Shown: positions 1 to 64,000 of the stretch, piece after piece
Layout: each line of letters starts with the position of its first letter
How positions within the stretch are numbered: the first letter of the stretch is position 1
Source: Salipiger thiooxidans
GTDB lineage: Bacteria; Pseudomonadota; Alphaproteobacteria; Rhodobacterales; Rhodobacteraceae
Length of the DNA: 64,000 bases
Assembly (NCBI RefSeq): GCF_900102075.1
Contig: NZ_FNAV01000013.1
Span: forward strand, 62,001 to 126,000
Direction: 5' to 3'
The notes under the pieces: model-generated
What the model was told of the DNA's origin: nothing
The model's input: only the letters and a program-made list of their open reading frames with translations
Database searches by the model: none
Made by a program: the position numbers and the translations under genes

Positions 1-454
1 CCATCGCCGCGCCCAGCTCGCGGCAGCGGTCGAGCTCGGTCTCGGGGATCGTCTTCTGCGCCAGGATCGCCTCGGGCGTCTGGGCGTGGGTGCAGACGAT
101 AAGCGGCGGCTGCACCTCGCGCAGGCGCCAGCCGGTGGCGATGCGGGCGGTCTGGCGGGCCGCACCCTCGCCATCCGAGCCGGCGCAGATCATCTGCGCA
201 TAGGGCCGCCCCTCGATCCGGCCCAGTACCGGGTAATAGCAGCGGTCGAAGAATTCCTTCATCAATCCTGACAGCGCCGCGAGGTTCTCGGGCGCGCAGA
301 AGAGGTAGCCGTCGGCCCGCAGCAGATCCTCGGGTCCCGCGTCGGCGGCGGTCTTCAGCACCGTCGGCGCCTCGGCGCGCGCCGCCTCCGCCGCAGCCCC
401 GGCCATGGCGCGGCTGCCGCCGGTGCGCGAGTGATAGACGATCAGCAATTCCAT
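1..454 (-). CDS. Flavodoxin-like NAD(P)H-dependent FMN oxidoreductase (partial, 3' end outside window)
   Basis: The reading frame runs from an ATG at 454 leftward off the window, so about 151 residues are visible. It starts MELLIVYHSRTGGS, a beta strand followed by an FMN phosphate-binding loop of the flavodoxin type. Further on it has GYLFCAPENLAALSG and later EGRPYAQMICAGSDGEGA, the flavin-binding turns of flavodoxin-like NAD(P)H oxidoreductases. A soluble cytoplasmic flavoprotein is the likely product; the substrate cannot be told. It is transcribed away from the tRNA-Gly gene. The C-terminus is missing, so family membership beyond the flavodoxin fold is open. Confidence 0.7.
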   Translation of the reverse strand, partial: MELLIVYHSRTGGSRAMAGAAAEAARAEAPTVLKTAADAGPEDLLRADGYLFCAPENLAALSGLMKEFFDRCYYPVLGRIEGRPYAQMICAGSDGEGAARQTARIATGWRLREVQPPLIVCTHAQTPEAILAQKTIPETELDRCRELGAAM

Positions 455-505
455 CCGCCAAGCCTAGCCGCGGCGGCCCCGACGGCAAGTCCCGCATCGC
501 CGGTC

Positions 506-534
506 TTGACGCCCCAGACCCCATGAAATATGCA
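506..534 (+). promoter_or_regulatory. Sigma-70-type promoter of tRNA-Gly
   Basis: TTGACG at 506-511, a 17-nt spacer and TATGCA at 529-534 match the -35 and -10 consensus in 5/6 and 4/6 positions. The predicted start lies a few bases before the mature tRNA at 547. Spacing and position make this one of the clearest promoters in the window; assignment is by consensus only. Confidence 0.6.
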
Positions 535-546
535 AGCCGTCAATGC

Positions 547-620
547 GCGGGCGTTGTGTAATGGTAAGACCTCAGCCTTCCAAGCTGATGATACGGGTTC
601 GATTCCCGTCGCCCGCTCCA
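547..620 (+). tRNA. tRNA-Gly(TCC)
   Basis: A 74-nt cloverleaf including an encoded CCA end. Acceptor arms GCGGGCG (547-553) and CGCCCGC (610-616) pair fully, with discriminator T617 and CCA at 618-620. The anticodon stem TCAGC/GCTGA encloses a 7-nt loop with TCC at 579-581. The T arm carries GGGTTCGATTCCC. The D loop TAATGGTAAGA is typical for glycine tRNAs. It stands alone between the flavodoxin-like gene and the ABC exporter. Confidence 0.97.
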
Positions 621-755
621 GATCCTTCCCCATGAGCCCCCGACACGCACGCTGCTCCCGCGCCGTGCCCGGACCATCGTCGCCCTTGCGGCATGCTGCG
701 CCTTGATTCCTGCGCGAACCGTGGCAAAAGACCTTCGCGCAGGACAGGAGACGGC

Positions 756-2555
756 ATGGCACACGGAAACCCCGCATCGGCAATCGCGGAAGAGCGCGGC
801 AAGTCCCGCAGGCTTGGCTCGCTCCGGGCACTGCTGCCCTTCATGCTGCCCTACAAGGGGCTGATGTTCGCCGCCACGCTGGCGCTGATCGCCACCGCGA
901 CGGTGTCGCTGACCCTGCCCATGGCGGTGCGCCGGGTGGTCGACAACTTCAACGCCGAGGACGGCGCGCTGCTCGACTACTACTTCACCGCGGCGCTCGG
1001 CATTGCGGCGCTGCTGGCGATCGGCACCGCCGCCCGCTATGCGCTGGTCACCCGGCTGGGCGAACGCGTGGTGGCCGACATCCGCAAGGCGGTTTTCGAC
1101 CGGGTCATCGGCCTTTCGCCGGTGTTCTACGAGAAGATCATGACCGGCGAGGTACTGAGCCGGATCACCACCGACACCACGCTGATCCAGTCGGTCATCG
1201 GCTCCTCGGTCTCCATCGCGCTGCGCAACGTGCTGATGATGGCGGGCGGGCTGGTGCTGATGCTGCTGACCTCGGCCAAGCTTACCGGGCTGGTGCTGCT
1301 GCTGGTGCCCGTGGTGATCGTGCCGATCCTCACGCTGGGCCGCCGCCTGCGCAAGCTCAGCCGCGAGAACCAGGACTGGATCGCGGTCTCCTCGGGCAAC
1401 GCCGCCGAGGCGCTGGCCGCGGTGCAGACCGTTCAGGCCTTCACCCACGAGACGATCTCGCGCGGGACCTTCGGCGAGGTCACCGAAAAGAGCTTCGACG
1501 CGGCGCGGCGCCGGATCTGGGTCCGGGCGCTGATGACCGCCATCGTCATCTTCCTCGTCTTCACCGGCATCGTCGGCGTGCTCTGGATGGGCGCCTGGGA
1601 CGTGCGCGCGGGCGACATGAGCGCCGGTGCGCTGGTGCAGTTCGTGATCTACTCGGTCATGGTCGCGGGCGCCGTCGCGGCGCTGTCCGAGATCTTCGGC
1701 GAGCTGCAGCGCGCCGCCGGCGCCACCGAGCGGCTGGTCGAACTGCTCGAGACAGAGGACGCGGTGCAGGACCCCGCCGCCCCGCAGCGCCTGCCCGCCC
1801 CGGTGCGCGGCGAGATCGGCTTCGAGCACGTGCAGTTCTCGTACCCGTCGCGGCCCGGCGTCTCGGCGCTGGCGGATCTCGACATCACCATCCGTCCCGG
1901 CGAGACCGTGGCGCTGGTTGGCCCCTCGGGCGCCGGCAAGACCACCATTGTGCAGCTGATCCAGCGCTTCTACGACCCCGATGCGGGCCGGGTGACGCTC
2001 GATGGCGTGGCGCTGGATGCGCTCGCCCGCGACGACTTCCGTCAGCACATCGCGCTGGTGCCGCAGGATCCGGTGATCTTCGCCGCCTCCGCACGCGACA
2101 ACATCCGCTTCGGCCGCCCCGACGCCACCGACGCCGAGATCGAGGAGGCCGCGAAGGCCGCCGCCGCGGACGGCTTCATCTCGGCCCTGCCCGAAGGCTA
2201 CGACACCTATCTGGGCGAGCGCGGCGTGATGCTCTCGGGCGGCCAGAAGCAGCGCATCGCCATCGCCCGCGCAATCCTGCGCGACGCGCCGGTGCTGCTG
2301 CTTGACGAGGCGACCTCGGCGCTCGACGCCGAGAGCGAACGCGCGGTGCAGGCGGCGGTGGACCGGCTCGCCGAGGGCCGCACCACGATCATCGTGGCGC
2401 ACCGGCTGGCGACGGTGAAGAAGGCCGACCGCATCGTGGTCATGGATCAGGGGCGCATCGTGGCACAGGGCTCGCATGACGCGCTGGTGGCCGAGGGCGG
2501 GCTCTACGCCCGGCTCGCGCGGCTGCAGTTCACCGACGGCATCGCGGCGGAGTAA
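756..2555 (+). CDS. ABC exporter half-transporter (fused permease-ATPase, ABCB/MsbA type)
   Basis: A 599-residue half-exporter that would dimerise in the inner membrane. Residues about 25-310 form the six-helix transmembrane domain and about 340-590 the nucleotide-binding domain. Walker A (GPSGAGKTT) is near residue 389, the signature LSGGQKQR near 493, Walker B (LLLDEATSALD) near 513, and the switch histidine lies in VAHRLATV. The ATG at 756 was chosen over an in-frame ATG at 693 because AGGACAGGAG precedes it at good distance and homologous exporters begin shortly before the first helix. The substrate is not evident; relatives move lipids, drugs or peptides. A strong terminator follows directly. 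Confidence 0.9.
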   Translation: MAHGNPASAIAEERGKSRRLGSLRALLPFMLPYKGLMFAATLALIATATVSLTLPMAVRRVVDNFNAEDGALLDYYFTAALGIAALLAIGTAARYALVTRLGERVVADIRKAVFDRVIGLSPVFYEKIMTGEVLSRITTDTTLIQSVIGSSVSIALRNVLMMAGGLVLMLLTSAKLTGLVLLLVPVVIVPILTLGRRLRKLSRENQDWIAVSSGNAAEALAAVQTVQAFTHETISRGTFGEVTEKSFDAARRRIWVRALMTAIVIFLVFTGIVGVLWMGAWDVRAGDMSAGALVQFVIYSVMVAGAVAALSEIFGELQRAAGATERLVELLETEDAVQDPAAPQRLPAPVRGEIGFEHVQFSYPSRPGVSALADLDITIRPGETVALVGPSGAGKTTIVQLIQRFYDPDAGRVTLDGVALDALARDDFRQHIALVPQDPVIFAASARDNIRFGRPDATDAEIEEAAKAAAADGFISALPEGYDTYLGERGVMLSGGQKQRIAIARAILRDAPVLLLDEATSALDAESERAVQAAVDRLAEGRTTIIVAHRLATVKKADRIVVMDQGRIVAQGSHDALVAEGGLYARLARLQFTDGIAAE

Positions 2556-2573
2556 CCCGCCCCCTCAAACGCA

Positions 2574-2609
2574 AAAGCGCCGCCCCAACCGGGCGGCGCT
2601 TTCGTTTTC
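2574..2609. terminator. Rho-independent terminator between ABC exporter and hemE
   Basis: A perfect 12-bp inverted repeat, AAAGCGCCGCCC (2574-2585) and GGGCGGCGCTTT (2591-2602), with loop CAACC. T-rich sequence follows on the plus strand and A-rich sequence precedes it, so it can end transcripts of both convergent genes. Confidence 0.85.
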
Positions 2610-2625
2610 GGCGGTATCGAGGCCC

Positions 2626-3669
2626 TCAGGCGTCCTGCGTCGCACCTTCGCGCACGGTGTCGATCATCAGCTGCACGTTCTCGGGGTCCGCGTCCGGCGT
2701 GATGCCATGGCCGAGGTTGAAGATGTGCGGCCCCTTCGAGAAGGCCCTCACCACGCGCCGCGTCTCGGCCACGAGCGCGTCGCCCCCGGTCACCATGTGC
2801 GACGAGGCGAGGTTGCCCTGCACGCAGCCCGAGACCTGCACGTGTTCGGCCGCCCACTCGGGCGTCACGCTGTCATCGACCGCCACGCAATCGGCGCCGG
2901 TGGCCTCGTGGAACCCGACATAGCCCTCGCCCGCCTGCCGCGGGAAGACGATGACGGGAAGGCCCGGATGCCGCGCCTTGAGCTCCCATGTGATGATCCG
3001 CGCGGGCTCGAGCGCGTAGCGTTGGAAATCCTCGCCGTCGAGCGACCCGGCCCAGCTGTCGAAGAGCTTGACCACCTCGGCCCCGGCCTCGACCTGCGCC
3101 GAGAGGTAGTCGATCGTCGACTCGGTCAGCCGCTCGATGATCTTCTCGAAGAGCGCCCGGTTCTCGGCCTTGAGCGCATGCGCCGGCCCCTGGTCCGGGG
3201 TGCCGCGCCCGGCAATCATGTAGGTCGCCACGGTCCAGGGCGCCCCGGCGAAGCCGATCAGCGTGGTCTCGGAAGGCAGCTCGCGGCGCAGGATCTTCAC
3301 CGTCTCGTAGATCGGGTTCAGCGTGTCGTGGATCATCTCGCCGCGGCCAAGCTTGTCGAAACCGGCCTCGGTGGTGATCGTCGACAGCCGCGGCCCCTCT
3401 CCGGTGACGAACCACAGGTCCGCGCCCAGCGCCTGCGGCAGCAGCAGGATGTCGGCGAACAGGATCGCCGCGTCGAAGCCGTAGCGGCGGATCGGCTGCA
3501 GGGTGACCTCGGCTGCCAGTTCGGGGTTGTAGCACAGCGACAGGAAGTCGCCTGCCTGCGCCCGGGTGGCCTTGTATTCCGGCAGGTAGCGCCCGGCCTG
3601 CCGCATCATCCAGATCGGCGGTGTGGGCAGCGTTTCCCCGGCCAGTGCCCGAAGGATGGTCTTTGTCAT
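2626..3669 (-). CDS. hemE: Uroporphyrinogen decarboxylase
   Basis: Cytosolic haem-pathway enzyme that removes four acetate carboxyls from uroporphyrinogen III to give coproporphyrinogen III. The 347-residue product matches the family length. Hallmarks are [16 protein letters not shown] near the N-terminus (substrate-binding arginines), [18 protein letters not shown] in the middle and [16 protein letters not shown] near the end. The ATG at 3669 is preceded by GGGAGG; an upstream in-frame start would only add poorly conserved residues. It is divergent from hemC with 91 bp between the starts, so both haem genes probably share a control region. A TTGACA on the minus strand at 3708-3713 is a candidate -35 but I see no good -10. 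Confidence 0.97.
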
Positions 3670-3760
3670 ATCGCGGCCTCCCAAGTTCGGTGTCGCAGGC
3701 GGCAATATGTCAATTCACGCCCCATTGCCACACGCAATCCCGCGACATAAAGCTCTGGCC

Positions 3761-4720
3761 ATGACACGCGCGCTTCCTTCCCCCGACCAGCCGCTCCGGA
3801 TCGGCACCCGCGGCTCGCCGCTGGCGCTGGCCCAGGCCCACGAGACCCGCGACCGCCTCTGCGACACCTTCGCGCTGTCGCCAGAGGCCTTCGAGATCGT
3901 CGTCATCCGGACCACCGGCGACGACCGCTCGATGATCGCCGCCGACCGTCCGCTGAAGGAGATCGGCAACAAGGGGCTCTTCACCAAGGAGATCGAAGAG
4001 CAGCTTATGGCGGGCGGCATCGACATCGCGGTGCACTCGATGAAGGACATGCCGACGCTGCAGCCCGAGGGGCTGATGCTCGACTGCTACCTGCCGCGCG
4101 AGGACGTGCGCGACGCCTTCATCTCGCCCGGCCACGGCGGCCTTGCCGACCTGCCCGCGGGCACCGTGGTCGGCACCTCGTCGCTGCGCCGCCGGGCGCA
4201 GTTGCTGAACCGGCGCCCGGACCTCAGGGTGGTGGAGTTCCGCGGCAACCTGCAGACCCGGCTGAAGAAGCTCGAGGACGGTGTGGCCGCGGCGACCTTC
4301 CTGGCGATGGCAGGCCTGAACCGGATGGGCATGACCGACGTACCGATGACCGCCATGTCGCCGAACGAGATGCTGCCCGCGGTGGCGCAGGGCGCCATCG
4401 GCATCGAGCGCCGCAGCGACGACAGCCGCGCCGCCGAGATGCTGGCCGCGATCCACGACCACGACACCGCGCTCCGTCTTGGCGCCGAACGCGCCTTCCT
4501 CGCCGAACTCGACGGTTCCTGCGAGACACCGATCGCCGGGCTCGCTGAACTCGACGGCACCGCGCTACGCCTGCGCGGCGAGCTGCTCGCGCCGGACGGC
4601 AGCGCCTCGCACGCGGGCGAGATCGCCGGCCCCGCCGACAACGGCCCCGAGCTCGGGCGCCTGCTCGCGCAGCAGCTTCTGGCAAGGGCCGGCGCAGACT
4701 TCTTCGCCTGGCGCGGCTGA
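3761..4720 (+). CDS. hemC: Hydroxymethylbilane synthase (porphobilinogen deaminase)
   Basis: Joins four porphobilinogen units into hydroxymethylbilane, two steps before HemE. The product is 319 residues. It begins LRIGTRGSPLALAQ, the classical N-terminal motif, and has VHSMKDMPT and TSSLRRRAQL in the catalytic cleft. Cys254 in LDGSCETPIAG is the attachment residue of the dipyrromethane cofactor. The ATG at 3761 was taken because the conserved motif begins just after it; an earlier in-frame ATG would add about 46 unconserved residues reading through the hemE control region. Downstream lies an inverted pair of the dispersed repeat. Confidence 0.96.
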   Translation: MTRALPSPDQPLRIGTRGSPLALAQAHETRDRLCDTFALSPEAFEIVVIRTTGDDRSMIAADRPLKEIGNKGLFTKEIEEQLMAGGIDIAVHSMKDMPTLQPEGLMLDCYLPREDVRDAFISPGHGGLADLPAGTVVGTSSLRRRAQLLNRRPDLRVVEFRGNLQTRLKKLEDGVAAATFLAMAGLNRMGMTDVPMTAMSPNEMLPAVAQGAIGIERRSDDSRAAEMLAAIHDHDTALRLGAERAFLAELDGSCETPIAGLAELDGTALRLRGELLAPDGSASHAGEIAGPADNGPELGRLLAQQLLARAGADFFAWRG

Positions 4721-4768
4721 CGACTCACGCCCTGCCCCCGGCGCCGTTCCGGCGGCACCGGACGGCCT

Positions 4769-4801
4769 GCCTCCGGCGGGAGTTTATCCGGCAAGATGAA
4801 A
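4769..4801 (+). repeat. Dispersed intergenic repeat, short copy A
   Basis: GCCTCCGGCGGGAGTTTATC followed by CGGCAAGATGAAA. The same sequence, or its reverse complement with a longer tail, occurs at 4828, 34966, 41233 and 46418. It lies between the convergent genes hemC and udgX and faces copy B head to head. Confidence 0.8.
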
Positions 4802-4827
4802 GACGGGGTCCCGCGAAATGCCCCATC

Positions 4828-4890
4828 TTCATCTTGCAAGGTAAACTCCGGGGGTGAGGCGCGGCACGCGCCGAGGGGGCAGAGCCCCCT
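4828..4890 (-). repeat. Dispersed intergenic repeat, long copy B
   Basis: Reverse orientation of copy A: TTCATCTTGCAAGGTAAACT, then CCGGGGGTGAGG, a GGCGCG/CGCGCC stem and a GGGGGC-AGA-GCCCCC hairpin. The last two bases overlap the TAG stop of the DUF4130-UdgX gene (4889-4891), so the hairpin may also act as its terminator. The pair A/B forms a large imperfect inverted repeat. Confidence 0.8.
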
Positions 4891-6313
4891 ATTTCCCCAG
4901 AATCTCGGCCGCACGACGCAGGTCGGCCTCGAAGGCCGCTTCCGCGGCCGCGCGCTCGATCGCGGGCAGCCGCAGCAGGTAGGACGGGTGCACGGTGACC
5001 AGCACAGGCGTGCCCTCCGCCGTCTGCTCGACGCCGCCGCGCCGGGTCAGCAGGCCGCGGCGGTCGCCGGTCAGGCTGTCCAGAGCGGTGGCCCCCATGG
5101 CGAGGATCAGCCGCGGCTTCACCTGCGCGCGCTCCAGGTCCAGCCACCAGCGGCAATGCTGGATTTCTCCCTGTGTCGGCGACTGGTGAATGCGGCGCTT
5201 GCCGCGGGCGGCGAACTTGAAGTGCTTCACCGCGTTGGTGACGTAGGCGCGCGCCCGGTCGAGCCCGGCCCGCGCCGCGACCTCATCGAAGAGCTGGCCC
5301 GCCGGGCCCACGAAGGGCCGGCCCTCGAGATCCTCGAGATCGCCCGGCTGCTCGCCCACGATCATCAGCGGCGCATTCAGAGGCCCCTCCCCCGGCACCG
5401 GCTGGGTGGCGTTTTCCCAGAGCGGGCAGCGGCGGCAAGCGGCGAGCCCCGCGGCGAGATCGTCGCCCGGCTCGGGCACCCGGGCGGCGCGCAGCCGTTC
5501 GCCGATGCGCTCGGCGCGCAGGGGCGCCACCATGGGCGCGGCGGCGGCCATCTCGCGGGCCCGTGCCTGAGCCGAGGCGACCATCTCGGGGATGAGCGCG
5601 GTCTCGGGCATGTTGCGCCAGTATTTCTTCGGCATCTCCGCCTGCATCGCCTTCAGCTTCACCCGCGCGGGATTGAAGATGTTGCGAAAATAGGTGCGCC
5701 AGAGATCCTCGGCCGCGTCCTCGGGCAGGTCGGGTCGCGCCGCCGCGGCGCCGAAGCGCAGCGTGCCCGCCTCGAAATGCGCCGAGAGGTCGGGGGTGAG
5801 GATCGACCAGTCCATGTCGCCGAAGCGCCGCACGAAGAAGGGCGCGGTCAGCTCGAGGATGTGGTGCGACGGCTCGAACCACGCGGCGAAGCGCCGGCGC
5901 CCGGCCTCCGCATCGCCCAGCTCGCGGAAGCGCACGAAGGCGGTCATCTTGTGGCGGTCGCGGCGCACCTCCTTGGCCATGCGCTCCAGCCGGTCGACCA
6001 GCGGGTCGGCGCGATCCTCGAGCAAGCGCCGGTCGCGGCCCAGCGCCCAGAGCAGCGCGTAGAGCCGTGCGAAGCGCTCGGGGTCGGCGTGGCAGACCGC
6101 CAGCCGGGCGAGATCCACGAAACCGCGGGGCACCGTCACCGCGCCGCCTCCGGGCGTGGGCGCCGCCGCGGGGGCGCCCGCGAAGAGGTCGGCCTCGCCC
6201 GCCCCGCGCTGCCAGAGCACCTCTTCGGGTGGTACACCCTCGGCCAGCAGCGCCCGCGCCTCGTCGCGCCAGCCCTCGAAGGTGCCGATCTCGGGAAGCA
6301 CCACGCAGCGCAT
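4889..6313 (-). CDS. DUF4130-UdgX fusion: uracil-DNA glycosylase that can crosslink to uracil DNA
   Basis: A 474-residue two-domain protein. Residues about 1-250 form the DUF4130 domain found beside radical-SAM repair proteins. Residues about 285-474 form a UdgX-type uracil-DNA glycosylase with motif A GEQPGD (320-325), GRPFVGPAGQ, and motif C VHPSYLLR (441-448). The UdgX hallmark KRRIH is at 372-376; His376 corresponds to the histidine that bonds covalently to the sugar after uracil removal in the Mycobacterium enzyme. C293xxC296 and Cys387 fit the 4Fe-4S ligands of this class. The start overlaps the stop of the upstream radical-SAM gene by one base (TGATG), so the two are translationally coupled. 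The DNA substrate in this organism is inferred. Confidence 0.92.
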   Translation of the reverse strand: MRCVVLPEIGTFEGWRDEARALLAEGVPPEEVLWQRGAGEADLFAGAPAAAPTPGGGAVTVPRGFVDLARLAVCHADPERFARLYALLWALGRDRRLLEDRADPLVDRLERMAKEVRRDRHKMTAFVRFRELGDAEAGRRRFAAWFEPSHHILELTAPFFVRRFGDMDWSILTPDLSAHFEAGTLRFGAAAARPDLPEDAAEDLWRTYFRNIFNPARVKLKAMQAEMPKKYWRNMPETALIPEMVASAQARAREMAAAAPMVAPLRAERIGERLRAARVPEPGDDLAAGLAACRRCPLWENATQPVPGEGPLNAPLMIVGEQPGDLEDLEGRPFVGPAGQLFDEVAARAGLDRARAYVTNAVKHFKFAARGKRRIHQSPTQGEIQHCRWWLDLERAQVKPRLILAMGATALDSLTGDRRGLLTRRGGVEQTAEGTPVLVTVHPSYLLRLPAIERAAAEAAFEADLRRAAEILGK

Positions 6314-7548
6314 CAGATCAGCTGCAGCTGCTCGGGCGGCGGCGCGAAGCGGGCGCGCAGGTCTGCGGCGTCGCCCAGCGCCCGCGGGCGCCAGTCGAGC
6401 AGGGTGATGAAGGTCTTGGCCTGCTTGAGGTTCGCCCCCATCCGCCGCAGGTCCTCGTAGCGCAGGGTGCGGTGACCCCGCGTGGCGAGGATCCGGCCCA
6501 CGGTCTTGGTCCCCAGGCCCGGAACCCGCAAGAGCGTCTCGCGCTCGGCGCGGTTCACGTCAACCGGGAACAGGTGCCGGTTGGCCAGCGCCCAGGCGAG
6601 CTTCGGGTCAACCTCAAGATCCAGCAGCCCGCCGGCAGTGGAGGCGGCGATCTCCTCGACCCCGAAACCGTAGAAGCGCAGCAGCCAGTCCGCCTGATAG
6701 AGCCTGTGCTCGCGCATCAGCGGCGGCTTGATCAGCGGCAGCGCGGCAGAGCTGTCGGGGATCGGCGAGAAGGCCGAATAATAGACCCGCTTCAGCCGAT
6801 AGCTCGAATAGAGTCGGGTCGAGGTCCGCAGGATCGTCGCGTCATCGGCACCGTCGGCCCCGACGATCATCTGCGTCGACTGGCCCGCGGGGGCAAAGCG
6901 CGCCGGCCGCTTGCCGGTGAAGCTGCGCTCCTTCCGGGCCTCGCGCTTCAGGCGGACGTCGGCCATGGCGCGGCGGATCTGGTCCGGGCTCTTCTCGGGG
7001 GCATAGGATTGCACGGCGCGGTCGGTGGGCAGCTCGACGTTTACCGAGAGGCGGTCGGCGTAAAGCCCCGCCTGCTCGATCAGCTCGGGCGTGGCGTCGG
7101 GGATGGTCTTGAGGTGGATGTAGCCGCGGAAGCGGTGCTCGGTCCGCAGCATCCGGGCGATGCGGACCATGTCGCCCATGGTCTCGTCCGGCGAGCGGAT
7201 GATCCCCGAGGACAGGAACAGCCCCTCGATGTAGTTGCGCCGGTAGAACTCCAGCGTCAGCGTCACGACTTCCTCCGGCGAGAACCGCGCCCGCTCGACG
7301 TTCGAGCTCACCCGGTTCACGCAATAGGCGCAGTCGTAGATGCAGAAGTTGGTCATCAGGATCTTGAGCAGGCTGATGCAGCGCCCATCCGGCGCGTAGG
7401 CGTGGCAGATGCCCGAGCCGGTGGTCGAGCCGAGCCCTTTGCCATCGCGCGAGTCGCGCCGCTGCCCCCCGCTCGAGGCGCAGGAGGCGTCGTATTTTGC
7501 CGCGTCCGAGAGGATCGCAAGTTTCTGATCGAGAGTGAGTCTTGCCAT
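6313..7548 (-). CDS. Putative DNA modification/repair radical SAM protein with C-terminal HhH motif
   Basis: A 411-residue radical-SAM enzyme. The cluster-binding CxxxCxxC is C69, C73, C76 (NFCIYDCAYCVNRV). The N-terminal KYDASCASSG and GICHAYAPDGRC segments are typical of the family encoded next to UdgX/DUF4130. Near residues 345-375, LLRVPGLGTKTVGRILATRG is a helix-hairpin-helix DNA-binding motif. It is first in a two-gene operon with the UdgX fusion. The ATG at 7548 has no Shine-Dalgarno sequence; a -10 box ends 6 nt before it, so a leaderless mRNA is likely. A LexA box covers the promoter, suggesting induction by DNA damage. The reaction is not known for this family. Confidence 0.9.
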   Translation of the reverse strand: MARLTLDQKLAILSDAAKYDASCASSGGQRRDSRDGKGLGSTTGSGICHAYAPDGRCISLLKILMTNFCIYDCAYCVNRVSSNVERARFSPEEVVTLTLEFYRRNYIEGLFLSSGIIRSPDETMGDMVRIARMLRTEHRFRGYIHLKTIPDATPELIEQAGLYADRLSVNVELPTDRAVQSYAPEKSPDQIRRAMADVRLKREARKERSFTGKRPARFAPAGQSTQMIVGADGADDATILRTSTRLYSSYRLKRVYYSAFSPIPDSSAALPLIKPPLMREHRLYQADWLLRFYGFGVEEIAASTAGGLLDLEVDPKLAWALANRHLFPVDVNRAERETLLRVPGLGTKTVGRILATRGHRTLRYEDLRRMGANLKQAKTFITLLDWRPRALGDAADLRARFAPPPEQLQLI

Positions 7549-7550
7549 GT

Positions 7551-7565
7551 GTTCATGATATGTTC
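7551..7565 (-). promoter_or_regulatory. LexA (SOS) box of alphaproteobacterial type
   Basis: GTTC at 7551-7554, seven bases, GTTC at 7562-7565: an exact GTTC-N7-GTTC direct repeat, the LexA operator known from Rhodobacter and other Alphaproteobacteria (GAAC-N7-GAAC on the gene strand). It begins 3 bp upstream of the radical-SAM start codon and covers the predicted -10 box. It is the only perfect copy I found in the intergenic regions of this window. Confidence 0.75.
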
Positions 7566-7584
7566 ACATGGCTCGCCGGATCAA
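7555..7584 (-). promoter_or_regulatory. Promoter of the radical-SAM / UdgX operon
   Basis: Read on the minus strand: TTGATC (plus 7579-7584), an 18-bp spacer, TATCAT (plus 7555-7560). The predicted transcription start falls at or next to the ATG at 7548, in keeping with the lack of a ribosome-binding site. The LexA box overlaps the -10 element, a standard repression geometry. Confidence 0.5.
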
Positions 7585-7639
7585 CGGCAGAGCTGCGGCG
7601 GGGCGATCACCTTTGCATCATCGCCCCGCCGCGCCGCGC

Positions 7640-8626
7640 TCAGCCGAGCGTCAGGATGGTCTGGCCGGTGGTGCGCCGCGCCTCGAGCGTGCGGTGCGCC
7701 TCGGCGACGTCCTCGAGCGGAAAGCGCTGGTCGATGCGGATCTTCACGTCGCCCGCGACCACCTTGCCGAACAGCATCCCGGCCATCTCCTGGCAGGCGG
7801 AATGGTCGGCGATATGGGTGAAAAGCGTCGGCCGCGTCAGCTTGAGCGAGCCCTTCTGGCCGAGGATCCCGAGGTTGAAGTTGTCGACCGGCCCCGAGGC
7901 ATTGCCGAACGAGATCATCATGCCGAGCGGCTTCAGGCTGTCGAGCGAGCCCATGAAGGTGTCCTTGCCCACCGAGTCCATCACCACGTCGACGCCCTTG
8001 CCGTCGGTCAGCTCACGCACCTTCGCGGCCCAGTCCTCGGTCGCGTAGTTGATGCAGGCGTCGGCGCCGTGCTCGAGCGCCAGCGCGCATTTCGCGTCGG
8101 AGCCGGCGGTGCCGATCAGCCGGATGCCCTCTGACTTGGCCCATTGGCAGGCGATCAGCCCGACGCCCCCGGCGGCAGCGTGGAACAGCACCGTGTCCCC
8201 TGCCTTGAGCGGCGTGGTGCGGTGGAAGAGGTACTGCACCGTGAGCCCCTTGAGCATCATCGCGGCGCCTTCCTCGAAGGAAATCGCGTCAGGCAGCTTG
8301 CAGACCTGCGCGGCGGGCATCACCCGCGCCTCGCAATAGGCGCCCGGAGGCGCCGAGGAATAGGCCGCACGGTCGCCGGGCGCGAGGTGGACGACGCCCT
8401 CGCCCACCGCCTCGATGGTGCCCGCGGCCTCCATGCCGAGCGCGTGCGGCAGCGTCATCGGGTAGAGCCCCGAGCGCTGGTAGCAGTCGATGAAGTTCAG
8501 CCCGCAGGCAGCGTGGCGGATGCGGACCTCGCCCGGCCCCGGTTCGCCGACCTCGCGCTCGACCAGCTTGAGGGTCTCGGGCCCGCCGTGTTCCTCGATG
8601 ATCACCGTCTTCGCCATGTCGCTCAT
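7640..8626 (-). CDS. Zinc-independent NADPH:quinone oxidoreductase (Qor-type MDR protein)
   Basis: A 328-residue medium-chain dehydrogenase/reductase without zinc ligands. It has the GroES-like N-terminal half (RIRHAACGLNFIDCYQRSGLYP) and a Rossmann half with the nucleotide-binding HAAAGGVGLIACQWA. The segment GDTVLFHAAAGGVG is characteristic of Qor, which reduces quinones with NADPH in the cytosol. The start at 8626 is preceded by GAGAGGAG and fits the family N-terminus; upstream in-frame residues look non-coding. It is separated from the repair operon by 91 bp and is probably a single-gene unit. Confidence 0.88.
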   Translation of the reverse strand: MSDMAKTVIIEEHGGPETLKLVEREVGEPGPGEVRIRHAACGLNFIDCYQRSGLYPMTLPHALGMEAAGTIEAVGEGVVHLAPGDRAAYSSAPPGAYCEARVMPAAQVCKLPDAISFEEGAAMMLKGLTVQYLFHRTTPLKAGDTVLFHAAAGGVGLIACQWAKSEGIRLIGTAGSDAKCALALEHGADACINYATEDWAAKVRELTDGKGVDVVMDSVGKDTFMGSLDSLKPLGMMISFGNASGPVDNFNLGILGQKGSLKLTRPTLFTHIADHSACQEMAGMLFGKVVAGDVKIRIDQRFPLEDVAEAHRTLEARRTTGQTILTLG

Positions 8627-8871
8627 GCTGCGCTCCTCTCCTGTTCGTAAGATGCGGTTTCGGGGCGAACCCTGCGCTGTCACCCCCGCCGGCACAAGGG
8701 CCAAGGTTGCGCGGCCGGGACCGGACCGAAACATACAACGGGACGTGAATGCGTTTTCGAAAGATCCGTGCTAGACTGCGCTAATGCGGCGCCGGTCGGT
8801 CTGGCCATCGGCGCATTGGGCCGGACCCGACTTGGCGCGTCACGCCACGCCACGCCAAAGGGAGGAGACCC

Positions 8872-9726
8872 ATGGCCCAGACCATCGGAAATCCGCTGTC
8901 TTGGACAGCGCAGCAACTGGGCGGGGCGGGCAGCCACCTCGCCGCCGCCTCGCGCGAGATCGGCAGTCACGACCTCACGCCCCCCCGGGTCCGCTACATG
9001 GACATGTCCGACATCGGCGACTCCCTGCGCGCCGGCTGGGCGGATTTCCAGGCCTGCCGCACCGACGTCATGGCCATCGTGCTGGTCTACCCGGTGATGG
9101 GGCTTCTGCTCATGGGGCTGGGCCTGCAACTGTCTCTGGTGCCCCTGCTCTTCCCGCTGATCTCGGGCTTCGCGATCCTCGGCCCCGTCGCCGCGGTCGG
9201 GCTCTACGAGATGAGCCGGCAGCGAGAGATGGGCGAGGCGCCCCGCTGGGGGCAGGCCTTCGCGGTGATGCGCTCGCCCGGATTCGGGGCGGTGCTGGTC
9301 ATGGGGCTTTATCTCGCGGCCCTGTTCATGGCCTGGATGCTGGTCGCGGCCGGGATCCACGCCCTGACCATGGGCGCCGACACGACCACGGGCCTCATGG
9401 CCTTCCTGTCGCAGGTGTTCGGCACGCCGGGCGGCTGGACGATGATCGTGCTGGGCTGCGGCGTGGGCTTCCTGTTCGCGCTGGGGGCGCTGGCCACTTC
9501 GGTCGTGTCCTTCCCGCTGGTGCTCGACCGCCATGTCGGCGCACCGGTGGCGGTGGCGACCTCGATTCAGGTGCTGAAGAAGAACCCGGTCGTGACGCTG
9601 GCATGGGGGGCCACGGTGGCCGCGCTGCTGGTGCTGGCGGCGATCCCGCTGATGCTGGGCTTCATCGTAGTGCTGCCGGTGCTTGGCCACGCGACGTGGC
9701 ACTTCTACCGCCGCGCGGTCTACTGA
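8872..9726 (+). CDS. DUF2189 integral membrane protein
   Basis: A 284-residue protein with a polar N-terminal part up to about residue 60 and then about six hydrophobic segments, among them VMAIVLVYPVMGLLLMGLGL and later ALLVLAAIPLMLGFIVVLPV. DSLRAGWADFQ before the first helix and the GLYEMSRQREMGEAPRWGQAF loop are typical of the DUF2189 family, whose function is unknown; cytochrome-oxidase-linked contexts occur in other species. The start has a strong AGGGAGGAG. It is transcribed alone, between two oppositely oriented quinone oxidoreductase genes, with a short hairpin after the stop. Confidence 0.85.
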   Translation: MAQTIGNPLSWTAQQLGGAGSHLAAASREIGSHDLTPPRVRYMDMSDIGDSLRAGWADFQACRTDVMAIVLVYPVMGLLLMGLGLQLSLVPLLFPLISGFAILGPVAAVGLYEMSRQREMGEAPRWGQAFAVMRSPGFGAVLVMGLYLAALFMAWMLVAAGIHALTMGADTTTGLMAFLSQVFGTPGGWTMIVLGCGVGFLFALGALATSVVSFPLVLDRHVGAPVAVATSIQVLKKNPVVTLAWGATVAALLVLAAIPLMLGFIVVLPVLGHATWHFYRRAVY

Positions 9727-9747
9727 CGGCCTGCAGAGGCTTTACGA

Positions 9748-9765
9748 GGGCGGCTGTAGCCGCCC
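9748..9765. terminator. Hairpin downstream of DUF2189 gene (possible terminator)
   Basis: GGGCGGCT (9748-9755) pairs perfectly with AGCCGCCC (9758-9765) around a tiny loop, 22 bp after the DUF2189 stop. No T-tract follows, so intrinsic termination is uncertain. Confidence 0.4.
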
Positions 9766-9785
9766 CCGACGCCTCGGGCGAGGTT

Positions 9786-9827
9786 TTCCGGCCCACGTCT
9801 TCCGGCCCAAGTCTTCAGACCCAAGCC
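9786..9827. repeat. Three tandem 14-bp repeats
   Basis: TTCCGGCCCACGTC (9786-9799), TTCCGGCCCAAGTC (9800-9813) and TTCAGACCCAAGCC (9814-9827) are adjacent degenerate copies of one unit. They lie between the convergent DUF2189 and quinone-oxidoreductase genes. No function is apparent; slipped-strand expansion is a simple explanation. Confidence 0.65.
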
Positions 9828-9853
9828 TCAGATCAGGGTCTCAGACCACCGCC

Positions 9854-10837
9854 TCAGGCGACCTTGAGGACGATCTTGCCGATGTGGCCCGAGCGCTCCA
9901 TGTGGGCATGCGCCTTCGAGGCCTCGTCGAGCGCGTAGACCGAATCCATCACCGGCGCGACGCGTCCGGACTCGAGCAGCGGCCAGACCGTCTTGCGCAG
10001 GGCCTCGGCGATGCGCGCCTTGGCCAGGTCGCTCTGCGGCCGCAGGGTCGAGCCGGTGATGGTCAGGCGCCGCGTCATCACCTGCGCGAAGTTCAGCTCG
10101 ACCTTGGGCCCCTGCAGGAAGGCGATCTGCACCAGCCGGCCCTCGTCCGCCAGCGCCTTGACGTTGCGCGGCAGGTAGTCTCCGCCCACCATGTCGAGGA
10201 TCAGGTTCGCCCCGCCCTCTTCCCGCAAGACCGAGACGAAATCCTCGTCGCGGTAGTTGATCGCCCGCTCGGCGCCGAGCGCGAGGCAGGCATTACACTT
10301 CTCGGGCGAGCCCGCCGCGGCGAAGACCCGGGCGCCGAAGGCCGAGGCAAGCTGGATCGCCGTCGTGCCGATGCCGGACGAGCCGCCGTGCACGAGGAAT
10401 CGCTCGCCCGCCTGCAGGCCCCCGCGCTCGAAGACGTTGGTCCAGACGGTATAGAAGGTCTCGGGCAGGCAGGCCGCCTCGCGCAGGTCCATGCCGGCGG
10501 GCACCGGCAGGCAATGGGCGGCGGGCGTCGCCACGTATTCCGCGTAGCCGCCGCCGGGCAGCAACGCGCAGACCGCGTCGCCGACGGCGGGCCAGCGCAC
10601 GCCGGGTCCCACGGCCACGACCTCGCCCGAGGCTTCGAGCCCCGGCAGGTCGCTCGCGCCCTTGGGCGGCGCATAGCTTCCGGCCCGCTGCAGCGCGTCG
10701 GGGCGGTTCACCCCCGCCCAGGCCACGCGGATCACCACTTCGCCGTGCCTCGCCACCGGCACGGGCCGGGTCGTCGCGCGCAGCATTTCGGGGCCGCCGG
10801 GTTCGGAAATCTCGACGGCGCGCATGGTGTCAGTCAT
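9854..10837 (-). CDS. NAD(P)H quinone oxidoreductase, PIG3 family
   Basis: A 327-residue zinc-free MDR enzyme of the PIG3/TP53I3 type. GroES-like part: VIRVAWAGVNRPDALQRAG and YAPPKGASDLPGLEASGEVV; cofactor-binding motif: VHGGSSGIGTTAIQLA. It would reduce quinones or enones with NADPH. It begins 9 bp after the stop of the COQ9 gene and its ribosome-binding region overlaps that stop, so the two are cotranscribed. The pairing with a ubiquinone-biosynthesis protein makes a quinone-related role plausible, which is inference. Confidence 0.88.
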   Translation of the reverse strand: MTDTMRAVEISEPGGPEMLRATTRPVPVARHGEVVIRVAWAGVNRPDALQRAGSYAPPKGASDLPGLEASGEVVAVGPGVRWPAVGDAVCALLPGGGYAEYVATPAAHCLPVPAGMDLREAACLPETFYTVWTNVFERGGLQAGERFLVHGGSSGIGTTAIQLASAFGARVFAAAGSPEKCNACLALGAERAINYRDEDFVSVLREEGGANLILDMVGGDYLPRNVKALADEGRLVQIAFLQGPKVELNFAQVMTRRLTITGSTLRPQSDLAKARIAEALRKTVWPLLESGRVAPVMDSVYALDEASKAHAHMERSGHIGKIVLKVA

Positions 10838-10846
10838 GGGGTGTCC

Positions 10847-11533
10847 TTATCTGGGAGCGGTCCAGCCGCCCGGCAAATCGCTCTCGCGCGCGGATCGTGG
10901 CGCGCGAATATTGCTTAACACCCGCTCCGGCCCGGCGAAAACCCGTTTCAGCAGGGGATTCTCGCGCACCTTCGCCTTGGTCTTCTCGATCCGCATCACG
11001 TCCTCGATGCGGCGGTCGAGGAAGTCCCACGTCGCCTGATGGTCGATCGAATCGTCGCCGAGCCAGAACAGCACGGTCGAGGAATAGACGCCGCTCAGGG
11101 TGGCGCGCTTGGTGTACCAGTTGAAGTCGCGCGCGGTGTCGCCGAGCGCGCCCCAGATGCGGTCCGCGGTGCCCCAGATCAGCTTGGCACCGTCGGGCGC
11201 ATAGAGCGGCAGGGCAAAGAGCGTGGTGCCGCGGCGCACCGCCTCGCGGTCGTCCACGACCTCGATCCGGGTGCGGATGGCGCGCGCGACCTTGTCGCGG
11301 TAGCGCAGTCCTTCGTCGTCCGCCTGCGCCAGCCTCGCGGCCATCGCGTCGTCTCCGCGCCGGTGGAAAGCGATCGCCATATCGACGGCTCCGCGGGGGA
11401 AGAGCCCGCGCGCCACGACCGGATCGACGCCGGCGTCGGTCACTGCGGCCCTGAAGGTCGTCTCCGACCAGCCGTCGAAGGCGACATGGTTCAACGCCGC
11501 ATCCAGCAGGCGGGTGGCTGTATCATCTGTCAT
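10847..11533 (-). CDS. COQ9-family ubiquinone biosynthesis protein
   Basis: A 228-residue protein with a TetR-like helical N-terminus (RLLDAALNHVAFDGWSETTF and DAGVDPVVARGLFPRGAVDM) followed by the COQ9 lipid-binding fold containing LPLYAPDGAKLIWGTADRIW and DFNWYTKRATLSGVYSSTVL. COQ9 proteins bind lipids and assist the COQ7 hydroxylase in ubiquinone synthesis in mitochondria and Alphaproteobacteria. It is first in a pair with a quinone oxidoreductase. The ATG at 11533 has GAAGGAGAGG in front. Its control region is shared with the divergent rpsU. Confidence 0.92.
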   Translation of the reverse strand: MTDDTATRLLDAALNHVAFDGWSETTFRAAVTDAGVDPVVARGLFPRGAVDMAIAFHRRGDDAMAARLAQADDEGLRYRDKVARAIRTRIEVVDDREAVRRGTTLFALPLYAPDGAKLIWGTADRIWGALGDTARDFNWYTKRATLSGVYSSTVLFWLGDDSIDHQATWDFLDRRIEDVMRIEKTKAKVRENPLLKRVFAGPERVLSNIRAPRSARESDLPGGWTAPR

Positions 11534-11566
11534 GTGGCCTCTCCTTCGACTCTATAACTAGAAGCC

Positions 11567-11595
11567 TAGACAATTTCGCCAAGCCTTGCTATGAG
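11567..11595 (+). promoter_or_regulatory. Candidate promoter of rpsU
   Basis: TAGACA (11567-11572), 17-bp spacer, TATGAG (11590-11595), followed by about 50 nt of leader before the rpsU ATG at 11649. Match is 5/6 and 4/6 to the sigma-70 consensus. Confidence 0.45.
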
Positions 11596-11634
11596 GCGGC
11601 TTCCTGCAATTCCTTGCAACTCAAACTTAGAAAG

Positions 11635-11648
11635 GTGGTGAAAACCAC
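11635..11648 (+). promoter_or_regulatory. Hairpin abutting the rpsU start codon
   Basis: GTGGT (11635-11639), GAAA tetraloop, ACCAC (11644-11648), immediately followed by the ATG. The stem touches the Shine-Dalgarno AAAGG (11631-11635). A GNRA-capped stem against the start codon could modulate ribosome binding, as in autogenous control of ribosomal protein genes; this is inference. Confidence 0.5.
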
Positions 11649-11855
11649 ATGCAGGTTAGTGTTCGCGACAACAACGTCGATCAGGCGCTCCGCGCTCTGA
11701 AGAAGAAGCTGCAGCGTGAAGGCGTGTTCCGTGAAATGAAGCTTCGGCAACATTTCGAGAAGCCGTCCGAAAAGAAAGCGCGCGAAAAGGCAGAGGCAGT
11801 TCGCCGTGCCCGCAAGCTGGCGCGCAAGAAGGCCCAGCGCGAAGGTCTCCTCTGA
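11649..11855 (+). CDS. rpsU: 30S ribosomal protein S21
   Basis: A 68-residue basic protein of the small ribosomal subunit, involved in start-site selection. [40 protein letters not shown] and the Arg/Lys-rich tail are the standard alphaproteobacterial S21 sequence. The gene has its own promoter-like element, a structured leader and a terminator, so it is monocistronic. It is divergent from the COQ9 gene. Confidence 0.98.
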
Positions 11856-11904
11856 GATCAGCGCAAAGGTCAGGCAGCTGACCTTCCGACACGATGAGAA
11901 GACG

Positions 11905-11940
11905 ACCCCCGGGGCCTGGCCTTTCGGGGGTTTGTCATTT
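11905..11940 (+). terminator. Rho-independent terminator of rpsU
   Basis: ACCCCC (11905-11910) pairs with GGGGGT (11926-11931), followed by TTGTCATTTT. An inner GGCC pairing may extend it. It lies 50 bp after the rpsU stop. Confidence 0.7.
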
Positions 11941-12066
11941 TGTGAACCCGGGCATATAGCGCTTCGGGAACTTCCCCTCTAGGTTGCACATTGTTAAAGG
12001 TAGGCTCCGCGCGTCTGGCGGGCCGGCCACCGCAATGCGGCAAGACATCCTCCGAATGGGGTTCCC

Positions 12067-13395
12067 GTGACCGAGAGCGATTTCATCTGGATCCTGATCC
12101 TCGTGCTGACGGCTGCAGCACTGACGCTGTACCTGCGCTCGGGTCACCGCACGCCGGCGCGGCGTGGCGGCGACGGGCGCACCCACGAGGCGCCCGAGGA
12201 TGCCCGGCCGAGCGGCCCGCCCGAGGTCTGGGTCGCGGATCTGCAGAGCAGCCTGCCGCCGATGCCGCGGATCACCTCCCGGCGCGGCTCCCGGGCTGCC
12301 GAGGCCGAGCTCGACGGGGATGACGAGGGTGACGCCCCCGCCCCCGCCAAGGACGTTCGCACGACCCGCTACTGGGTGCAGCGGGTGTTCTTCGGCACCG
12401 ACCGTGCCGTCGAGGCCATGGACGAGCACGGTGCCGACTTCGGCAACCGTCGCGCCGGGCGCCTGACACTGGGCCACACCGACATCACCATCCCGCGCGA
12501 GGCCCACCGCGAGGGCCGCATCGAGCGCCCCACGGAGTACGGCTTCTTCAGCGTCACGCTGCGCCGCAAGGCCTGCGACCCCGAGCACCATTTCACCGTG
12601 CTCAAGACCGAGATCCTGTCCGAACCCGCTTTCATGGCCATGGCCTCGCACGTGGCCGAGGGAGCCGAGCGCTTCGCCCACACCGCCTTCGTCTTCATTC
12701 ACGGCTTCAACACCACCTTCGCCGACGCCACCTTCCGCGCCGCGCAGCTGGCCCATGACCTCGGTTTCGACGGGCCCGCCTTTGCCTACAGCTGGCCCTC
12801 GGACGGCGAGACCCAGGACTACGCCTCCGATCTCGAGAGCGCCCGCAATGCCGGCGGCTTCATGGACCGCTTCCTCGAGCTGGTGTTCGAGACCCCGGGC
12901 GTCGAGAAGGTGCACGTCATCGCGCATTCCATGGGGAACGCGGCGCTCGAGGCGCTGCTGACCCGCGCGGGCACCCGGCTCGGGCAGCGCGGGCAGGCCA
13001 TCGGGCAGCTCGTGCTTGCAGCACCCGACCTCGACGCGGGCAGCTTCGAGACCATGGCCGGCCATTTCACCGCCGCCGCCAAGGGGATCACTCTCTACGC
13101 CTGCGCCTCGGACCGGGCGCTGCTGGCCTCGCAGCAGGGGCGCGACACCTACCGGAGGCTCGGCGACGTCGGCCCCGACGGGCCGGTGGTGGTGCAGGGC
13201 ATCGACTCGATCGACGTGACGCCGGTGGGCTCGGACCTGTTCTCGCTGAACCGCAACGCCTATGCGCAGGACCGCGGGCTGCTCGACGATCTGGGCGCGC
13301 TGTTCTCGACCGGCCAGCGCCCGCCCGGCCGCCGCCTCAGCAAGCTGACCGAGGTCGCGGGGCCGCGCGGCATCTACTGGCGGATGGCGCGCTGA
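12067..13395 (+). CDS. Membrane-anchored DUF900 alpha/beta hydrolase
   Basis: A 442-residue protein starting with GTG. Residues 5-25 (FIWILILVLTAAALTLYL) form a signal anchor, followed by a low-complexity linker to about residue 100. The DUF900 core follows: RVFFGTDRAVEA, FVFIHGFNTTFADATFRAAQ (oxyanion region), YSWPSDGETQDYASD, and the nucleophile elbow VHVIAHSMGN with Ser288. A lipase/esterase-like activity at the membrane is likely; no substrate can be assigned. No in-frame ATG lies upstream, so GTG at 12067 is the natural start. The gene stands alone. Confidence 0.87.
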   Translation: MTESDFIWILILVLTAAALTLYLRSGHRTPARRGGDGRTHEAPEDARPSGPPEVWVADLQSSLPPMPRITSRRGSRAAEAELDGDDEGDAPAPAKDVRTTRYWVQRVFFGTDRAVEAMDEHGADFGNRRAGRLTLGHTDITIPREAHREGRIERPTEYGFFSVTLRRKACDPEHHFTVLKTEILSEPAFMAMASHVAEGAERFAHTAFVFIHGFNTTFADATFRAAQLAHDLGFDGPAFAYSWPSDGETQDYASDLESARNAGGFMDRFLELVFETPGVEKVHVIAHSMGNAALEALLTRAGTRLGQRGQAIGQLVLAAPDLDAGSFETMAGHFTAAAKGITLYACASDRALLASQQGRDTYRRLGDVGPDGPVVVQGIDSIDVTPVGSDLFSLNRNAYAQDRGLLDDLGALFSTGQRPPGRRLSKLTEVAGPRGIYWRMAR

Positions 13396-13473
13396 GCCCC
13401 TCCCTTCCGGGCCCCGGCCAAAATTCGGCACAAGGCTGAATCCCGGCGAGCAAATCCCTGCGAACAAGAAAAG

Positions 13474-13497
13474 GCCCCCGGTCCGAAGGCCGGGGGC
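13474..13497 (-). terminator. Terminator of the D,D-carboxypeptidase gene
   Basis: GCCCCCGG (13474-13481) pairs with CCGGGGGC (13490-13497). On the minus strand the stem is followed by CTTTTCTTGTTCG, a U-rich tail, so it serves the minus-strand gene that stops at 13557. Confidence 0.8.
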
Positions 13498-13556
13498 AGC
13501 AGTTCTGTCTTCGTAGTCTCGTGCGGCGCGTTCGCCGTCACGTCGTGGGTATCGGA

Positions 13557-15116
13557 TCAGCTCGGGCCGATCATGAAACAGGTGACCTGTCGGGCCTGAA
13601 GGCGGCGGCAGGCAAGGTCTGCGGTCTCGCGCGAGAGGCCCATGAAGTTGGCGTCGAAGCCGCTGGAACGGTTGACCACTTTGCGCAGCGAGCCGTCCAG
13701 CGTGGCGGTCTCCATCAGCGCGGTCTTAAGCAGCACCTTCTCGGCGGCGTAGCGGCTCGGGTAGCGGCCGACGTTGATGCCCCAGTGACGCCCGCCCGAG
13801 GTCGAGACGCGGGTCACGACTTCCTGCTCCTCAACCGGAGCGACGGCGGCAACGGTCTCGACGGTGGCCGCGACGGCGGCACCCGGCGCCGCTGCGGGCG
13901 TGGAGGCGGCGAAGGCCACGATGCCCTGCGGGCGCCGCACTGGCTTGATCGAGGAATCCGGTGCGACCTGAGAGGCATCCGCCAGCGTCACGGGCGCGGC
14001 GGCGACCGGCGAGGCGGCCTGCTGCTCGGCGGTCTGCACCGCGGCCAGCACAGTCTCGATGTCCCCCTCGACGCTTGCCACCAGCGGCGCGACATCGCTG
14101 CCGCTCGGACCGGTGGGGCCGGGCCGGGCCTGCGGACGCAGGCTGCGGTTCACGGCTGCGGCGACGACGCGAATCGTCTTGCCACGGGCGCCGTCCGGGC
14201 TCGGGTCGGCGGTCTGCGCGACGATGACCTCGCCCAGCCCGCGGTTACCGAGGTAGGGCGGCAGGCCCGGCTTGCGCAGCGCCACCCGCGTCTTGGCGCG
14301 CTTGAACCCGAGGTCCATGAGCTGCGCCACCTTGGCGTTGCGCGCCGCGGTGGAGGCGCCCCCGAAGACGGTGGTGATCACGCGTTCCTGCCCGCGCTCG
14401 GCGGAGGCCACAAGGTTGAAGCCCGCGGCCCGGGTGTAGCCGGTCTTGATGCCGTCGGCACCCTTGTAGGAGCCGAGGAAGCGGCGGTTGGTGTTGGCCA
14501 CCTCGCGCACGCCGGCGCTCGTCGAGATCCGCGAGAACAGGTTGTAGTACTGCGGGTAGTCGTAGACCATGTGGCGCCCGAGGATGCTCATGTCACGCGC
14601 GGTGGACATGTGCCCCGACTCGGTCAGGCCGTTGGCGTTCTTGAAGGTCGAGCGGGTCATCCCGAGCGCCTTCGCCGTGCGGTTCATCCGCCGCGCAAAG
14701 GCCGCTTCCGAGCCCGCGATGGCCTCGCCGATGGCGGTCGCCGCGTCGTTCGCCGACTTCACCGCCGCCGCCCGCACGAGGTAGCGCAGCTTGATCTTCT
14801 GACCTTCGCGCAGCCCCAGCTTGGAGGGCGGCTCGGAGGCCGCGTTGCGCGACACGGTCACCACGGAGTCCATGGTGATTTCGCCATGCTCCACCGCCTC
14901 GAAAGCGATGTAGAGCGTCATCATCTTGGTGAGCGATGCGGGGTGAAGCGGAGTATCCGCATTCTCCGAATGGAGCACCTCGCCAGACCTGGCATCCATC
15001 ACCATCGCCGCAAAGGGCGCGGCCATGGCACTTAGCGGCATTGCCGCAAGCATCACGATTGCCAGAATAAATTGCAGGCCTGCTCGGCCCGGCCACTGCC
15101 TACGCCGTCCCGTCAC
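13557..15116 (-). CDS. D-alanyl-D-alanine carboxypeptidase with C-terminal SPOR domain
   Basis: A 519-residue periplasmic penicillin-binding protein of the PBP5/6 family that trims pentapeptide side chains of peptidoglycan. A signal peptide covers about residues 1-32. The active-site motifs are SLTK (Ser61, Lys64), SAN (121-123) and KTG (224-226), all intact. A Pro/Ala-rich linker leads to a SPOR domain at about 440-519 (HWGINVGRYPSRYAAEKVLL), which binds denuded septal glycan and would place the enzyme at the division site. A terminator follows. The SPOR fusion is common in Alphaproteobacteria but absent from Escherichia coli DacA. Confidence 0.93.
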   Translation of the reverse strand: MTGRRRQWPGRAGLQFILAIVMLAAMPLSAMAAPFAAMVMDARSGEVLHSENADTPLHPASLTKMMTLYIAFEAVEHGEITMDSVVTVSRNAASEPPSKLGLREGQKIKLRYLVRAAAVKSANDAATAIGEAIAGSEAAFARRMNRTAKALGMTRSTFKNANGLTESGHMSTARDMSILGRHMVYDYPQYYNLFSRISTSAGVREVANTNRRFLGSYKGADGIKTGYTRAAGFNLVASAERGQERVITTVFGGASTAARNAKVAQLMDLGFKRAKTRVALRKPGLPPYLGNRGLGEVIVAQTADPSPDGARGKTIRVVAAAVNRSLRPQARPGPTGPSGSDVAPLVASVEGDIETVLAAVQTAEQQAASPVAAAPVTLADASQVAPDSSIKPVRRPQGIVAFAASTPAAAPGAAVAATVETVAAVAPVEEQEVVTRVSTSGGRHWGINVGRYPSRYAAEKVLLKTALMETATLDGSLRKVVNRSSGFDANFMGLSRETADLACRRLQARQVTCFMIGPS

Positions 15117-15337
15117 GGTATCCGCCTTCTACTGCCTCGTGTCCCCGGCTGTTTTTTATCCGGTGGACTTGTTCTGCTTCGGAGAAGCGTAGCACGGGAT
15201 CTGCTTCAAAGAAACCCGGCAATTCCTTGATATTTTGCCCGAATTTGCCGCAGGAAAACCAACATATAGGGCGTGGGCGGCGACCGCCCCCTAGACGTGC
15301 CACCCGCACTGTTGGCGTGCTATTGATTCGTTTTTAA

Positions 15338-16036
15338 TCAACCTATACGAGAAACAAGGGCGCACAGGCCCCCGAGATCCGGCAATTCCGCAAAGCGCGG
15401 ATGGTCGGGCTTGTCATCCATCTCGAGCCCCCAGACGAGGTCATGCGGCACGTAGACGCCCCAGCCCCCGGCCGCGATGGCCGGGTTCACGTCGGACTTG
15501 AGCGAATTGCCCACCATCATCGACGCCTCGGCCCCTCCGGGAGACCGCCCGAAGATCCGGCCATAGGTCTCGCTTCGCTTGTCCGAGACGATCTCGACCG
15601 CATCGAAGCAGTCCCCCAGCCCCGACTGCGCCAGCTTGCGTTCCTGGTGGAGCAGGTCGCCCTTGGTGATCAGCACGAGGTAATGATCCTCGGCCAGCGC
15701 CTCGACGGCCTCGCGGGCATGGGGCAGCAGCTCGATCGGGTGGTTCAGCATGTCCTGCCCGGCCGCCAGCAGCTCCGAGATCACCGAGCCCGGCACCTTG
15801 CCCTCGGTCACCTCGATGGCGGTCTCGATCATCGACAGCACGAAGCCCTTCACGCCGAAACCGTAGTGGCCGATGTTGCGCTTCTCGGCCTCCAGAAGGC
15901 GCGAGCCCAAATGTTCGGCGTCTGCATGATCCGCGAGCAGCTCCGCGAATCGTTGCTGGGTCAGGTGGAAGAAACGCTCGTTGTGCCAGAGCGTGTCATC
16001 CGCATCGAAAGCTATTGTTTGCAATTTCCGGTTCAT
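15338..16036 (-). CDS. HAD-superfamily phosphohydrolase (YjjG-like)
   Basis: A 232-residue cytosolic HAD hydrolase. Motif I is FDADDTLWHNE near the N-terminus (nucleophile and acid aspartates), motif II is LVLITKGD and the later MMVGNSLKSDVNPAIAAGG holds the metal-binding acidic residue. The helical cap between motifs I and II is of the YjjG/house-cleaning nucleotidase type. The substrate is unknown. The gene is divergent from clpS with 96 bp between the starts. A weak TTGATT/AATCAA inverted repeat lies at its 3' end. Confidence 0.87.
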   Translation of the reverse strand: MNRKLQTIAFDADDTLWHNERFFHLTQQRFAELLADHADAEHLGSRLLEAEKRNIGHYGFGVKGFVLSMIETAIEVTEGKVPGSVISELLAAGQDMLNHPIELLPHAREAVEALAEDHYLVLITKGDLLHQERKLAQSGLGDCFDAVEIVSDKRSETYGRIFGRSPGGAEASMMVGNSLKSDVNPAIAAGGWGVYVPHDLVWGLEMDDKPDHPRFAELPDLGGLCALVSRIG

Positions 16037-16132
16037 ATGGGAGAGACTCCTTCCAGCGACCCTTCCCTCGCGCGCCGCTCCGAATTATATAGACGCTTCG
16101 AACCCTGAACCGCAAAGCGCCTTGAAGCCGAG

Positions 16133-16495
16133 ATGACCATCACCATCACGGAAATGCCGATCCGCCTCGCCAACACGCCGTCCTTCGACGACGGGGATGG
16201 CAGCGACGCGGACGTGGTCGTCCAGACCAAGCCGAAAACCAAGCGCCCGCCGCTCTACAAGGTGCTCCTGCTGAACGACGATTACACTCCGATGGAGTTC
16301 GTCGTGCACGTGCTGGAGCGTTTCTTTGGCATGAGCCACGCGCAGGCGTTCGAAATCATGCTCACGGTGCACAAGAAGGGCGTCGCCGTCGTCGGCGTCT
16401 TCAGCCACGAGATTGCAGAGACCAAGGTTGGCCAGGTGATGGACTTCGCCCGCCGCCACCAGCACCCGCTGCAGTGCACCATGGAAAAGGAGTAG
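16133..16495 (+). CDS. clpS: ATP-dependent Clp protease adaptor ClpS
   Basis: A 120-residue N-end-rule adaptor that hands substrates with bulky N-terminal residues to ClpAP. A variable N-terminal tail (1-38) is followed by the core: [20 protein letters not shown], the substrate-binding pocket NDDYTPM, and [20 protein letters not shown]. It is followed after 24 bp by an rsmC-like gene, and the next genes are on the same strand. ClpA is not in the window. Confidence 0.96.
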
Positions 16496-16519
16496 GCCGC
16501 CCTCGCCGCGGCCCCACCC

Positions 16520-17497
16520 ATGACAACGGACAGACTGAGTTTCGCAACCGAGGCAGGCCTGAGCCTGCCCTCCGATGGTCGCATCCTGCTGCTCGGTGCG
16601 CCGGGCGATCTGGTGACCGAGGCGCTGCCGCTCGAGCGCTGCGCCGTGGTGCAACGTTTCCGCCCCGACTTCGACCTCTGGCAGCGACGCGGCGTCGATG
16701 TCTCGCTGGTGCCCGAGGGCAGTGTCACCGCCGCAGTGGTCTTCCTGCCCCGCGCCCGCGAACTTGCCGAGGCCCGCATCGCCGAGGCCTGCGCCGCCGT
16801 GCCCGATGGCCTCATCGTCGTGGATGGTCTGAAGACCGACGGCATCGAGGCGCTGGTCAAGGCGCTGAAGTCCCGCACCGAGCTCCAGGGGCAGGTCTCC
16901 AAGGCCCATGGCAAGACCGTCTGGTTCACCGCCACCGACGTCTTCGCCGACTGGGCCCGCGCGCCGGACCTCAACGCCCATGGCGACTGGACCGCGCCCG
17001 GCGTGTTCTCGGCCGACGGCCCCGACCCTGCCTCGCAGGCGCTGCTGGCCGCACTTCCCGCGAAGCTTGGCGCGCAGGTGGCCGATCTGGGCGCCGGCTG
17101 GGGAGGGCTCTCCACCGGGCTGCTGAGCCGCGATTCGCTCGCCGCGCTCCACCTCGTCGAGGCCGACCGCACCGCGCTCGACTGCGCGGAACGCAACGTC
17201 ACGGACCCGCGCGCCAGCTTTCACTGGGCCGACGCCACGAGCTGGGAGCCGCCCGCGCTGCTCGACACCGTGGTGATGAATCCGCCTTTCCATACTGGGC
17301 GCAAGGCAGATCCGGCGCTGGGTCAGGCCTTCATCGCAGCCGCCCGCCGCATGCTGAAACCGGCCGGGCAGCTATGGCTTGTCGCCAACCGTCACCTGCC
17401 CTACGAGACCGCCCTCGCGACGCATTTCCGGGCGAGCGAGGAGATCGCCGGCGACAGCCGCTTCAAGATTCTCCATGCCTCTCGCCCGAAACGCTGA
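16520..17497 (+). CDS. rsmC: RsmC-like class I SAM-dependent methyltransferase
   Basis: A 325-residue protein with the two-domain layout of RsmC (16S rRNA guanine-N2 methyltransferase): a divergent N-terminal non-catalytic domain and a C-terminal Rossmann methyltransferase. SAM-binding motif I is VADLGAGWGGLS, and the catalytic NPPFH sits in VVMNPPFHTGRKAD. The end GQLWLVANRHLPYE also fits. The rRNA target is inferred from family resemblance; RsmD/RlmG-type paralogues share the NPPF motif. It lies 24 bp after clpS and 46 bp before an SDR gene. Confidence 0.82.
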   Translation: MTTDRLSFATEAGLSLPSDGRILLLGAPGDLVTEALPLERCAVVQRFRPDFDLWQRRGVDVSLVPEGSVTAAVVFLPRARELAEARIAEACAAVPDGLIVVDGLKTDGIEALVKALKSRTELQGQVSKAHGKTVWFTATDVFADWARAPDLNAHGDWTAPGVFSADGPDPASQALLAALPAKLGAQVADLGAGWGGLSTGLLSRDSLAALHLVEADRTALDCAERNVTDPRASFHWADATSWEPPALLDTVVMNPPFHTGRKADPALGQAFIAAARRMLKPAGQLWLVANRHLPYETALATHFRASEEIAGDSRFKILHASRPKR

Positions 17498-17543
17498 TCT
17501 TCGCTAACGTCCTCGCCAGGGGACACATCGCAGGGAACGCTGC

Positions 17544-18344
17544 ATGAGCTATTCGATCGAAGGCAAGACCGCCATCGTCACGGGCGCCGCGAACGGCGTC
17601 GGTCTTTCCATCGCCCGCCACTTCGCCAACAAGGGCGCGAACGTGATGTTCGCCGACATGGACGAAAACCGCCTCGCCAAGGAATGCGGCGCCAACGAGG
17701 ACGGCGACAACATGCGCTACTTCGCCGGCGATCTCCGCGAGCGGCTGACGCTCGCCAACCTGCTCTCGGCCACGCTCGACGCCTTCGACCGGGTCGACAT
17801 TCTCGTCAACGGTGCGCGCCAGATGCTGCCCAGCGACCCGCTCGACATCGAGGACACCTCGACCGAGACGCTTCTCGGGCAGAACCTGATGACCGCGCTG
17901 CGCCTGAGCCAGATCGTCGCCAAGCGCATGATCAAGCAGACCAACGGCGACAGCGAGCGGCCCGCGGGCTCGATCATCAACCTTTCGTCCATCGCATCGC
18001 GCTGCACCCAGCCGCAGCTGATGGCCTATTCGATTTCCTGCGCCGCGCTCGACCAGATGACCCGCTCTATGGCGGTCGAGATGGCGCCGTATCGGGTGCG
18101 CGTGAACGGCGTGGGCTTCGGCTCGGTGATGTCGGCCTTCCTCAAGGACATGCTCAAGGCCCAGCCCGACTACCGCAAGGAGATCGAGGCCCACACCCCG
18201 CTCGGCCGCATCGCGGGGCCGGACGCGCTCACCGAGACGGTGCAGTTCCTCGCTTCCGACGCCTCTGGCTTCATGACCGGGCAGGTGCTGACCGTGGACG
18301 GCGGCCGCACCCTGCTTGACCCGGTGGCCGCGCCGGCGCACTGA
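17544..18344 (+). CDS. Atypical short-chain dehydrogenase/reductase lacking the catalytic lysine
   Basis: A 266-residue Rossmann protein with the nucleotide-binding TGAANGVGLSIARHF at the N-terminus and the C-terminal VNGVGFGSV and GFMTGQVLTVDGG segments of classical SDRs. Two key sites deviate. The NNAG motif is NGAR, and the YxxxK active site reads YSISC, so the catalytic lysine is a cysteine. The serine (NLSSIASRC) and tyrosine are present. It may be inactive, regulatory or mechanistically changed. It sits 48 bp ahead of hemF on the same strand, and both could share a transcript. Confidence 0.85.
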   Translation: MSYSIEGKTAIVTGAANGVGLSIARHFANKGANVMFADMDENRLAKECGANEDGDNMRYFAGDLRERLTLANLLSATLDAFDRVDILVNGARQMLPSDPLDIEDTSTETLLGQNLMTALRLSQIVAKRMIKQTNGDSERPAGSIINLSSIASRCTQPQLMAYSISCAALDQMTRSMAVEMAPYRVRVNGVGFGSVMSAFLKDMLKAQPDYRKEIEAHTPLGRIAGPDALTETVQFLASDASGFMTGQVLTVDGGRTLLDPVAAPAH

Positions 18345-18392
18345 CGCAGGGCCATTTCCCAGGCAAGCACCGCGCGACCTCAGGAGACTGCA

Positions 18393-19289
18393 ATGACCGA
18401 CACCGACGCCTTCGCCGAGCGCAAATCCCGCGCATCGGCCTGGTTCCGCAGCCTGCGCGACGAGATCGTCGCCGTCTTCGAGGGGCTCGAAGCGAGCCAT
18501 GCAGAGGGCCCGTTCTCGGACATGGCGCCGGGCAGTTTCGAGGTCACGCCGACGACCCGCACCGCCGATGACGGCTCTGACGCGGGCGGCGGGCTGATGA
18601 GCGTTATGCGCGGCGGGCGGGTCTTCGAGAAGGTCGGCGTCAACGTCTCGACCGTCTACGGCACGCTCGGCGAGGCGGCGCAGAAGTCGATGGCGGCGCG
18701 CGGCGTGCCCGGCATCGAGGCCGACCCGCGGTTCTGGGCCAGTGGCATCAGCCTCGTCGCACACATGCAAAACCCGCATGTGCCGGCGGTCCACATGAAC
18801 ACCCGCATGTTCTGGACGCCGAACGCCTGGTGGTTCGGGGGCGGGTCCGACCTGAACCCCTGCCTCGAATACGACGAGGACACCGCGCATTTCCACGCCA
18901 TGCAGCAGGCACATCTCGACCCGCACGACCCGGCGCTCTACCCCGCGCTCAAGGCTTGGGCGGACGAGTATTTCTACATCCCACACCGCGCGCGCGCGCG
19001 CGGTGTGGGCGGCATCTTCATGGACGACCGCAACACCGGCGACTGGGAGGCGGATTTCGCGCTGACCCAGGACATCGGGCGCGCCTTCCTTCCCGCTTGG
19101 GTTCCTCTGGTCGAATCGCGACGCACCCTGCGCTTCGGCACCGCCGAGAAGGACGCTCAGCTCGTCCATCGCGGGCTCTACGCCGAGTACAACCTCGTCT
19201 ACGACCGCGGCACCAAGTTCGGCCTCGCCACCGGCCACGACGCCAACGCGGTGCTGATGAGTCTCCCACCCCTCGCGAAGTGGGTCTGA
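18393..19289 (+). CDS. hemF: Oxygen-dependent coproporphyrinogen III oxidase
   Basis: A 298-residue cytosolic enzyme that oxidatively decarboxylates coproporphyrinogen III to protoporphyrinogen IX using O2. Family signatures are GKVFEKVGVN-like RVFEKVGVNVSTVYG, HMNTRMF, WWFGGGSDLNP, the PHRARARGVGGIFMDD loop, and EYNLVYDRGTKFGL near the C-terminus. With hemE and hemC this is the third haem gene in the window. The start has AGGAGACTGCA before the ATG. A 30-bp perfect palindrome lies inside the gene. Confidence 0.96.
   Translation: MTDTDAFAERKSRASAWFRSLRDEIVAVFEGLEASHAEGPFSDMAPGSFEVTPTTRTADDGSDAGGGLMSVMRGGRVFEKVGVNVSTVYGTLGEAAQKSMAARGVPGIEADPRFWASGISLVAHMQNPHVPAVHMNTRMFWTPNAWWFGGGSDLNPCLEYDEDTAHFHAMQQAHLDPHDPALYPALKAWADEYFYIPHRARARGVGGIFMDDRNTGDWEADFALTQDIGRAFLPAWVPLVESRRTLRFGTAEKDAQLVHRGLYAEYNLVYDRGTKFGLATGHDANAVLMSLPPLAKWV
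18980..19009. repeat. 30-bp perfect palindrome inside hemF
   Basis: CCCACACCGCGCGCG (18980-18994) is followed at once by its exact reverse complement (18995-19009). It encodes the conserved PHRARARGVGG turn of HemF, so protein conservation together with arginine codon choice (CGC GCG CGC) may explain it. It could form a cruciform or an RNA hairpin. Confidence 0.85.
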
Positions 19290-19354
19290 GCAGCCTGTCA
19301 CACTGCTGACCTCCCGAACCGCGATGGTTTCGCCGCGTATCCCGTAGGCGCAGG

Positions 19355-20017
19355 TCAAAACAGCCCCGCCTCCTTGGCAAAGATCGCCGCCTGCGTCCGG
19401 TTGGCCGCGCCGATCTTGCGATAGAGCGTCTTGACGTGCAGCTTCACCGTGGGTTCGCGGATATCGAGATCGCGCGCGATCTCCTTGTTGGACTTGCCCT
19501 GCGTCAGCCGTTCCAGCACCTCCATCTCGCGCCGCGACAAGCGATCCGCCAACGGGTTGCGCCCTTTCTCCTCGGCCGTGCGGAGGAACTCGAGCGGCGC
19601 GTATTGTTCGCCCATCGACATGAAGCGCACCGCGTTCACCAATGACTTCGCCGACAGCGTCTTGGGCACGAACCCCGCGGCCCCCGCGGCAAGCACCTTT
19701 TCGGCGACCTCGGGACTGGCCGTGCCCGAGATGACCGCGACCCGCCGGGCGCCGTTCAGACGGCTCATCCGGGCGAACCCCTCAAGCTCGTTCATTCCTG
19801 GCATCGAATAGTCGAGCAGCACGAGGTCGAAAACTTCGCCCCCCTGCACAAGAGCCTCGGCCTCGGAATAGCTGGCGACGGTGACGGTCTCGAACTCCCC
19901 CTCGCCCTCGAGGAAGAGCTTCAGCGTGTCGCGCAGCAGGTCGTGATCGTCGGCGATCAGAACGCGCAGCGCAGGCAGGCGGCTGCTCGCCGCGCGCGGG
20001 TTCGGATTGGCCGTCAA
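19355..20017 (-). CDS. LuxR/NarL-type response regulator
   Basis: A 220-residue regulator. The receiver domain has the acidic pair D23-D24 and the phosphoacceptor D69 in LLDYSMPG. The C-terminal LuxR-type helix-turn-helix spans about 155-210 with LSRREMEVLERLTQGKSNKE and TVKLHVKTLYRKIGA. It is divergently transcribed from the SUOX-fold/hybrid kinase pair, which suggests it is the output of that kinase through the kinase's Hpt domain, although this is inference. Target genes are unknown. Confidence 0.92.
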   Translation of the reverse strand: MTANPNPRAASSRLPALRVLIADDHDLLRDTLKLFLEGEGEFETVTVASYSEAEALVQGGEVFDLVLLDYSMPGMNELEGFARMSRLNGARRVAVISGTASPEVAEKVLAAGAAGFVPKTLSAKSLVNAVRFMSMGEQYAPLEFLRTAEEKGRNPLADRLSRREMEVLERLTQGKSNKEIARDLDIREPTVKLHVKTLYRKIGAANRTQAAIFAKEAGLF

Positions 20018-20271
20018 GATGTCGTCCCCTTGGTGTTGTCCGGCGAATCGCCTGCGGTCGGTCTGGCAGGCAGCACGCGAAGGCCGTTGAAATCATGGAC
20101 AGGCGCGGCCCCCGTCCGGTTTGCGGGCGCACCCCGATCGGATGGGGCGCTCCTGAAAGATAGCTGCCACGTCTCTCCGATTTGTTAACGGTCATCCGGT
20201 ATTCCGAGAGTCACCTCACACCGGCGTTCTACCCGAGGCACGATTCGACCAGGAAAGGAGTGGCCCGCCCG

Positions 20272-20775
20272 ATGCACCGTCTCGCCCGAGTTCTTCACGC
20301 GATTCTCCTGCTTGCCGGACCCCTTGCCGCCGAAAGCCTGCCGGCCGCTCTCGCTGCGCCACTGTTGACCGTCACCGGGCAGATTGCGGACCGCAATGCG
20401 GGCGACGCCGTCGTCTTCGACCTCGCCATGCTCGAGGCCATGCCGGCGCAGAGCTTCACCACCCGGACGGCCTGGACCGACCGCGCCCAGCACTTCACCG
20501 GCGTAGCGCTACGCGATCTGATGACGGCAGTCGGGGCCTCGGGTTCTCGGCTCCGTGCGACAGCGATCAACGGATACAGCGTCGAAATCCCGGCCGCCGG
20601 ATGGCGCGAACCCGTGCCCATTATCGCCTACCGGCGCAATGGGGTGGTGATGTCATTGCGCGAGCGCGGGCCTCTCTGGATCGTCTATCCCTATGATGAC
20701 GCCACCGAATACCGCAGCGCTCGGGCCTATTCGCACAGCATCCGGCAACTCGACCGCATCGCCGTGCTCGACTGA
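20272..20775 (+). CDS. Periplasmic SUOX-fold (oxidoreductase molybdopterin-binding-like) protein without Mo-ligand cysteine
   Basis: A 167-residue secreted protein. A signal peptide covers about residues 1-27, ending near LAAP. The rest fits the small stand-alone molybdopterin-binding fold (LLTVTGQIADRN, AQHFTGVALRDLM, YSVEIPAAGW, GPLWIVYPYDD). YedY and SUOX bind molybdenum through a cysteine, yet the mature protein here has no cysteine, so it probably does not hold an active cofactor. It stops 3 bp before a hybrid histidine kinase with a periplasmic domain, which points to a sensory accessory role. The ATG at 20272 lies behind AGGAAAGGAG; a GTG at 20260 is an alternative start. Confidence 0.78.
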   Translation: MHRLARVLHAILLLAGPLAAESLPAALAAPLLTVTGQIADRNAGDAVVFDLAMLEAMPAQSFTTRTAWTDRAQHFTGVALRDLMTAVGASGSRLRATAINGYSVEIPAAGWREPVPIIAYRRNGVVMSLRERGPLWIVYPYDDATEYRSARAYSHSIRQLDRIAVLD

Positions 20776-20778
20776 TCC

Positions 20779-23355
20779 ATGCAGCCTCTGGCACCTCCCG
20801 AATCGCGCGATACCGGGACCGCGCTGCTGCAGTCGGCGATTGCCAGCGTGTCTCTGCTGCTCTGCGGCGGGCTGGTTGTCTGGCTCGGCTGGATGGTCCT
20901 GCGCGAGATTGACGCCTTTTCGACCGCCAATTCGGACAACCTGCAATGGAACCTGTCGCAGGCGGACGTGGAGGTCCTGCAGTTCCGTCTCGCGGTTGCT
21001 GAAGCGCGCGAGCGGCCCGATGCACTGCCTGAGGTCCGGCTGCGCTTCGACATTCTCTACAGCCGCATGACCACGCTGCAAAACGGGCGGCTGTTCCGGC
21101 TGCTCCAGACCGTACCCGACTTCGCCGCGCCGCAAGAGCGGGCAAGCGCATTCCTTGACCAGAGCATCCCGCTGATCGACGGGCCGGATGATGCGCTGTA
21201 CGCCAAGCTGCCCGAGCTTGCCGAAGGCGCTGCCATGGCGGGCGCGGACGTGCGCGCGCTGTCGCTGGCGGGACTCTCGACTTTTGCCGAGCTGTCGGAT
21301 TCCCGGCGCGAGCGCGTGTCCGGCCTGCTGGGATACATGGCCGGCGCGCTGGTCACCCTGTTTCTCGGGCTGAGCCTTCTGGCGCTCACGATGTTCCGGC
21401 TTTTCCGCGTCGCGCGCCGACGCGCGGACGCAATCGAGATCGCCGGCGCAAGGCTGCGGACAATTGTCGAGACATCGCCAGACGCCATCGTCGTGACGGA
21501 TGAGGACGGCCTTGTCCGCGGCTTCAACACCGCCGCAGAGCATATGCTGGGCTATGGTCGAGACAATGTCTTCGGAAAGCCCGCGCGTCAGCTCTTCGCT
21601 CCGCCCGAATTGCCGAACGAACGCACCGCCACGCTTTTCGCATTTGCCGATGAGCGCCGCCGTCCGACCCCCGAGGAGCGAAGATTCGAAATATCGCTGC
21701 GCGACCGTGACGGGAGGTTGTTCCCTGCGGAGTTCTCGATCGACCGCGCCGGCACCGACGATCCGCTCTATGTCGCCTACATTCGCGACATCTCGCGGTG
21801 GAAGGAGGTCGAGGAACAACTGACCGAGGCGCGTGACCGCGCGCTCGCGGGCGAACGCTCGAAATCCGAGTTCCTCGCCGTCATGAGCCACGAGATGCGC
21901 ACGCCACTCAACGGTCTCCTCGGGACCCTTCAACTCCTGCGCGATGAGGAGCTGACGGAGCGACAGTGCGCCATGATCGACCGGATGGAAGCGTCGGGCA
22001 GGTTACTGCTTGAGCTCGTCAATGACGTGCTTGATCTCACCAAGTTTGAGGCTGGCAAGATGACCGCCGAGCACGCACCGTTTTCGCTGACTGCGCTTGT
22101 TGGCGGTGTCGTCGAGACCGTGCGCCCCATCGCGGACCGCTATCGTAATGCGCTGAGCTGGCGCTGGGTCGGCCCCGAGGGCGATTGGGTGGACGGCGAC
22201 GCGCGACGGCTCCGGCAAGTCCTGCTGAACCTGGTCGGCAATGCGCTCAAGTTCACCCGCGACGGCACCGTGGAGATCGAGGCCGAATATCTCGACGACG
22301 TAGGCAACGCGCTGGAACTGCGCGTGATCGACAGCGGAATCGGGATTCGCGAGGAAGATCTCGCGCGGATCTTCCGGGACTTCGAAACACTCGATTCCTC
22401 CTACGCGCGCGAGGCCGGAGGCACCGGGCTCGGGCTGGGGATCGCACAGCGGTTTGCCCGACTGATGGGCGGCAGCATTGGCGCCGAGAGCGAGCCGGGT
22501 GAGGGAAGCCTGTTCTGGGTACGGCTTCCTCTGCCTCAAACTGCACGTGGCGCAACCGAGGATGCGCCTGTTCCGGAGAGCGCGGAACTGCCCCAGCGAC
22601 CTCTCGACCTGCTGATCGTCGAGGACAACGAGATCAACCGGTTCATCCTTTTCCGGTTTCTGGAGAAAGATGGTCACAGGGTGGAGCTGGCGCTGGATGG
22701 GCAGGCGGGTGTCGATGCTGCTATGCGCCGGCGCTTCGACGCGATCTTCATGGACATATCGATGCCCGTCATGGACGGCACCACCGCTGCCCGCCAGATC
22801 CGCGCGGGTGGCGGTGCGTCGGCGAAAACACCGATCATCGCGCTCACGGCTCATGCTTTCGCCGAGGAACGGAAGAGTTTCGAAGCGGCAGGCATGAATG
22901 CCTTTCTGACGAAGCCAGTGGACCGCAGGCAGATCCGTGAGACGCTCTCGGGACTGTTCGCGGGTGAGTTTCCCTGCGCCCCGCACGACCAAAGTAACGA
23001 AGAAGAGGCAGGCCGCAATGTCGCGTTGGTCGACCTCGAGCGACCTCGCGAACTGATCGACGCGCTTCCGGAAGAAGCGGCTCGGGCCCTTCTGGAGCGA
23101 TTTCTCGATGAGACCGAGCGTGATCTCGAGTGGCTCGCTCAGGCCGACGTTCGTGATCAGGAGATCGCCGCGGTGGCGCATCGCTGCGCAGGTTCTTGCG
23201 GAACCTTCGGTGCCGAGGCGCTCCGCCATGCGCTGCTCCAGATCGAGGCGGTCATCAAGGCTGGAGACCTGGCTGACTCGAAAGCCCTTCAGGCGCTCGG
23301 TGGATTGTGGCAGCGGACACGCTTTGTCCTGGAGGGGCTGGTTGATCAGTCATGA
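20779..23355 (+). CDS. Hybrid sensor histidine kinase (PAS-HisKA-HATPase-REC-Hpt)
   Basis: An 858-residue inner-membrane kinase. TM1 is about 18-42, a periplasmic helical sensor region about 43-183, and TM2 about 184-208. A PAS domain lies at 220-345, HisKA has His371 in MSHEMRTPLNG, the ATPase N box is NLVGNALKFT (484-493) with GxG motifs DSGIGI and GGTGLGLG, the receiver has Asp659 in FMDISMPVMDG, and the Hpt domain has His801 in VAHRCAGSCGTFGA. All phosphorelay residues are present. It is cotranscribed with the upstream SUOX-fold protein; the divergent LuxR-type regulator is the likely final acceptor. The signal is unknown. Confidence 0.93.
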   Translation: MQPLAPPESRDTGTALLQSAIASVSLLLCGGLVVWLGWMVLREIDAFSTANSDNLQWNLSQADVEVLQFRLAVAEARERPDALPEVRLRFDILYSRMTTLQNGRLFRLLQTVPDFAAPQERASAFLDQSIPLIDGPDDALYAKLPELAEGAAMAGADVRALSLAGLSTFAELSDSRRERVSGLLGYMAGALVTLFLGLSLLALTMFRLFRVARRRADAIEIAGARLRTIVETSPDAIVVTDEDGLVRGFNTAAEHMLGYGRDNVFGKPARQLFAPPELPNERTATLFAFADERRRPTPEERRFEISLRDRDGRLFPAEFSIDRAGTDDPLYVAYIRDISRWKEVEEQLTEARDRALAGERSKSEFLAVMSHEMRTPLNGLLGTLQLLRDEELTERQCAMIDRMEASGRLLLELVNDVLDLTKFEAGKMTAEHAPFSLTALVGGVVETVRPIADRYRNALSWRWVGPEGDWVDGDARRLRQVLLNLVGNALKFTRDGTVEIEAEYLDDVGNALELRVIDSGIGIREEDLARIFRDFETLDSSYAREAGGTGLGLGIAQRFARLMGGSIGAESEPGEGSLFWVRLPLPQTARGATEDAPVPESAELPQRPLDLLIVEDNEINRFILFRFLEKDGHRVELALDGQAGVDAAMRRRFDAIFMDISMPVMDGTTAARQIRAGGGASAKTPIIALTAHAFAEERKSFEAAGMNAFLTKPVDRRQIRETLSGLFAGEFPCAPHDQSNEEEAGRNVALVDLERPRELIDALPEEAARALLERFLDETERDLEWLAQADVRDQEIAAVAHRCAGSCGTFGAEALRHALLQIEAVIKAGDLADSKALQALGGLWQRTRFVLEGLVDQS

Positions 23356-23759
23356 TCGCTGCCATGAGGCTTCTTCAGAGCAGGACGTCAGAAAAGCCGG
23401 GACGAATATCGAGCTCTGCGAAACTCTGCAGGATCAAAGTCCGCGTCTCCACCGCACGCCTGCGAACAGGTTGTGGCTATTCGCAATATCCCGGGCAGCC
23501 TGATCCCTCCGGCATCGTAAAACGCCCGAACGCGCGCCCGGCATCCCAGTTGCTGGATTTCGACACGCCCTCGGCCTGGGCCTCAAGCGTAGGCGGCAGC
23601 ACCTGTTGGCGGTCTTCGCTCATCGCGCAGATGGCGCCCACTCGCGCCGCCTCTGGTGCCGAAATGGCGCAGCCCCGGCCATAACGTTCGGCTCAGCAAA
23701 AACAGTCTCCGAGACGCCGAGAGATGCCAGCTGTGCATGATCAGCCGCAGCAATGCAGC
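23356..23759. other. 404-bp gap between hybrid kinase and chemoreceptor genes
   Basis: The two flanking genes converge. No tRNA, terminator with T-tract or strong repeat is visible. Base composition is more mixed than in the neighbouring genes. One short minus-strand frame (23477-23623) has moderately coding-like codon use and is listed separately. The interval may be decayed coding sequence. Confidence 0.5.
23477..23623 (-). CDS. Possible small ORF, 48 residues, unknown
   Basis: An ATG at 23623 opens a 48-codon frame, beginning MSEDRQQVLPPTLEAQ and ending GSGCPGYCE. By my count about 35 of 48 codons end in G or C, somewhat below clear genes nearby. The same frame stays open upstream for about 25 more codons without a better start. 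No ribosome-binding site or domain is recognised. It could be a gene remnant or chance; I would not rely on it. Confidence 0.2.
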   Translation of the reverse strand: MSEDRQQVLPPTLEAQAEGVSKSSNWDAGRAFGRFTMPEGSGCPGYCE

Positions 23760-25871
23760 TCAGGCGGCGCGGCTGGCCTCGGGGGTGGAGTGGCGCGTGG
23801 CCGGCTTGCCGAGATCGAACTCACCGACCAGCCGCGCGAGGTGCTGGGCGCGTTCGGCGAGTTCGGTCGAGCTCACGCGGCTGGCATCGGCCACCTCGGT
23901 GTTCTGGGTGGTGAGGTCGCTCAGGCGGCGCATGGCACCGTTGATTTCCTGCAACTCACGGCTCTGGCCCTCGGCGGCGTCGCTGACGCCCGAGAGCACC
24001 TCGTCGACGCGGCGGATCTGGTCCAGGATCGCCTCGAGCGCATCGCCGGTCTCCCCCACAAGATCCACGCCGCCCTTCACCTCGCGCGCGCTCTCGTCAA
24101 TCAGCTTCTTGATCTCGAGCGCCGCGTCGGCCGAGCGGCTGGCGAGCCCCTGCACCTCCATCGCGACGACTGCGAAGCCCTTGCCCGACTCGCCGGCGCG
24201 CGCGGCCTCGACCCCGGCGTTGAGCGCCAGCAGGTTGGTCTGGAAGGAGATGTCCTCGATCACCGTGGTGATCTGGGCGATCCGCCCCGAGGATTCGGCG
24301 ATGCGGTCCATGGCGGCGACCGCGTTGCTCACCACGTCGCCGGAGCGGTCGGCGCGGCCCTTGGCCTCGTCCGCGAGGCCCTTGGCGTCCTTGAGCGAGC
24401 TGCTCGTCTCCTTCAAAGTTTCGGTCAGGCCCGCCACCGTCTCGGCAGTGCGGGCGATCATCTCGACCTGGGTGTTGGTCCGATCAGCGAGATCCGATGC
24501 CGAGGCGCGCATGTCGCCGGAGCGCTCCTGCAGCTCGGCCACCGTCTTGGCCAGCGTGAGCATCACGTCGCGCAGACGCGCGGTCGCGGTGTTGAAGTCG
24601 CTGCGAATTGAATCGTATTCTTCGGCAAGCGGGTCCTCGAAGCACAGCGTCAGGTCGGCGCTGGCCAGCGCCTTGAGCCCCTCGGTCATCAGGTCGACCA
24701 CCTGCTGGTGCCGGGCGTTGAGCCGCGCTTCGTCGCGTTCGCGCTTTTCGATGGCGGCGCGGGTCAGCTGCTTGAAGCGGTAGATCGAGTGGGCCATGCC
24801 GCCGATCTCGCCCCGGCTCTTGATGTAGGGCACCCAGGCCTCGAACCGGCCCTCGATGAACTCGTTCATCACCGCGGTCAGGTTGCGTAACCGCCGGGTG
24901 AGCACCTCGGCCTGCAGGACGGCGACGCCTGCAAACGTCAGCGCGACCGCCCCGGCGATCAACGCCTCGACCCAGAGGTTGCGCCGGGCGCTGGCGGCAT
25001 CGGCGGCAGTCTGAGCCTCGAGCTCGGCCATCAGGCCGGCCTCGGCCTCACGCAGGTCGTCGATCCAGGCGGTGGAGGCGGCGAACCATTGCGGCGCGGT
25101 CAGATCGCCGACCTCGCTGCCGTAGGACAGCGCGGCGATGGCGTCGCGCATCGGCTCGACCGCCTGCGCCGCCGGGCGGGCGCGCAGCGCCGTGACGAAC
25201 TCCGGGTCGCCCAGCACCCCGCCGACGCGGGCGAGGAAGGCGCGCTGGCGGGCGCCGAGCTCGGTGAATCGCCGGTGCACCGCCTCGGGAAACTCGGGCG
25301 CGCCGAGGCCGGTGGCACCCATCGCCCGCTCGAGACCGGCGCTTTCCTTGGCCAGCGACAGGAGCTCTGCCGCCTCCATGAGCTGCGCCGTCCGGTCGAC
25401 ACCGGCGCCAAGACGGATCCGGCTCGCCGCCGCGAGCAGGTGGTCGATAATGCCGGTGTAATATCCCGCAAGCTCGGGCACTGTCAGCGCGAAGGCGTCG
25501 ATGTCTCCGCGCTGCCCGGCAAGGCTGACAAGCCCGTCCTTGGCGGCGCCAATCTCGTCCGGGGCGATGTCGCGGATATCGGGCGTATTGGCGGCGAAGC
25601 TTTCGAGCACGCGGTCGGTGTCGCCGCGCTGCGTCGCCAGCGCATCGGCGAAATTGCCGCCCCGGGAGGCGGTGAAGCCTGCGGAGTAGCCGCGTTCCTT
25701 CTGCAGTTCATGGACGAGATCCGAGACCTGCTGCGACTGGGCCGCGACGCTCGACACAAGGGTTGCATGGCGCGAGTGCTGGGAGAGCACGTGCACCTCT
25801 CGTCCCGCGAAGAAAAGCACCAGCGCCAGCAGCGGGGCAATTGCGCAGAGCATCATCAGACGCAAACTCAT
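23760..25871 (-). CDS. Methyl-accepting chemotaxis protein with periplasmic NIT sensor domain
   Basis: A 703-residue chemoreceptor. TM1 is about 5-22, a NIT (nitrate/nitrite-sensing type) domain about 45-290 with LQKERGYSAGF and KESAGLERAMG, TM2 about 299-320, then HAMP about 321-375 and the signalling domain about 440-690. The hairpin tip [17 protein letters not shown] is intact, but the following helix reads VAMEVQGLASRSA where VASEVRxLAxRSA is usual. The start at 25871 was chosen because the sequence upstream is the antisense of adenine deaminase and AAGGGACAGG precedes the ATG. There is no CheR-tether pentapeptide at the C-terminus (ends EASRAA). Confidence 0.92.
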   Translation of the reverse strand: MSLRLMMLCAIAPLLALVLFFAGREVHVLSQHSRHATLVSSVAAQSQQVSDLVHELQKERGYSAGFTASRGGNFADALATQRGDTDRVLESFAANTPDIRDIAPDEIGAAKDGLVSLAGQRGDIDAFALTVPELAGYYTGIIDHLLAAASRIRLGAGVDRTAQLMEAAELLSLAKESAGLERAMGATGLGAPEFPEAVHRRFTELGARQRAFLARVGGVLGDPEFVTALRARPAAQAVEPMRDAIAALSYGSEVGDLTAPQWFAASTAWIDDLREAEAGLMAELEAQTAADAASARRNLWVEALIAGAVALTFAGVAVLQAEVLTRRLRNLTAVMNEFIEGRFEAWVPYIKSRGEIGGMAHSIYRFKQLTRAAIEKRERDEARLNARHQQVVDLMTEGLKALASADLTLCFEDPLAEEYDSIRSDFNTATARLRDVMLTLAKTVAELQERSGDMRASASDLADRTNTQVEMIARTAETVAGLTETLKETSSSLKDAKGLADEAKGRADRSGDVVSNAVAAMDRIAESSGRIAQITTVIEDISFQTNLLALNAGVEAARAGESGKGFAVVAMEVQGLASRSADAALEIKKLIDESAREVKGGVDLVGETGDALEAILDQIRRVDEVLSGVSDAAEGQSRELQEINGAMRRLSDLTTQNTEVADASRVSSTELAERAQHLARLVGEFDLGKPATRHSTPEASRAA

Positions 25872-26057
25872 CTCAGCCTGTCCCTTACAAGATCTCGCCT
25901 TTCGGCGCTTTTCGCCAAATCGGATGAACAGGTTCTGAATGGTAAAAATGTAAACAATCGAATGCGCCCCGGCTCGACCGGGTCCCGTCCCCTCGGGTGT
26001 GGTGCTCGGCCCTGTGGCGTGCAACTCTGGCTGCAACAATGACGGAGGCACGGGACG

Positions 26058-27755
26058 ATGGCAGAGCTCGAGACGCGGATCGCGCAGGGGCGTGGCGACG
26101 AGGTGGCGGACCTCGTGCTGAGGGGCGGCAAGCTGTTCGATCTGATGACCGGAGAGCTGCTGGACGGCGACGTGGCGATCTGCGGCGACACCATCGTCGG
26201 CATCCTCGACGACTACGAGGCGCGCGAGATCATCGACGTCAGCGGGCTGATCCTCGTCCCCGGCTTCATCGACACCCACCTGCACATCGAGAGCTCGCTG
26301 GTCACGCCCTTCGAGTTCGACCGCTGCGTGACCCCGCGCGGCGTCACCACGGCCATCTGCGACCCGCACGAGATCGCCAACGTCATCGGCGCCGAAGGCA
26401 TCCGCTACTTTCAGGAGGCCAGCCGACTCACGCTGATGGACATCCGCGTGCAGCTCAGCTCCTGCGTGCCCTCGACCCACATGGAGACCGCCGGCGCCGA
26501 GCTGCTGGCCGAGGATCTGGCGGAGCTAATGGGGCATCCGTCGGGCATCGGGCTGGCGGAGTTCATGAACTATCCCGGCGTGATCTTCCGCGATCCCGAA
26601 GCGATGAAGAAGCTGCTGCTTTTCGACGGCGGCCATGTCGACGGCCACTGCCCGCTGCTCTCGGGCAAGGACCTGAATGCCTACGTGGCCGCCGGCATCC
26701 GCACCGAGCACGAGGCGACCAGTGCCGAGGAGGCGCTGGAGAAGCTTCGCAAGGGCATGCGGGTACTGATCCGCGAGGGCTCGGTCTCCAAGGACATGCT
26801 GGCGCTGCGGTCGCTGCTGACCGAGCGCACGGCGCCCTACATGTGCCTCTGTACCGACGACCGGAACCCGCTCGACATCGCCGAGCACGGCCACCTCGAC
26901 TACATGATCCGCACCATGATCGCGCTCGGAACCCCGCCGCTGGCCGCCTACCGCGCCGCGTCGCTCTCGGCCGCCGAAGCCTTCGGGCTCAGGGACCGGG
27001 GCATGATCGCGCCGGGCAAGCGCGCCGACATCGTGGCAGTGGACTCACTCGAGGGCTGCCATGCGCAGCTGGTGCTGGCGGGCGGCGCAAAGGCCGGGGA
27101 CGCGGCCTTTGCCGCACGCGGCACGGTGGCGCCGGTTGGCCGCGCGTCGGTGAAGGCGCCCAGGCTCGCACCGCAGCAGTTCCGCGCCACCGGCAACCGC
27201 GAGGAGACCGACGTGATCGGCATCCGCGAGGGCCAGATCCTCACCGATCACCTGCGCGAGACCATCGCCATCGAAGACGGCGACAAGCGGCCCGACACCG
27301 CGCGCGACCTCGTGCGCATCGCCGTGGCCGAGCGCCACGGCAAGAACGGAAACGTCGCCACCGGCTTCGTGAAGGGGTTCGGGCTGCAGGCCGGGGCCAT
27401 CGCCTCGACCGTCTGCCACGACCACCACAACATCGCCTGCGTGGGCGTCGATTACGACGACATGGCGCTGGCAGCGAACCGGCTCTCCGAGATCGAGGGC
27501 GGCTTCGTCGTGGCGAAGGGGGGCGAGATTCTCGCCGAGCTGGCACTGCCGGTGGCGGGGCTCATGAGCCTCGCGCCCTTCGAGGAGGTACGCGACCGCC
27601 TGGTCGAGCTGCGCGCCGCGGCGCGGTCGCTGGGGGTGACGCTGGAAGAGCCGTTCCTGCAGCTCGCCTTCCTCGCCCTGCCGGTGATCCCTTCGCTCAA
27701 GATCACCGACCGCGGCATGGTCGACGTGCTGAAGTTCGAGATCATCCCGGGCTGA
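26058..27755 (+). CDS. ade: Adenine deaminase
   Basis: A 565-residue amidohydrolase that converts adenine to hypoxanthine and ammonia in purine salvage. The metal-binding HxH is in [65 protein letters not shown] and [12 protein letters not shown] are characteristic of bacterial Ade with its Fe/Mn centre. Length is close to that of the E. coli enzyme. GGAGG precedes the ATG. It is divergent from the NIT chemoreceptor and overlaps the 3' end of the convergent cupin gene by 14 bp. Confidence 0.95.
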
Positions 27756-28272
27756 GTGCCCTGCCCCAGATCCGCACCAGCGGGCCGTCGGCACCGTGGA
27801 TCGGGTCGGTCTGCGGCAGCGGCACCTGTGCGATCACCGGCGCGTCGGCGCTGGCCTGCGCGTTGGCCTGCCGGGTGATGAAAAGCTCCTGCCCCGGGGG
27901 ATAGGCCCCGCAGATCCGGAAATCGCGGCTCTGAGACAGGCGGCAATGCCCGGTGCCCGCAGGCAGCACGAGGTAGTCGCCCGCCGTCACCGCAAGCTCC
28001 GCGCCCTCGGGCCCGCCGAGTTGCAGCCGCGCCTCGCCCGCGGCCACCGCCAGCGCCTCGTGCGCGTCGGGGTGGTAGTGGTGATAGTCGAAGACGGTCC
28101 ACGCCCACGCGCCGCCCCAGCCATTGGCGGCCATCCGCGCGATGATCTCGTCCGAGGGCGCGGGCGCGAACGCGCCGCGCAGGATCACCACCGGCAAAAG
28201 CGGGTTGTTCGGCACCGTCGCCGAGGCCGCAAAATAGCGCGTCCCCACGCGACGCTCGGTCACCTCGGTCAT
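27742..28272 (-). CDS. Cupin-domain protein (YjlB-like)
   Basis: A 176-residue small cytosolic protein with a single cupin barrel. The metal-binding motif is [21 protein letters not shown], with the second motif [16 protein letters not shown]. The sequence [15 protein letters not shown] at the N-terminus fits the YjlB family, which has no assigned reaction. The start at 28272 follows GAAGGACG; a longer frame upstream would run into the next gene. Its stop lies inside the 3' end of ade on the other strand. It follows a hypothetical secreted protein by 17 bp. Confidence 0.82.
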
Positions 28273-28289
28273 GGTCGCGCGTCCTTCGA

Positions 28290-28700
28290 TCATTCGCATC
28301 GGGAATAGACCAGTTCGAGCGGTCCCGCGTCCGGATCGGTCTCTCTGCGGGTGAGCGTGCCCTTGTCCTCGTCGAGCTCGAGCACAATGTGGCGCTCCCA
28401 CGTCACGCCCTCTCCGCTGAAGGCGAAACTGGCGTCGAGCCGGGTCGGGCTCGCCTCCTCTATCTCCTCGAGAAGACCGCGGGATTCATAGAAGGTAAGC
28501 GCCGCGACCGAGACCTTCATGAGGCCCTTGGCATCGTCGCGCGTTGGGTCGCAATCGTTCGGCACGAGCCCCCAGCGCCCGTACATCGCGACGGGAATCG
28601 CGGTGACGACGGGGTCCTTGGCGCCTGTGTCCTCGGGCTGGCAGAACGTTACCTGAGCCACCGCGAGCAGCGCGGCAGGAAGCACGATATCTCTGATCAT
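28290..28700 (-). CDS. Hypothetical exported protein, 136 residues
   Basis: I do not recognise a family. Residues 1-20 are hydrophobic (IVLPAALLAVAQVTFC), consistent with a signal peptide but without a convincing lipobox. The mature part contains YGRWGLVPNDCDPTRDDAKG and ends LELVYSRCE, with cysteines that could form a disulfide; the pattern recalls small periplasmic proteins that bind ligands. It lies between a lytic transglycosylase gene (39 bp upstream) and the cupin gene (17 bp downstream) on the same strand, so it is likely cotranscribed with both. The ribosome-binding site is weak. Confidence 0.7.
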   Translation of the reverse strand: MIRDIVLPAALLAVAQVTFCQPEDTGAKDPVVTAIPVAMYGRWGLVPNDCDPTRDDAKGLMKVSVAALTFYESRGLLEEIEEASPTRLDASFAFSGEGVTWERHIVLELDEDKGTLTRRETDPDAGPLELVYSRCE

Positions 28701-28739
28701 GCCGGAACAACCGGCAAACGCCCCGCGGGTTCCCTGCGC

Positions 28740-29915
28740 TCAGAGCCGGTTCAGGAGATCCTGCGTTGGCCAGCCGTCCGCCGGCAACCCGAGCTGCGCC
28801 TGCATGTCGCGCACCGCGGCGCGGGTTCCGGCGCCGAGGATTCCGTCGATGGCACCGACGTCGTAACCGCGCCCGGCCAGCGCCGTCTGCAGCCGCTTCA
28901 TCTGGTCGCCCGAGAGCCCAGGATTCGGGTTTCCCGCGTCGTAGACCGGCGCACCTTCGAGCCGGGTGGCGAAATAGGCCGCCGTGGTCACGTAGACGAA
29001 GCTCTGGTTCCACTCGAAATAGACCCGGAAGTTCGGGTAGGCCATGAAGGCCGGCCCGCCGCGCCCCTGCGGCAGCAGGATCGAGGCCTCGAGCCGCCCG
29101 TCGTCCAGCGCGCCCTCGCGGGCGGCGACGCCGAGGCGCTCCCACTCAGCCACGGTCATGGTGGTCTCGAGCCCGGTGAGCGACCAGTCGAGATTCGCGG
29201 GCAGCACCACCTCCTGCAGCCACGGCTCGCCGTAGCGCCAGCCGAGCGAGGCCAGCATCTTGGCGCCCGAAACCAGCGCGTCGGGGGCCGACGTCTTGAG
29301 CAGCACGTGCCCGTCGCCGTCGCCGTCCATGCCGTTCTCGAGGATGTCCTTGGGCAGCATCTGAACCTGGCCGATCTCGCCCGCCCAGGCGCCGGTGGTC
29401 CTGGACGGATCGAAATCGCCGCGCTCGTAGAGCTCGAGCGCCGCGAAGATCTGCGGGCGGAAGATCTCGGGGCGGCGGCAGTCATGGGCCAGCGTCACCA
29501 GCGCGTTCAGCGTGTTGAAATCGCCCTGGAAGGTGCCGTAGTCGGTCTCGAAGGCCCAGAACGCCAGCAGCACACCGCGCGCGATGCCATAGTCGCTTTC
29601 GATGCGAGTGAAGACCTCGTCCCAGCGCTCGGCCAGCCCGCGGCCCCGGTCGAGACGGTCCTGGCTGATCAGCTTGCGCGAGAAGTCGATGAACGGGGTC
29701 TGGAAGATCCCCTGCCCACGGTCACGCTCCATCACGCGCTGGTCCAGCCGCACCCCGGAGAGGAAGGCATCGACCGTCGCCGCGTCGTGGCCCATCGCCA
29801 CGGCCTCGTCCTTCAGCCCCGAGACGAAGGCCGAAAAATTGCCCCCGCAGGTCGCCTCCTGCGCGGCGGCGACACCGGGGAGAAGGAGAGCTATGATGAG
29901 GGGAAGGCTGCGCAT
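28740..29915 (-). CDS. Lytic murein transglycosylase, MltB/SLT_2 family, with peptidoglycan-binding domain
   Basis: A 391-residue periplasmic enzyme that cleaves the MurNAc-GlcNAc bond to form 1,6-anhydro ends. The signal peptide is about 1-19 (cleavage after VAAAQ). The SLT_2 domain, about 25-320, has the catalytic glutamate in FWAFETDYGTFQGD and the conserved AWAGEIGQVQMLPKDILENG and GDGDGHV. A PG_binding_1 domain follows at about 330-390 (QMKRLQTALAGRGYDVG, DGILGAGTRAAV). No lipobox is present, so unlike E. coli MltB it is soluble. It faces a divergent stand-alone receiver gene. Confidence 0.93.
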   Translation of the reverse strand: MRSLPLIIALLLPGVAAAQEATCGGNFSAFVSGLKDEAVAMGHDAATVDAFLSGVRLDQRVMERDRGQGIFQTPFIDFSRKLISQDRLDRGRGLAERWDEVFTRIESDYGIARGVLLAFWAFETDYGTFQGDFNTLNALVTLAHDCRRPEIFRPQIFAALELYERGDFDPSRTTGAWAGEIGQVQMLPKDILENGMDGDGDGHVLLKTSAPDALVSGAKMLASLGWRYGEPWLQEVVLPANLDWSLTGLETTMTVAEWERLGVAAREGALDDGRLEASILLPQGRGGPAFMAYPNFRVYFEWNQSFVYVTTAAYFATRLEGAPVYDAGNPNPGLSGDQMKRLQTALAGRGYDVGAIDGILGAGTRAAVRDMQAQLGLPADGWPTQDLLNRL

Positions 29916-30099
29916 CGGGACCTCGTCGCCAGTTTTGCGGCACAGTACCAGCCCGTTTCAACAGCGCAAGAAGCGGGATCCCGCCTGTGTTTGCTTTTTG
30001 TTCACTTTATTTACGAGTTCGTTAAACATTTGTTTAGAAGTCGAACGGAAAACGGTAGCAGTATCCACGGGCATTTTCGCGGCCTCATTGGAGGCAATC

Positions 30100-30468
30100 A
30101 TGAACGTCTTGATCGTCGAAAGCAGCAAGGATTTGGCCGCTGTCTGGCGCCGGCACCTCGAGCGGATGGGTGCCGTCGTCTACACCGCAGATACGCAGGA
30201 TACCGCCACCGACCTGCTGCACGAGATCCCGTTCAGCGTCATCGTGCTCGACCTCGTGCTTGAAGAGGGCAGCGCGCTCGCGGTCGCGGATTTCGCCAGC
30301 TACCGTCAGCCCGAGACGCAGGTGATCTTCGTCACCAACACCTCGTTCTTCTCGGACGGGTCGATCTTCCAGCACTGCGCCAACGCCTGCGCCTACCTGC
30401 CGAGTGCCACCTCGCCCTCGGATCTCGCCACCATGGTCGAGCACTACGCGCAGGCGGCCGAGGGCTGA
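30100..30468 (+). CDS. Stand-alone response-regulator receiver protein
   Basis: A 122-residue single receiver domain without output domain. VLIVESSKD at the N-terminus gives one acidic pocket residue instead of the usual DD pair, and the phosphoacceptor is in IVLDLVLEEG. The switch threonine or serine is at VTNTSF; the late lysine position is not obvious. It may pass phosphate in a relay or act through protein contacts. TTGGAGGCAATC precedes the ATG. The 170-bp upstream region is AT-rich and carries a near-CtrA motif. It is convergent with the glutathionyl-hydroquinone reductase gene, 8 bp apart. Confidence 0.82.
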   Translation: MNVLIVESSKDLAAVWRRHLERMGAVVYTADTQDTATDLLHEIPFSVIVLDLVLEEGSALAVADFASYRQPETQVIFVTNTSFFSDGSIFQHCANACAYLPSATSPSDLATMVEHYAQAAEG

Positions 30469-30476
30469 GGCGCCGC

Positions 30477-31463
30477 TCAGGCGGCGGCCAGCCGGTCGCG
30501 CCCGTGCGTCGCCCGGAGGTCCAGATCGGGGCCTATGGGCACGATCCGGTTCGGGTTGATCATGTCGTGGCTGTAGTAATAGTGGCGCCGGATGTGATCA
30601 AAGTTCACGGTCTCGGCGACCCCCGGCCATTGGTAGAGCTCGCGGGTGTATTCCCAGATGTTGGTGTAGTCGACGATGCGCCGCTTGTTGCACTTGAAGT
30701 GGCATTCGTAGACGTGGTCGAAGCGGATCAGCGTGGTGAAGAGCCGCCAGTCGGCCTCGGTGATGCGCTCGCCCATCAGGTAGCGGCGGCGCGAGAGGCG
30801 CTCCTCGATCCAGTCCAGCGTGTCGAAGAGCGGCCCGACGGCGGCGTCATAGGCCTCTTGCGAGGTCGCGAAGCCGGCCTTGTAGACGCCGTTGTTCACG
30901 GTGTCGTAGATCCACTCGTTGATCGGCTCGATGGCCTCGCGCAGCGACTCCGGCCAGTAGTCGTCGGTGTTGCCGATGATGCCGTCGAAGGCCGAGTTGA
31001 ACATGCGGATGATCTCGGCGCTCTCGTTCGAGACGATGGTCTCGCGCTTTTTGTCCCAGAGGACCGGCACGGTGACCCGGCCGGACATCTTCGGATCGAC
31101 CTGTAGGTAGACGTCGCGCAGGAAGGGCAGGCCCATGAGCGTGTCGCCGGTGGCGCCCTCGAAGTCGTCCTTGAAGGACCAGCCGTCGGACAGCATCTCG
31201 GGGTGTACCACGCTGACGCTGATGACCTTCTCGAGCTGCTTCAGCTTGCGGAAGATCAGCGTCCGGTGGGCCCAGGGACAGGCAAGGCTGACATAGAGGT
31301 GGTAGCGGCCGGACTCGGCCTCGAAACCGCCCTCGCCGCTCGGCCCGGCGCTTCCGTCCGGCGTGATCCAGTTGCGGAACTCGGTGTTCCAGCGCTCGAA
31401 GGAGCCGTCACCCTTGTTGTAGTCCCAGCGATCTTTCCATTCGCCGTCCTTGAGGAAACCCAT
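30477..31463 (-). CDS. Glutathionyl-hydroquinone reductase (Xi-class GST)
   Basis: A 328-residue cytosolic glutathione transferase of the Xi class (YqjG/PcpF-like), which reduces glutathionyl-hydroquinones back to hydroquinones. The active-site cysteine is in SLACPWAHRTLIFRKLK, and VPVLWDKKRETIVSNESAEI is the glutathione-binding segment. The C-terminal helical domain has RRYLMGERITEADWRLFTTL. The start at 31463 follows GGAGAGAACG; an earlier in-frame ATG adds non-conserved residues. Confidence 0.92.
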   Translation of the reverse strand: MGFLKDGEWKDRWDYNKGDGSFERWNTEFRNWITPDGSAGPSGEGGFEAESGRYHLYVSLACPWAHRTLIFRKLKQLEKVISVSVVHPEMLSDGWSFKDDFEGATGDTLMGLPFLRDVYLQVDPKMSGRVTVPVLWDKKRETIVSNESAEIIRMFNSAFDGIIGNTDDYWPESLREAIEPINEWIYDTVNNGVYKAGFATSQEAYDAAVGPLFDTLDWIEERLSRRRYLMGERITEADWRLFTTLIRFDHVYECHFKCNKRRIVDYTNIWEYTRELYQWPGVAETVNFDHIRRHYYYSHDMINPNRIVPIGPDLDLRATHGRDRLAAA

Positions 31464-31594
31464 CGTTCTCTCCTGTGCTTTGCAGGAGAAAATAGGTGTG
31501 GAGGCGCATCGGGCAATTCCGCCCCCATGCGCAGGGTCTTCGCGGAGACGCACAGCCCCCCTGCGCCGCGCACGGGGGTTGAGCGCGAGGCGCC

Positions 31595-31831
31595 TCAGCG
31601 GCGCATGTAGATCTGCCAGAGCCAGATCAGCAGGATCGCCCCCAGCACCGCGCCCACGAGCCCCGCCAGTGCGCCGGTCACCGCGATGAGGAAGCGCAGC
31701 ACCAGCCCGCCGATGACGGCACCCGCGATGCCAAGTCCCACGGTCTCGACCACGCCGAGGTTCACCCGCATGACGCGGGTCGCGAGGAAGCCGGCGGCGG
31801 CTCCGACGATGATCAGCCAGACGACGGGCAT
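31595..31831 (-). CDS. GlsB/YeaQ/YmgE-family small membrane protein
   Basis: A 78-residue protein with two to three hydrophobic helices, starting VVWLIIVGAAAGFLATRVM and with GLGIAGAVIGGLVL, the glycine-zipper pattern of transglycosylase-associated/GlsB proteins linked to stress responses. It would sit in the inner membrane. It is encoded 47 bp after the fmt start side, on the same strand as fmt, and 131 bp upstream of the glutathionyl-hydroquinone reductase gene. Confidence 0.85.
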   Translation of the reverse strand: MPVVWLIIVGAAAGFLATRVMRVNLGVVETVGLGIAGAVIGGLVLRFLIAVTGALAGLVGAVLGAILLIWLWQIYMRR

Positions 31832-31878
31832 GGTCTATCTCCTCTGCCGCTGGGTCGGCACGCCGGGGCCCGGGCGCA

Positions 31879-32805
31879 TCAGTCCGCGCCCGGAATCGCG
31901 CCCAGCACCGTGCCGCGCGGAATGGCCATGCCGCGCAGGAAGGTCTCGGCCTCCTGCGCGCCCTTGCCCGCGCGCTGCGCCCGGGTCACCTGCACCGCGC
32001 CCTCGCCGCAGGCGATGGTGAAGCCGTCGTCGAGCGCCGTCCCCGGCGCCCCCTGCCCCGCCACGACCCGCGCGCCAAGAAGCTTGATGCGCTCGCCTCC
32101 CAGCGTGGTCCAGGCGCCGGGGAACGGCGCCAGCCCGCGGATCTGCCGCGAGATCTCGGTGGCCGGACGCGACCAGTCCACCGCGGCCTCGGCCTTGTCG
32201 ATCTTCTGGGCGTAGGTGACGCCGTCTTCGGGCTGCACCTCCGGCGCGAGCCCGTCGAGCCGGTCGAGCGCCTCGGTGATCAGCCGCGCGCCCATGGCGC
32301 TGAGCCGGTCGTGCAGCTCGCCCGTGGTTTCTTCGGCGCCGATCTTGGTCGCCTCACGCAGCAGCACCGGGCCGGTGTCGAGCCCCGCCTCCATCTGCAT
32401 GATGCAGACGCCGGTCTCGGCATCGCCCGACAGGATCGCCCGGTGGATCGGCGCGGCCCCGCGCCAGCGCGGCAGCAGCGAGGCGTGGATGTTGAGGCAG
32501 CCGTGCTTCGGCGCATCCAGCACTGGCTGCGGCAGGATCAGCCCGTAGGCCACGACCACCGCCACGTCGGCACCGAGCGCGGCAAAGCGCTCCTGCTCCT
32601 CGGCCGAGCGCAGCCGTTCCGGGTGGCGCACCTCGAGCCCCAGCGCCTCGGCGCGGGCGTGCACCGGCGTCGGGCGGTCCTTCTTGCCACGTCCCGCGGG
32701 GCGCGGCGGCTGGCAGTAGACCGCGGCGATCTCGTGCCCGGCCGCGACCAGGGCCTCGAGCACCGGCACCGAGAAATCCGGCGTTCCCATGAAGATCACG
32801 CGCAT
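31879..32805 (-). CDS. fmt: Methionyl-tRNA formyltransferase
   Basis: A 308-residue enzyme that formylates initiator Met-tRNA with 10-formyltetrahydrofolate. The N-terminal catalytic domain has [36 protein letters not shown], the catalytic [14 protein letters not shown] loop, and [11 protein letters not shown]. The C-terminal OB-like domain has [15 protein letters not shown] and PFPGAWT. No peptide deformylase gene adjoins it here, although def-fmt is a common pair. It is located directly downstream of the nucleoside ABC permease with 58 bp between them. Confidence 0.97.
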
Positions 32806-32863
32806 GGCCTGCTCCTTTCGCTGTCCGCCCCCGGGATAGTGCCTCGGGGACGGATAGGGAAGC

Positions 32864-33829
32864 TCAGCGTTCCTTCTGGTAGGGCTCGCCGCTGGCGCGC
32901 GGCGGGATGGCCTTGCCGACGAAGCCCGCGAGGATGATCACCGTGAGGATGTAGGGCAGCGCGTCCATGACCTGCACCGGAATGGTGATGCCGCCAAGGT
33001 CGATGTTCTGGAAGCGCAGCGCCACCGCCTGCAGCAGGCCGAAGAGCAGGCAGGCGAAGAGCGCGTACCATGGCCGCCACTTGGCGAAGATCAGCGCCGC
33101 GAGCGCGATGTAGCCCCGGCCCGCTGTCATTTCGCGCACGAAGCCCGCCTGCAGGCCGGTGGCGAGATAGGCGCCCGCAAGGCCGCAGAGCACGCCGCAG
33201 ATGACGATGGCCGCGTAGCGCAGCCCGACCACCGAGACGCCGGCGGTGTCGACCGCCTCGGGCGCCTCGCCCACCGCGCGCAGGCGCAGGCCGAAGCGGG
33301 TGCGATAGAGCACGAACCAGCTCAGCGGCACCATCAGGAAGGCCACGTAGACGAGGATCGAGTGCCCCGAGATCAGCTCGGCGTAGATCGGCCCGATCAC
33401 CGGCACGCCGGAGAGCGCCTGCGCGAACGGCAGGGTGATCGGCTCGAAACGGCCACTGCCCATCAGCGAGGGCGTTCGCCCGCCCTGCCCGAACCAGTCC
33501 TGCGCGATCAGCACCGTGAGCCCCGAGGCGAGGAAGTTGATCGCGACGCCCGAGATCAACTGGTTGCCGCGGAAGGTGATCGAGGCAAGCCCGTGGATGC
33601 CGCTCATCAGCGTCGACGCCACGACCCCCGCGAGCAGGCCAAGCCAGACCGAGCCGGTGACCGCGGCGATGGCGGCCGAGGCGAAGGCGGCGGCCAGCAT
33701 CTTGCCCTCGAGCCCGATGTCGACGATGCCCGAGCGTTCCGAGAACAGGCCCGCGAGGCAGGCCAGCAGCAGCGGCGTGGCGAGGCGCACGGTGGAATCG
33801 AGCACCTGCAGGAGGGTTGCGAAATCCAT
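32864..33829 (-). CDS. Nucleoside-type ABC transporter permease 2 (BMP system)
   Basis: A 321-residue inner-membrane permease with about eight to ten helices, of the branched-chain/BMP superfamily. Characteristic are [19 protein letters not shown] near the N-terminus, [20 protein letters not shown], and the cytoplasmic coupling loop [23 protein letters not shown]. Homologues (YufQ/NupQ-like) import guanosine or other nucleosides. Its start codon overlaps the stop of permease 1 by one base (TGATG), giving translational coupling. It is the last transporter gene, after BMP, ATPase and permease 1. Confidence 0.92.
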
Positions 33830-34923
33830 CAGCCGTTCCTCCGCCGGGTCGCCAGGAAGATGCGTTCGAGCGGCATCCGCACCATGTTGTCGAGCGCCCC
33901 GGTGAAGAGGATCACCAGCGCCTGGATCACGGTGATGAGCTCGCGGGGGATGTTGGTCCAGAGCGCAAGCTCCGCGCCGCCTTGGTAGAGGAAGCCGAAG
34001 AGCAGCGCCGCAAGGAAGATGCCCACCGGGTGCGACCGGCCCATCAGCGCCACGGCGATGCCGATGAAGCCCGCGCCCTCGGTGGCGTTCATCACCAGCC
34101 GCTCGGCCTCGCCCATGGTGGTGTTGAGCGCCATCATCCCGGCAAGCCCGCCCGAGATCAGCATGGCGACGATGGTGATGCGCACCGGCGAGATGCCGGC
34201 GTATTTCGCGGCGCTCTCGGAATGGCCGAAGGCGCGGATCTCGTAGCCGAGCTTGGTGCGCCAGATCAGGTACCAGAAGCCGACGCAGGCCAGCACCGCG
34301 AGGAAGAAGGTGACGTTGGCCGGCGAGCCGCGGAACAGCGGGTTGTCGGCGGTGGCGAACATCTCCTGGAATGTCGGCAGGTGGGTCGCGGCGGGGAACG
34401 TGGCGGTGGCCGGGTCCATCGCCCCCTGCGGCCGCAGCACGTTCACCAGCACGTAGTTCAGCACCGCGGCGGCGATGAAGTTGAACATGATCGTGGTGAT
34501 CACGATGTGGCTGCCGCGCTTCGCCTGCAGATAGGCCGGGATCAGCGCCCAGAGCGCCCCGAAGACCGCTGCAGCGGCGGTGGCCACGAGCAGCGCGATG
34601 CTCCAGTGCGGGAACGGGATGAAGAGGCAGACCAGCGCCACGCCGAGGCCGCCGATCATCGCCTGCCCCTCGCCGCCGATGTTGAACATCTTGGCGTGGA
34701 AGGCCACGGCGACGCAGAGCCCGGTGAAGATGAAGTTGGTGGTGTAGTAGAGCGTGTAGCCCCAGCCGGAGGAGCGCATGAGCGCGCCTTCGACCATCAG
34801 GTTCAGTGCATCCAGCGGGCTTTCCCCGATGGCGAGGATCACCAGCGCCGAGAGGATCGCGGCCAGCAGGATCGAGATCAGGGGCACGAGCACCGCGTCG
34901 GCCCATGCGGGCATCTTATCCAT
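33829..34923 (-). CDS. Nucleoside-type ABC transporter permease 1 (BMP system)
   Basis: A 364-residue inner-membrane permease. The N-terminus has ISILLAAILSALVILAIGESP, then FNIGGEGQAMIGGLGVALV, a hallmark of the YufP/NupP-like subunit, and the coupling loop RTKLGYEIRAFGHSESAAKYAGI. It pairs with the shorter permease 2. A short copy of the dispersed repeat and the 110-bp gap separate its start from the ATPase stop, so expression could be uncoupled there. The substrate is inferred to be a nucleoside. Confidence 0.92.
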   Translation of the reverse strand: MDKMPAWADAVLVPLISILLAAILSALVILAIGESPLDALNLMVEGALMRSSGWGYTLYYTTNFIFTGLCVAVAFHAKMFNIGGEGQAMIGGLGVALVCLFIPFPHWSIALLVATAAAAVFGALWALIPAYLQAKRGSHIVITTIMFNFIAAAVLNYVLVNVLRPQGAMDPATATFPAATHLPTFQEMFATADNPLFRGSPANVTFFLAVLACVGFWYLIWRTKLGYEIRAFGHSESAAKYAGISPVRITIVAMLISGGLAGMMALNTTMGEAERLVMNATEGAGFIGIAVALMGRSHPVGIFLAALLFGFLYQGGAELALWTNIPRELITVIQALVILFTGALDNMVRMPLERIFLATRRRNG

Positions 34924-34965
34924 GGGGGAAGCCTTCTTGCTGGGGCGCGCCCTGCGGGCGCGGAT

Positions 34966-34997
34966 GCCTCCGGCGGGAGTTTGTCCGGCAAGATGAA
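34966..34997 (+). repeat. Dispersed intergenic repeat, short copy C
   Basis: GCCTCCGGCGGGAGTTTGTC then CGGCAAGATGAA. It differs from copy A by one base within the aligned part. It sits within the transporter operon, between ATPase and permease 1 genes. Confidence 0.8.
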
Positions 34998-35033
34998 GCA
35001 GGGACGCCGCGACGGGGCGGACGGGGCACGCGG

Positions 35034-36641
35034 TCAGTCATGGCTGGCGGCCTCGCGTGCGGCCTTGTCCTCGAGCGAGGCCTCCACCGCCTTGATCGGG
35101 TCGCCCGAGGGATCGCCGGTGACGCCCGCCATGAGCAGGCCGAGCTCGGTCTGGTCGGTCTCGTCCGGCAGGCGTTCGCCCATGATCCGGCCGTCGAACA
35201 TCACCGCGATGCGGTCCGAGAGCGAGAAGATCTCGTCGAGTTCGACCGAGACCAGCAGGATCGCCTTGCCCTTGTCGCGCAGGCGCACGATCTCCTGGTG
35301 GATGAACTCGATGGCGCCGATGTCGACGCCGCGGGTGGGCTGGCCGATGAGCAGGATGTCTGGGTCGCGCTCGATCTCGCGGGCCAGCACGATCTTCTGC
35401 TGGTTGCCGCCCGAGAAGTTCCTGGCGGCGAGCTGCGGGTTCGGCGGACGCACGTCGTAGCGGGTCATCTTGTCCTGCGCCTCTTCCCGGATCAGCGCGT
35501 TGTTCATCAGGACGCCGGACTGGTAGCGCGGGTCGCGGTGGTAGCCGAAGACGGTGTTCTCCCACGCGGTGTAGGCCATGATGAGCCCCTCGGTCTGCCG
35601 GTCCTCGGGCACGTGGGCAATGCCGCAGGCGCGGCGCGCGCCGCCGTCCGAGCCGGGGCCGGAGAGCGCGATCTCCTTGCCGTTGACCCGCACCGTGCCG
35701 GTGGCATCGGCATAGCCGCCCAGCACCTCGAGCAGCTCCGACTGGCCGTTGCCCGCCACCCCGGCGATGCCGAGGATCTCGCCGGCGCGGACCTCGAGCG
35801 AGATGCCCTTGAGCCGCTCGACGCCGTGGCTGTCCACGTGGCGCAGGTTCTCGACCCGCAGCACCGCGTCGCCGGGCCGGGCCGGCACCTTGTCGACGCG
35901 CAGCAGCACCTTGCGGCCCACCATCAGCTCGGCCAGCTGTTCGGGAGAGGTCTCGGCGGTCTTGACCGTGGCGGTCATCTCGCCGCGGCGCATCACCGAG
36001 ACGGTGTCGGTGATCTCCATGATCTCGCGCAGCTTGTGGGTGATAAGGACAATGGTCTTGCCCTCGGCCCGCAGGTTGTCGAGGATCCGGAACAGGTGGT
36101 CGGCCTCGGCCGGGGTCAGCACCCCGGTGGGCTCGTCGAGGATCAGGATGTCGGCCTTGCGGTAGAGCGCCTTGAGGATCTCGACGCGCTGCTGGTGGCC
36201 CACGGAAAGGTTCTCGATCAGCTGGTCGGGATCGACGCTGAGCTCGTATTCCTCAGCCAGCGCCCGGAGCTCGCCGCGGGCCCGCGCCAGCGAGGTGCCA
36301 AGCATCGGCCCGTCCTCGGCGCCGAGGATGACGTTCTCGAGCACGGTGAAGTTCTGCACCAGCTTGAAGTGCTGGAAGACCATGCCGATGCCGGCGGCGA
36401 TGGCGGCCTGGCTGTCGGGAATCTCGGTCTTGCGGCCGTTGATCCAGACCTCGCCGGCGTCAGCCTTGTAGAAGCCGTAGAGGATCGACATCAGCGTCGA
36501 TTTCCCGGCGCCGTTCTCGCCGATGATGCCGTGGATCGTGCCCGGCATGACGCGGATGGAGATGTCCTTGTTGGCCTGCACGGGGCCGAAGGCCTTGGAG
36601 ATGCCTTTCAGCTCGATGGCCGGGGCGATGGGGTCGGTCAT
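35034..36641 (-). CDS. Nucleoside-type ABC transporter ATP-binding protein (two NBDs)
   Basis: A 535-residue tandem ATPase of the sugar/nucleoside import class (YufO/NupO-like). NBD1 has [20 protein letters not shown] (Walker A), signature LSVGHQQRVEILKAL and Walker B ILILDEPTGVLTP. NBD2 has a degenerate Walker A (IAGVAGNGQSELLEVL), signature FSGGNQQKIVLARE and ILLIGQPTRGVDIGAIEFIH. The second site is catalytically atypical, as is usual in this class. It acts on the cytoplasmic face with the two permeases. Confidence 0.94.
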   Translation of the reverse strand: MTDPIAPAIELKGISKAFGPVQANKDISIRVMPGTIHGIIGENGAGKSTLMSILYGFYKADAGEVWINGRKTEIPDSQAAIAAGIGMVFQHFKLVQNFTVLENVILGAEDGPMLGTSLARARGELRALAEEYELSVDPDQLIENLSVGHQQRVEILKALYRKADILILDEPTGVLTPAEADHLFRILDNLRAEGKTIVLITHKLREIMEITDTVSVMRRGEMTATVKTAETSPEQLAELMVGRKVLLRVDKVPARPGDAVLRVENLRHVDSHGVERLKGISLEVRAGEILGIAGVAGNGQSELLEVLGGYADATGTVRVNGKEIALSGPGSDGGARRACGIAHVPEDRQTEGLIMAYTAWENTVFGYHRDPRYQSGVLMNNALIREEAQDKMTRYDVRPPNPQLAARNFSGGNQQKIVLAREIERDPDILLIGQPTRGVDIGAIEFIHQEIVRLRDKGKAILLVSVELDEIFSLSDRIAVMFDGRIMGERLPDETDQTELGLLMAGVTGDPSGDPIKAVEASLEDKAAREAASHD

Positions 36642-36744
36642 GGCGTGACAGTCTCCTGCGAGACAGGGCAGAGGCCGCGCGCCACGCGGCCTCTCGTGTT
36701 GCGAGGCGCGCGCGCAGAGTGGCGCCGCCCCGTCCTTCAGTGGC

Positions 36745-37749
36745 TCAGAAGCTCAGCGCCGGGCAGCTGTCGTCCGAGGAATAGTCGTGCACCTCGATCT
36801 CGCCCGCCACGATCTTCTCGCGCGCGTCATCCACGGCGGCCTTCATCTCGGGGGTCACCAGCGCCTCGTTGTTCTCGTCGAGCGCGTAGCCGACGCCGTT
36901 CTCGGCGAGGCCCAGCACCATGACCCCGGTCTCGAGGTCGGCGCCCTGGGCCATGGTCTCGGCCACGGCCACGTCGACGCGCTTGAGCATCGAGGTCAGC
37001 ACCTTGCCCGGGTAGAGGTGGTTCTGGTTGCTGTCCACGCCGATCGAGAGGATGTCCTCGTCCGCGGCGGTCTGCAGCACACCGAGACCGGTGCCGCCGG
37101 CGGCGGCGTAGATCACGTCGGCGCCCTGGGCGATCTGGGCCTTGGCCAGCTCCGAGCCCTTTACCGGGTCGTTCCACGCGGCCGGGGTGGTGCCGGTCAT
37201 GTTCGAGATCACCTTGAGATCGGGGTTCACGGCCAGCGCGCCCTGCGCGTAGCCGCAGGCGAACTTGCGGATCAGCGGCACGTCCATGCCGCCGACGAAG
37301 CCGACGGTGCCGGTCTTGGAGGCCATGGCGGCCATCATGCCGACGAGATACGAACCCTCGTGCTCGGCGAAGAGGATCGAGAGCACGTTCGGGTGCTCGT
37401 CGGGGCTCACGAAGCCGTCGATGGTAACGAACTTGGTGTCCGGGTAGTCGGCCGCGACCGAGGCGATGGGCGTGGACATGGAGAAGCCGGTCGAGACGAC
37501 GGGGTTGAATCCGGCCTCGGCGAAGCGGCGGAGCGCCTGCTCACGCTGGGCTTCGGACTGCAGTTCGATGTCCCGGTAGGAGCCGCCGGTTTCCTTTGCA
37601 TAGGCTTCGGCGCCGGTGTAGGCCGCCTCGTTGAACGACTTGTCGAACTTGCCGCCGAGATCGTAGATCAGCGCAGGATCGGCCAGCGCGGCGCCTGCGG
37701 TCAGCGCCAGCGCGGCGCTCGCGCCGAGGAATTTCGTCATCAGGGTCAT
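36745..37749 (-). CDS. BMP-family nucleoside-binding periplasmic protein
   Basis: A 334-residue solute-binding protein of the BMP/Med family. The signal peptide is about 1-23 (ALALTAGAALA). The mature protein shows YDLGGKFDKSFNEAAYTGAE, the family start motif, then GFVGGMDVPLIRKFACGYAQ and DVIYAAAGGTGLGVLQ. BMP proteins bind purine nucleosides. First gene of the importer operon. GGGAG precedes the first ATG at 37749; a second in-frame ATG three codons on is possible. Together with ade in the window it supports purine uptake and salvage, though the genes are 9 kb apart. Confidence 0.94.
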   Translation of the reverse strand: MTLMTKFLGASAALALTAGAALADPALIYDLGGKFDKSFNEAAYTGAEAYAKETGGSYRDIELQSEAQREQALRRFAEAGFNPVVSTGFSMSTPIASVAADYPDTKFVTIDGFVSPDEHPNVLSILFAEHEGSYLVGMMAAMASKTGTVGFVGGMDVPLIRKFACGYAQGALAVNPDLKVISNMTGTTPAAWNDPVKGSELAKAQIAQGADVIYAAAGGTGLGVLQTAADEDILSIGVDSNQNHLYPGKVLTSMLKRVDVAVAETMAQGADLETGVMVLGLAENGVGYALDENNEALVTPEMKAAVDDAREKIVAGEIEVHDYSSDDSCPALSF

Positions 37750-37901
37750 CGCTTGCTCCCAAGTGGTGGCAGCGCAATTGCGCGCGCCGCTCATTTTGTC
37801 CGATCCATCCAGATCATGCCTGATTAAGGCGTTGGGAACGCAGTGGGTCAACCGGTTTTTGTTTCGCGCGACGAACGGTTTCGGCCGGTCCGGACCTGAC
37901 C

Positions 37902-38315
37902 TCAGGTCAGCGCCTTCGACATGAGCAGCGCATCGTCTCGCCTGCCGTCGGGGCGCTTGTAGTAGCCCTTGCGGAGACCCGTCATGCGGTATCCGCAGGC
38001 GGTGTAAAAGCCTGTGGCGGGTGTGTTTTCCGCCGCCACCTCGAGGAAGACCGAGACCGCGCCACGGGCCCGCGCCTGCGTTTCGAAGCGTGCCAGGACG
38101 GCGCGCCCGGCGCCCGAGCGCTGGCGGCCGGGATCGGTGGCCAGCGCGAGGATCTCGGCCTCGTCCACCACCACGCGGCCCAGCACGAAGGCGCCTTCGG
38201 CGGCACAGAGCAACGTCGCGGGCTGGTCCAGAGTCGACGCAAAATCCGCCTCGGACCACGGGGACATGTGGCGGTAGGCGCGGGCCGCGATTGCCGCGAG
38301 TTCGGCAGCGGTCAC
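37902..38315 (-). CDS. rimI: RimI-like ribosomal-protein-alanine N-acetyltransferase (GNAT)
   Basis: A 137-residue GNAT enzyme. LALATDPGRQRSGAGRAVLA is the acetyl-CoA pyrophosphate-binding motif A, and FLEVAAENTPATGFYTACGY is the motif B segment characteristic of RimI, which acetylates the N-terminus of S18. The start overlaps the tsaB stop by 4 bp (ATGA), the usual tsaB-rimI arrangement. The sequence is slightly short at the N-terminus compared with E. coli RimI. Confidence 0.9.
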   Translation of the reverse strand: MTAAELAAIAARAYRHMSPWSEADFASTLDQPATLLCAAEGAFVLGRVVVDEAEILALATDPGRQRSGAGRAVLARFETQARARGAVSVFLEVAAENTPATGFYTACGYRMTGLRKGYYKRPDGRRDDALLMSKALT

Positions 38316-38935
38316 GACAGGATCGCCGGCGGCGCCTCGCGCGATGGGGCGGCATCGGCGGGCCGCACGTAGAGCGGCGTCGGCCGGGCGAGATCCGGGT
38401 CGCGGAAGTGCGTCGCGGCGATCCGGGCCACCGCCTCGACCAGCGGGCAGGACGGGGCGCCGAAGGGCAGCGTGTAGCTCAGCACCGGCACGCCCGCGGC
38501 AAGATCGGAGATCTCCTGCCCCTCGGGGACCGGCTGCACCGGCGCGGCGCCCTGATCGGTGAACTGCTGGAGGTAGGACATCCGCCGCGTGCCGAAGATC
38601 GCCGCCGCGACGGGGCGCGGGGCATCCAGCACGGTCGCCTCGGTGGCGCTGACCCCCACGGCAGGGATGCCCAGCGCCAGCGCCAGCCCGCGGGCGGCGG
38701 CGACCGAGATGCGGATGCCGGTGAAGTTGCCGGGGCCGGTGCAGACCCCGAGCGCGTCGAGATCGCCCCAGCCGAGACCGGCGGCCCGCAGCATTTCCTC
38801 GAGCATCGGCATCAGGCGCTCGGCCTGGCCACGCGCCATCTCCTCGTGGCGCAGGTCAAGGACCCGGCCCTCTCGCAGCAGGCAGGCGGAAACGCTGGAG
38901 AACGCAGTGTCGAACGCGAGAACGGTGTCGGTCAT
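38312..38935 (-). CDS. tsaB: tRNA threonylcarbamoyladenosine biosynthesis protein TsaB
   Basis: A 207-residue inactive ASKHA-fold partner of TsaD in the t6A37 tRNA-modification complex. LAFDTAFSSVSACLLREGRV at the N-terminus, then LDALGVCTGPGNFTGIRISV and AAARGLALALGIPAVGVSAT are diagnostic. Downstream it overlaps rimI by 4 bp. The ATG at 38935 is preceded by a short gap of 63 bp to the NifU-like gene stop on the same strand. Confidence 0.95.
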   Translation of the reverse strand: MTDTVLAFDTAFSSVSACLLREGRVLDLRHEEMARGQAERLMPMLEEMLRAAGLGWGDLDALGVCTGPGNFTGIRISVAAARGLALALGIPAVGVSATEATVLDAPRPVAAAIFGTRRMSYLQQFTDQGAAPVQPVPEGQEISDLAAGVPVLSYTLPFGAPSCPLVEAVARIAATHFRDPDLARPTPLYVRPADAAPSREAPPAILS

Positions 38936-38998
38936 GCCATCAGGGCGCAGGCGCGCAGCGGGGGCCGCGCGCCGCCGGTCGGAACCAAGGCGCCGCCG

Positions 38999-39556
38999 TC
39001 AGGCGACGGGACGCACTTCGGTGACTTCGGGGATATAGTGGCGGAGCAGGTTCTCGATGCCCATCTTCAGCGTCAGGGTCGACGACGGGCAACCGGCGCA
39101 GGCGCCCTGCATGTGAAGATAGACGACGCCGCGCTCGAAGCCGTGGAAGGTGATGTCGCCACCGTCCTGGGCCACGGCGGGACGCACGCGGCTGTCGAGC
39201 AGCTCCTTGATCTGGCCGACGATTTCCTTGTCCTCACCGTCGAAGGCAGCGTGGCCGGAGGATCCGCCCTCGCCTGCCATCACCGGGTCGCCGGACTGGA
39301 AATGCTCCATGATCGCGCCCAGCACGGCGGGCTTCACGTGATCCCAGTCGGCGCCGTCATCCTTGGTCACGGTGACGAAATCGCTGCCGAGGAACACGCC
39401 GGTGACGCCGGTCACCGAGAACAGGCGCCTGGCCAGCGGCGAGGCATCGGCGTCGTCGGCGTTCGGAAAATCTGCGGTCCCGGCACCGAGCACCGCCTGA
39501 CCGGGCAGAAACTTCAGCGTCGCGGGATTGGGGGTGGATTCGGTCTGAATGAACAT
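38999..39556 (-). CDS. NifU-family iron-sulfur scaffold protein (NfuA-like)
   Basis: A 185-residue protein of the Nfu class. The N-terminal Nfu_N domain starts MFIQTESTPNPATLKFLPGQ, and the C-terminal NifU domain has VRPAVAQDGGDITFHGFERG and the Fe-S-binding CxxC in GACAGCPSSTLTLKMGIE. It carries 4Fe-4S clusters to target enzymes in the cytosol. The ATG at 39556 was taken because AAAGGTACC lies before it and family members start at this residue. It precedes tsaB. Confidence 0.95.
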   Translation of the reverse strand: MFIQTESTPNPATLKFLPGQAVLGAGTADFPNADDADASPLARRLFSVTGVTGVFLGSDFVTVTKDDGADWDHVKPAVLGAIMEHFQSGDPVMAGEGGSSGHAAFDGEDKEIVGQIKELLDSRVRPAVAQDGGDITFHGFERGVVYLHMQGACAGCPSSTLTLKMGIENLLRHYIPEVTEVRPVA

Positions 39557-39668
39557 CTGCGAGGTACCTTTCTGCGGGCTGACCATATATGCGCCCCCGT
39601 TCGGCGAGCGTCAAGATTTGGAACCGTTCTAAAAACGGACACGACGCGAAAACCGCGCCCGCCCCGGC

Positions 39669-40124
39669 TCAGGTGATCTCTTCGAGCCGTTCCTTCGAGA
39701 GGTCTCCCGGCACGATGGTGACCGGGATCGGCAGGCTGCCCGAGCCGCGGCTGAGCTGGCTCACCAGCGGGCCCGGCCCCTTCTTGCCCGAGGCTGCGCC
39801 CAGCACGAGCACCCCGATGTCCTCGTCGGCCTTCACCTGGCCGAGGATCTCGTTCACCACGTCGCCCTCGCGGATGACCAGCTCGGGATCGACGTCGTGA
39901 CGGTCCCGCATCCACTTGGCGAAGACCTCGTAATGGGCGTGGATGCGCTCGCGTGCTTCCTCGCGCATGATGTCGCCGACACCGATCCAGTGGTTGAACT
40001 CATCGGGGGGGATCACCGAGAGGATGGTGACGCCGCCCTTGGTCTTGGCAGCGCGCATCGCGGCAAAGCGCATGGCATTCAGGCACTCGCGGCTGTCGTC
40101 GAGGACGACGAGGAACTTGCGCAT
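39669..40124 (-). CDS. Universal stress protein, UspA family
   Basis: A 151-residue Usp-domain protein. It opens KFLVVLDDSRECLNAMRFAA and ends with the ATP-loop-like GVLVLGAASGKKGPGPLVSQ and LPIPVTIVPGDL. The last motif resembles the GxxGx9GS nucleotide-binding pattern but is not a clean match, so ATP binding is uncertain. The start at 40124 follows GGAGATCCCCG. It lies 112 bp before the NifU-like gene on the same strand. Confidence 0.88.
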   Translation of the reverse strand: MRKFLVVLDDSRECLNAMRFAAMRAAKTKGGVTILSVIPPDEFNHWIGVGDIMREEARERIHAHYEVFAKWMRDRHDVDPELVIREGDVVNEILGQVKADEDIGVLVLGAASGKKGPGPLVSQLSRGSGSLPIPVTIVPGDLSKERLEEIT

Positions 40125-40226
40125 CGGGGATCTCCTTCCGGCGCGATCATGTCGCAGCGCACCGGTAGTGGCAACAGCGGACATTCCGCCGCAGGTTGAA
40201 GCGCTATCCCCCGTCGCGCGCGGGCC

Positions 40227-41099
40227 TCAGCCCTCGCTGACGGCCCAGTCCCAGTAGAGCTCGCGCGCCCGGCGGGTGAGCGGGCCGATCTGGTAGGATG
40301 TGTCCTCGAAACCGGACACGGGCGTGACCTTGTTGAGGTTGCCCGACAGGAACACCTCGTCGGCGGCCTCGAAATCGGCGTAGGTCAGCACCGCCTCGTG
40401 CACCTTCACGCCGTCGGCGCGGAAGTTCGCGATGTGCCGGGCGCGGGTGATGCCCGACAGGAAGGTGCCGTTGGCGATCGGCGTGAAGAGCTCGCCGTCC
40501 CGGGCCATGAAGATGTTGGCGGTTGCGCTTTCGGCGACGTTGCCCATGGCATCGGTCACCAGCGCGTTGGAGAAGCCGCGGGCACGGGCCTCGACCAGCA
40601 TCCGGCCGTTGTTGGGGTAGAGGCAGCCGGCCTTGGCATTGCACACCGCATCCGCCAGCACCGGGCGGCGGAAGCTGGTCTTGCCCAGCGTCTGCGCCGC
40701 CTCAGGCGCGGCCATGGGGATCTCCTCAAGCGAGATGGCAAAGCCCGTGGCTTCCTTCGAGGGCACCAGCACCGTCTCATCGCCGTGGATCGCCCAGTAC
40801 ATCGGACGGATGTAGACCGCCGCGTCCTTCGGGAAGCCCGACAGCCCCTCCCAGACGATCTGCACCATGTCCTCGGGCGAGATGGTGGGCCGCAGCATCA
40901 GCGCCTCGGCCGATCGGTTCACACGCGCGCAATGAAGGTAAAGATCCGGCGTCAGGCCATCGACGAAGCGCGCGCCGTCGAAGACGCTGCTGCCCTGCCA
41001 CATGCCGTGATCCGCCGCCTTCATCACGGCGAGGTCCCCCTCGTGCCAGCATCCTTCGAAATAGGTGCGGATTCTCGAGCCTGCGGCCATGTGCGTCAC
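40227..41099 (-). CDS. ilvE: Branched-chain amino acid aminotransferase (class IV PLP)
   Basis: A 290-residue fold-type IV aminotransferase. ADHGMWQGSSVFDGARF is the N-terminal substrate segment, the PLP lysine is in ADAVCNAKAGCLYPNNGRML, and the cofactor glutamate in DAMGNVAESATANIFM. The C-terminal FEAADEVFLSGNLNKVTPV is also family-typical. Class IV enzymes include D-amino-acid and aminodeoxychorismate lyases, so IlvE is the best but not the only call. MTHMAAG gives two near starts (41099 or 41090). Copy D of the dispersed repeat lies upstream. Confidence 0.85.
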   Translation of the reverse strand: MTHMAAGSRIRTYFEGCWHEGDLAVMKAADHGMWQGSSVFDGARFVDGLTPDLYLHCARVNRSAEALMLRPTISPEDMVQIVWEGLSGFPKDAAVYIRPMYWAIHGDETVLVPSKEATGFAISLEEIPMAAPEAAQTLGKTSFRRPVLADAVCNAKAGCLYPNNGRMLVEARARGFSNALVTDAMGNVAESATANIFMARDGELFTPIANGTFLSGITRARHIANFRADGVKVHEAVLTYADFEAADEVFLSGNLNKVTPVSGFEDTSYQIGPLTRRARELYWDWAVSEG

Positions 41100-41232
41100 T
41101 CCGGTATTTGCGCGCGCAAACTAGGCCCATGGCGGGGGAAGGTCCATCCCCGCCGAGGCGGCACCCGGTCGCAATGTCGCGATAAACGGAGCTGCAGGAG
41201 ACACCCAAACCGCTGAGCGCGGCGCTCCCCCC

Positions 41233-41292
41233 TTCATCTTGCCGGATAAACTCCGGGGGTGAGGCCGACAGGCCGAGGGGGCAGCGCCCCCC
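41233..41292 (-). repeat. Dispersed intergenic repeat, long copy D
   Basis: TTCATCTTGCCGGATAAACT, then CCGGGGGTGAGGCC, GGCCGAGGGG and GCAGCGCCCCCC. Same order of parts as copies B and E: a conserved 5' core, a small GC stem with variable arms, and a terminal GGGGGC-hairpin. It is in the 289-bp gap between the aminotransferase start and the uvrC stop, which otherwise holds no recognisable gene. Confidence 0.8.
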
Positions 41293-41388
41293 CCTTCTCC
41301 CCACCGCTCGCACGGCAGTCGCACCCGGCGCGCACGCAACCACGCGGCAGGCACCCAAGATCGCCGGACCGCCTCGACAGAGCGGCCC

Positions 41389-43266
41389 CTACCCCTGCTC
41401 GTGGAAGAAGGCGTAGATCCGCTCCGCCAGCGCCGCGCTGACCCCGTCCACCGCCCGGAGATCGGCGAGGTTAGCGCGGCTCACCGCCTTGGCGGAGCCG
41501 AAATGCGCCAGCAGCGCGCGCTTGCGGGACGCGCCGACGCCCGGCACCTCGTCGAGAGGGTTGGCCATCTGGCTCTTGGCGCGTTTGGCCCGGTGGGTAC
41601 CGATGGCAAAGCGGTGCGCCTCGTCGCGCAGGCGCTGGATGAAGTAGAGCACCGGGTCGTTGTGGCGCAGTGCAAAGGGGCGCTGGCCGACGCGGTGGAA
41701 CTCTTCCTTGCCGGCGTCGCGGTCGATGCCCTTGGCGACACCCACCATCGGCACGTCCTCGACCCCGTGCTCGCGCATGATCTCGGCCACAGCCGAGACC
41801 TGCCCCGCACCACCGTCGATCAGCAGCAGGTCCGGCCACAGCCCCTTGTCGCGCTCGGGATCCTCCTTCAGCAGGCGGGTGAAGCGGCGCGACAGCACCT
41901 CCTTCATCATGCCGAAGTCGTCACCCGGGACCAGGTCCTCGCCGCGGATGTTGTACTTGCGGTACTGGTTCTTCATGAACCCGTCCGGCCCGGCGACGAT
42001 CATCGCGCCCACGGCGTTGGTGCCCATGATGTGCGAGTTGTCGTAGACCTCGATGCGCTGCGGCGGGCCGTCGAGCCCGAAGGCCTCGGCCACCCCGCGC
42101 AGGAGCTTGGCCTGCGTCGCGGTCTCGGACATGCGCCGTGCGAGGCTCTCGCGGGCGTTGCGGGCGGCCCCCTCGATCAGCTCCGCCTTCTCGCCCCGCA
42201 GCGGCACCGCGATCTCGACCTTGCGGCCGAGCTTGCCGGTCAGCGCCTCGCACATCAGGTCCGGGTTCTCGATCTCGTGGCTCAGCAGCAGCAGGCGCGG
42301 CGGTTCCTTGGTGTCGTAGAACTGGCCGACGAAGGCCTCGAGCACCTCGGCCGCGTCCACGTCCTCGCCCACCCGGGGGTAGTAGTCCTTGTTGCCCCAG
42401 TTCTGGTTGGCGCGGATGAAGAACACCTGCACGCAGGCCTGCCCGTTCTCCATGTGCAGCGCGATCACGTCCGCCTCGGCGACGCTGCGGGGGTTGATGC
42501 CCTGCACCGTCTGCACCTGCGTCAGCGCCCGGATCCGGTCGCGCAGCGCCGCTGCCCGCTCGAACTCCATCGCCTCGGAGGCCTCCATCATCTGCGCCGC
42601 AAGCGTCTCCTGCACGGCGGTCGACTTGCCCGACAGGAAGCGTTGCGCATCCCGCACAGAGGCCACGTAATCCTCGGGCGAGACATAGCCCACGCAGGGC
42701 GCAGAGCAGCGCTTGATCTGGTAGAGCAGGCAAGGCCGCGTGCGCCCCTCGAACATCGAATCCGAGCAGTTGCGCAGCAGGAACACCTTCTGCAGCTGGT
42801 TCAGCGTGCGGTTCACCGCGCCGGCGCTGGCGAAGGGGCCGTAGTAGGCGCCCTTCTCGGTCTTGGCGCCGCGGTGCTTGCGGATCTGCGGGAAGGCGTG
42901 ATCCGTCACCATGATGTTGGGGAAGCTCTTGTCGTCGCGCAGCAGCACGTTGAACTTGGGCTTGAGCTGCTTGATCAGGTTCTGCTCGAGCAGCAGCGCC
43001 TCGGTCTCGGTGCGCGTCGTGAGGAACATCATCGACGCGGTTTCCGAAATCATCCGCGCGATCCGGCGCGAATGCTGCGCCGAGGGGCGCGAGTAGCTCG
43101 ACACCCGCGCCTTCAGGTTCCGCGCCTTGCCGACATAGAGCACGCGGCTCTGGTCATCCAGCATCCGGTAGACGCCGGGACTGGAGTCCAGCGTCTTCAG
43201 ATAGCCGTGGATCACCTCGTATCCGCGCTGCGGCGCGGCATCCGCGCTGTCGCCTGCTTCGGTCAT
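41389..43266 (-). CDS. uvrC: Excinuclease ABC subunit C
   Basis: A 625-residue nuclease that makes both incisions in UvrABC nucleotide-excision repair. The GIY-YIG domain is at the N-terminus ([20 protein letters not shown] and LKARVSSY), the UvrBC motif about 215-250, the RNase-H-like catalytic half about 400-560 with [17 protein letters not shown] and [11 protein letters not shown], and tandem HhH at the C-terminus ([20 protein letters not shown]). No GTTC-N7-GTTC box is found upstream, so SOS control is not evident. A 312-bp AT-richer gap lies before the start. Confidence 0.97.
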
Positions 43267-43578
43267 TCTTTCGTTTGCGCCCTAACGGTCACGCTTCGTT
43301 GATTCTACCTGCCGGGCTGCAATGCCGATCAGGGGAGTTCAAGGTTTTTTCCATCCACCACTTCTGTGGATAAACCTGCGGGCAAATTCCGGGCAACCCG
43401 GTTTTTCCCTTGTATTCGGCCCATTTCGTCAGGTTGCGCATTTTTTGAGCAAAAACGTAAGGTGCTGAATTTGCTTTGAATTTTTCGAATATTTCGCGCA
43501 ACCCCTTGACCTCACGACGTATTTGTAACGGCCAGTTAACAGTTCCAGGACCAGTGCAAAACTTGACCTAGGGATACC
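43267..43578. other. AT-rich 312-bp gap upstream of uvrC, with a DnaA-type 9-mer
   Basis: The region is visibly lower in GC than its surroundings. It holds TGTGGATAA at 43365-43373 (reverse complement TTATCCACA, the consensus DnaA 9-mer), within an inverted repeat ATCCAC/GTGGAT at 43353-43371. A 70-codon TTG-started minus-strand frame (43289-43501) exists but is AT-rich in codon use and matches nothing I know. The gap probably contains the uvrC promoter; I see no clear -35/-10 pair. Confidence 0.45.
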
Positions 43579-44370
43579 TTATTCCACGCCGAGCACGTCC
43601 GGCGTCTGCCACGCAAGGTGCTGGCCGCCATCCATGCACAGCAGCTGACCGGTGAACCCCGGCGAGTCGAGCATGAGCCCCAGCGCCGCCGTGATGTCCG
43701 CCGGATCCGAGCCTCTTCCCAGCACCGTCGCGGCGCGCTGCTTCGCGAAATGCTCCTCGCTCTGGCGGGCGCCCCGAAGCGTCGGTCCGGGCCCGATGGC
43801 GTTCACCCGCACCCGCGGCGCCAGCGCCATCGCGGCGGTCTGCGTGAGCGTCCAGAGAGCCGCCTTGGCGAGCGTGTAGGTCATGAACTCGGGCGTGAGC
43901 TTGCGGACACGCTGGTCGATCATGTTGACCACCAGCCCCTGCGCCACCGGCTCGCCCATGGCGTCGGTCCGCGGCTCGGGCACCTGCGCCGCCAGCGCCT
44001 GGGTCAGCAGGAAGGGCGCCCGCAGGTTCGATTCGAAATGCCGGTCCCAGCTGTCGCGGGAGGCGGTCCCGATGTTGTCGTACTCGAAGATCGAGGCGTT
44101 GTTCACCAGCACCGTCAGCGGCCCGCCGAGCGCCCCGGCGGCCTTCGGCAGCAGCGCCTGCGTGGCGCGCTCGTCGAGCAGGTCGGCCTGCACCGCGGCG
44201 GCCTTGCGCCCCATGTCGCGGATCTGCGTCACGACCTCGCCCGCGGCCTCCTCGGAGCCCGCGTAATGCACAGCCACGTCGAAGCCGCGCCCCGCGAGGT
44301 AGAGCGCCATCTCGCGCCCCAGCCGCTTGCCCGCGCCGGTCACCAGCGCCCGTCTGGTCTCGATCACCAT
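43579..44370 (-). CDS. SDR-family oxidoreductase (pteridine-reductase-like)
   Basis: A 263-residue classical SDR with all catalytic residues. The dinucleotide motif TGAGKRLGREMALYLAGRG, with an Arg after the glycine turn, is like NADP-dependent pteridine reductases. NNASIFEYDNIG replaces NNAG conservatively, and YTLAKAALWTL has the YxxxK. FolM-type dihydromonapterin or pteridine reduction is plausible, not proven. The start is preceded by GAGGAGACGG, which overlaps the end of the antiporter gene 13 bp away. It is the last gene of the sppA operon. Confidence 0.87.
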   Translation of the reverse strand: MVIETRRALVTGAGKRLGREMALYLAGRGFDVAVHYAGSEEAAGEVVTQIRDMGRKAAAVQADLLDERATQALLPKAAGALGGPLTVLVNNASIFEYDNIGTASRDSWDRHFESNLRAPFLLTQALAAQVPEPRTDAMGEPVAQGLVVNMIDQRVRKLTPEFMTYTLAKAALWTLTQTAAMALAPRVRVNAIGPGPTLRGARQSEEHFAKQRAATVLGRGSDPADITAALGLMLDSPGFTGQLLCMDGGQHLAWQTPDVLGVE

Positions 44371-44383
44371 GGCTTCCGTCTCC

Positions 44384-45340
44384 TCAGATCAGCACGAGGG
44401 CAATGTAGCCCACGTAGAGCGCCGACAGGAAGGCACCCCAGCCCCGCCCGAGGTCGCGCTTGAGGAACACGAAGGGGATCAGCAGCAGCGAGGCCGCCAG
44501 CATCACGGCGAAGTCGAAGTAGAGCTCCTCGAGATCCACCGACAGCGGCCGGATGATCCCGGCGATGCCGATGATGGCGAGAAGGTTGAACATGTTCGAG
44601 CCGATGACGTTGCCCAGCGCCACGTCCGCCTGCTTGCGGATCGCCGCCATGACGGTGGTGGCAAGCTCTGGCAGCGAGGTGCCGAGCGCCACCAGCGTGA
44701 GGCCGATCACCGTGTCGGGCACGCCGAACATCTTCGCGATCTCGGTCGAGCTGTCGACCAGCAGGTCGGCGCCCAGCGGAAGCCCCACGAGGCCGAGCAC
44801 GAGGAAGAGCGCGATTTTCCACCACGGCATGTCCGGGTCCGCGCCCTCGGGCTCCTCGAGCTCCTCCAGCTCGGCGTCGGCCTTGCCGTTGCGCCGGTGC
44901 CGCAGCGCGTCACGGATGGAATCGCAGAGCACCAGCGCCAGCGCGCCCAGCAGCACGATCCCCGAGATCCAGTCGAAGGTGCCGCGCAAGGCCAGCGCAA
45001 TGAAGAGCAGCGTCGAGCCCAGCATGATGAGGTAGCTCTTGCGGGTGTCATGCCCGGCGCAGTGCATCACCGTGATCAGACCGGGGATGCCGAGGACCAG
45101 CAGCACGTTGGCGGTGTTCGATCCCACCACGTTGCCGAGCGCGATGCCCGAGGCCCCCATCATCCCCGCCTGGATCGAGATCAGCAGCTCGGGCGCCGAG
45201 GTGCCGAAGGCCACGATGGTCAGGCTCACGATCAGCGCCGGGATCCCCATCCTCAGCGACAGGTTCACAGCCCCCTTCACGAGCGCGTCCCCGGCGAGCA
45301 GGAGGATCACCAGCCCGAGGGCCGCGTAGACAAAGACCAT
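44384..45340 (-). CDS. Calcium/sodium antiporter (CaCA family, YrbG-like)
   Basis: A 318-residue inner-membrane exchanger with two alpha-repeats of opposite topology. The repeat motifs are SLTIVAFGTSAPELLISIQAG with LGNVVGSNTANVLLVLG, and LTLVALGTSLPELATTVMAA with LGNVIGSNMFNLLAIIG. An acidic loop (ELEELEEPEGADPD) joins the halves. The ATG at 45340 follows AAGGGATAGG; an upstream GTG at 45370 is less likely. The zinc-ribbon mini-protein gene ends 8 bp before it and an SDR gene follows after 13 bp. Confidence 0.93.
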   Translation of the reverse strand: MVFVYAALGLVILLLAGDALVKGAVNLSLRMGIPALIVSLTIVAFGTSAPELLISIQAGMMGASGIALGNVVGSNTANVLLVLGIPGLITVMHCAGHDTRKSYLIMLGSTLLFIALALRGTFDWISGIVLLGALALVLCDSIRDALRHRRNGKADAELEELEEPEGADPDMPWWKIALFLVLGLVGLPLGADLLVDSSTEIAKMFGVPDTVIGLTLVALGTSLPELATTVMAAIRKQADVALGNVIGSNMFNLLAIIGIAGIIRPLSVDLEELYFDFAVMLAASLLLIPFVFLKRDLGRGWGAFLSALYVGYIALVLI

Positions 45341-45348
45341 GGTCAAAC

Positions 45349-45510
45349 CTATCCCTTGCCACAGCGGCACGGGCCCTTACCGATCCGGTAACGGCCGCAG
45401 CGCGGGCATTTCTTCTGTGCGAGTTGCCGGGCGCCCGGCACGCGGAGCTTGCCGAAGATGCCGAGCACGGCGATCACCACCAGGAATATCGCGACGATCT
45501 TGAAGAGCAC
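45349..45510 (-). CDS. Small membrane-anchored zinc-ribbon protein, 53 residues
   Basis: Begins at a GTG one base after the sppA stop and ends 8 bp before the antiporter start. Residues 1-19 (LFKIVAIFLVVIAVLGIFG) form one membrane helix. The C-terminal CPRCGRYRIGKGPCRCGKG has two CxxC-like knuckles that would bind zinc on one face of the membrane. A longer frame from a GTG at 45555 would overlap sppA by 44 bp and adds nothing conserved. The role is unknown; the tight operon context with a membrane protease and a cation antiporter is the only clue. Confidence 0.72.
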   Translation of the reverse strand: MLFKIVAIFLVVIAVLGIFGKLRVPGARQLAQKKCPRCGRYRIGKGPCRCGKG

Positions 45511-45511
45511 G

Positions 45512-46309
45512 TCAGAGACCGAACCTCGCGAAGGCGGCGCGTTCCTCGACCGCACCGAGGGCGTCCTGCGCCAGCGTGGCGCCGAGGCGCGGGAAGAGCC
45601 GGCGCTTCTGCTCGTAGCGGCGGAAGCGGACCTTGTCGCCGAAGCGCTGCTTCATCACCGGCACGAGGTGCCCGACTCCGTCGGCCAGCCCGACATCGCA
45701 GGCGGCCTTGCCGATCCAGACCTCGCCGGTGAAAAGATCCGGGTCGTCGGCAAGCTTGTCGCCGCGGCGGCTGCGGATCTGCTGGATGAAGGTCTCGTGC
45801 AACTGCCCGAGCAGCCGGTCGAGACGCGCCACGTCCTCTTCGCTTTCGGGGCGGAACGGGTCGAGCATCGACTTGGACTTGCCGGCGGTGTGCACGCGGC
45901 GCTCGATGCCCTGCCGCTGCAGGAAGACATGCGCGCCGAAGCCCGCCGAGATCACCCCGATGGAGCCGAGGATGGAACTGGGATCGGCCCAGATCTCGTC
46001 GGCGGCGGAGGCGATCCAGTATCCGCCCGAGGCCGCCACGTCCTCGGTGAAGGCGAAGACCGGCACCTTGGTCTCTTCCGAGAGCCGCCGGATGCGCGCG
46101 CCGATCAGCGAGCTCTGGACGGGCGATCCGCCCGGCGAATTGATCTCGAGCGCGACGGCGGCGGGCTTGCCCTTGCGAAAGGCCTTTTCCAGCAGCGGTC
46201 GCAGGCTCTGGTCAGACAATGCCATGCGCCCGCCGGTTCCGATGGCGCCTTGCATGCGGACGACAGCCACGGTGGGCTTCGTTTTCAGGAACGGGATCCA
46301 TCTCGTCAT
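45512..46309 (-). CDS. sppA: S49 family signal peptide peptidase, SppA-like
   Basis: A 265-residue single-domain S49 protease without N-terminal membrane anchor. The catalytic serine is in TEDVAASGGYWIASAADEI and the lysine in VHTAGKSKSMLDPFRPESEE. ALEINSPGGSPVQSSLIGARI is the oxyanion segment, and SILGSIGVISAGFGAHVFL also fits. Size is that of the short SppA/SohB forms which assemble as octamers. The ATG at 46309 has no strong ribosome-binding site. Long copy E of the dispersed repeat lies upstream. First gene of a four-gene operon. Confidence 0.9.
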   Translation of the reverse strand: MTRWIPFLKTKPTVAVVRMQGAIGTGGRMALSDQSLRPLLEKAFRKGKPAAVALEINSPGGSPVQSSLIGARIRRLSEETKVPVFAFTEDVAASGGYWIASAADEIWADPSSILGSIGVISAGFGAHVFLQRQGIERRVHTAGKSKSMLDPFRPESEEDVARLDRLLGQLHETFIQQIRSRRGDKLADDPDLFTGEVWIGKAACDVGLADGVGHLVPVMKQRFGDKVRFRRYEQKRRLFPRLGATLAQDALGAVEERAAFARFGL

Positions 46310-46417
46310 GCGCTGTGATGTAGAGGCCGTGTCCGGGACAAACAAGGCGACGGCAAAAAGAACCCGCGCGCTGCGTCCTTCGTGTCGGAACGTCACCGCG
46401 AAAGCCGCGCCCGCGCC

Positions 46418-46477
46418 TTCATCTTGCCGAATAAACTCCGGGGGAGTCCGCGCCAGCGGACGGGGGCAGAGCCCCCT
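46418..46477 (-). repeat. Dispersed intergenic repeat, long copy E
   Basis: TTCATCTTGCCGAATAAACT, CCGGGGGAGTCCGCG, CAGCGGACGGGGGC, AGAGCCCCCT. The variable inner stem here is GTCCGC/GCGGAC in place of the GGC-based stems of B and D, a compensatory change. It lies in the 299-bp gap between the sppA start and the priA stop, which holds no other feature I can recognise. Confidence 0.8.
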
Positions 46478-46608
46478 CCCCGCCGGCCATCAGCGCCCCG
46501 ACCACGGTCGGCGGGGACCTCTTCAAACCCGCCAGCCACGCTCCGCCTTGCACCTGCCGCAACAGGTTCCCCCTTCGGCCCGCCCGAAACACACCCGCCG
46601 CTCTCCCC

Positions 46609-48798
46609 TCAGAAGAAGCTCTGCGGGTCGATGTCGATGGCCATGCGCAGCTCGCCCCGAAGCCGGAACTGCGCCGCCCATTCCGCCAGCGCCGGCTGCA
46701 GCGCCACGCCCTTCGGCGCCTTCACCAGAAGCCGCACGCGGTGGCGGCCGCGCACCCGCGCAACGGGCGCTGGGGCTGGTCCGTAGACCTGCGCACCGAT
46801 CCGGCGCAGCGGCGCGTCCTGCCGCGCCATGGCGTTGCCGAGGTCGAACACTTCCTGCACCTCGGTCGAGGACAGGATCACCCCCGCGAGGCGTCCGTAG
46901 GGCGGCATTCCCGCCGCGCGGCGCTCGTCCGCCTCGGCCTGCCAGAAGCCCTCCTCGTCGCCCGAGAGGATTGCGCGGATCACCGGGTGCTCGGGCTGGT
47001 AGGTCTGCAGCAGCGCGACGCCGGGCTTCTCGGCCCGCCCGGCCCGGCCCGCCACCTGCCGCATCAGCTGGAAGGTCCGCTCGGCGGCGCGCAGGTCCGA
47101 GCCCTGCAGCCCGAGGTCGGCGTCGATCACCCCCACCAGCGTCAGCAGCGGGAAGTTGTGCCCCTTGGCCACCAGCTGGGTGCCGATCACGATGTCCGCC
47201 CCGCCCTGCGCGATCTTCTCGATCTCTTCCTTGAGCGCCCGGGCCGAGCCGAAGAGGTCCGAGGACAGCACCGCCAGCCGCGCCTGCGGGAAAAGCTCCG
47301 CCGCCTCCTCGGCCAGCCGCTCGACCCCGGGCCCGACCGCGGCGAGCTTGTCCTCGGCCCCGCAGGAGGGGCAGGTTTCGGGCTTGGCGATGGTCTCGCC
47401 GCACTGGTGGCAGACAAGACGCTGCAGGAATCGGTGCTCGACCATGCGCGCGTCGCAATGGGGGCAGCCGATCTGGTGGCCGCAGGCCCGGCAGATCGTC
47501 ACCGGCGCATAGCCGCGCCGGTTCAGGAACAGCATCGCCTGCTCGCCCTTCTGCAGCCGCGCCAGCACCTCGGACTGCAGGCTGGGGGAAACCCAGCGGT
47601 TCGAGGGCAGCGTCTCGGCCCGCATGTCGATGGCGCGCATCTCGGGCAGCAACGAGGCGCCGAAGCGCGAGGTCAGGTCGAGCCGCCGATACTTGCCCGC
47701 ATCGGCGTTGGCCCAGCTCTCGAGCGACGGCGTGGCCGAGGCCAGCACCACCTGTGCCGCGCAGATCGAGGCCCGCAGCACGGCCATGTCGCGGGCGTTG
47801 TAGAACACCCCCTCGTCCTGCTTGTACGAGGTGTCGTGTTCCTCGTCGACGACCACCAGCCCGAGGTCGCGGTAGGGCAGGAACAGCGCCGAGCGCGCCC
47901 CCACCACCAGCTGCGCGCCACCGGCGGCGATCTGCTTCCAGACCCGCCGGCGCTCGGTCACGGTGACGCCGGAATGCCACTCGGCGGGGCGGGCACCGAA
48001 GCGCGCCTCGACCCGGGTCAGGAACTCGGCGGTGAGCGCGATCTCGGGCAGCAGCACCAGCGCCTGCCGCCCCTGCGCGAGGCATTCCGCCACCGCCTCG
48101 AGATAGACCTCGGTCTTGCCCGAGCCGGTCACCCCCTTGAGCAGCACCGTGCCGTAGCGCCCCGAGGCGACGCCCGCGCGCAGGTCCTGCGCCGCCACGG
48201 CCTGGTCATCGGCCAGTGCCTTGCCGCCGTAGTCGGGATCGAGCCGCGGGAAGGGCGTGTCGCGCGGTGCCTCCTCCTCGCGCACCGCACCCGTCTTCGC
48301 GAGCCCCTTGATCACCGAGGGCGTCACGCCTGCGGTCTCGGCCAGCTCCCCCTGCGTGAGCGCGAGCCCGCCCATGTCGCTCAGCACGTCCAGTACGCGG
48401 CGGCGGGCGTCGGTCATGCGTTCGGGCTCGCTGTCGCCCAGCCGGTAGATCTTGCGCATCGAGGGCGCGTCGCCCAGCCCCGGCGCCCGCGTCGCCAGCC
48501 GCAGCATCGCGGACAGCGGCGTCAGCGTGTAGTCGCCGGCGCGTTCGAGGAAGCTGCGCAGCTCGTCCCTCATCGGCGCCGCGTCGAGCACCCGGATCAC
48601 CGAGCGCACCCGTGCATAGTCGAAATCGCCGCGCCCCGGCCCCCAGACCACGCCCAGCACCTTGCGCGGTCCCAGCGGGACCTCGACAAAGGCGCCCTGC
48701 CAGCACCCGCCCTCCGGCGCCTTGTAGTCCAGCGCCCGGTCGAGCGGCTGCGTGGTCAGTACCGCGACCAGCGTGCCTTCATCGTAGAACGCGTCCAT
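46609..48798 (-). CDS. priA: Primosomal protein N' (replication restart helicase PriA)
   Basis: A 729-residue helicase that reloads the replisome at stalled forks. The 3'-DNA-binding domain is N-terminal (about 1-110), a winged-helix about 120-190, the helicase core has Walker [15 protein letters not shown] and [10 protein letters not shown], and the zinc-binding insert has C-x2-C pairs in [13 protein letters not shown] and [45 protein letters not shown] follows. It is divergent from fsa with 107 bp between the starts. Confidence 0.97.
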
Positions 48799-48905
48799 TC
48801 ACCGGGTTTCCGTTAGCGCAACACTTGAGGGCCTTCCGGCCCGCCCTAGCATGGGGTATGACACGCGCAACGGAATGCCAAGCAATGCCGGGAGGGCAGA
48901 CGCAG

Positions 48906-49559
48906 ATGAAATTCTTCGTAGATACCGCAGACGTGGACGCGATCCGCGAGCTCAACGAACTGGGCCTCGTGGACGGCGTGACCACCAACCCCTCGCTGAT
49001 CGCCAAATCCGGCCGTGACATTCTCGAGGTCACCAAGGAGATCTGCGACATGATCGACGGTCCGGTCTCGGCCGAGGTGGTCGCGACCGAATACGAGGCG
49101 ATGGTCGAGGAAGGCTTCAAGCTGGCCGAGATCGCGCCGAACATCGCGATCAAGGTTCCGCTGACGCTGGACGGCCTGCGCGCCTGCCGCACCTTCAGCG
49201 CCGAAGGCAAGATGGTCAACGTGACGCTGTGCTTCTCGGCCAACCAGGCGCTGCTCGCGGCCAAGGCCGGCGCGACCTACATCTCGCCCTTCGTGGGCCG
49301 TCTCGACGACATCAACATCGACGGGCTCGAGCTGATCGCCGACATCCGCACGATCTACGACAACTACGGCTACGAGACCCAGATCCTCGCGGCCTCGATC
49401 CGCTCGGCCAACCACATGTCGGACTGCGCCAAGATCGGCGCCGACGTGGCCACCGCGCCGCCCGCCGTCATCAAGGCGATGGCCAACCACGTGCTGACCG
49501 ACAAGGGTCTGGCCGCCTTCCTCGCCGACGCGGAAAAGGCGGGCATCAAGATCGTCTGA
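48906..49559 (+). CDS. fsa: Fructose-6-phosphate aldolase / small transaldolase
   Basis: A 217-residue TIM-barrel protein, the exact length of the FSA/TalC subfamily. It starts [16 protein letters not shown], with [12 protein letters not shown], the Schiff-base lysine in [15 protein letters not shown], and [14 protein letters not shown]. These proteins work in the pentose-phosphate/fructose-6-phosphate interconversion; whether this one is an aldolase or transaldolase cannot be decided from sequence alone. GGGAGG precedes the ATG. A small unknown gene starts 2 bp after the stop. Confidence 0.93.
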
Positions 49560-49561
49560 CC

Positions 49562-49900
49562 ATGGCGCGCAGGGTCCCCGCCCCGGTCCGGCAGATCGAC
49601 GCCGACCTGAGCCTGCTGGACAAGCGGGCGGTGATCCTCGCGTGGCAGGCCTACCAGCTCGAGATGTGCGACATTCCCGCCGAGCTTTTCGGCGAGGAGC
49701 TGGATTTCCACCTCGACTGGTCGCTGAAGGACGGCGATGCCATGGGCGTCCTGTCCCGCTGCCTGCGCGAAGTGCTGATGTCGCTGCGCGAGGTGGCGGT
49801 GCAGGATGCCGAGGAATGGCCGATCCTGCGCGACAGCCTGCGGGCAGCCCTGCCCGAGGCGCTCTTCACCACCCTGGTCGAAGGTCTGGCACTGGACTGA
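49562..49900 (+). CDS. Uncharacterised small cytosolic protein, 112 residues
   Basis: I recognise no domain. The protein is acidic and leucine-rich (VILAWQAYQLEMCDIPAELF, GVLSRCLREVLMSLREVAVQ), probably all-helical with no membrane segment. It begins 2 bp after the fsa stop with the same strand, so the two are cotranscribed and translationally close. It is convergent with the gene at 49907, with 6 bp between the stops. Its role may be linked to FSA only by context. Confidence 0.7.
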   Translation: MARRVPAPVRQIDADLSLLDKRAVILAWQAYQLEMCDIPAELFGEELDFHLDWSLKDGDAMGVLSRCLREVLMSLREVAVQDAEEWPILRDSLRAALPEALFTTLVEGLALD

Positions 49901-49906
49901 CGCCGC

Positions 49907-50749
49907 TCAGACGTTGGGTTCGCCCTGCAGGCCCAGAAGCTTGCGGAACCCGGTCCAGTATCCCGGCAGTTTCGGCGTCTCGGTCATCCCGGAAATCGCC
50001 TCCTCCGCCCAGCGCGGCATCTCGCGCGTGGCGAACTCGCGCCCCCAGTCGAGATAGGCCCGCGCGTGTTCGGGCCGCAGCCGGCAGGCCGAGCCCACGA
50101 GCCCCACGAGCGTCTCCGGGGCCGAATACCATTCGTCCTGGATGCCGGTCACCCGCCGCCGCATCAGCGGCCCGACGAGCCGCATCAGCCGCTTTTCAGA
50201 GAACAGCAGCAGCATCCGGCCCATCTCGTCGCGCGAGTAGTGGATGAGCGGCGGGAAGGTGTCGTAGAAGACCGCGACCCCGGCGACCACCGAGAAATTG
50301 CGGATCGATGGGTGAAAGCCGATGCGGGTACCGAAGCGGTCGGCGGCATTCCAGAACCGCGCGATGACCTGCCCCGCGGCCTCCATCATCTCGAGCGTGG
50401 AGGCGAGGTCCTCGACCTGCATCCGCGGCCGCATCAGCGAGGATTCGGGCAGCGCCTCCTGCACCACCACCGGCACCCGGCCGTCGTCGGTCTGCAGCAG
50501 GTGGAATTCGGTCGCCGGCATCGGCACCCCGGCATCGAGCAGCGCCGCGACGTAATCGTCATGCGCCTTCGCCAGCCGGTCGAGCGCGGCCTCGTCGCCA
50601 AGCCCGCGGTAAACCTTGATCACCCGGTCCGAGAACGGCCCGTCCGCGGGGCGGAACGGGGTGCAGAAATAGCCCAGCCGCGAGATCGGCTGGCCCTGCG
50701 CGGCCTCGTGGCGGCGGATGGTCTCGGCAAGGGCGGCAAGGTCGGTCAT
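49907..50749 (-). CDS. DUF6206-like protein of unknown function
   Basis: A 280-residue soluble protein. The order of motifs (VIKVYRGLGDEAALDRLAKA, VPVVVQEALPESSLMRPRMQ, FHPSIRNFSVVAGVAVFYDT) resembles a degenerate aminoglycoside-phosphotransferase/kinase-like fold, and I associate it with DUF6206. The kinase catalytic HxD is not visible; HPSIRNF with D in FYDTFPP is the nearest. The start at 50749 follows AAGGAG. A ParA-like ATPase gene lies 41 bp upstream on the same strand. The family call is tentative. Confidence 0.6.
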   Translation of the reverse strand: MTDLAALAETIRRHEAAQGQPISRLGYFCTPFRPADGPFSDRVIKVYRGLGDEAALDRLAKAHDDYVAALLDAGVPMPATEFHLLQTDDGRVPVVVQEALPESSLMRPRMQVEDLASTLEMMEAAGQVIARFWNAADRFGTRIGFHPSIRNFSVVAGVAVFYDTFPPLIHYSRDEMGRMLLLFSEKRLMRLVGPLMRRRVTGIQDEWYSAPETLVGLVGSACRLRPEHARAYLDWGREFATREMPRWAEEAISGMTETPKLPGYWTGFRKLLGLQGEPNV

Positions 50750-50790
50750 CGGGGCACTCCTTTTCCGCGGCATCCGCGGACAGGTTCCCT

Positions 50791-51432
50791 TTACCCGTTC
50801 GCCAGGATATCCGCCACCTCTGCGGACAGCGCCTCAACCTCGTCACGCGCCGGGGTCTTGCGCCCCTCCGCCGCGCTGAGCCCGTGGCCGAAGGCCTCGG
50901 CATAGCCCACGCGGTTGGCGAACTGCGACTCGGCGATGCGCGCCTCCATCTTCTGGGCGGCGCCGGCGATCTCTCCGGACAGGCGGGTGCCGGGACGGGT
51001 GCGGTTCATCACCATGAGCACCTCGCGGTTCTCGCGCCGGGCAAGATCGAGCACGCTTTCCGTGGCCCAGAGGTCGAGATGGCTCATCGAGACCGGCACG
51101 ATCACCAGATCCGCCACCCGCAACGCCGGGCGCAGGTCGCTGTCGGCCTTGGGCGGCGTGTCGACGATCACCACGTCGACCCGGTCGGCAAGCTTGCGGC
51201 ATTCGTAGGTGATGCCCCAGGCGGACGAGGTCGCGAACTCGATGCCTTCGGCGGCCTCGGGGTTCTGCTCGAGACGGGTCATGAACCAGCGTCCCAGGCT
51301 TCCCTGCGGATCGGTGTCGACCAGCGCCACCGTGCGCCCCATTGCCCGGAACCCCACGGCGAGGTTCGCCGATAGCGTGGTCTTGCCCGAGCCGCCCTTC
51401 TGTTGCGCGACGGTGATTACCGAACCTGCCAT
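50791..51432 (-). CDS. ParA/MinD-family ATPase (orphan)
   Basis: A 213-residue deviant Walker ATPase. The Walker A with signature lysine is QQKGGSGKTTLSANLAVGFR, Walker A' is VALVDTDPQGSLGRWF, and Walker B is VDVVIVDTPPKADSDLRPAL. It lacks a partner ParB next to it, so it is an orphan ParA, a class that positions other cargo such as protein clusters, plasmids or polar factors. It is divergent from the gene at 51597 across a region with a CtrA box. Confidence 0.9.
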   Translation of the reverse strand: MAGSVITVAQQKGGSGKTTLSANLAVGFRAMGRTVALVDTDPQGSLGRWFMTRLEQNPEAAEGIEFATSSAWGITYECRKLADRVDVVIVDTPPKADSDLRPALRVADLVIVPVSMSHLDLWATESVLDLARRENREVLMVMNRTRPGTRLSGEIAGAAQKMEARIAESQFANRVGYAEAFGHGLSAAEGRKTPARDEVEALSAEVADILANG

Positions 51433-51540
51433 GGCGTCCCCTGATTCCCGCTCACGAAGCGGTTACATTCGCATTCGCAGCATAGGAATTCCTTTGCCCA
51501 CGTCCAGTGCGCAAGAACGCGGCGGCTCCGCTTACCTTCG

Positions 51541-51555
51541 TTAACGTCGGATTAA
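51541..51555. promoter_or_regulatory. CtrA binding site
   Basis: TTAA (51541-51544), seven bases, TTAA (51552-51555), in full TTAACGTCGGATTAAC. This is the exact full-site consensus for the cell-cycle/motility regulator CtrA of Alphaproteobacteria. In a GC-rich genome chance occurrence is rare. It lies 41 bp before the ATG at 51597 and 108 bp from the divergent parA start. Confidence 0.6.
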
Positions 51556-51596
51556 CCCTAAATGCGCCACGCTGGTCCCTCGCGAGGACCCCTGCC

Positions 51597-52289
51597 ATGT
51601 GGACCAGACCGCTTCTTGCCGCGCTCTTCCTGCCGCTTCTGGCCGGCGCCGCCGTCGCCGGTGCGTGGCCCCGCGAAAAGGGGCAGGTGTTCCTCAGCGG
51701 GGCGGCGCGGCTGAACTGGCCGCAGGAGCTCGAGCACTGGACCTCCTACGAGCCCACCGGCCAGTATTACACGCTCTATCTCGAATACGGGCTCACCGAC
51801 CGCATCACCGTGGGCTTCGACCTCGGGCGCTCGGTCTCGGGGAATGGCAAGAGCGTCGGCTTCCTGCGGCTGCCGGTGCGCGACAAGGCGGGCGGGCTGA
51901 AGATCGCCGCGGAACTCGGGCTCGGCAAGATCGACGGCCACCCGGTGATCCGCCCGGGCCTGTCGTTCGGGCTGGGACTCGAGCGAGGCTGGCTGGCGGC
52001 GGACGGTTTCGCCGAGATCGCATGGGTCGACGACAGCGACTACATCGCGCCCTTCCTCGGGGTGGATTACAAGCTCGACCTGACCTGGGGCCGGAACCTC
52101 GCCAGGGATCGCAAGCTCATCCTGCAGGTGCAGACCGGCAAGCCCTGGGGCAAGCCCTTCTTCGCCCGCTTCGCCCCGTCCGTGGTGCTGCCGGTGACCG
52201 ACGTGTTCTCGGCCGAGCTTGGCGTCACCTGGGGCGCGACAGGCGACAGCTCCATGGGCGTGCTATTAGGGTTCTGGAGCAGCTTCTGA
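51597..52289 (+). CDS. Uncharacterised exported protein, probable outer-membrane beta-barrel
   Basis: A 230-residue protein with a signal peptide at about 1-22 (LLAALFLPLLAGAAVAGA). The mature part is made of short alternating amphipathic strands, for instance YYTLYLEYGLTDRITVGFDL and GLSFGLGLERGWLAADGFAE, and ends in an aromatic residue (GVLLGFWSSF), the typical C-terminal signature for BAM recognition of barrels. No family name is recognised. The ATG at 51597 is preceded by GCGAGGACC. It sits downstream of the CtrA box. Confidence 0.7.
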   Translation: MWTRPLLAALFLPLLAGAAVAGAWPREKGQVFLSGAARLNWPQELEHWTSYEPTGQYYTLYLEYGLTDRITVGFDLGRSVSGNGKSVGFLRLPVRDKAGGLKIAAELGLGKIDGHPVIRPGLSFGLGLERGWLAADGFAEIAWVDDSDYIAPFLGVDYKLDLTWGRNLARDRKLILQVQTGKPWGKPFFARFAPSVVLPVTDVFSAELGVTWGATGDSSMGVLLGFWSSF

Positions 52290-52327
52290 CCCTTCCGCCC
52301 GCCCCGCAGCCGCGCTAGCGTGCCGCC

Positions 52328-52810
52328 ATGACCGATCCCATCCGCCCCACCGACGACGCAGCCCGCGCCCTTGCCCGCGACCTGATCGAGACCGCCCGCT
52401 TCGGCGCGCTCGCGGTCACCGATCCCGACACCGGCCACCCGATGGTGAGCCGCGTCGCGGTGGTGCCGGGCCCCGACGGAATGCCGCTGAGTCTCGTCTC
52501 GGACCTCGCCTTCCACGCCCGCGCGCTCAAGGCCAACCCCGCCTGCGCGCTGATGGTGGGCGAGCCCGGCCCCAAGGGCGACCCGCTCACCCACCCGCGC
52601 CTCAGCCTGCAGGCACGGGCGGTGTTCGTCCGTCACGGCGCGCCCGGGCACGCGGCACTGGCCGAGCACTTCCTGTCGCTTCAGCCCAAGGCCAGGCTCT
52701 ACATCGGTTTCGCGGATTTCTCGCTGCTGCGCTTCGAGGTCACCGGCGCGCACCTGAACGGCGGGTTCGGCAAGGCCTTCCTCCTGGGCCCCGCCGACCT
52801 CGGCGCCTGA
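52328..52810 (+). CDS. HugZ-like pyridoxamine 5'-phosphate oxidase family protein
   Basis: A 160-residue split-barrel flavin/haem-binding protein. LIETARFGALAVTDPDTGHP and MVSRVAVVPGPDGMPLSLVS are the FMN-binding barrel strands, and YIGFADFSLLRFEVTGAHLNGGFGKA is the HugZ C-terminal segment. HugZ proteins degrade haem in some bacteria; the helix-bearing C-terminal extension is short here. Whether it binds haem or FMN cannot be read from sequence. A hairpin follows at the convergent junction. Confidence 0.82.
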   Translation: MTDPIRPTDDAARALARDLIETARFGALAVTDPDTGHPMVSRVAVVPGPDGMPLSLVSDLAFHARALKANPACALMVGEPGPKGDPLTHPRLSLQARAVFVRHGAPGHAALAEHFLSLQPKARLYIGFADFSLLRFEVTGAHLNGGFGKAFLLGPADLGA

Positions 52811-52818
52811 GTCCCAAC

Positions 52819-52857
52819 GGCAAGGGACCGGCGTCCCGAAGGACACCGGCCCCTGCC
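52819..52857. terminator. Hairpin between HugZ-like and GH28-related genes
   Basis: GGCAAGGGACCGGCGTCC and GGACACCGGCCCCTGCC form a long, slightly imperfect stem around CGAA. It lies between convergent stops (52810 and 52874). No T-tract on either side, so it may work as a bidirectional but weak terminator. Confidence 0.5.
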
Positions 52858-52873
52858 ACAGACCCCGGCCAGG

Positions 52874-55162
52874 TCAGTTGTCCATGCGCACCGTCATGGT
52901 GATGTCGCCCAGGATGGGCTCGGGCCAGATCACGTGAACCTGGTCCTGCGCCGCGCCTTCACGCGTCGAGGTATAGGGCATCGCGTGGCTGGTGATGTTG
53001 CCCGACGTGCGCGGCCGCGACCGGGTCACGAGGCTGTCGACCTCCATGGCGTAACCGCCGAAGGGCAGCCGGTCCTCGGTGTCGATCACCCATGTCGTGG
53101 CGTGGGTGTTCTGCGCATGCTTCACCGTCAGCGGGTTGGCGCAGCCGTTGTCCACGTTGAGGTAGGTGTTGCTCGAGACGTAGACGTTGCGCATCGACGA
53201 CAGGTCGAGCGGCGCGAAGCTGTCGTCCACCCGGTCGACCCGCGCGATGTTGCCCCCCACCGAGCGGAACAGGTTGCCCGAGACGTTGAGCCCGTTGACC
53301 CGGTTGTTCTGGCCGTAGGGCTTCACCACGATGAAGCCGAAATGCGACGCCACGTCCGAGCACAGGAAGACGTTGTTGGTGATCGAGAGACCCGAGAAGC
53401 CGAAGCCCGAGACGAAATCCGGCTCCGGCTCGCGCTCGTTGGTCCACTCGATGAAGCAATTGTCGACGTAATTCCCCGAGATCGTGGTGTTGGTTGCCTT
53501 CACGCACAGCACGATGCCAGCGCTGCGGGTGCCGTTGCCGCTGTCATCGCCCTGAAAGAAGTGGTTGTTGGCAATCACCCCGTTCGCCCCCGAGACCACC
53601 GCGAAATGGCGGAACTGCGAGGCGCGGTTGTTGCGGATCTTCACGTCGTTGGCGTTGGTGTTGAGCGCCACCGAGTTGCGGTTCTGGGTCGCGAGTCCGC
53701 CCTCGGCGCTGACGAACTGGTTGTGATCCAGAAGCAGGCCCTGGCAGCCCTCGCCGATCGAGGTCACGCAGCGGTCGGCGGGGCGGTTGAACACGCAGTT
53801 GCGGATGACGTTCACGGTGCCCACCGGCGGCAGCATCAGCCCGCTGCAAAGCTCGGAACACTGGAACTCCACGTCCTCGATCTCGAACTTGTCGAGCCGG
53901 GTGAAGCCGCTGAAGTCGAGCATGTAGCGGAAGCGCGTGAAGGTGTAGGTCTGCGTGCCCACCGCGTCCGAGAGCGGCTGCGACAGGGTCACCGTCTGGG
54001 CGCCGACGTTGACCTCGCGCACGTAGATTTCGCGCCCCACCCCGGCGCCGGTCACAAGGCTGCCAACCTCGATATTGGCCACGTTCGCGACGTTGGTGAG
54101 CTGCGACTTGTTGCTCGCCGAATAGGTCGCGACCGAGGTCACGCTGTCGCTGTCCCACCCGTTCGAGGTTTCGGCCCGGAGCTGGCCGTTGCGCAGCACC
54201 CGGCGCTGCGCGTAGTTGTCGCGGTTGTCCACCGCCGCCTGAACGTCGATCGGCCCGGTGAGCGAAACACGGCGCCCGCAGAGGTCGAAGCTCTCGTGAT
54301 CGGCGTTGTTCAGCAGCGACTGCAGGCCCTTCTTCAGCGCCAGCTCCTCGTCGTTGCCAAACGCGTCGATATAGGTCGAGAGGTCGAAACCCTTGGTGAG
54401 CGACAGCACCGCGCCGACCGGCATCTGGACCGAGCCCTCGAACTCGACATGGTTCTCGAAGGTCACCGAGCTTGCGAGATAGTAGCTGCCCGTCGGCACC
54501 AGCACCTTGCGCCCATCGGCGGCGGCATCGGCGGCGGTAAAGGCCGCGCTGTCGTCGGTGGAACCATCCCCCAGCGCCCCGAAATCGCGGACGTCGACCC
54601 AGTTCATCATGTCGCGCAGGAAGAGCGAGGTGATGTCCTCGATCTCGATGTCGTCGATCCTGACGATGCCGCCGTTGGCGCCGGTCAGGTCGAGCCCGAA
54701 ATGCCCGTAGGCGGGCTCGGTCCCCCAGACCATGTCGACGCCGCCGCGTGCGCCGGTGCCGACGATGGCGCTGACCTCGGTGACCTCGCCATAGGCCGTA
54801 AGCTGCACCGACGGGCCCACGGTCACGAGCCCGGTCACCTCGGTGTCGTTGCTGCGCCCGGCCCAGCCGGCGATGCGCACCGCGGGCATGGTCCCCGACA
54901 TGGCCTTCACCCGCACGGTCACGCGCAGGTAGCAGCCGGGGAGGATCGGGGTCTCGCCCATGTAGCGCAACAGCTGCGTGGCATCGGTCTTCTGCAGTTC
55001 GAGACAGCCCGCGAAATCGGCATCCGACGGGACGAAGGCGGCCGTGCCGAGGCTCGCATAGGTGTCGGACCCGGCCGTTCCATTGCCCCGCGACCAGACT
55101 CCAAGCCCCTCGGAGAAGGGTGTCGGCATGAAGACCACGCCATCGGTTACCGCCTTGTTCAT
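52874..55162 (-). CDS. Glycosyl hydrolase 28-related right-handed beta-helix protein
   Basis: A 762-residue protein. Residues about 1-180 form a beta-sandwich-like, carbohydrate-binding-type region (CYLRVTVRVKAMSGTMPAVR, GHFGLDLTGANGGIVRIDDI). From about 187 comes the pectate-lyase_3 start motif VDVRDFGALGDGSTDDSAAF, then a long parallel beta-helix with repeats of the form ...SGNYVDNC, ITNNVFLCSD, VSGNLFRSVG. No signal peptide is seen at the ATG (55162), which has GAGG before it. Such architecture is shared by polysaccharide-degrading enzymes and phage-like tail or head spikes. The exact substrate is unknown. It stands alone on its strand. Confidence 0.82.
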   Translation of the reverse strand: MNKAVTDGVVFMPTPFSEGLGVWSRGNGTAGSDTYASLGTAAFVPSDADFAGCLELQKTDATQLLRYMGETPILPGCYLRVTVRVKAMSGTMPAVRIAGWAGRSNDTEVTGLVTVGPSVQLTAYGEVTEVSAIVGTGARGGVDMVWGTEPAYGHFGLDLTGANGGIVRIDDIEIEDITSLFLRDMMNWVDVRDFGALGDGSTDDSAAFTAADAAADGRKVLVPTGSYYLASSVTFENHVEFEGSVQMPVGAVLSLTKGFDLSTYIDAFGNDEELALKKGLQSLLNNADHESFDLCGRRVSLTGPIDVQAAVDNRDNYAQRRVLRNGQLRAETSNGWDSDSVTSVATYSASNKSQLTNVANVANIEVGSLVTGAGVGREIYVREVNVGAQTVTLSQPLSDAVGTQTYTFTRFRYMLDFSGFTRLDKFEIEDVEFQCSELCSGLMLPPVGTVNVIRNCVFNRPADRCVTSIGEGCQGLLLDHNQFVSAEGGLATQNRNSVALNTNANDVKIRNNRASQFRHFAVVSGANGVIANNHFFQGDDSGNGTRSAGIVLCVKATNTTISGNYVDNCFIEWTNEREPEPDFVSGFGFSGLSITNNVFLCSDVASHFGFIVVKPYGQNNRVNGLNVSGNLFRSVGGNIARVDRVDDSFAPLDLSSMRNVYVSSNTYLNVDNGCANPLTVKHAQNTHATTWVIDTEDRLPFGGYAMEVDSLVTRSRPRTSGNITSHAMPYTSTREGAAQDQVHVIWPEPILGDITMTVRMDN

Positions 55163-55314
55163 CCGTTCGATCCTCTGATTCTGCGCCAGTCCCCGGGGTC
55201 GCGGACGCGCTCCGCGTTGACCCCGCGCAGACAGCAGATATCTACGATGTGTTAAGAGGCTCTGCGGCCACCGTGACGGTGACCGGACTGTCCGCGCAAC
55301 GCCCGGAGGAGAAA

Positions 55315-56193
55315 ATGGCCTACCGGATCCTGAAGTCCGACAAGTCCCTGACCACAGCCCTGCGGCGCATCTCGGACGAGCAGCTCGGCCGCGCCATCGC
55401 CGCGAACGGCCGCCCACCCGAGGAGGCGGACGAGGCGATCCACGACATCCGGAAGCGCTGCAAGAAGCTGCGCGGACTGTTCCGGCTGGTCCGGTCGGGC
55501 TTCGACGACTACGCCGACGAGACCCGCGCCGTGCGCGACGCCGCCCGGCTGTCCTCGTCGCTGCGGGACGCGGGCGTGCTGCTCAAGACCTTCGACGCGC
55601 TGCTGGCCGAAACCGATCCCGCGCCCTACGCGGTGCTGCGCGAGGTGCTCGGCGGCGAGACAGACGCGGAACTGTTGCCGGACGAGCTGTCCGAGACGCT
55701 GGCAACCCAGCGTCTGGCCCTGAAGGAGATCCACGCCCGCAGCCGCGACTGGAAGGTCCGGGGCGGCACCGGGACCGTGCTCTATGCAGGCCTTTCGCGG
55801 TCCTGGAGCCACGCCGCCCGCGACATGGAGGCCACAGGCTCCGGCGCGACGCCCGAGATCTTCCACGACTGGCGCAAGCGGGTGAAGGACCACTGGTACC
55901 ACAGCCGCCTGCTGCAGGGCTTCTGGCCCGCAGGAATCCGCCCCCACCGCAAGGCGGTCAAGGAATTGTCCGAGTTGCTGGGTCGGTATCAGGATCTGAC
56001 GGTGTTCCTCGAGAGGCTTGACCAGGCGGACCTGCCGAGCGAGGCCGAGGACATGCGCAGGCGCGCCGTCGCGCGGCGCGACACACTGGCCTACGAGAGC
56101 CGCGCGCTGGGTGCGAAGATCTTTCAGGGAACGCCCGAGGATCTCCCGGACGAATGGGCCCGCCACTGGCGGAAATGGGCGTCCTCGCGCTAG
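55315..56193 (+). CDS. CHAD-domain protein
   Basis: A 292-residue all-helical protein of the CHAD family (conserved histidine alpha-helical domain), which binds polyphosphate through basic residues. Core motifs are EAIHDIRKRCKKLRGLFRLV and, in the second repeat, FHDWRKRVKDHWYHSRLL. The domain stands alone, without the CYTH domain often fused to it. The ATG at 55315 follows GGAGGAGAAA; upstream in-frame residues are not conserved. No polyphosphate kinase gene is nearby. It is divergent from the GH28-related gene. Confidence 0.88.
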   Translation: MAYRILKSDKSLTTALRRISDEQLGRAIAANGRPPEEADEAIHDIRKRCKKLRGLFRLVRSGFDDYADETRAVRDAARLSSSLRDAGVLLKTFDALLAETDPAPYAVLREVLGGETDAELLPDELSETLATQRLALKEIHARSRDWKVRGGTGTVLYAGLSRSWSHAARDMEATGSGATPEIFHDWRKRVKDHWYHSRLLQGFWPAGIRPHRKAVKELSELLGRYQDLTVFLERLDQADLPSEAEDMRRRAVARRDTLAYESRALGAKIFQGTPEDLPDEWARHWRKWASSR

Positions 56194-56199
56194 GCCCTC

Positions 56200-56604
56200 C
56201 TAGGCCGAGACCGCAGGGTCCGTGACAAAGCGCACGCCGCCGATGCGCCAGGCACCGTTGATCTGCTCCATCATGTAGTCGAGAGCGTAAGGCATCCCCT
56301 GGCCGTCGCGCACGATGACCCTCTGCCAGAGCGCACCCTCGGTCTGGGACAGCGAGCCGAACTCGACGCTCTGCGGGTGCCACACCATCGGGTAGCCCTC
56401 GCGCACCATCTGACCGAAGCTGTCCGCCGTGCCAAAGAGCCCCTGGATGCCGGGGCTTGCGAACTCGAATGCCGCGTCGACGTCACCGGTGCGGAAGGCA
56501 TCCATCTGCCCCCGGATCACACCCTGGATCGCGTCGGCCTCCTGCGCGCCCGCGGGCGCCGCCAGCATCAGCCCGACCATAAGTCCGAATAGCAACCTGC
56601 GCAT
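56200..56604 (-). CDS. DUF4864 exported protein
   Basis: A 134-residue protein with a signal peptide at about 1-20 (LMVGLMLAAPAGA). The remainder has the NTF2/SnoaL-like layout of DUF4864: IQGVIRGQMDAFRTGDVDAA, FEFASPGIQGLFG, VWHPQSVEFGSL and QINGAWRIGGVRFV. Function unknown; NTF2-like periplasmic proteins may bind small ligands. It is convergent with the CHAD gene (6 bp) and lies 56 bp from the lysK stop on the same strand. Confidence 0.87.
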   Translation of the reverse strand: MRRLLFGLMVGLMLAAPAGAQEADAIQGVIRGQMDAFRTGDVDAAFEFASPGIQGLFGTADSFGQMVREGYPMVWHPQSVEFGSLSQTEGALWQRVIVRDGQGMPYALDYMMEQINGAWRIGGVRFVTDPAVSA

Positions 56605-56660
56605 GGCGCCACCTCCTCCTCTGCGAAGGAGATAGCGCCGGCGTGTGGGGCGTCAAAGGC

Positions 56661-58238
56661 TCAGCCGAGCTGGCCCGCGAGCCCCTGCTCAATGAGGGCA
56701 ACGGTCTCGTCCACGCCGTAGAGCGCGATGAACCCGCCGAAACGCGGCCCCTGGCTCTGGCCAAGCAGCACCTCGTAGAGCGCCTTGAACCAGTCGCGCA
56801 GGTTCTCGAAGCCGTGCTCCTTGCCGACCGCGAAGACCAGCGTCTGCAGCGCCTCGTCGTCGGCTGGACCATCGTAGGCACGCAGCCGTGCCGCGAGGTC
56901 CTCCATGGCGGCGCGCTCGGTCTCGTCGGGGGCGCGGAAGGACTTCGTGGGCTTCACGAAGTCGTTGTAGTAGCGCACCGCAAAGCCCGCGGCATCGTCC
57001 ATGTCGGGATGGCTCGCCGGGCTCGCCTCGGGGGCGTAGCGGCGGATGAAGCCCCACATCGCGTCCTTGTCCTCGGCCCCCGCGGCGGAGGCGAGGTTGA
57101 GCAGCATCGAGAACGGCACCACCATCTTCGACTCGGGCACGTCGCCGCCGTGGATGTGCCACACCGGGTTCGCAAGCTGGGCCTTGACGTCCTGATCGGG
57201 GAAGGCGCGGAGCTGCTGGTGGTACTCGTCCACCGCCTTGGGGATCACGTCCCACCACAGCCGCTTCGCGGTCTTGGGCTTCTGGAACATGAAGTAGGAC
57301 AGCGACTCGGTCGAGGCATAGGTCAGCCACTCATCGATCGACAGCCCGTTGCCCTTGGACTTCGAGATCTTCTGCCCCTGATCGTCGAGGAACAGTTCGT
57401 AGGTGAAGTGCTCGGGCGCACGCACGCCCAGCGTCCGGCAGATGCCGTCGTAGATCGGCGTGTTGGTCGAGTGGTCCTTGCCGTACATCTCGAAATCGAC
57501 GCCCAGCGCCGCCCAGCGCGCGCCGAAGTCCGGCTTCCACTGCAGCTTCACCTTGCCGCCGGTCACCGGCAGCGTGTGCTCGACACCATCATCGTCATCG
57601 AAGGTGATGGTGCCGTTGGCGGCGTCCACGTGCTTCATCGGCACATACAGCACCCGGCCGGTCTCGGGGTGGATCGGCAGGAAGATCGAATAGGTCGAGG
57701 CCCGCTCGTCGCGCAGCGACTTCAGCATGATGGCCATGAGTTCGTCATACTTCTCGACGCAGCGCAGCAGGATCTCGTCGAACTGGCCCGAGGCGTAGAA
57801 CTCGGTCGCCGAGTAGAACTCGTACTGGAACCCGAAGGTATCGAGGAACCGCCGCAACATGGCATTGTTGTGGTGGCCGAAGCTTTCGTATTCCTCGAAC
57901 GGGTCGGGCACGCTGGTCAGCGGGCGCTGCAGGTTCTCCTGCAGCAGCTCCTGGTTCGGCACGTTCTCGGGCACCTTGCGCATGCCGTCCATGTCGTCCG
58001 AGAAACAGATCAGCCGCGTCGGGATGTCCGAGATCAACTCGAAGGCGCGGCGGATCATCGTGGTCCGCGCCACCTCGCCGAAGGTGCCGATATGCGGCAG
58101 GCCCGACGGACCGTAGCCGGTCTCGAACAGCACGTATCCCTTCTCCGGCGCCTTCTTCTCGTAGCGTTTCAGGACGCGGCGCGCCTCTTCAAAGGGCCAG
58201 GCCTTCGAGCTCATCGCGGCTTCGCGCAGATCGGACAT
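56661..58238 (-). CDS. lysK: Class I lysyl-tRNA synthetase
   Basis: A 525-residue class I LysRS, as used by Rhodobacterales and other Alphaproteobacteria in place of the class II enzyme. The HIGH motif is in [14 protein letters not shown] and KMSKS in [25 protein letters not shown] and VKHVDAAN-like [11 protein letters not shown] are also family features. The start at 58238 has GGAG 8 nt upstream; a GTG at 58247 is a weaker option. A strong inverted repeat lies in the upstream region and may control expression. Confidence 0.96.
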
Positions 58239-58284
58239 CCGAAACACTCCATGGGATAACGCCCCGTTTCGCCCGGGGCAGATG

Positions 58285-58314
58285 CGAACCGCGTCCTATT
58301 GCAGACGCGGTTCG
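58285..58314. repeat. 11-bp perfect inverted repeat between lysK and terB-like genes
   Basis: CGAACCGCGTC (58285-58295) and GACGCGGTTCG (58304-58314), loop CTATTGCA. A TTGACC on the minus strand immediately outside the repeat (plus 58317-58322) is a candidate lysK -35, which would put the -10 inside the repeat. It could be an operator or a hairpin in the lysK leader. Confidence 0.7.
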
Positions 58315-58360
58315 GGGTCAATAAATTGCCCACAACGACACAAATCAAGAAAGAGCAGCC

Positions 58361-58786
58361 GTGACCGAAGCCGCCCCGCATCCGCTGACCTCGCAAGACT
58401 GTCTGGTGGCGGTGATGATCGCCGTATCCGCCTCCGACCAGAACATCCGCACCGCGGAGCTGGTCAAGATCGAATCCTCCGTCAACCTGCTGCCGGTGTT
58501 CGCCGATTACGACATCGACCGGATCCGGGTGATGTCCGAGCTGGTGTTCGAACTCTTCGAACAGGAAGACGGGCTCGACGCGCTCTTCGGCCTGGTCCGC
58601 GCCAACCTGCCCGAACGGCTCTACGAGACCGCCTATGCGCTGGCCTGCGACGTGGCCGCCGCCGACGGCACCCTGCGCGAGGCCGAGCTGCGCCTGCTGG
58701 AAGAGATCCGCTACGAGCTCAATATTGACCGCCTGCACGCCGCCGCCATCGAGCGCGGCGCCCGGGCCCGACACCTGCGCGACTGA
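58361..58786 (+). CDS. TerB-family protein (tellurite-resistance-like)
   Basis: A 141-residue helical protein starting with GTG. It carries DCLVAVMIAVSASDQNIRTA and LACDVAAADGTLREAELRLL, the two acidic helical repeats of TerB/TerB-C, which bind metal ions. No other ter gene (terC, terD) is in the window, so tellurite resistance is not implied; single TerB proteins are widespread in Alphaproteobacteria. AAGAAAGAG precedes the GTG. It is divergent from lysK. Confidence 0.85.
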   Translation: MTEAAPHPLTSQDCLVAVMIAVSASDQNIRTAELVKIESSVNLLPVFADYDIDRIRVMSELVFELFEQEDGLDALFGLVRANLPERLYETAYALACDVAAADGTLREAELRLLEEIRYELNIDRLHAAAIERGARARHLRD

Positions 58787-58838
58787 GCGCCCGGGACACC
58801 GGGTTCCGAGGTCTCCGGATTCCTGAGATTATGATGCA

Positions 58839-58863
58839 CTGAGGCCGCGCGAAGCGGCCTCAG
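58839..58863. terminator. Hairpin between terB-like and PBP4 genes
   Basis: CTGAGGCCGC (58839-58848) and GCGGCCTCAG (58854-58863) with loop GCGAA. It lies between convergent stops, just outside the PBP4 TGA. There is no T-tract on either strand. Confidence 0.5.
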
Positions 58864-58864
58864 C

Positions 58865-60364
58865 TCAGCTCGCCGAGAGCACCGCCCAGCGCTCGATGAG
58901 GCTCGACTGCAGTCCCTTGGCGCGGGCGTTCCAATACGACGCACCGTCCGGCTTCTCGCGTTGCGCAAGGGTCAGCTTGTCGCGCCGTTCGAGATCGCCG
59001 CAGAAGATCGCGAACACCAGCTCGGTGCCGTCGGGCAGATCCGCAAAGCCAGCGAGCCCGCTGACGAAATTGAGCGTGCCGGTCTTCGCGTGCACCTTGA
59101 TCGGGTGATTCTTGACCATGCGGCGCTGCGCATCGCGCATCGGGAACTTCTTCAGCAGCGGCTTCAGCCCGAGCCTCCGGTTGACCTCGAGCAGGGCTCT
59201 CGCCATGTCGCGAGCGGCGATCCGGCTGTCGGCGCCGAGCCCGGAGTGATCGACCATCGCCACGTGGCTCAGGCCGAGATCCGTGCGCGCCCAGTTGCTC
59301 ATCGTCTCGGCCGACTGCCGCAGCGACAGCGGCCGCCCGTCGCGCGCCGCGGTGGCCGCGAGGCCGACGCATTCGGCGGTGAGATTGGTCGAGTATTTCA
59401 GCATCTCGCGCAGCACGGTCTGCAACGGCGCGCTGTCATGGCGCGCGACGACCTCGCCCTCGGGCGCGGAGTCAACGATCTGTGGCGCGGAAAGCTTGAT
59501 GCCCTTGCCCGCGGCAATCGCCTGGAAGACCTCGCCCGCGTAGATCTCGGGTTTGCGCACCGGCAACCAGCGCGCGCCGCCATTGCCGAGCGCACCGCTC
59601 GCCACGGTCCATTCGTCGCGGCCGTCGGAATCAGCATAGGTGTAGACCGGCATGCTGCGGCTCACGACGCCCATGCTGGCCACGTGCACCGCGGGCCGCA
59701 ACGAGGCGGACCGCGCATCCATGCTGATCTCGTAGCCGCTGCCGCCGCGTTTCCACTCGAAGTGCACGCGGTTGAAATTGAGGTTCAGCCCCGAGACCGA
59801 GGGGCTGTAGCCAAGGTGCTCCGGCTGCTCCACGTCGATGGTCCGGGTGAAGGGCAGCGCGCTGCCGCAGACGAGGAACCGCCCCGTGACGTTGGTGACG
59901 CCGGCCTGCGCAAGCTGGCCGACCAGCTCCGCCAGCCCGTCGGTGTCGAGCGTCGGATCGCCGCCGCCGAGCAGCACGAGGTCCCCCGCCACGACGCCAT
60001 TGGTGATGCCGCCGGTGGCGAGAACCTGCGTCGTGAACAGGTGGGCCGGGCCGAGCGTGTCGAGCGCATAGGACGCAGTCAGCGCCTTGGCGACGCTGGC
60101 AGGCGGCATCCCGACCTCCGGATCGTGCTCGTCGATGACCGCGCCGGTGGCGAGGTTGAAGGCCGAGAACCCGACGATGCCTTGCAGGCCAGAGGCCGAG
60201 ATCAGCTCCTCGGGAGTCTTCAGATTGCGGAGCCGCAGGTCCTCGCCGCGGCCGACCGGGCGGAGCGAGGTGAGCGGCGCTTCGGCCCTCGCGGACGTGG
60301 CTGCGAATGCCCCGGCTGCAAGGGCCGTGCTCAGGAATCCGCGCCTGGAAAGTCGTTGCGTCAT
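58865..60364 (-). CDS. dacB: D-alanyl-D-alanine carboxypeptidase/endopeptidase, PBP4 family
   Basis: A 499-residue class C low-molecular-weight penicillin-binding protein (S13 peptidase). The N-terminus MTQRLSRRGFLSTALAAGAF is a twin-arginine signal (SRRGFLS) with cleavage near residue 27, so it is exported folded by Tat, unusual for a penicillin-binding protein. Active-site motifs: SVAK (Ser90, Lys93), STN in LKYSTNLTAE, and KTG in VHAKTGTLNF. It cleaves peptide crosslinks in the periplasm. Confidence 0.93.
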   Translation of the reverse strand: MTQRLSRRGFLSTALAAGAFAATSARAEAPLTSLRPVGRGEDLRLRNLKTPEELISASGLQGIVGFSAFNLATGAVIDEHDPEVGMPPASVAKALTASYALDTLGPAHLFTTQVLATGGITNGVVAGDLVLLGGGDPTLDTDGLAELVGQLAQAGVTNVTGRFLVCGSALPFTRTIDVEQPEHLGYSPSVSGLNLNFNRVHFEWKRGGSGYEISMDARSASLRPAVHVASMGVVSRSMPVYTYADSDGRDEWTVASGALGNGGARWLPVRKPEIYAGEVFQAIAAGKGIKLSAPQIVDSAPEGEVVARHDSAPLQTVLREMLKYSTNLTAECVGLAATAARDGRPLSLRQSAETMSNWARTDLGLSHVAMVDHSGLGADSRIAARDMARALLEVNRRLGLKPLLKKFPMRDAQRRMVKNHPIKVHAKTGTLNFVSGLAGFADLPDGTELVFAIFCGDLERRDKLTLAQREKPDGASYWNARAKGLQSSLIERWAVLSAS

Positions 60365-60422
60365 GGCGTCGATCTAACCCGAGCACACCGGCGCGGACAA
60401 GCGGGGCCGCTGCGCGCCATGT

Positions 60423-61037
60423 TCACTTTTTCTCCTGCTTCGCGCGACGAAGCTCGGTCGAGCTCAGGTCGACCATCGGCACGTTCACGAAGCACCACGC
60501 GGGCGGCGGCGTCAGCGCAAGCCGTGACGCCTCGCGTTCCGGCAGACGTGCGTGGGCGTAGACATCCGCGGCCATCGAGCCCTGCGCCGCCATGCGGCTG
60601 CCAGGCCGCGCCAGCACGCCCACCGGCATCCGTTCCATGATCTGGCGCCAGTCTTCCCAGCGGTGCAGCTGCGCGAGGTTGTCGGCCCCCATGAGCCAGG
60701 TGAAACGGACGCCCGGGAAGGCCTGCTGCAGCAGCTCGAGAGTGCGGGCGGTGTGCCGCGTCCCGGCCAGCCGTTCGAAATCGCTGATGAGGACGCGGGG
60801 GTGCTGCATGATCGCCCGGCAGGCCGCCATGCGATCCTCGAGCGGTGCGGGGCCATGGGCCTTGAGCGGGTTGCCCGGGCTCACCAGCCAGATCACCCGG
60901 TCGAGCCGGAAACGCCGCAGTGCCTCGAGCGTGATGTGCACGTGTCCCTGATGGGGCGGATCGAAGGATCCCCCCAGCAAGCCAACCTTCTGCCCCCGCG
61001 CCAGCCGGAACCCGGCGGCATGCGCATCCCAGAGCAT
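60423..61037 (-). CDS. nadD: Nicotinate-nucleotide adenylyltransferase
   Basis: A 204-residue nucleotidyltransferase that forms deamido-NAD from NaMN and [23 protein letters not shown] is the N-terminal ATP-binding motif with the HxGH signature. [29 protein letters not shown] and [17 protein letters not shown] (SSTxIR motif) are diagnostic. The ATG at 61037 follows GGAAGGGGCG; an earlier ATG at 61067 is possible. It is not beside the usual rsfS/obg cluster. Confidence 0.95.
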
Positions 61038-61193
61038 TGCGCCCCTTCCCGTTCGAACGGAAGCCAAAAGACACCGGAATGCGCCCCGGTTTCAATAGGT
61101 AAAGACCGATCACGCCACTGCCCCCGCCCGGGCATCGCACGGCACAGGACTGGCGCCCGAACGTCGCCGCCAGGCCCGATGGCAACGGTGCGC

Positions 61194-63605
61194 TCAGAAA
61201 TCCTCCCAAACCGCATCGGCCTTTCCACCCGCTGCCACGCGCCGAGGAGCGGGCGCCGGCTCGGCGTGCTCGTGCGCCTCTCCGGGTGCCATGTCCCAGC
61301 CACTGCCCGAGGATGCGGCCCCGAAGGCCTGTGGCGCGGGCAGTGGTTGCACCTCGCCAGAGTCGAAGCGCGCGACAAGGCTGCGCAACCCGGAGGCCTT
61401 CTGCAGCAAGGCCCGCCCGGCGGTAGCACTGTCGCCGACCATCGCGGCGTTCTGCTGGGTCACCTCGTCGAGCACCGAGAAGCCGGAGTTGATCTCGGCA
61501 AGGCCGGTGGCCTGATCAGACGCGCCCGTCGCGATATCCTTGATCTGGCCCGAGATGTCGGTGACCTCGGTCAGGATCGTCTCCATCGACTGGCCAAGCT
61601 CGGAGACAAGCGTCACCCCCTTGCTCACGTTGTCATTTGAGGTGCGGATCAGATCCCGGATCTCGGCCGCGCTGTCGGCCGAGCGCTGTGCCAGCGCGCG
61701 CACCTCGGAGGCCACGACGGCGAAGCCGCGCCCGACCTCGCCGGCGCGCGCGGCCTCGACCCCGGCATTCAGCGCCAGAAGGTTGGTCTGGAAGGCGATG
61801 TCCTCCATGACCCGGATGATCTGCCCGATCTGCTTGGAGGAATCCTCGAGGTTCGACATCGCGAGGATCGCGTCGCCGCGCACCCGCTCGCCACGCTCGG
61901 CCTCGGCGCGGGCCGAGTTGATCGCGGTGGCGATGGTGTTCGCGCCCTCGGAGGTGAACCTCACGTTGTTGGTGATCTCTTCCATCGCGGCGGCGGTCTC
62001 TTCCAGCGTGGCCGACTGGTTCTCGGTCCGCTGAGAGAGCTGGTCGATATTATCGCTGAGGCCGCTCACGTCGGCGTCGATGCTCTGGGCGCTCTCGCCC
62101 AGCTCCTGCACCACATCCATGAGCGAATCGACGGTGGCGTTGAAATCGCGGCGGAGCCCCTCGTAGTCGTCGCCGAGCGGCTCCTCGATGCGGCAGACCA
62201 GCCAGCCTGCCGCCAGATCGGCAAGGGCACCGCTCAACCGCTCCACCACCTCGCGCTGACGCCCCTGCGCCTTTTCCTGGGCCGCGGACGCCTCGCGCCC
62301 CTTGGCCAGATCACCCTTGAGCCGTTCCAGCGCCCGCGCGATGTCCCCAAGTTCGTCGCCGGTCTTGGTCTCGTTCACGATGGTCTCGAAATCGCCCTCG
62401 GACATCATGCCGACACTGTCGGCGAGCCGCGAGATCCGCTTGGTGAGCAGGCGCGCGACAGAGACCGACAGGCCCGCCACCAGCGCGATGATCACCACCA
62501 GCGTCCCCAGCGTGACCATCAGCAGATGGCGTTCCGCCGCCGTCGCCTCGGCCATGTCCTGTTCGACCACGATTCCCCAGCCGGTGCCTGCGAAGCGCCC
62601 GAAGGTGGTGACGGCGACCACGGGCCGGCCCCCGAGCCCGGGCACGTTCAGGAACGTCTCGGACCGCTCATCGCGCGCGGCGCGGATCTGCGGCAGCTCG
62701 GGCATCTGGTCGAGCACGGCATAGTCCTGCCCCGCGGACACCGGGCTCAGGGCGCGGCCCTGATGGTCCACCGCATAGGCGATGCCGGTGTCGCCCAGAA
62801 GCTCGGACTCGGCCAGCGCCCGCGCGATCTGCTCCGTGGGGATCTGCAGCGCCACGACGCCGATCCGTTGCCCCTCACGATCGAAAACCGGGGTGGCGGC
62901 GAACTTCGCGGCGGCGCCTGCACTTGGGGCGTAGCTGTCGAAATCGGTGAAGACCACCTCGTCCGGCCCGGCCACGGAGGCATCGCGGAAGGCTGTCGCG
63001 AGCCCGGTCTCGGCATAGGGGCCATCGAGCATGTTGGTGGCGAAATCCAGCTCCTTGAAGACGCTGTAGATGACGTTGCCCTTGAGGTCGAAGAGGAACA
63101 GGTCGTAGTAGCCCCGCTGGCGTTGGAAGTTGCGGAGCCCCTCGTGGTAGGTGCCGTGGATCTGCGACCAGGCCGAGCCGTCGTCGGCCTGCACCAGATC
63201 GTCCTTCTGCCCCGTCGGATGGGGGTTCGCGTCGATGTAGGCCTCGCGCAGGCGGGCGCCCACGTCGCCCTGTATCAGCCCCCAGTTCCGGTCGAAGAGA
63301 GGCAGCGCAGTGCGGATGTCCCTGCTTCCCGCCAGATCGCGAAGATCCGTCTCCGTGTGGGCAAGCCATCTCTGAAGCTCGGCCTTGCGATCCACGAGGA
63401 GGTTGCGGAAGGCCAGTTCGCGTTGGTGCCCGAGCTCACGACGGGCGTCGTAGTAGCCAATTCCCACCACCAGCAGCATCAGCAGGATCGACGGTACGCC
63501 GATCATGATCGGCATCTTCCACTTCAGCTTGAGACGTCTCCAGCGATTGCTGCGATACTTGCGTTTGGGCGTGGACACGTCGGGCTCCGTCAGGTTCCGG
63601 GACAT
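61194..63605 (-). CDS. Methyl-accepting chemotaxis protein with dCache sensor and CheR tether
   Basis: An 803-residue chemoreceptor: TM1 about 31-51, a dCache-like periplasmic domain about 55-340 ([40 protein letters not shown]), TM2 about 350-375, HAMP, and the signalling domain with [20 protein letters not shown]. The C-terminus ends VWEDF, matching the xWxxF pentapeptide that tethers CheR/CheB. Two starts are possible. The ATG at 63605 has no ribosome-binding site, while a GTG at 63578 has GGAG six bases upstream and may be the real one. Confidence 0.92.
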
Positions 63606-63802
63606 TGCGTCAAAGATCGGCCAGAGGCGGCGCGTACCCCTTCGAGCGGGCCCCGCGTTGCAAGCACATGGCCCCCAAACCCTTACGATCCGATTAAGTC
63701 GCGAATTCCCGGCATCGCGGCGCGGAAAAGGACGCGTTCCGGACCTTTGCATTCCCCGCGCGCGATGCGATACAGGCGCCCGACCAGTCACCGGAGGACC
63801 GC

Positions 63803-64000
63803 ATGGCCAGCTATCAGTACGTCTACCACATGGATGGAGTGTCCAAGACCTATCCGGGCGGCAAGAAGTGCTTTGAAAACATCCGCCTGAGCTTCCTGCC
63901 CGGGGTGAAGATCGGCGTCGTCGGCGTCAACGGCGCCGGTAAGTCGACGCTGATGCGAATCATGGCCGGCATCGACAAGGACTTCACCGGCGAGGCCTGG
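63803..64000 (+). CDS. ettA: Energy-dependent translational throttle protein EttA (partial, 5' part)
   Basis: Only the first 66 residues are in the window. [20 protein letters not shown] and [20 protein letters not shown] with Walker [10 protein letters not shown] identify the first ATPase domain of EttA, an ABC-F protein that gates the 70S ribosome according to energy state. GGAGG is five bases before the ATG. It is divergent from the dCache chemoreceptor with 197 bp between, in which TTGCAT is a possible -35. The signature and second domain lie outside. Confidence 0.93.

Follow-up and report, generated by a model that had tools for sequence, protein, structure and literature searches.

What does a radical-SAM protein do in an operon with a DUF4130-UdgX fusion, and is that operon called upon when DNA is damaged? 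The question is raised by two adjacent genes of Salipiger thiooxidans in the window that we analysed, a stretch of 64,000 nucleotides (contig NZ_FNAV01000013.1, positions 62,001 to 126,000). To our knowledge, the radical-SAM family TIGR03916, which exceeds the cut-off in 84 of 398 Pseudomonadota genomes sampled (about one fifth), has no assigned reaction, nor has a cellular role been established for crosslinking UdgX. The original prediction held that the two genes form a damage-induced operon whose radical-SAM protein acts on a DNA lesion together with the UdgX fusion. In searches with the NCBIfam profiles, the 411-aa product of the first gene scores 581.3 bits against TIGR03916 (cut-off 343.5) and is also matched by Radical_SAM (PF04055). 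The fusion protein scores 214.5 bits in its TIGR03915 part (cut-off 112.25; DUF4130 by Pfam, 138.2 bits versus a cut-off of 27) and 309.5 bits in its UdgX part, TIGR03914 (cut-off 189.95); NCBIfam already labels all three families as putative repair proteins. The predicted two-gene arrangement with an overlapping TGATG is borne out (Table 1), and across orthologous loci the stop/start gap is -1 in 71 and -4 in 18 of 121. In family scores, gene order and pairing the locus thus matches the known combination of TIGR03916/COG4277 with TIGR03915 (DUF4130), with no difference in kind.

Table 1. Features of the radical-SAM/DUF4130-UdgX operon, in coordinates of the window
Feature	Position	Strand	Remarks
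-35-like TTGATC	7579..7584	-	18 bp upstream of -10
LexA-type box, GTTC-N7-GTTC	7551..7565	-	exact; GTTCATGATATGTTC; conserved in orthologues
-10-like TATCAT	7555..7560	-	within LexA-type box
Predicted transcription start, A of ATG (leaderless)	7548	-	7 nt past -10; predicted
Radical-SAM/HhH protein, TIGR03916	6313..7548	-	411 aa; profile match
Cysteines C23, C48, C57, candidate auxiliary Fe-S site	7378..7482	-	each in 174/175 homologues
Radical-SAM CxxxCxxC, C69/C73/C76	7321..7344	-	175/175 homologues
Helix-hairpin-helix, residues 329-357	6478..6564	-	HHH_3 19.4 bits, below cut-off 27
C-terminal QLQLI, residues 407-411, sliding-clamp-binding-like	6316..6330	-	motif type in homologues
TGATG stop/start overlap	6311-6315	-	base 6313 common to both ORFs
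DUF4130-UdgX fusion	4889..6313	-	474 aa; TIGR03915 residues 10-238, TIGR03914 residues 240-467
His376 of R-loop KRRIH (M. smegmatis UdgX H109)	5186..5188	-	His in 101/102 UDG-bearing orthologues

The exact GTTC-N7-GTTC box that had been noted over the -10 of the operon is present, with TATCAT inside it; in the direction of the operon it reads GAACATATCATGAAC, and the first start codon lies 2 nt past its end. It is the single copy in the 64-kb window, where 1.18 copies are expected by chance; at least one copy occurs in 70 of 100 shuffled windows, and the whole genome holds 135, figures that would suit a chance match upstream of an operon outside LexA control. Because chance alone would supply about one copy in a stretch of this length, the case for SOS control rests on the comparison of orthologues. 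There, the box stands upstream of 117 of 121 alphaproteobacterial orthologues, a sample in which some genomes are represented twice (at least L009/L020 and L018/L022). Among the named loci it lies within 60 bp upstream in 77 of 80, as against 2 of 1361 other ORFs, and it recurs in all 23 further alphaproteobacterial loci, in eight of them in the opposite orientation. A fragment of the same gene (L019) was set aside from all box counts, as were five loci below the cut-off (L123-L127) and a viral contig (L133) from all counts. Orthologues in other Pseudomonadota carry instead the E. coli-type box CTGT-N8-ACAG, exactly in 19 of 29 loci and with one mismatch in five more, while only four other exact copies occur in the 115,348 bases that 28 of the 29 loci comprise. 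The remaining five of the 29 have neither box type, and they also lack TTAG-N6-TACTA, which we take to be a LexA box of Xanthomonas. This survey covers all 29 non-alphaproteobacterial genomes, and part of the alphaproteobacterial ones, among the 84 in which the radical-SAM family exceeds the cut-off. The conserved position in Alphaproteobacteria and the substitution of another LexA box outside the class tell strongly against a chance box, to which we accordingly assign practically no probability. In the window's genome, LexA-type boxes are also found at recA and at the lexA match (C27:49115-49804); the lexA box occupies C27:49069-49083, and an ATG follows after 31 nt.

On this comparison, DNA damage very probably induces the operon, in agreement with the LexA control originally proposed and with the conservation of operon and box by which that proposal was to be checked. 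As LexA-type control spans groups with different LexA boxes, the pair is tied to DNA damage. The radical-SAM family of the window's protein is, we presume, COG4277. Passages of an earlier study describe an SOS-regulated COG1573-COG4277 base-excision operon in Bacteroidetes, Verrucomicrobia and Alphaproteobacteria, in which both of these protein families stand under LexA-type motifs (PMC8565304). SOS control of the gene pair is therefore not new, having been published for other bacteria; those passages frame the operon as uracil-glycosylase repair and discuss neither radical-SAM chemistry nor a clamp (PMC8565304). The terms "radical SAM", "uracil" and "glycosylase" are absent from the main texts of a few papers that deal with LexA or the SOS response in Alphaproteobacteria.

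The orthologous promoters, of which 113 of the 115 stretches compared are distinct, further point to how the box may work. In 91 of 116 orthologues a TTG begins between offsets -19 and -16 of the box, compared with 109 of 1740 control windows, and TATNNT is favoured among the 113 distinct promoters. The start codon falls exactly at the predicted transcription start in 62 of 116 orthologues, and within -2 to +5 of it in 96. In Alphaproteobacteria the box contains the -10, and we predict a transcript that begins with the ATG or close to it.

Turning to the radical-SAM protein, the CxxxCxxC motif was correctly recognized and is invariant among the homologues aligned, a set from which two frameshifted genes (L018, L022) were omitted (Table 1). 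Three further cysteines, nearly as constant, suggest a second Fe-S cluster; around them the AlphaFold model has pLDDT below 50 (residues 23-34 and 39-50). The single outlier (L128) lacks all three together with the clamp-like tail described below, and no partner gene was found beside its radical-SAM gene. A further genome (G679), counted for its box alone, shows the six cysteines and a QMGLWG tail outside the cysteine and tail counts. The predicted helix-hairpin-helix (HhH) DNA-binding motif is present but weak, with the HHH_3 score below its cut-off (Table 1) and RuvA/ComEA profiles matching the region at a best E of 0.016.

A CxxxCxxC radical-SAM protein tied to DNA damage recalls the spore photoproduct lyase SplB, and one could envisage a comparable reversal in which the enzyme cleaves thymine dimers or lesions of the spore-photoproduct type, with UdgX removing uracil from a deaminated dimer cytosine. 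The SOS-type boxes and the HhH are compatible with such a reaction; however, NCBIfam returns TIGR03916 alone, with no SplB model at E up to 0.001, and a Foldseek search with the model, which is of moderate quality, yields no spore photoproduct lyase among the best 50 of 1211 matches. Moreover, the HhH, the tail and the three extra cysteines belong to the window's protein and set it apart from SplB. Membership of the SplB family is not supported, and we regard an SplB-like reversal as unlikely.

The best 50 of those 1211 matches to the moderate-quality model are led instead by MgmA, MiaB, LIAS, AprD4, RimO and HydE. A number of the solved structures closest in fold contain an auxiliary cluster and transfer sulfur or methyl groups to their substrates, which would fit a different reading, namely a DNA-modifying or anti-phage system whose enzyme adds a group to DNA instead of repairing it. 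The distribution lends itself to the same reading: the family occurs patchily (18 of 61 relatives; over the cut-off in 25 of 385 genomes of the class) and is present on 158 plasmid records. Against this, no PADLOC family was matched at E up to 0.01, and LexA-type control common to lexA and recA suits repair better. Few neighbours recur outside the operon: across the 80 named loci no cluster appears in more than 13, save one of 27 whose example overlies the second gene on the opposite strand. We therefore hold a DNA-modifying or anti-phage role to be improbable, and prefer the reading in which the radical-SAM protein would process a DNA lesion.

Where it might do so is suggested by its C-terminus. 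Sliding-clamp-binding peptides conform to a QL[SD]LF-type consensus in a free tail. With one locus at a contig end (L122) omitted, a wide form of this pattern, defined only after the tails had been inspected, is found in 166 of 174 homologues versus 2 of 1084 control ORFs; the narrower QL[SD]L[FL] occurs in 77 of 174 homologues, in none of the 1084 ORFs and in 4 of 8700 shuffled tails. The QLQLI of the window is a looser, weaker form of the motif, with pLDDT below 50 at residues 409-411. Compared across the family, the C-terminus resembles a tag for docking on the replication clamp, and this tail, like the three extra cysteines, is a feature of TIGR03916/COG4277 as a whole. LexA control coupled to a clamp-binding peptide, as proposed here, is also seen in DinB and ImuB, the DinB peptide likewise being C-terminal (PMC3901139); however, those are polymerases or their relatives, whereas here the putative clamp-binding protein is a radical-SAM enzyme.

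The second gene separates into a constant and a variable part. A DUF4130 gene lies downstream of the radical-SAM gene in 120 of 121 loci, within 100 nt in 117, and a partner match was likewise found downstream in all 51 further loci. In the class sample of 385 genomes, TIGR03915 exceeds its cut-off in as many (25) as TIGR03916, with 24 common to both. The UDG domain, by contrast, is missing from 16 operons in which the DUF4130 gene ends normally (18 rows have no visible UDG, but two of these, L017 and L076, are truncated at the end of the stretch or contig and are not counted as lacking it), and the radical-SAM tree calls for at least six gains or losses of it. Conversely, UdgX exceeds the cut-off with neither partner in 15 genomes of the class sample. 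By these patterns of occurrence, DUF4130 is the obligate partner of the radical-SAM protein and UdgX is optional; the predicted partnership with the fusion is thus right for one half of it only. The idea that DUF4130 is a UDG that has degenerated was rejected, hhalign giving a probability of 0.1% with small alignments, and DUF4130 had no match among PDB sequences up to E 10. Foldseek with the whole fusion model returned UDG-type entries within the best 50 of 363, one of them, judging by the range of its match, a polymerase with a UDG-type domain.

Where present, the UdgX part keeps its catalytic residues. The histidine of the KRRIH loop, as originally read, is that of crosslinking UdgX (Table 1); the motif A glutamine, Q322, is kept in 99 of 102 UDG-bearing orthologues, and E321, R374, H376, H442 and R448 are kept in 99-102 of them. 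The GEQPG, KRRIH and HPS motifs are shared with M. smegmatis UdgX, to whose structures the domain is 45-48% identical and superposable: the AlphaFold UDG domain aligns with 6l6s_B at a target-normalised TM of 0.93 and an rmsd of 1.2 A. The structure alignments leave out five loci, L064, L076, L088, L095 and L098. The solved mycobacterial chains, of about 205-230 residues, nevertheless consist of the UDG domain alone, whereas that of the window is fused to DUF4130 in a radical-SAM operon. The covalent bond of UdgX to abasic DNA (PMC10359453), together with the common operon and the fused partner, would be in keeping with the radical-SAM/DUF4130 pair serving to release UdgX from its own crosslink and so allow its turnover. 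The UDG-less operons, the UdgX-bearing genomes with neither partner and the repeated gains or losses of the UDG domain all count against this; rescue of UdgX crosslinks is disfavoured as the core function, and we rate such a release as very improbable.

Taken together, we consider it reasonably probable that this is a LexA-repressed operon for a replication-associated complex that processes DNA lesions. Bound to its box, LexA would cover the -10, immediately ahead of the point at which an mRNA with little or no leader is predicted to begin; DNA damage would remove LexA. The radical-SAM protein would then grip DNA via the HhH and be tethered to the beta sliding clamp through the QLxL[FLI] motif at its C-terminus, in which case it would work at or behind forks. 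There a 5'-deoxyadenosyl radical could be made near the putative auxiliary Fe-S site at C23/C48/C57, and the protein, with DUF4130, may perform chemistry on a base or sugar that has been damaged, the most plausible candidates being pyrimidines or derivatives of uracil. UdgX, as an optional domain, would excise uracil and then lock onto the abasic site so formed. Within this picture, the comparison of orthologues establishes the LexA-type boxes, the operon, the obligate pairing with DUF4130, the conservation of the cysteines and of the tail, and the catalytic residues of UdgX, whereas the transcription start, the binding to the clamp, the second cluster, DNA as the substrate and the type of lesion are inferred. 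The detailed version, a clamp-tethered radical-SAM repair enzyme with a second Fe-S cluster acting at SOS-stressed forks, with DUF4130 as its dedicated partner and UdgX as an optional uracil/abasic trap, we offer tentatively, at somewhat less than even confidence. No radical-SAM enzyme that travels with the replication clamp is known to us.

For the family, the clamp-docking tail, if true, would indicate where the radical-SAM enzyme works, and the three invariant cysteines indicate which cofactor to seek. The pairing statistics indicate that DUF4130 is needed in an assay and that UdgX is dispensable. The probable SOS control and the apparent clamp tag make the chemistry of a widespread radical-SAM family easier to test.

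The radical-SAM gene and the DUF4130-UdgX fusion gene form an operon with one base common to both reading frames, and the NCBIfam name for the family of the former is 'putative DNA modification/repair radical SAM protein'. To one side of the operon, the genes examined are an ABC transporter, hemE and hemC (NCBIfam), and to the other a quinone reductase; none has a tie to repair. We found the radical-SAM gene in 15 of 20 genomes of the window's genus; among named species, the closest proteins are those of Salipiger mangrovisoli (91% identity) and Alloyangia mangrovi (90%). In Alloyangia mangrovi (loci L018/L022) two overlapping-profile matches, each in another frame, fall on the gene, which is probably frameshifted near its start, through sequencing error or decay. 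Whole or partial copies also occur in ten 'phage' records, namely gut fragments and two Acinetobacter records of 240 kb; these last two may derive from a plasmid, because their identity to the query (50.8%) equals that of the gene on L130, an A. baumannii plasmid of 539 kb.

Features of the operon and of two further loci
Feature	Location	Strand	Family or identity
Radical-SAM protein, 411 aa	window, 7548-6313	minus	TIGR03916 (NCBIfam)
DUF4130-UdgX fusion, 474 aa	window, 6313-4889	minus	TIGR03915 + TIGR03914 (NCBIfam)
L128, outlier radical-SAM protein	Gemmatirosa kalamazoonensis plasmid 1, 3501-4763		39% identical
L123 (genome G218), C-terminal radical-SAM remnant, 135 aa	L123, 1477-1884		

The alphaproteobacterial LexA-type box GTTC-N7-GTTC (hereinafter the alpha box) occurs once in the window against 1.18 copies expected, and 135 times genome-wide against 53 for the reversed pattern; a single box is therefore no evidence, and it is comparison that supplies it. 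Of 121 alphaproteobacterial loci, not all of them independent, 117 have an exact alpha box in the 200 bp preceding the radical-SAM start. For the 80 named loci, 77 have it within 60 bp and the remaining three differ by one mismatch each, as against 2/1361 other ORFs from these loci (at least 150 aa, spurious ORFs included). A second alphaproteobacterial set has the box within 250 bp in 23/23 loci, in opposite orientation in eight. Outside the class, none of 29 Pseudomonadota loci has an alpha box within 250 bp. CTGT-N8-ACAG, the E. coli-type LexA box, stands no more than 60 bp from the start as an exact copy in 19 of them and is present with a single mismatch in another five; the last five carry neither box. 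Only four other exact CTGT-N8-ACAG copies exist in 115,348 bases from 28 of these 29 loci. Because the alpha box marks the alphaproteobacterial loci and CTGT-N8-ACAG those outside the class, the pair appears, on this sequence comparison, to carry the type of LexA box in use in its host group. In the window's own genome, lexA has an alpha box 31 nt ahead of an ATG and recA one about 96 nt ahead of its profile match. The operon is very probably under LexA control. L191, L192 and L216, which belong to a single genus and have no LexA-type box, carry in common the inverted repeat TCTCAT-CCA-ATGAGA some 20-40 nt ahead of the radical-SAM start; it may be the operator of another regulator.

Anchoring 113 distinct promoters on the alpha box placed the commonest TTG start 18 nt before it (49/113), with TATNNT favoured within the box at a spacer of 17 bp; a TTG start at -19 to -16 was seen in 91/116 orthologues versus 109/1740 control windows. 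The window promoter reads TTGATC-N18-TATCAT. In 62/116 the predicted transcription start is the initial base of the start codon, and relative to that prediction the codon begins between -2 and +5 in 96/116. With two bases between the alpha box and the ATG in the window, the usual ribosome-binding site has no room. Judging from the promoter sequence, LexA would cover the -10 and sit just upstream of the predicted transcription start. Two exact alpha boxes occur in the promoters of L055 (offsets -50 and -17) and L173 (-43 and -19).

SOS control and the gene association of this pair are not new, since PMC8565304 describes a Bacteroidetes operon of two genes, COG1573-COG4277, that is governed by LexA-type motifs. 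With reference to Erill 2016 and da Rocha 2008, that paper also states that a UDG system of this kind was reported as SOS-regulated in Verrucomicrobia and Alphaproteobacteria. The words radical SAM, uracil and glycosylase are absent from the main texts of PMC6473078, PMC12700426, PMC13384398 and PMC12907096, papers on Dinoroseobacter or Caulobacter that deal with LexA or the SOS response. Full-text searches on the radical-SAM family, COG4277 and the SOS/UDG neighbourhood gave no assigned reaction among the matches listed.

A DUF4130 gene follows the radical-SAM gene in 120/121 loci, the 121st ending at a contig end, and is within 100 nt in 117; it lies 558 nt away in L017, and the distance figures for L016 and L022 are due to a frameshift. 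A partner match is also downstream in 51/51 further loci. Across 385 class genomes, TIGR03916 exceeds its cut-off in 25, TIGR03915 in 25 and both in 24, the exceptions being a contig end (G081) and a genome with the radical-SAM C-terminal part alone (G218). In the latter, the DUF4130 gene follows a remnant with the tail GGQLELEL, which looks like a decayed operon. UdgX exceeds its cut-off in 34 of the 385: 17 as operon fusions, 2 elsewhere in operon-bearing genomes without the fusion and 15 in genomes without the pair. A UDG domain is visible in 102 of 120 partner proteins, absent in 16 and cut in 2, with at least six changes of state on a quickly built radical-SAM tree (116 rows). Because the DUF4130 pairing is near-constant and UDG/UdgX variable, the core unit is radical SAM plus DUF4130, with UdgX an accessory. 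Where present, UdgX is intact: the 102 UDG-bearing partners retain the crosslinking-position His in 101, the motif-A Gln in 99 and the motif-B His in 100, the residues that PMC10359453 describes for M. smegmatis UdgX. The sole replacement of the crosslinking His, by Gln (TERIQ) in L092 (labelled Gluconacetobacter liquefaciens), makes that fusion a candidate for a naturally non-crosslinking UdgX. Three Paracoccus loci (L069, L073, L077) have GEAPG rather than GEQPG as motif A and retain the R-loop His.

In the radical-SAM protein, the CxxxCxxC cysteines C69/C73/C76 are present in 175/175 homologues, and C23, C48 and C57 in 174/175, including those of Fusobacterium, Parabacteroides and Acinetobacter. 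The lone exception, the Gemmatirosa protein L128, is without all three, has no DUF4130 match beside its gene and no clamp-like tail, and is probably a different subfamily, useful as a negative control. C23/C48/C57 are thus a candidate auxiliary Fe-S site, and a second Fe-S cluster seems moderately likely. Around these cysteines the AlphaFold model, whose mean pLDDT is 74, cannot be relied on; its best Foldseek matches are MgmA, MiaB, LIAS, AprD4, RimO and HydE (E 7e-5 to 1e-3), several of which carry auxiliary clusters, a model-based likeness that is weak evidence. No SplB entry is among the best 50 of 1211 Foldseek matches.

The window protein ends in PPPEQLQLI, and the commonest ending of its relatives is QLSLF or QLSLL at the very C-terminus. 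The beta clamp-binding consensus is QL[SD]LF. We found Q-[LMVI]-x-[LMIV]-[FLIMV] within the last 12 residues of 132/141 alphaproteobacterial proteins; in 120 it forms the C-terminus itself. A wide pattern, broadened once the tails had been inspected, matches 166/174 proteins versus 97/8700 shuffled tails and 2/1084 other ORFs (at least 200 aa); the narrow QL[SD]L[FL] matches 77/174, 4/8700 and 0/1084, respectively. Seven of the eight wide-pattern misses are QASLF-, QGSLF- or QGALF-like, and the eighth is the Gemmatirosa outlier. As the C-terminal peptide is conserved behind a variable stretch, clamp docking is the simplest reading and, from the tail sequences, a likely one. PMC3901139 describes clamp binding by DinB residues 347-351, at its C-terminus, and a clamp-binding motif in ImuB.

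We propose that an SOS-induced radical-SAM/DUF4130 enzyme, docked on the clamp, would act on a damaged base or sugar, and there is a good probability that its substrate is a DNA lesion; UdgX would serve as an optional trap for uracil and abasic sites.
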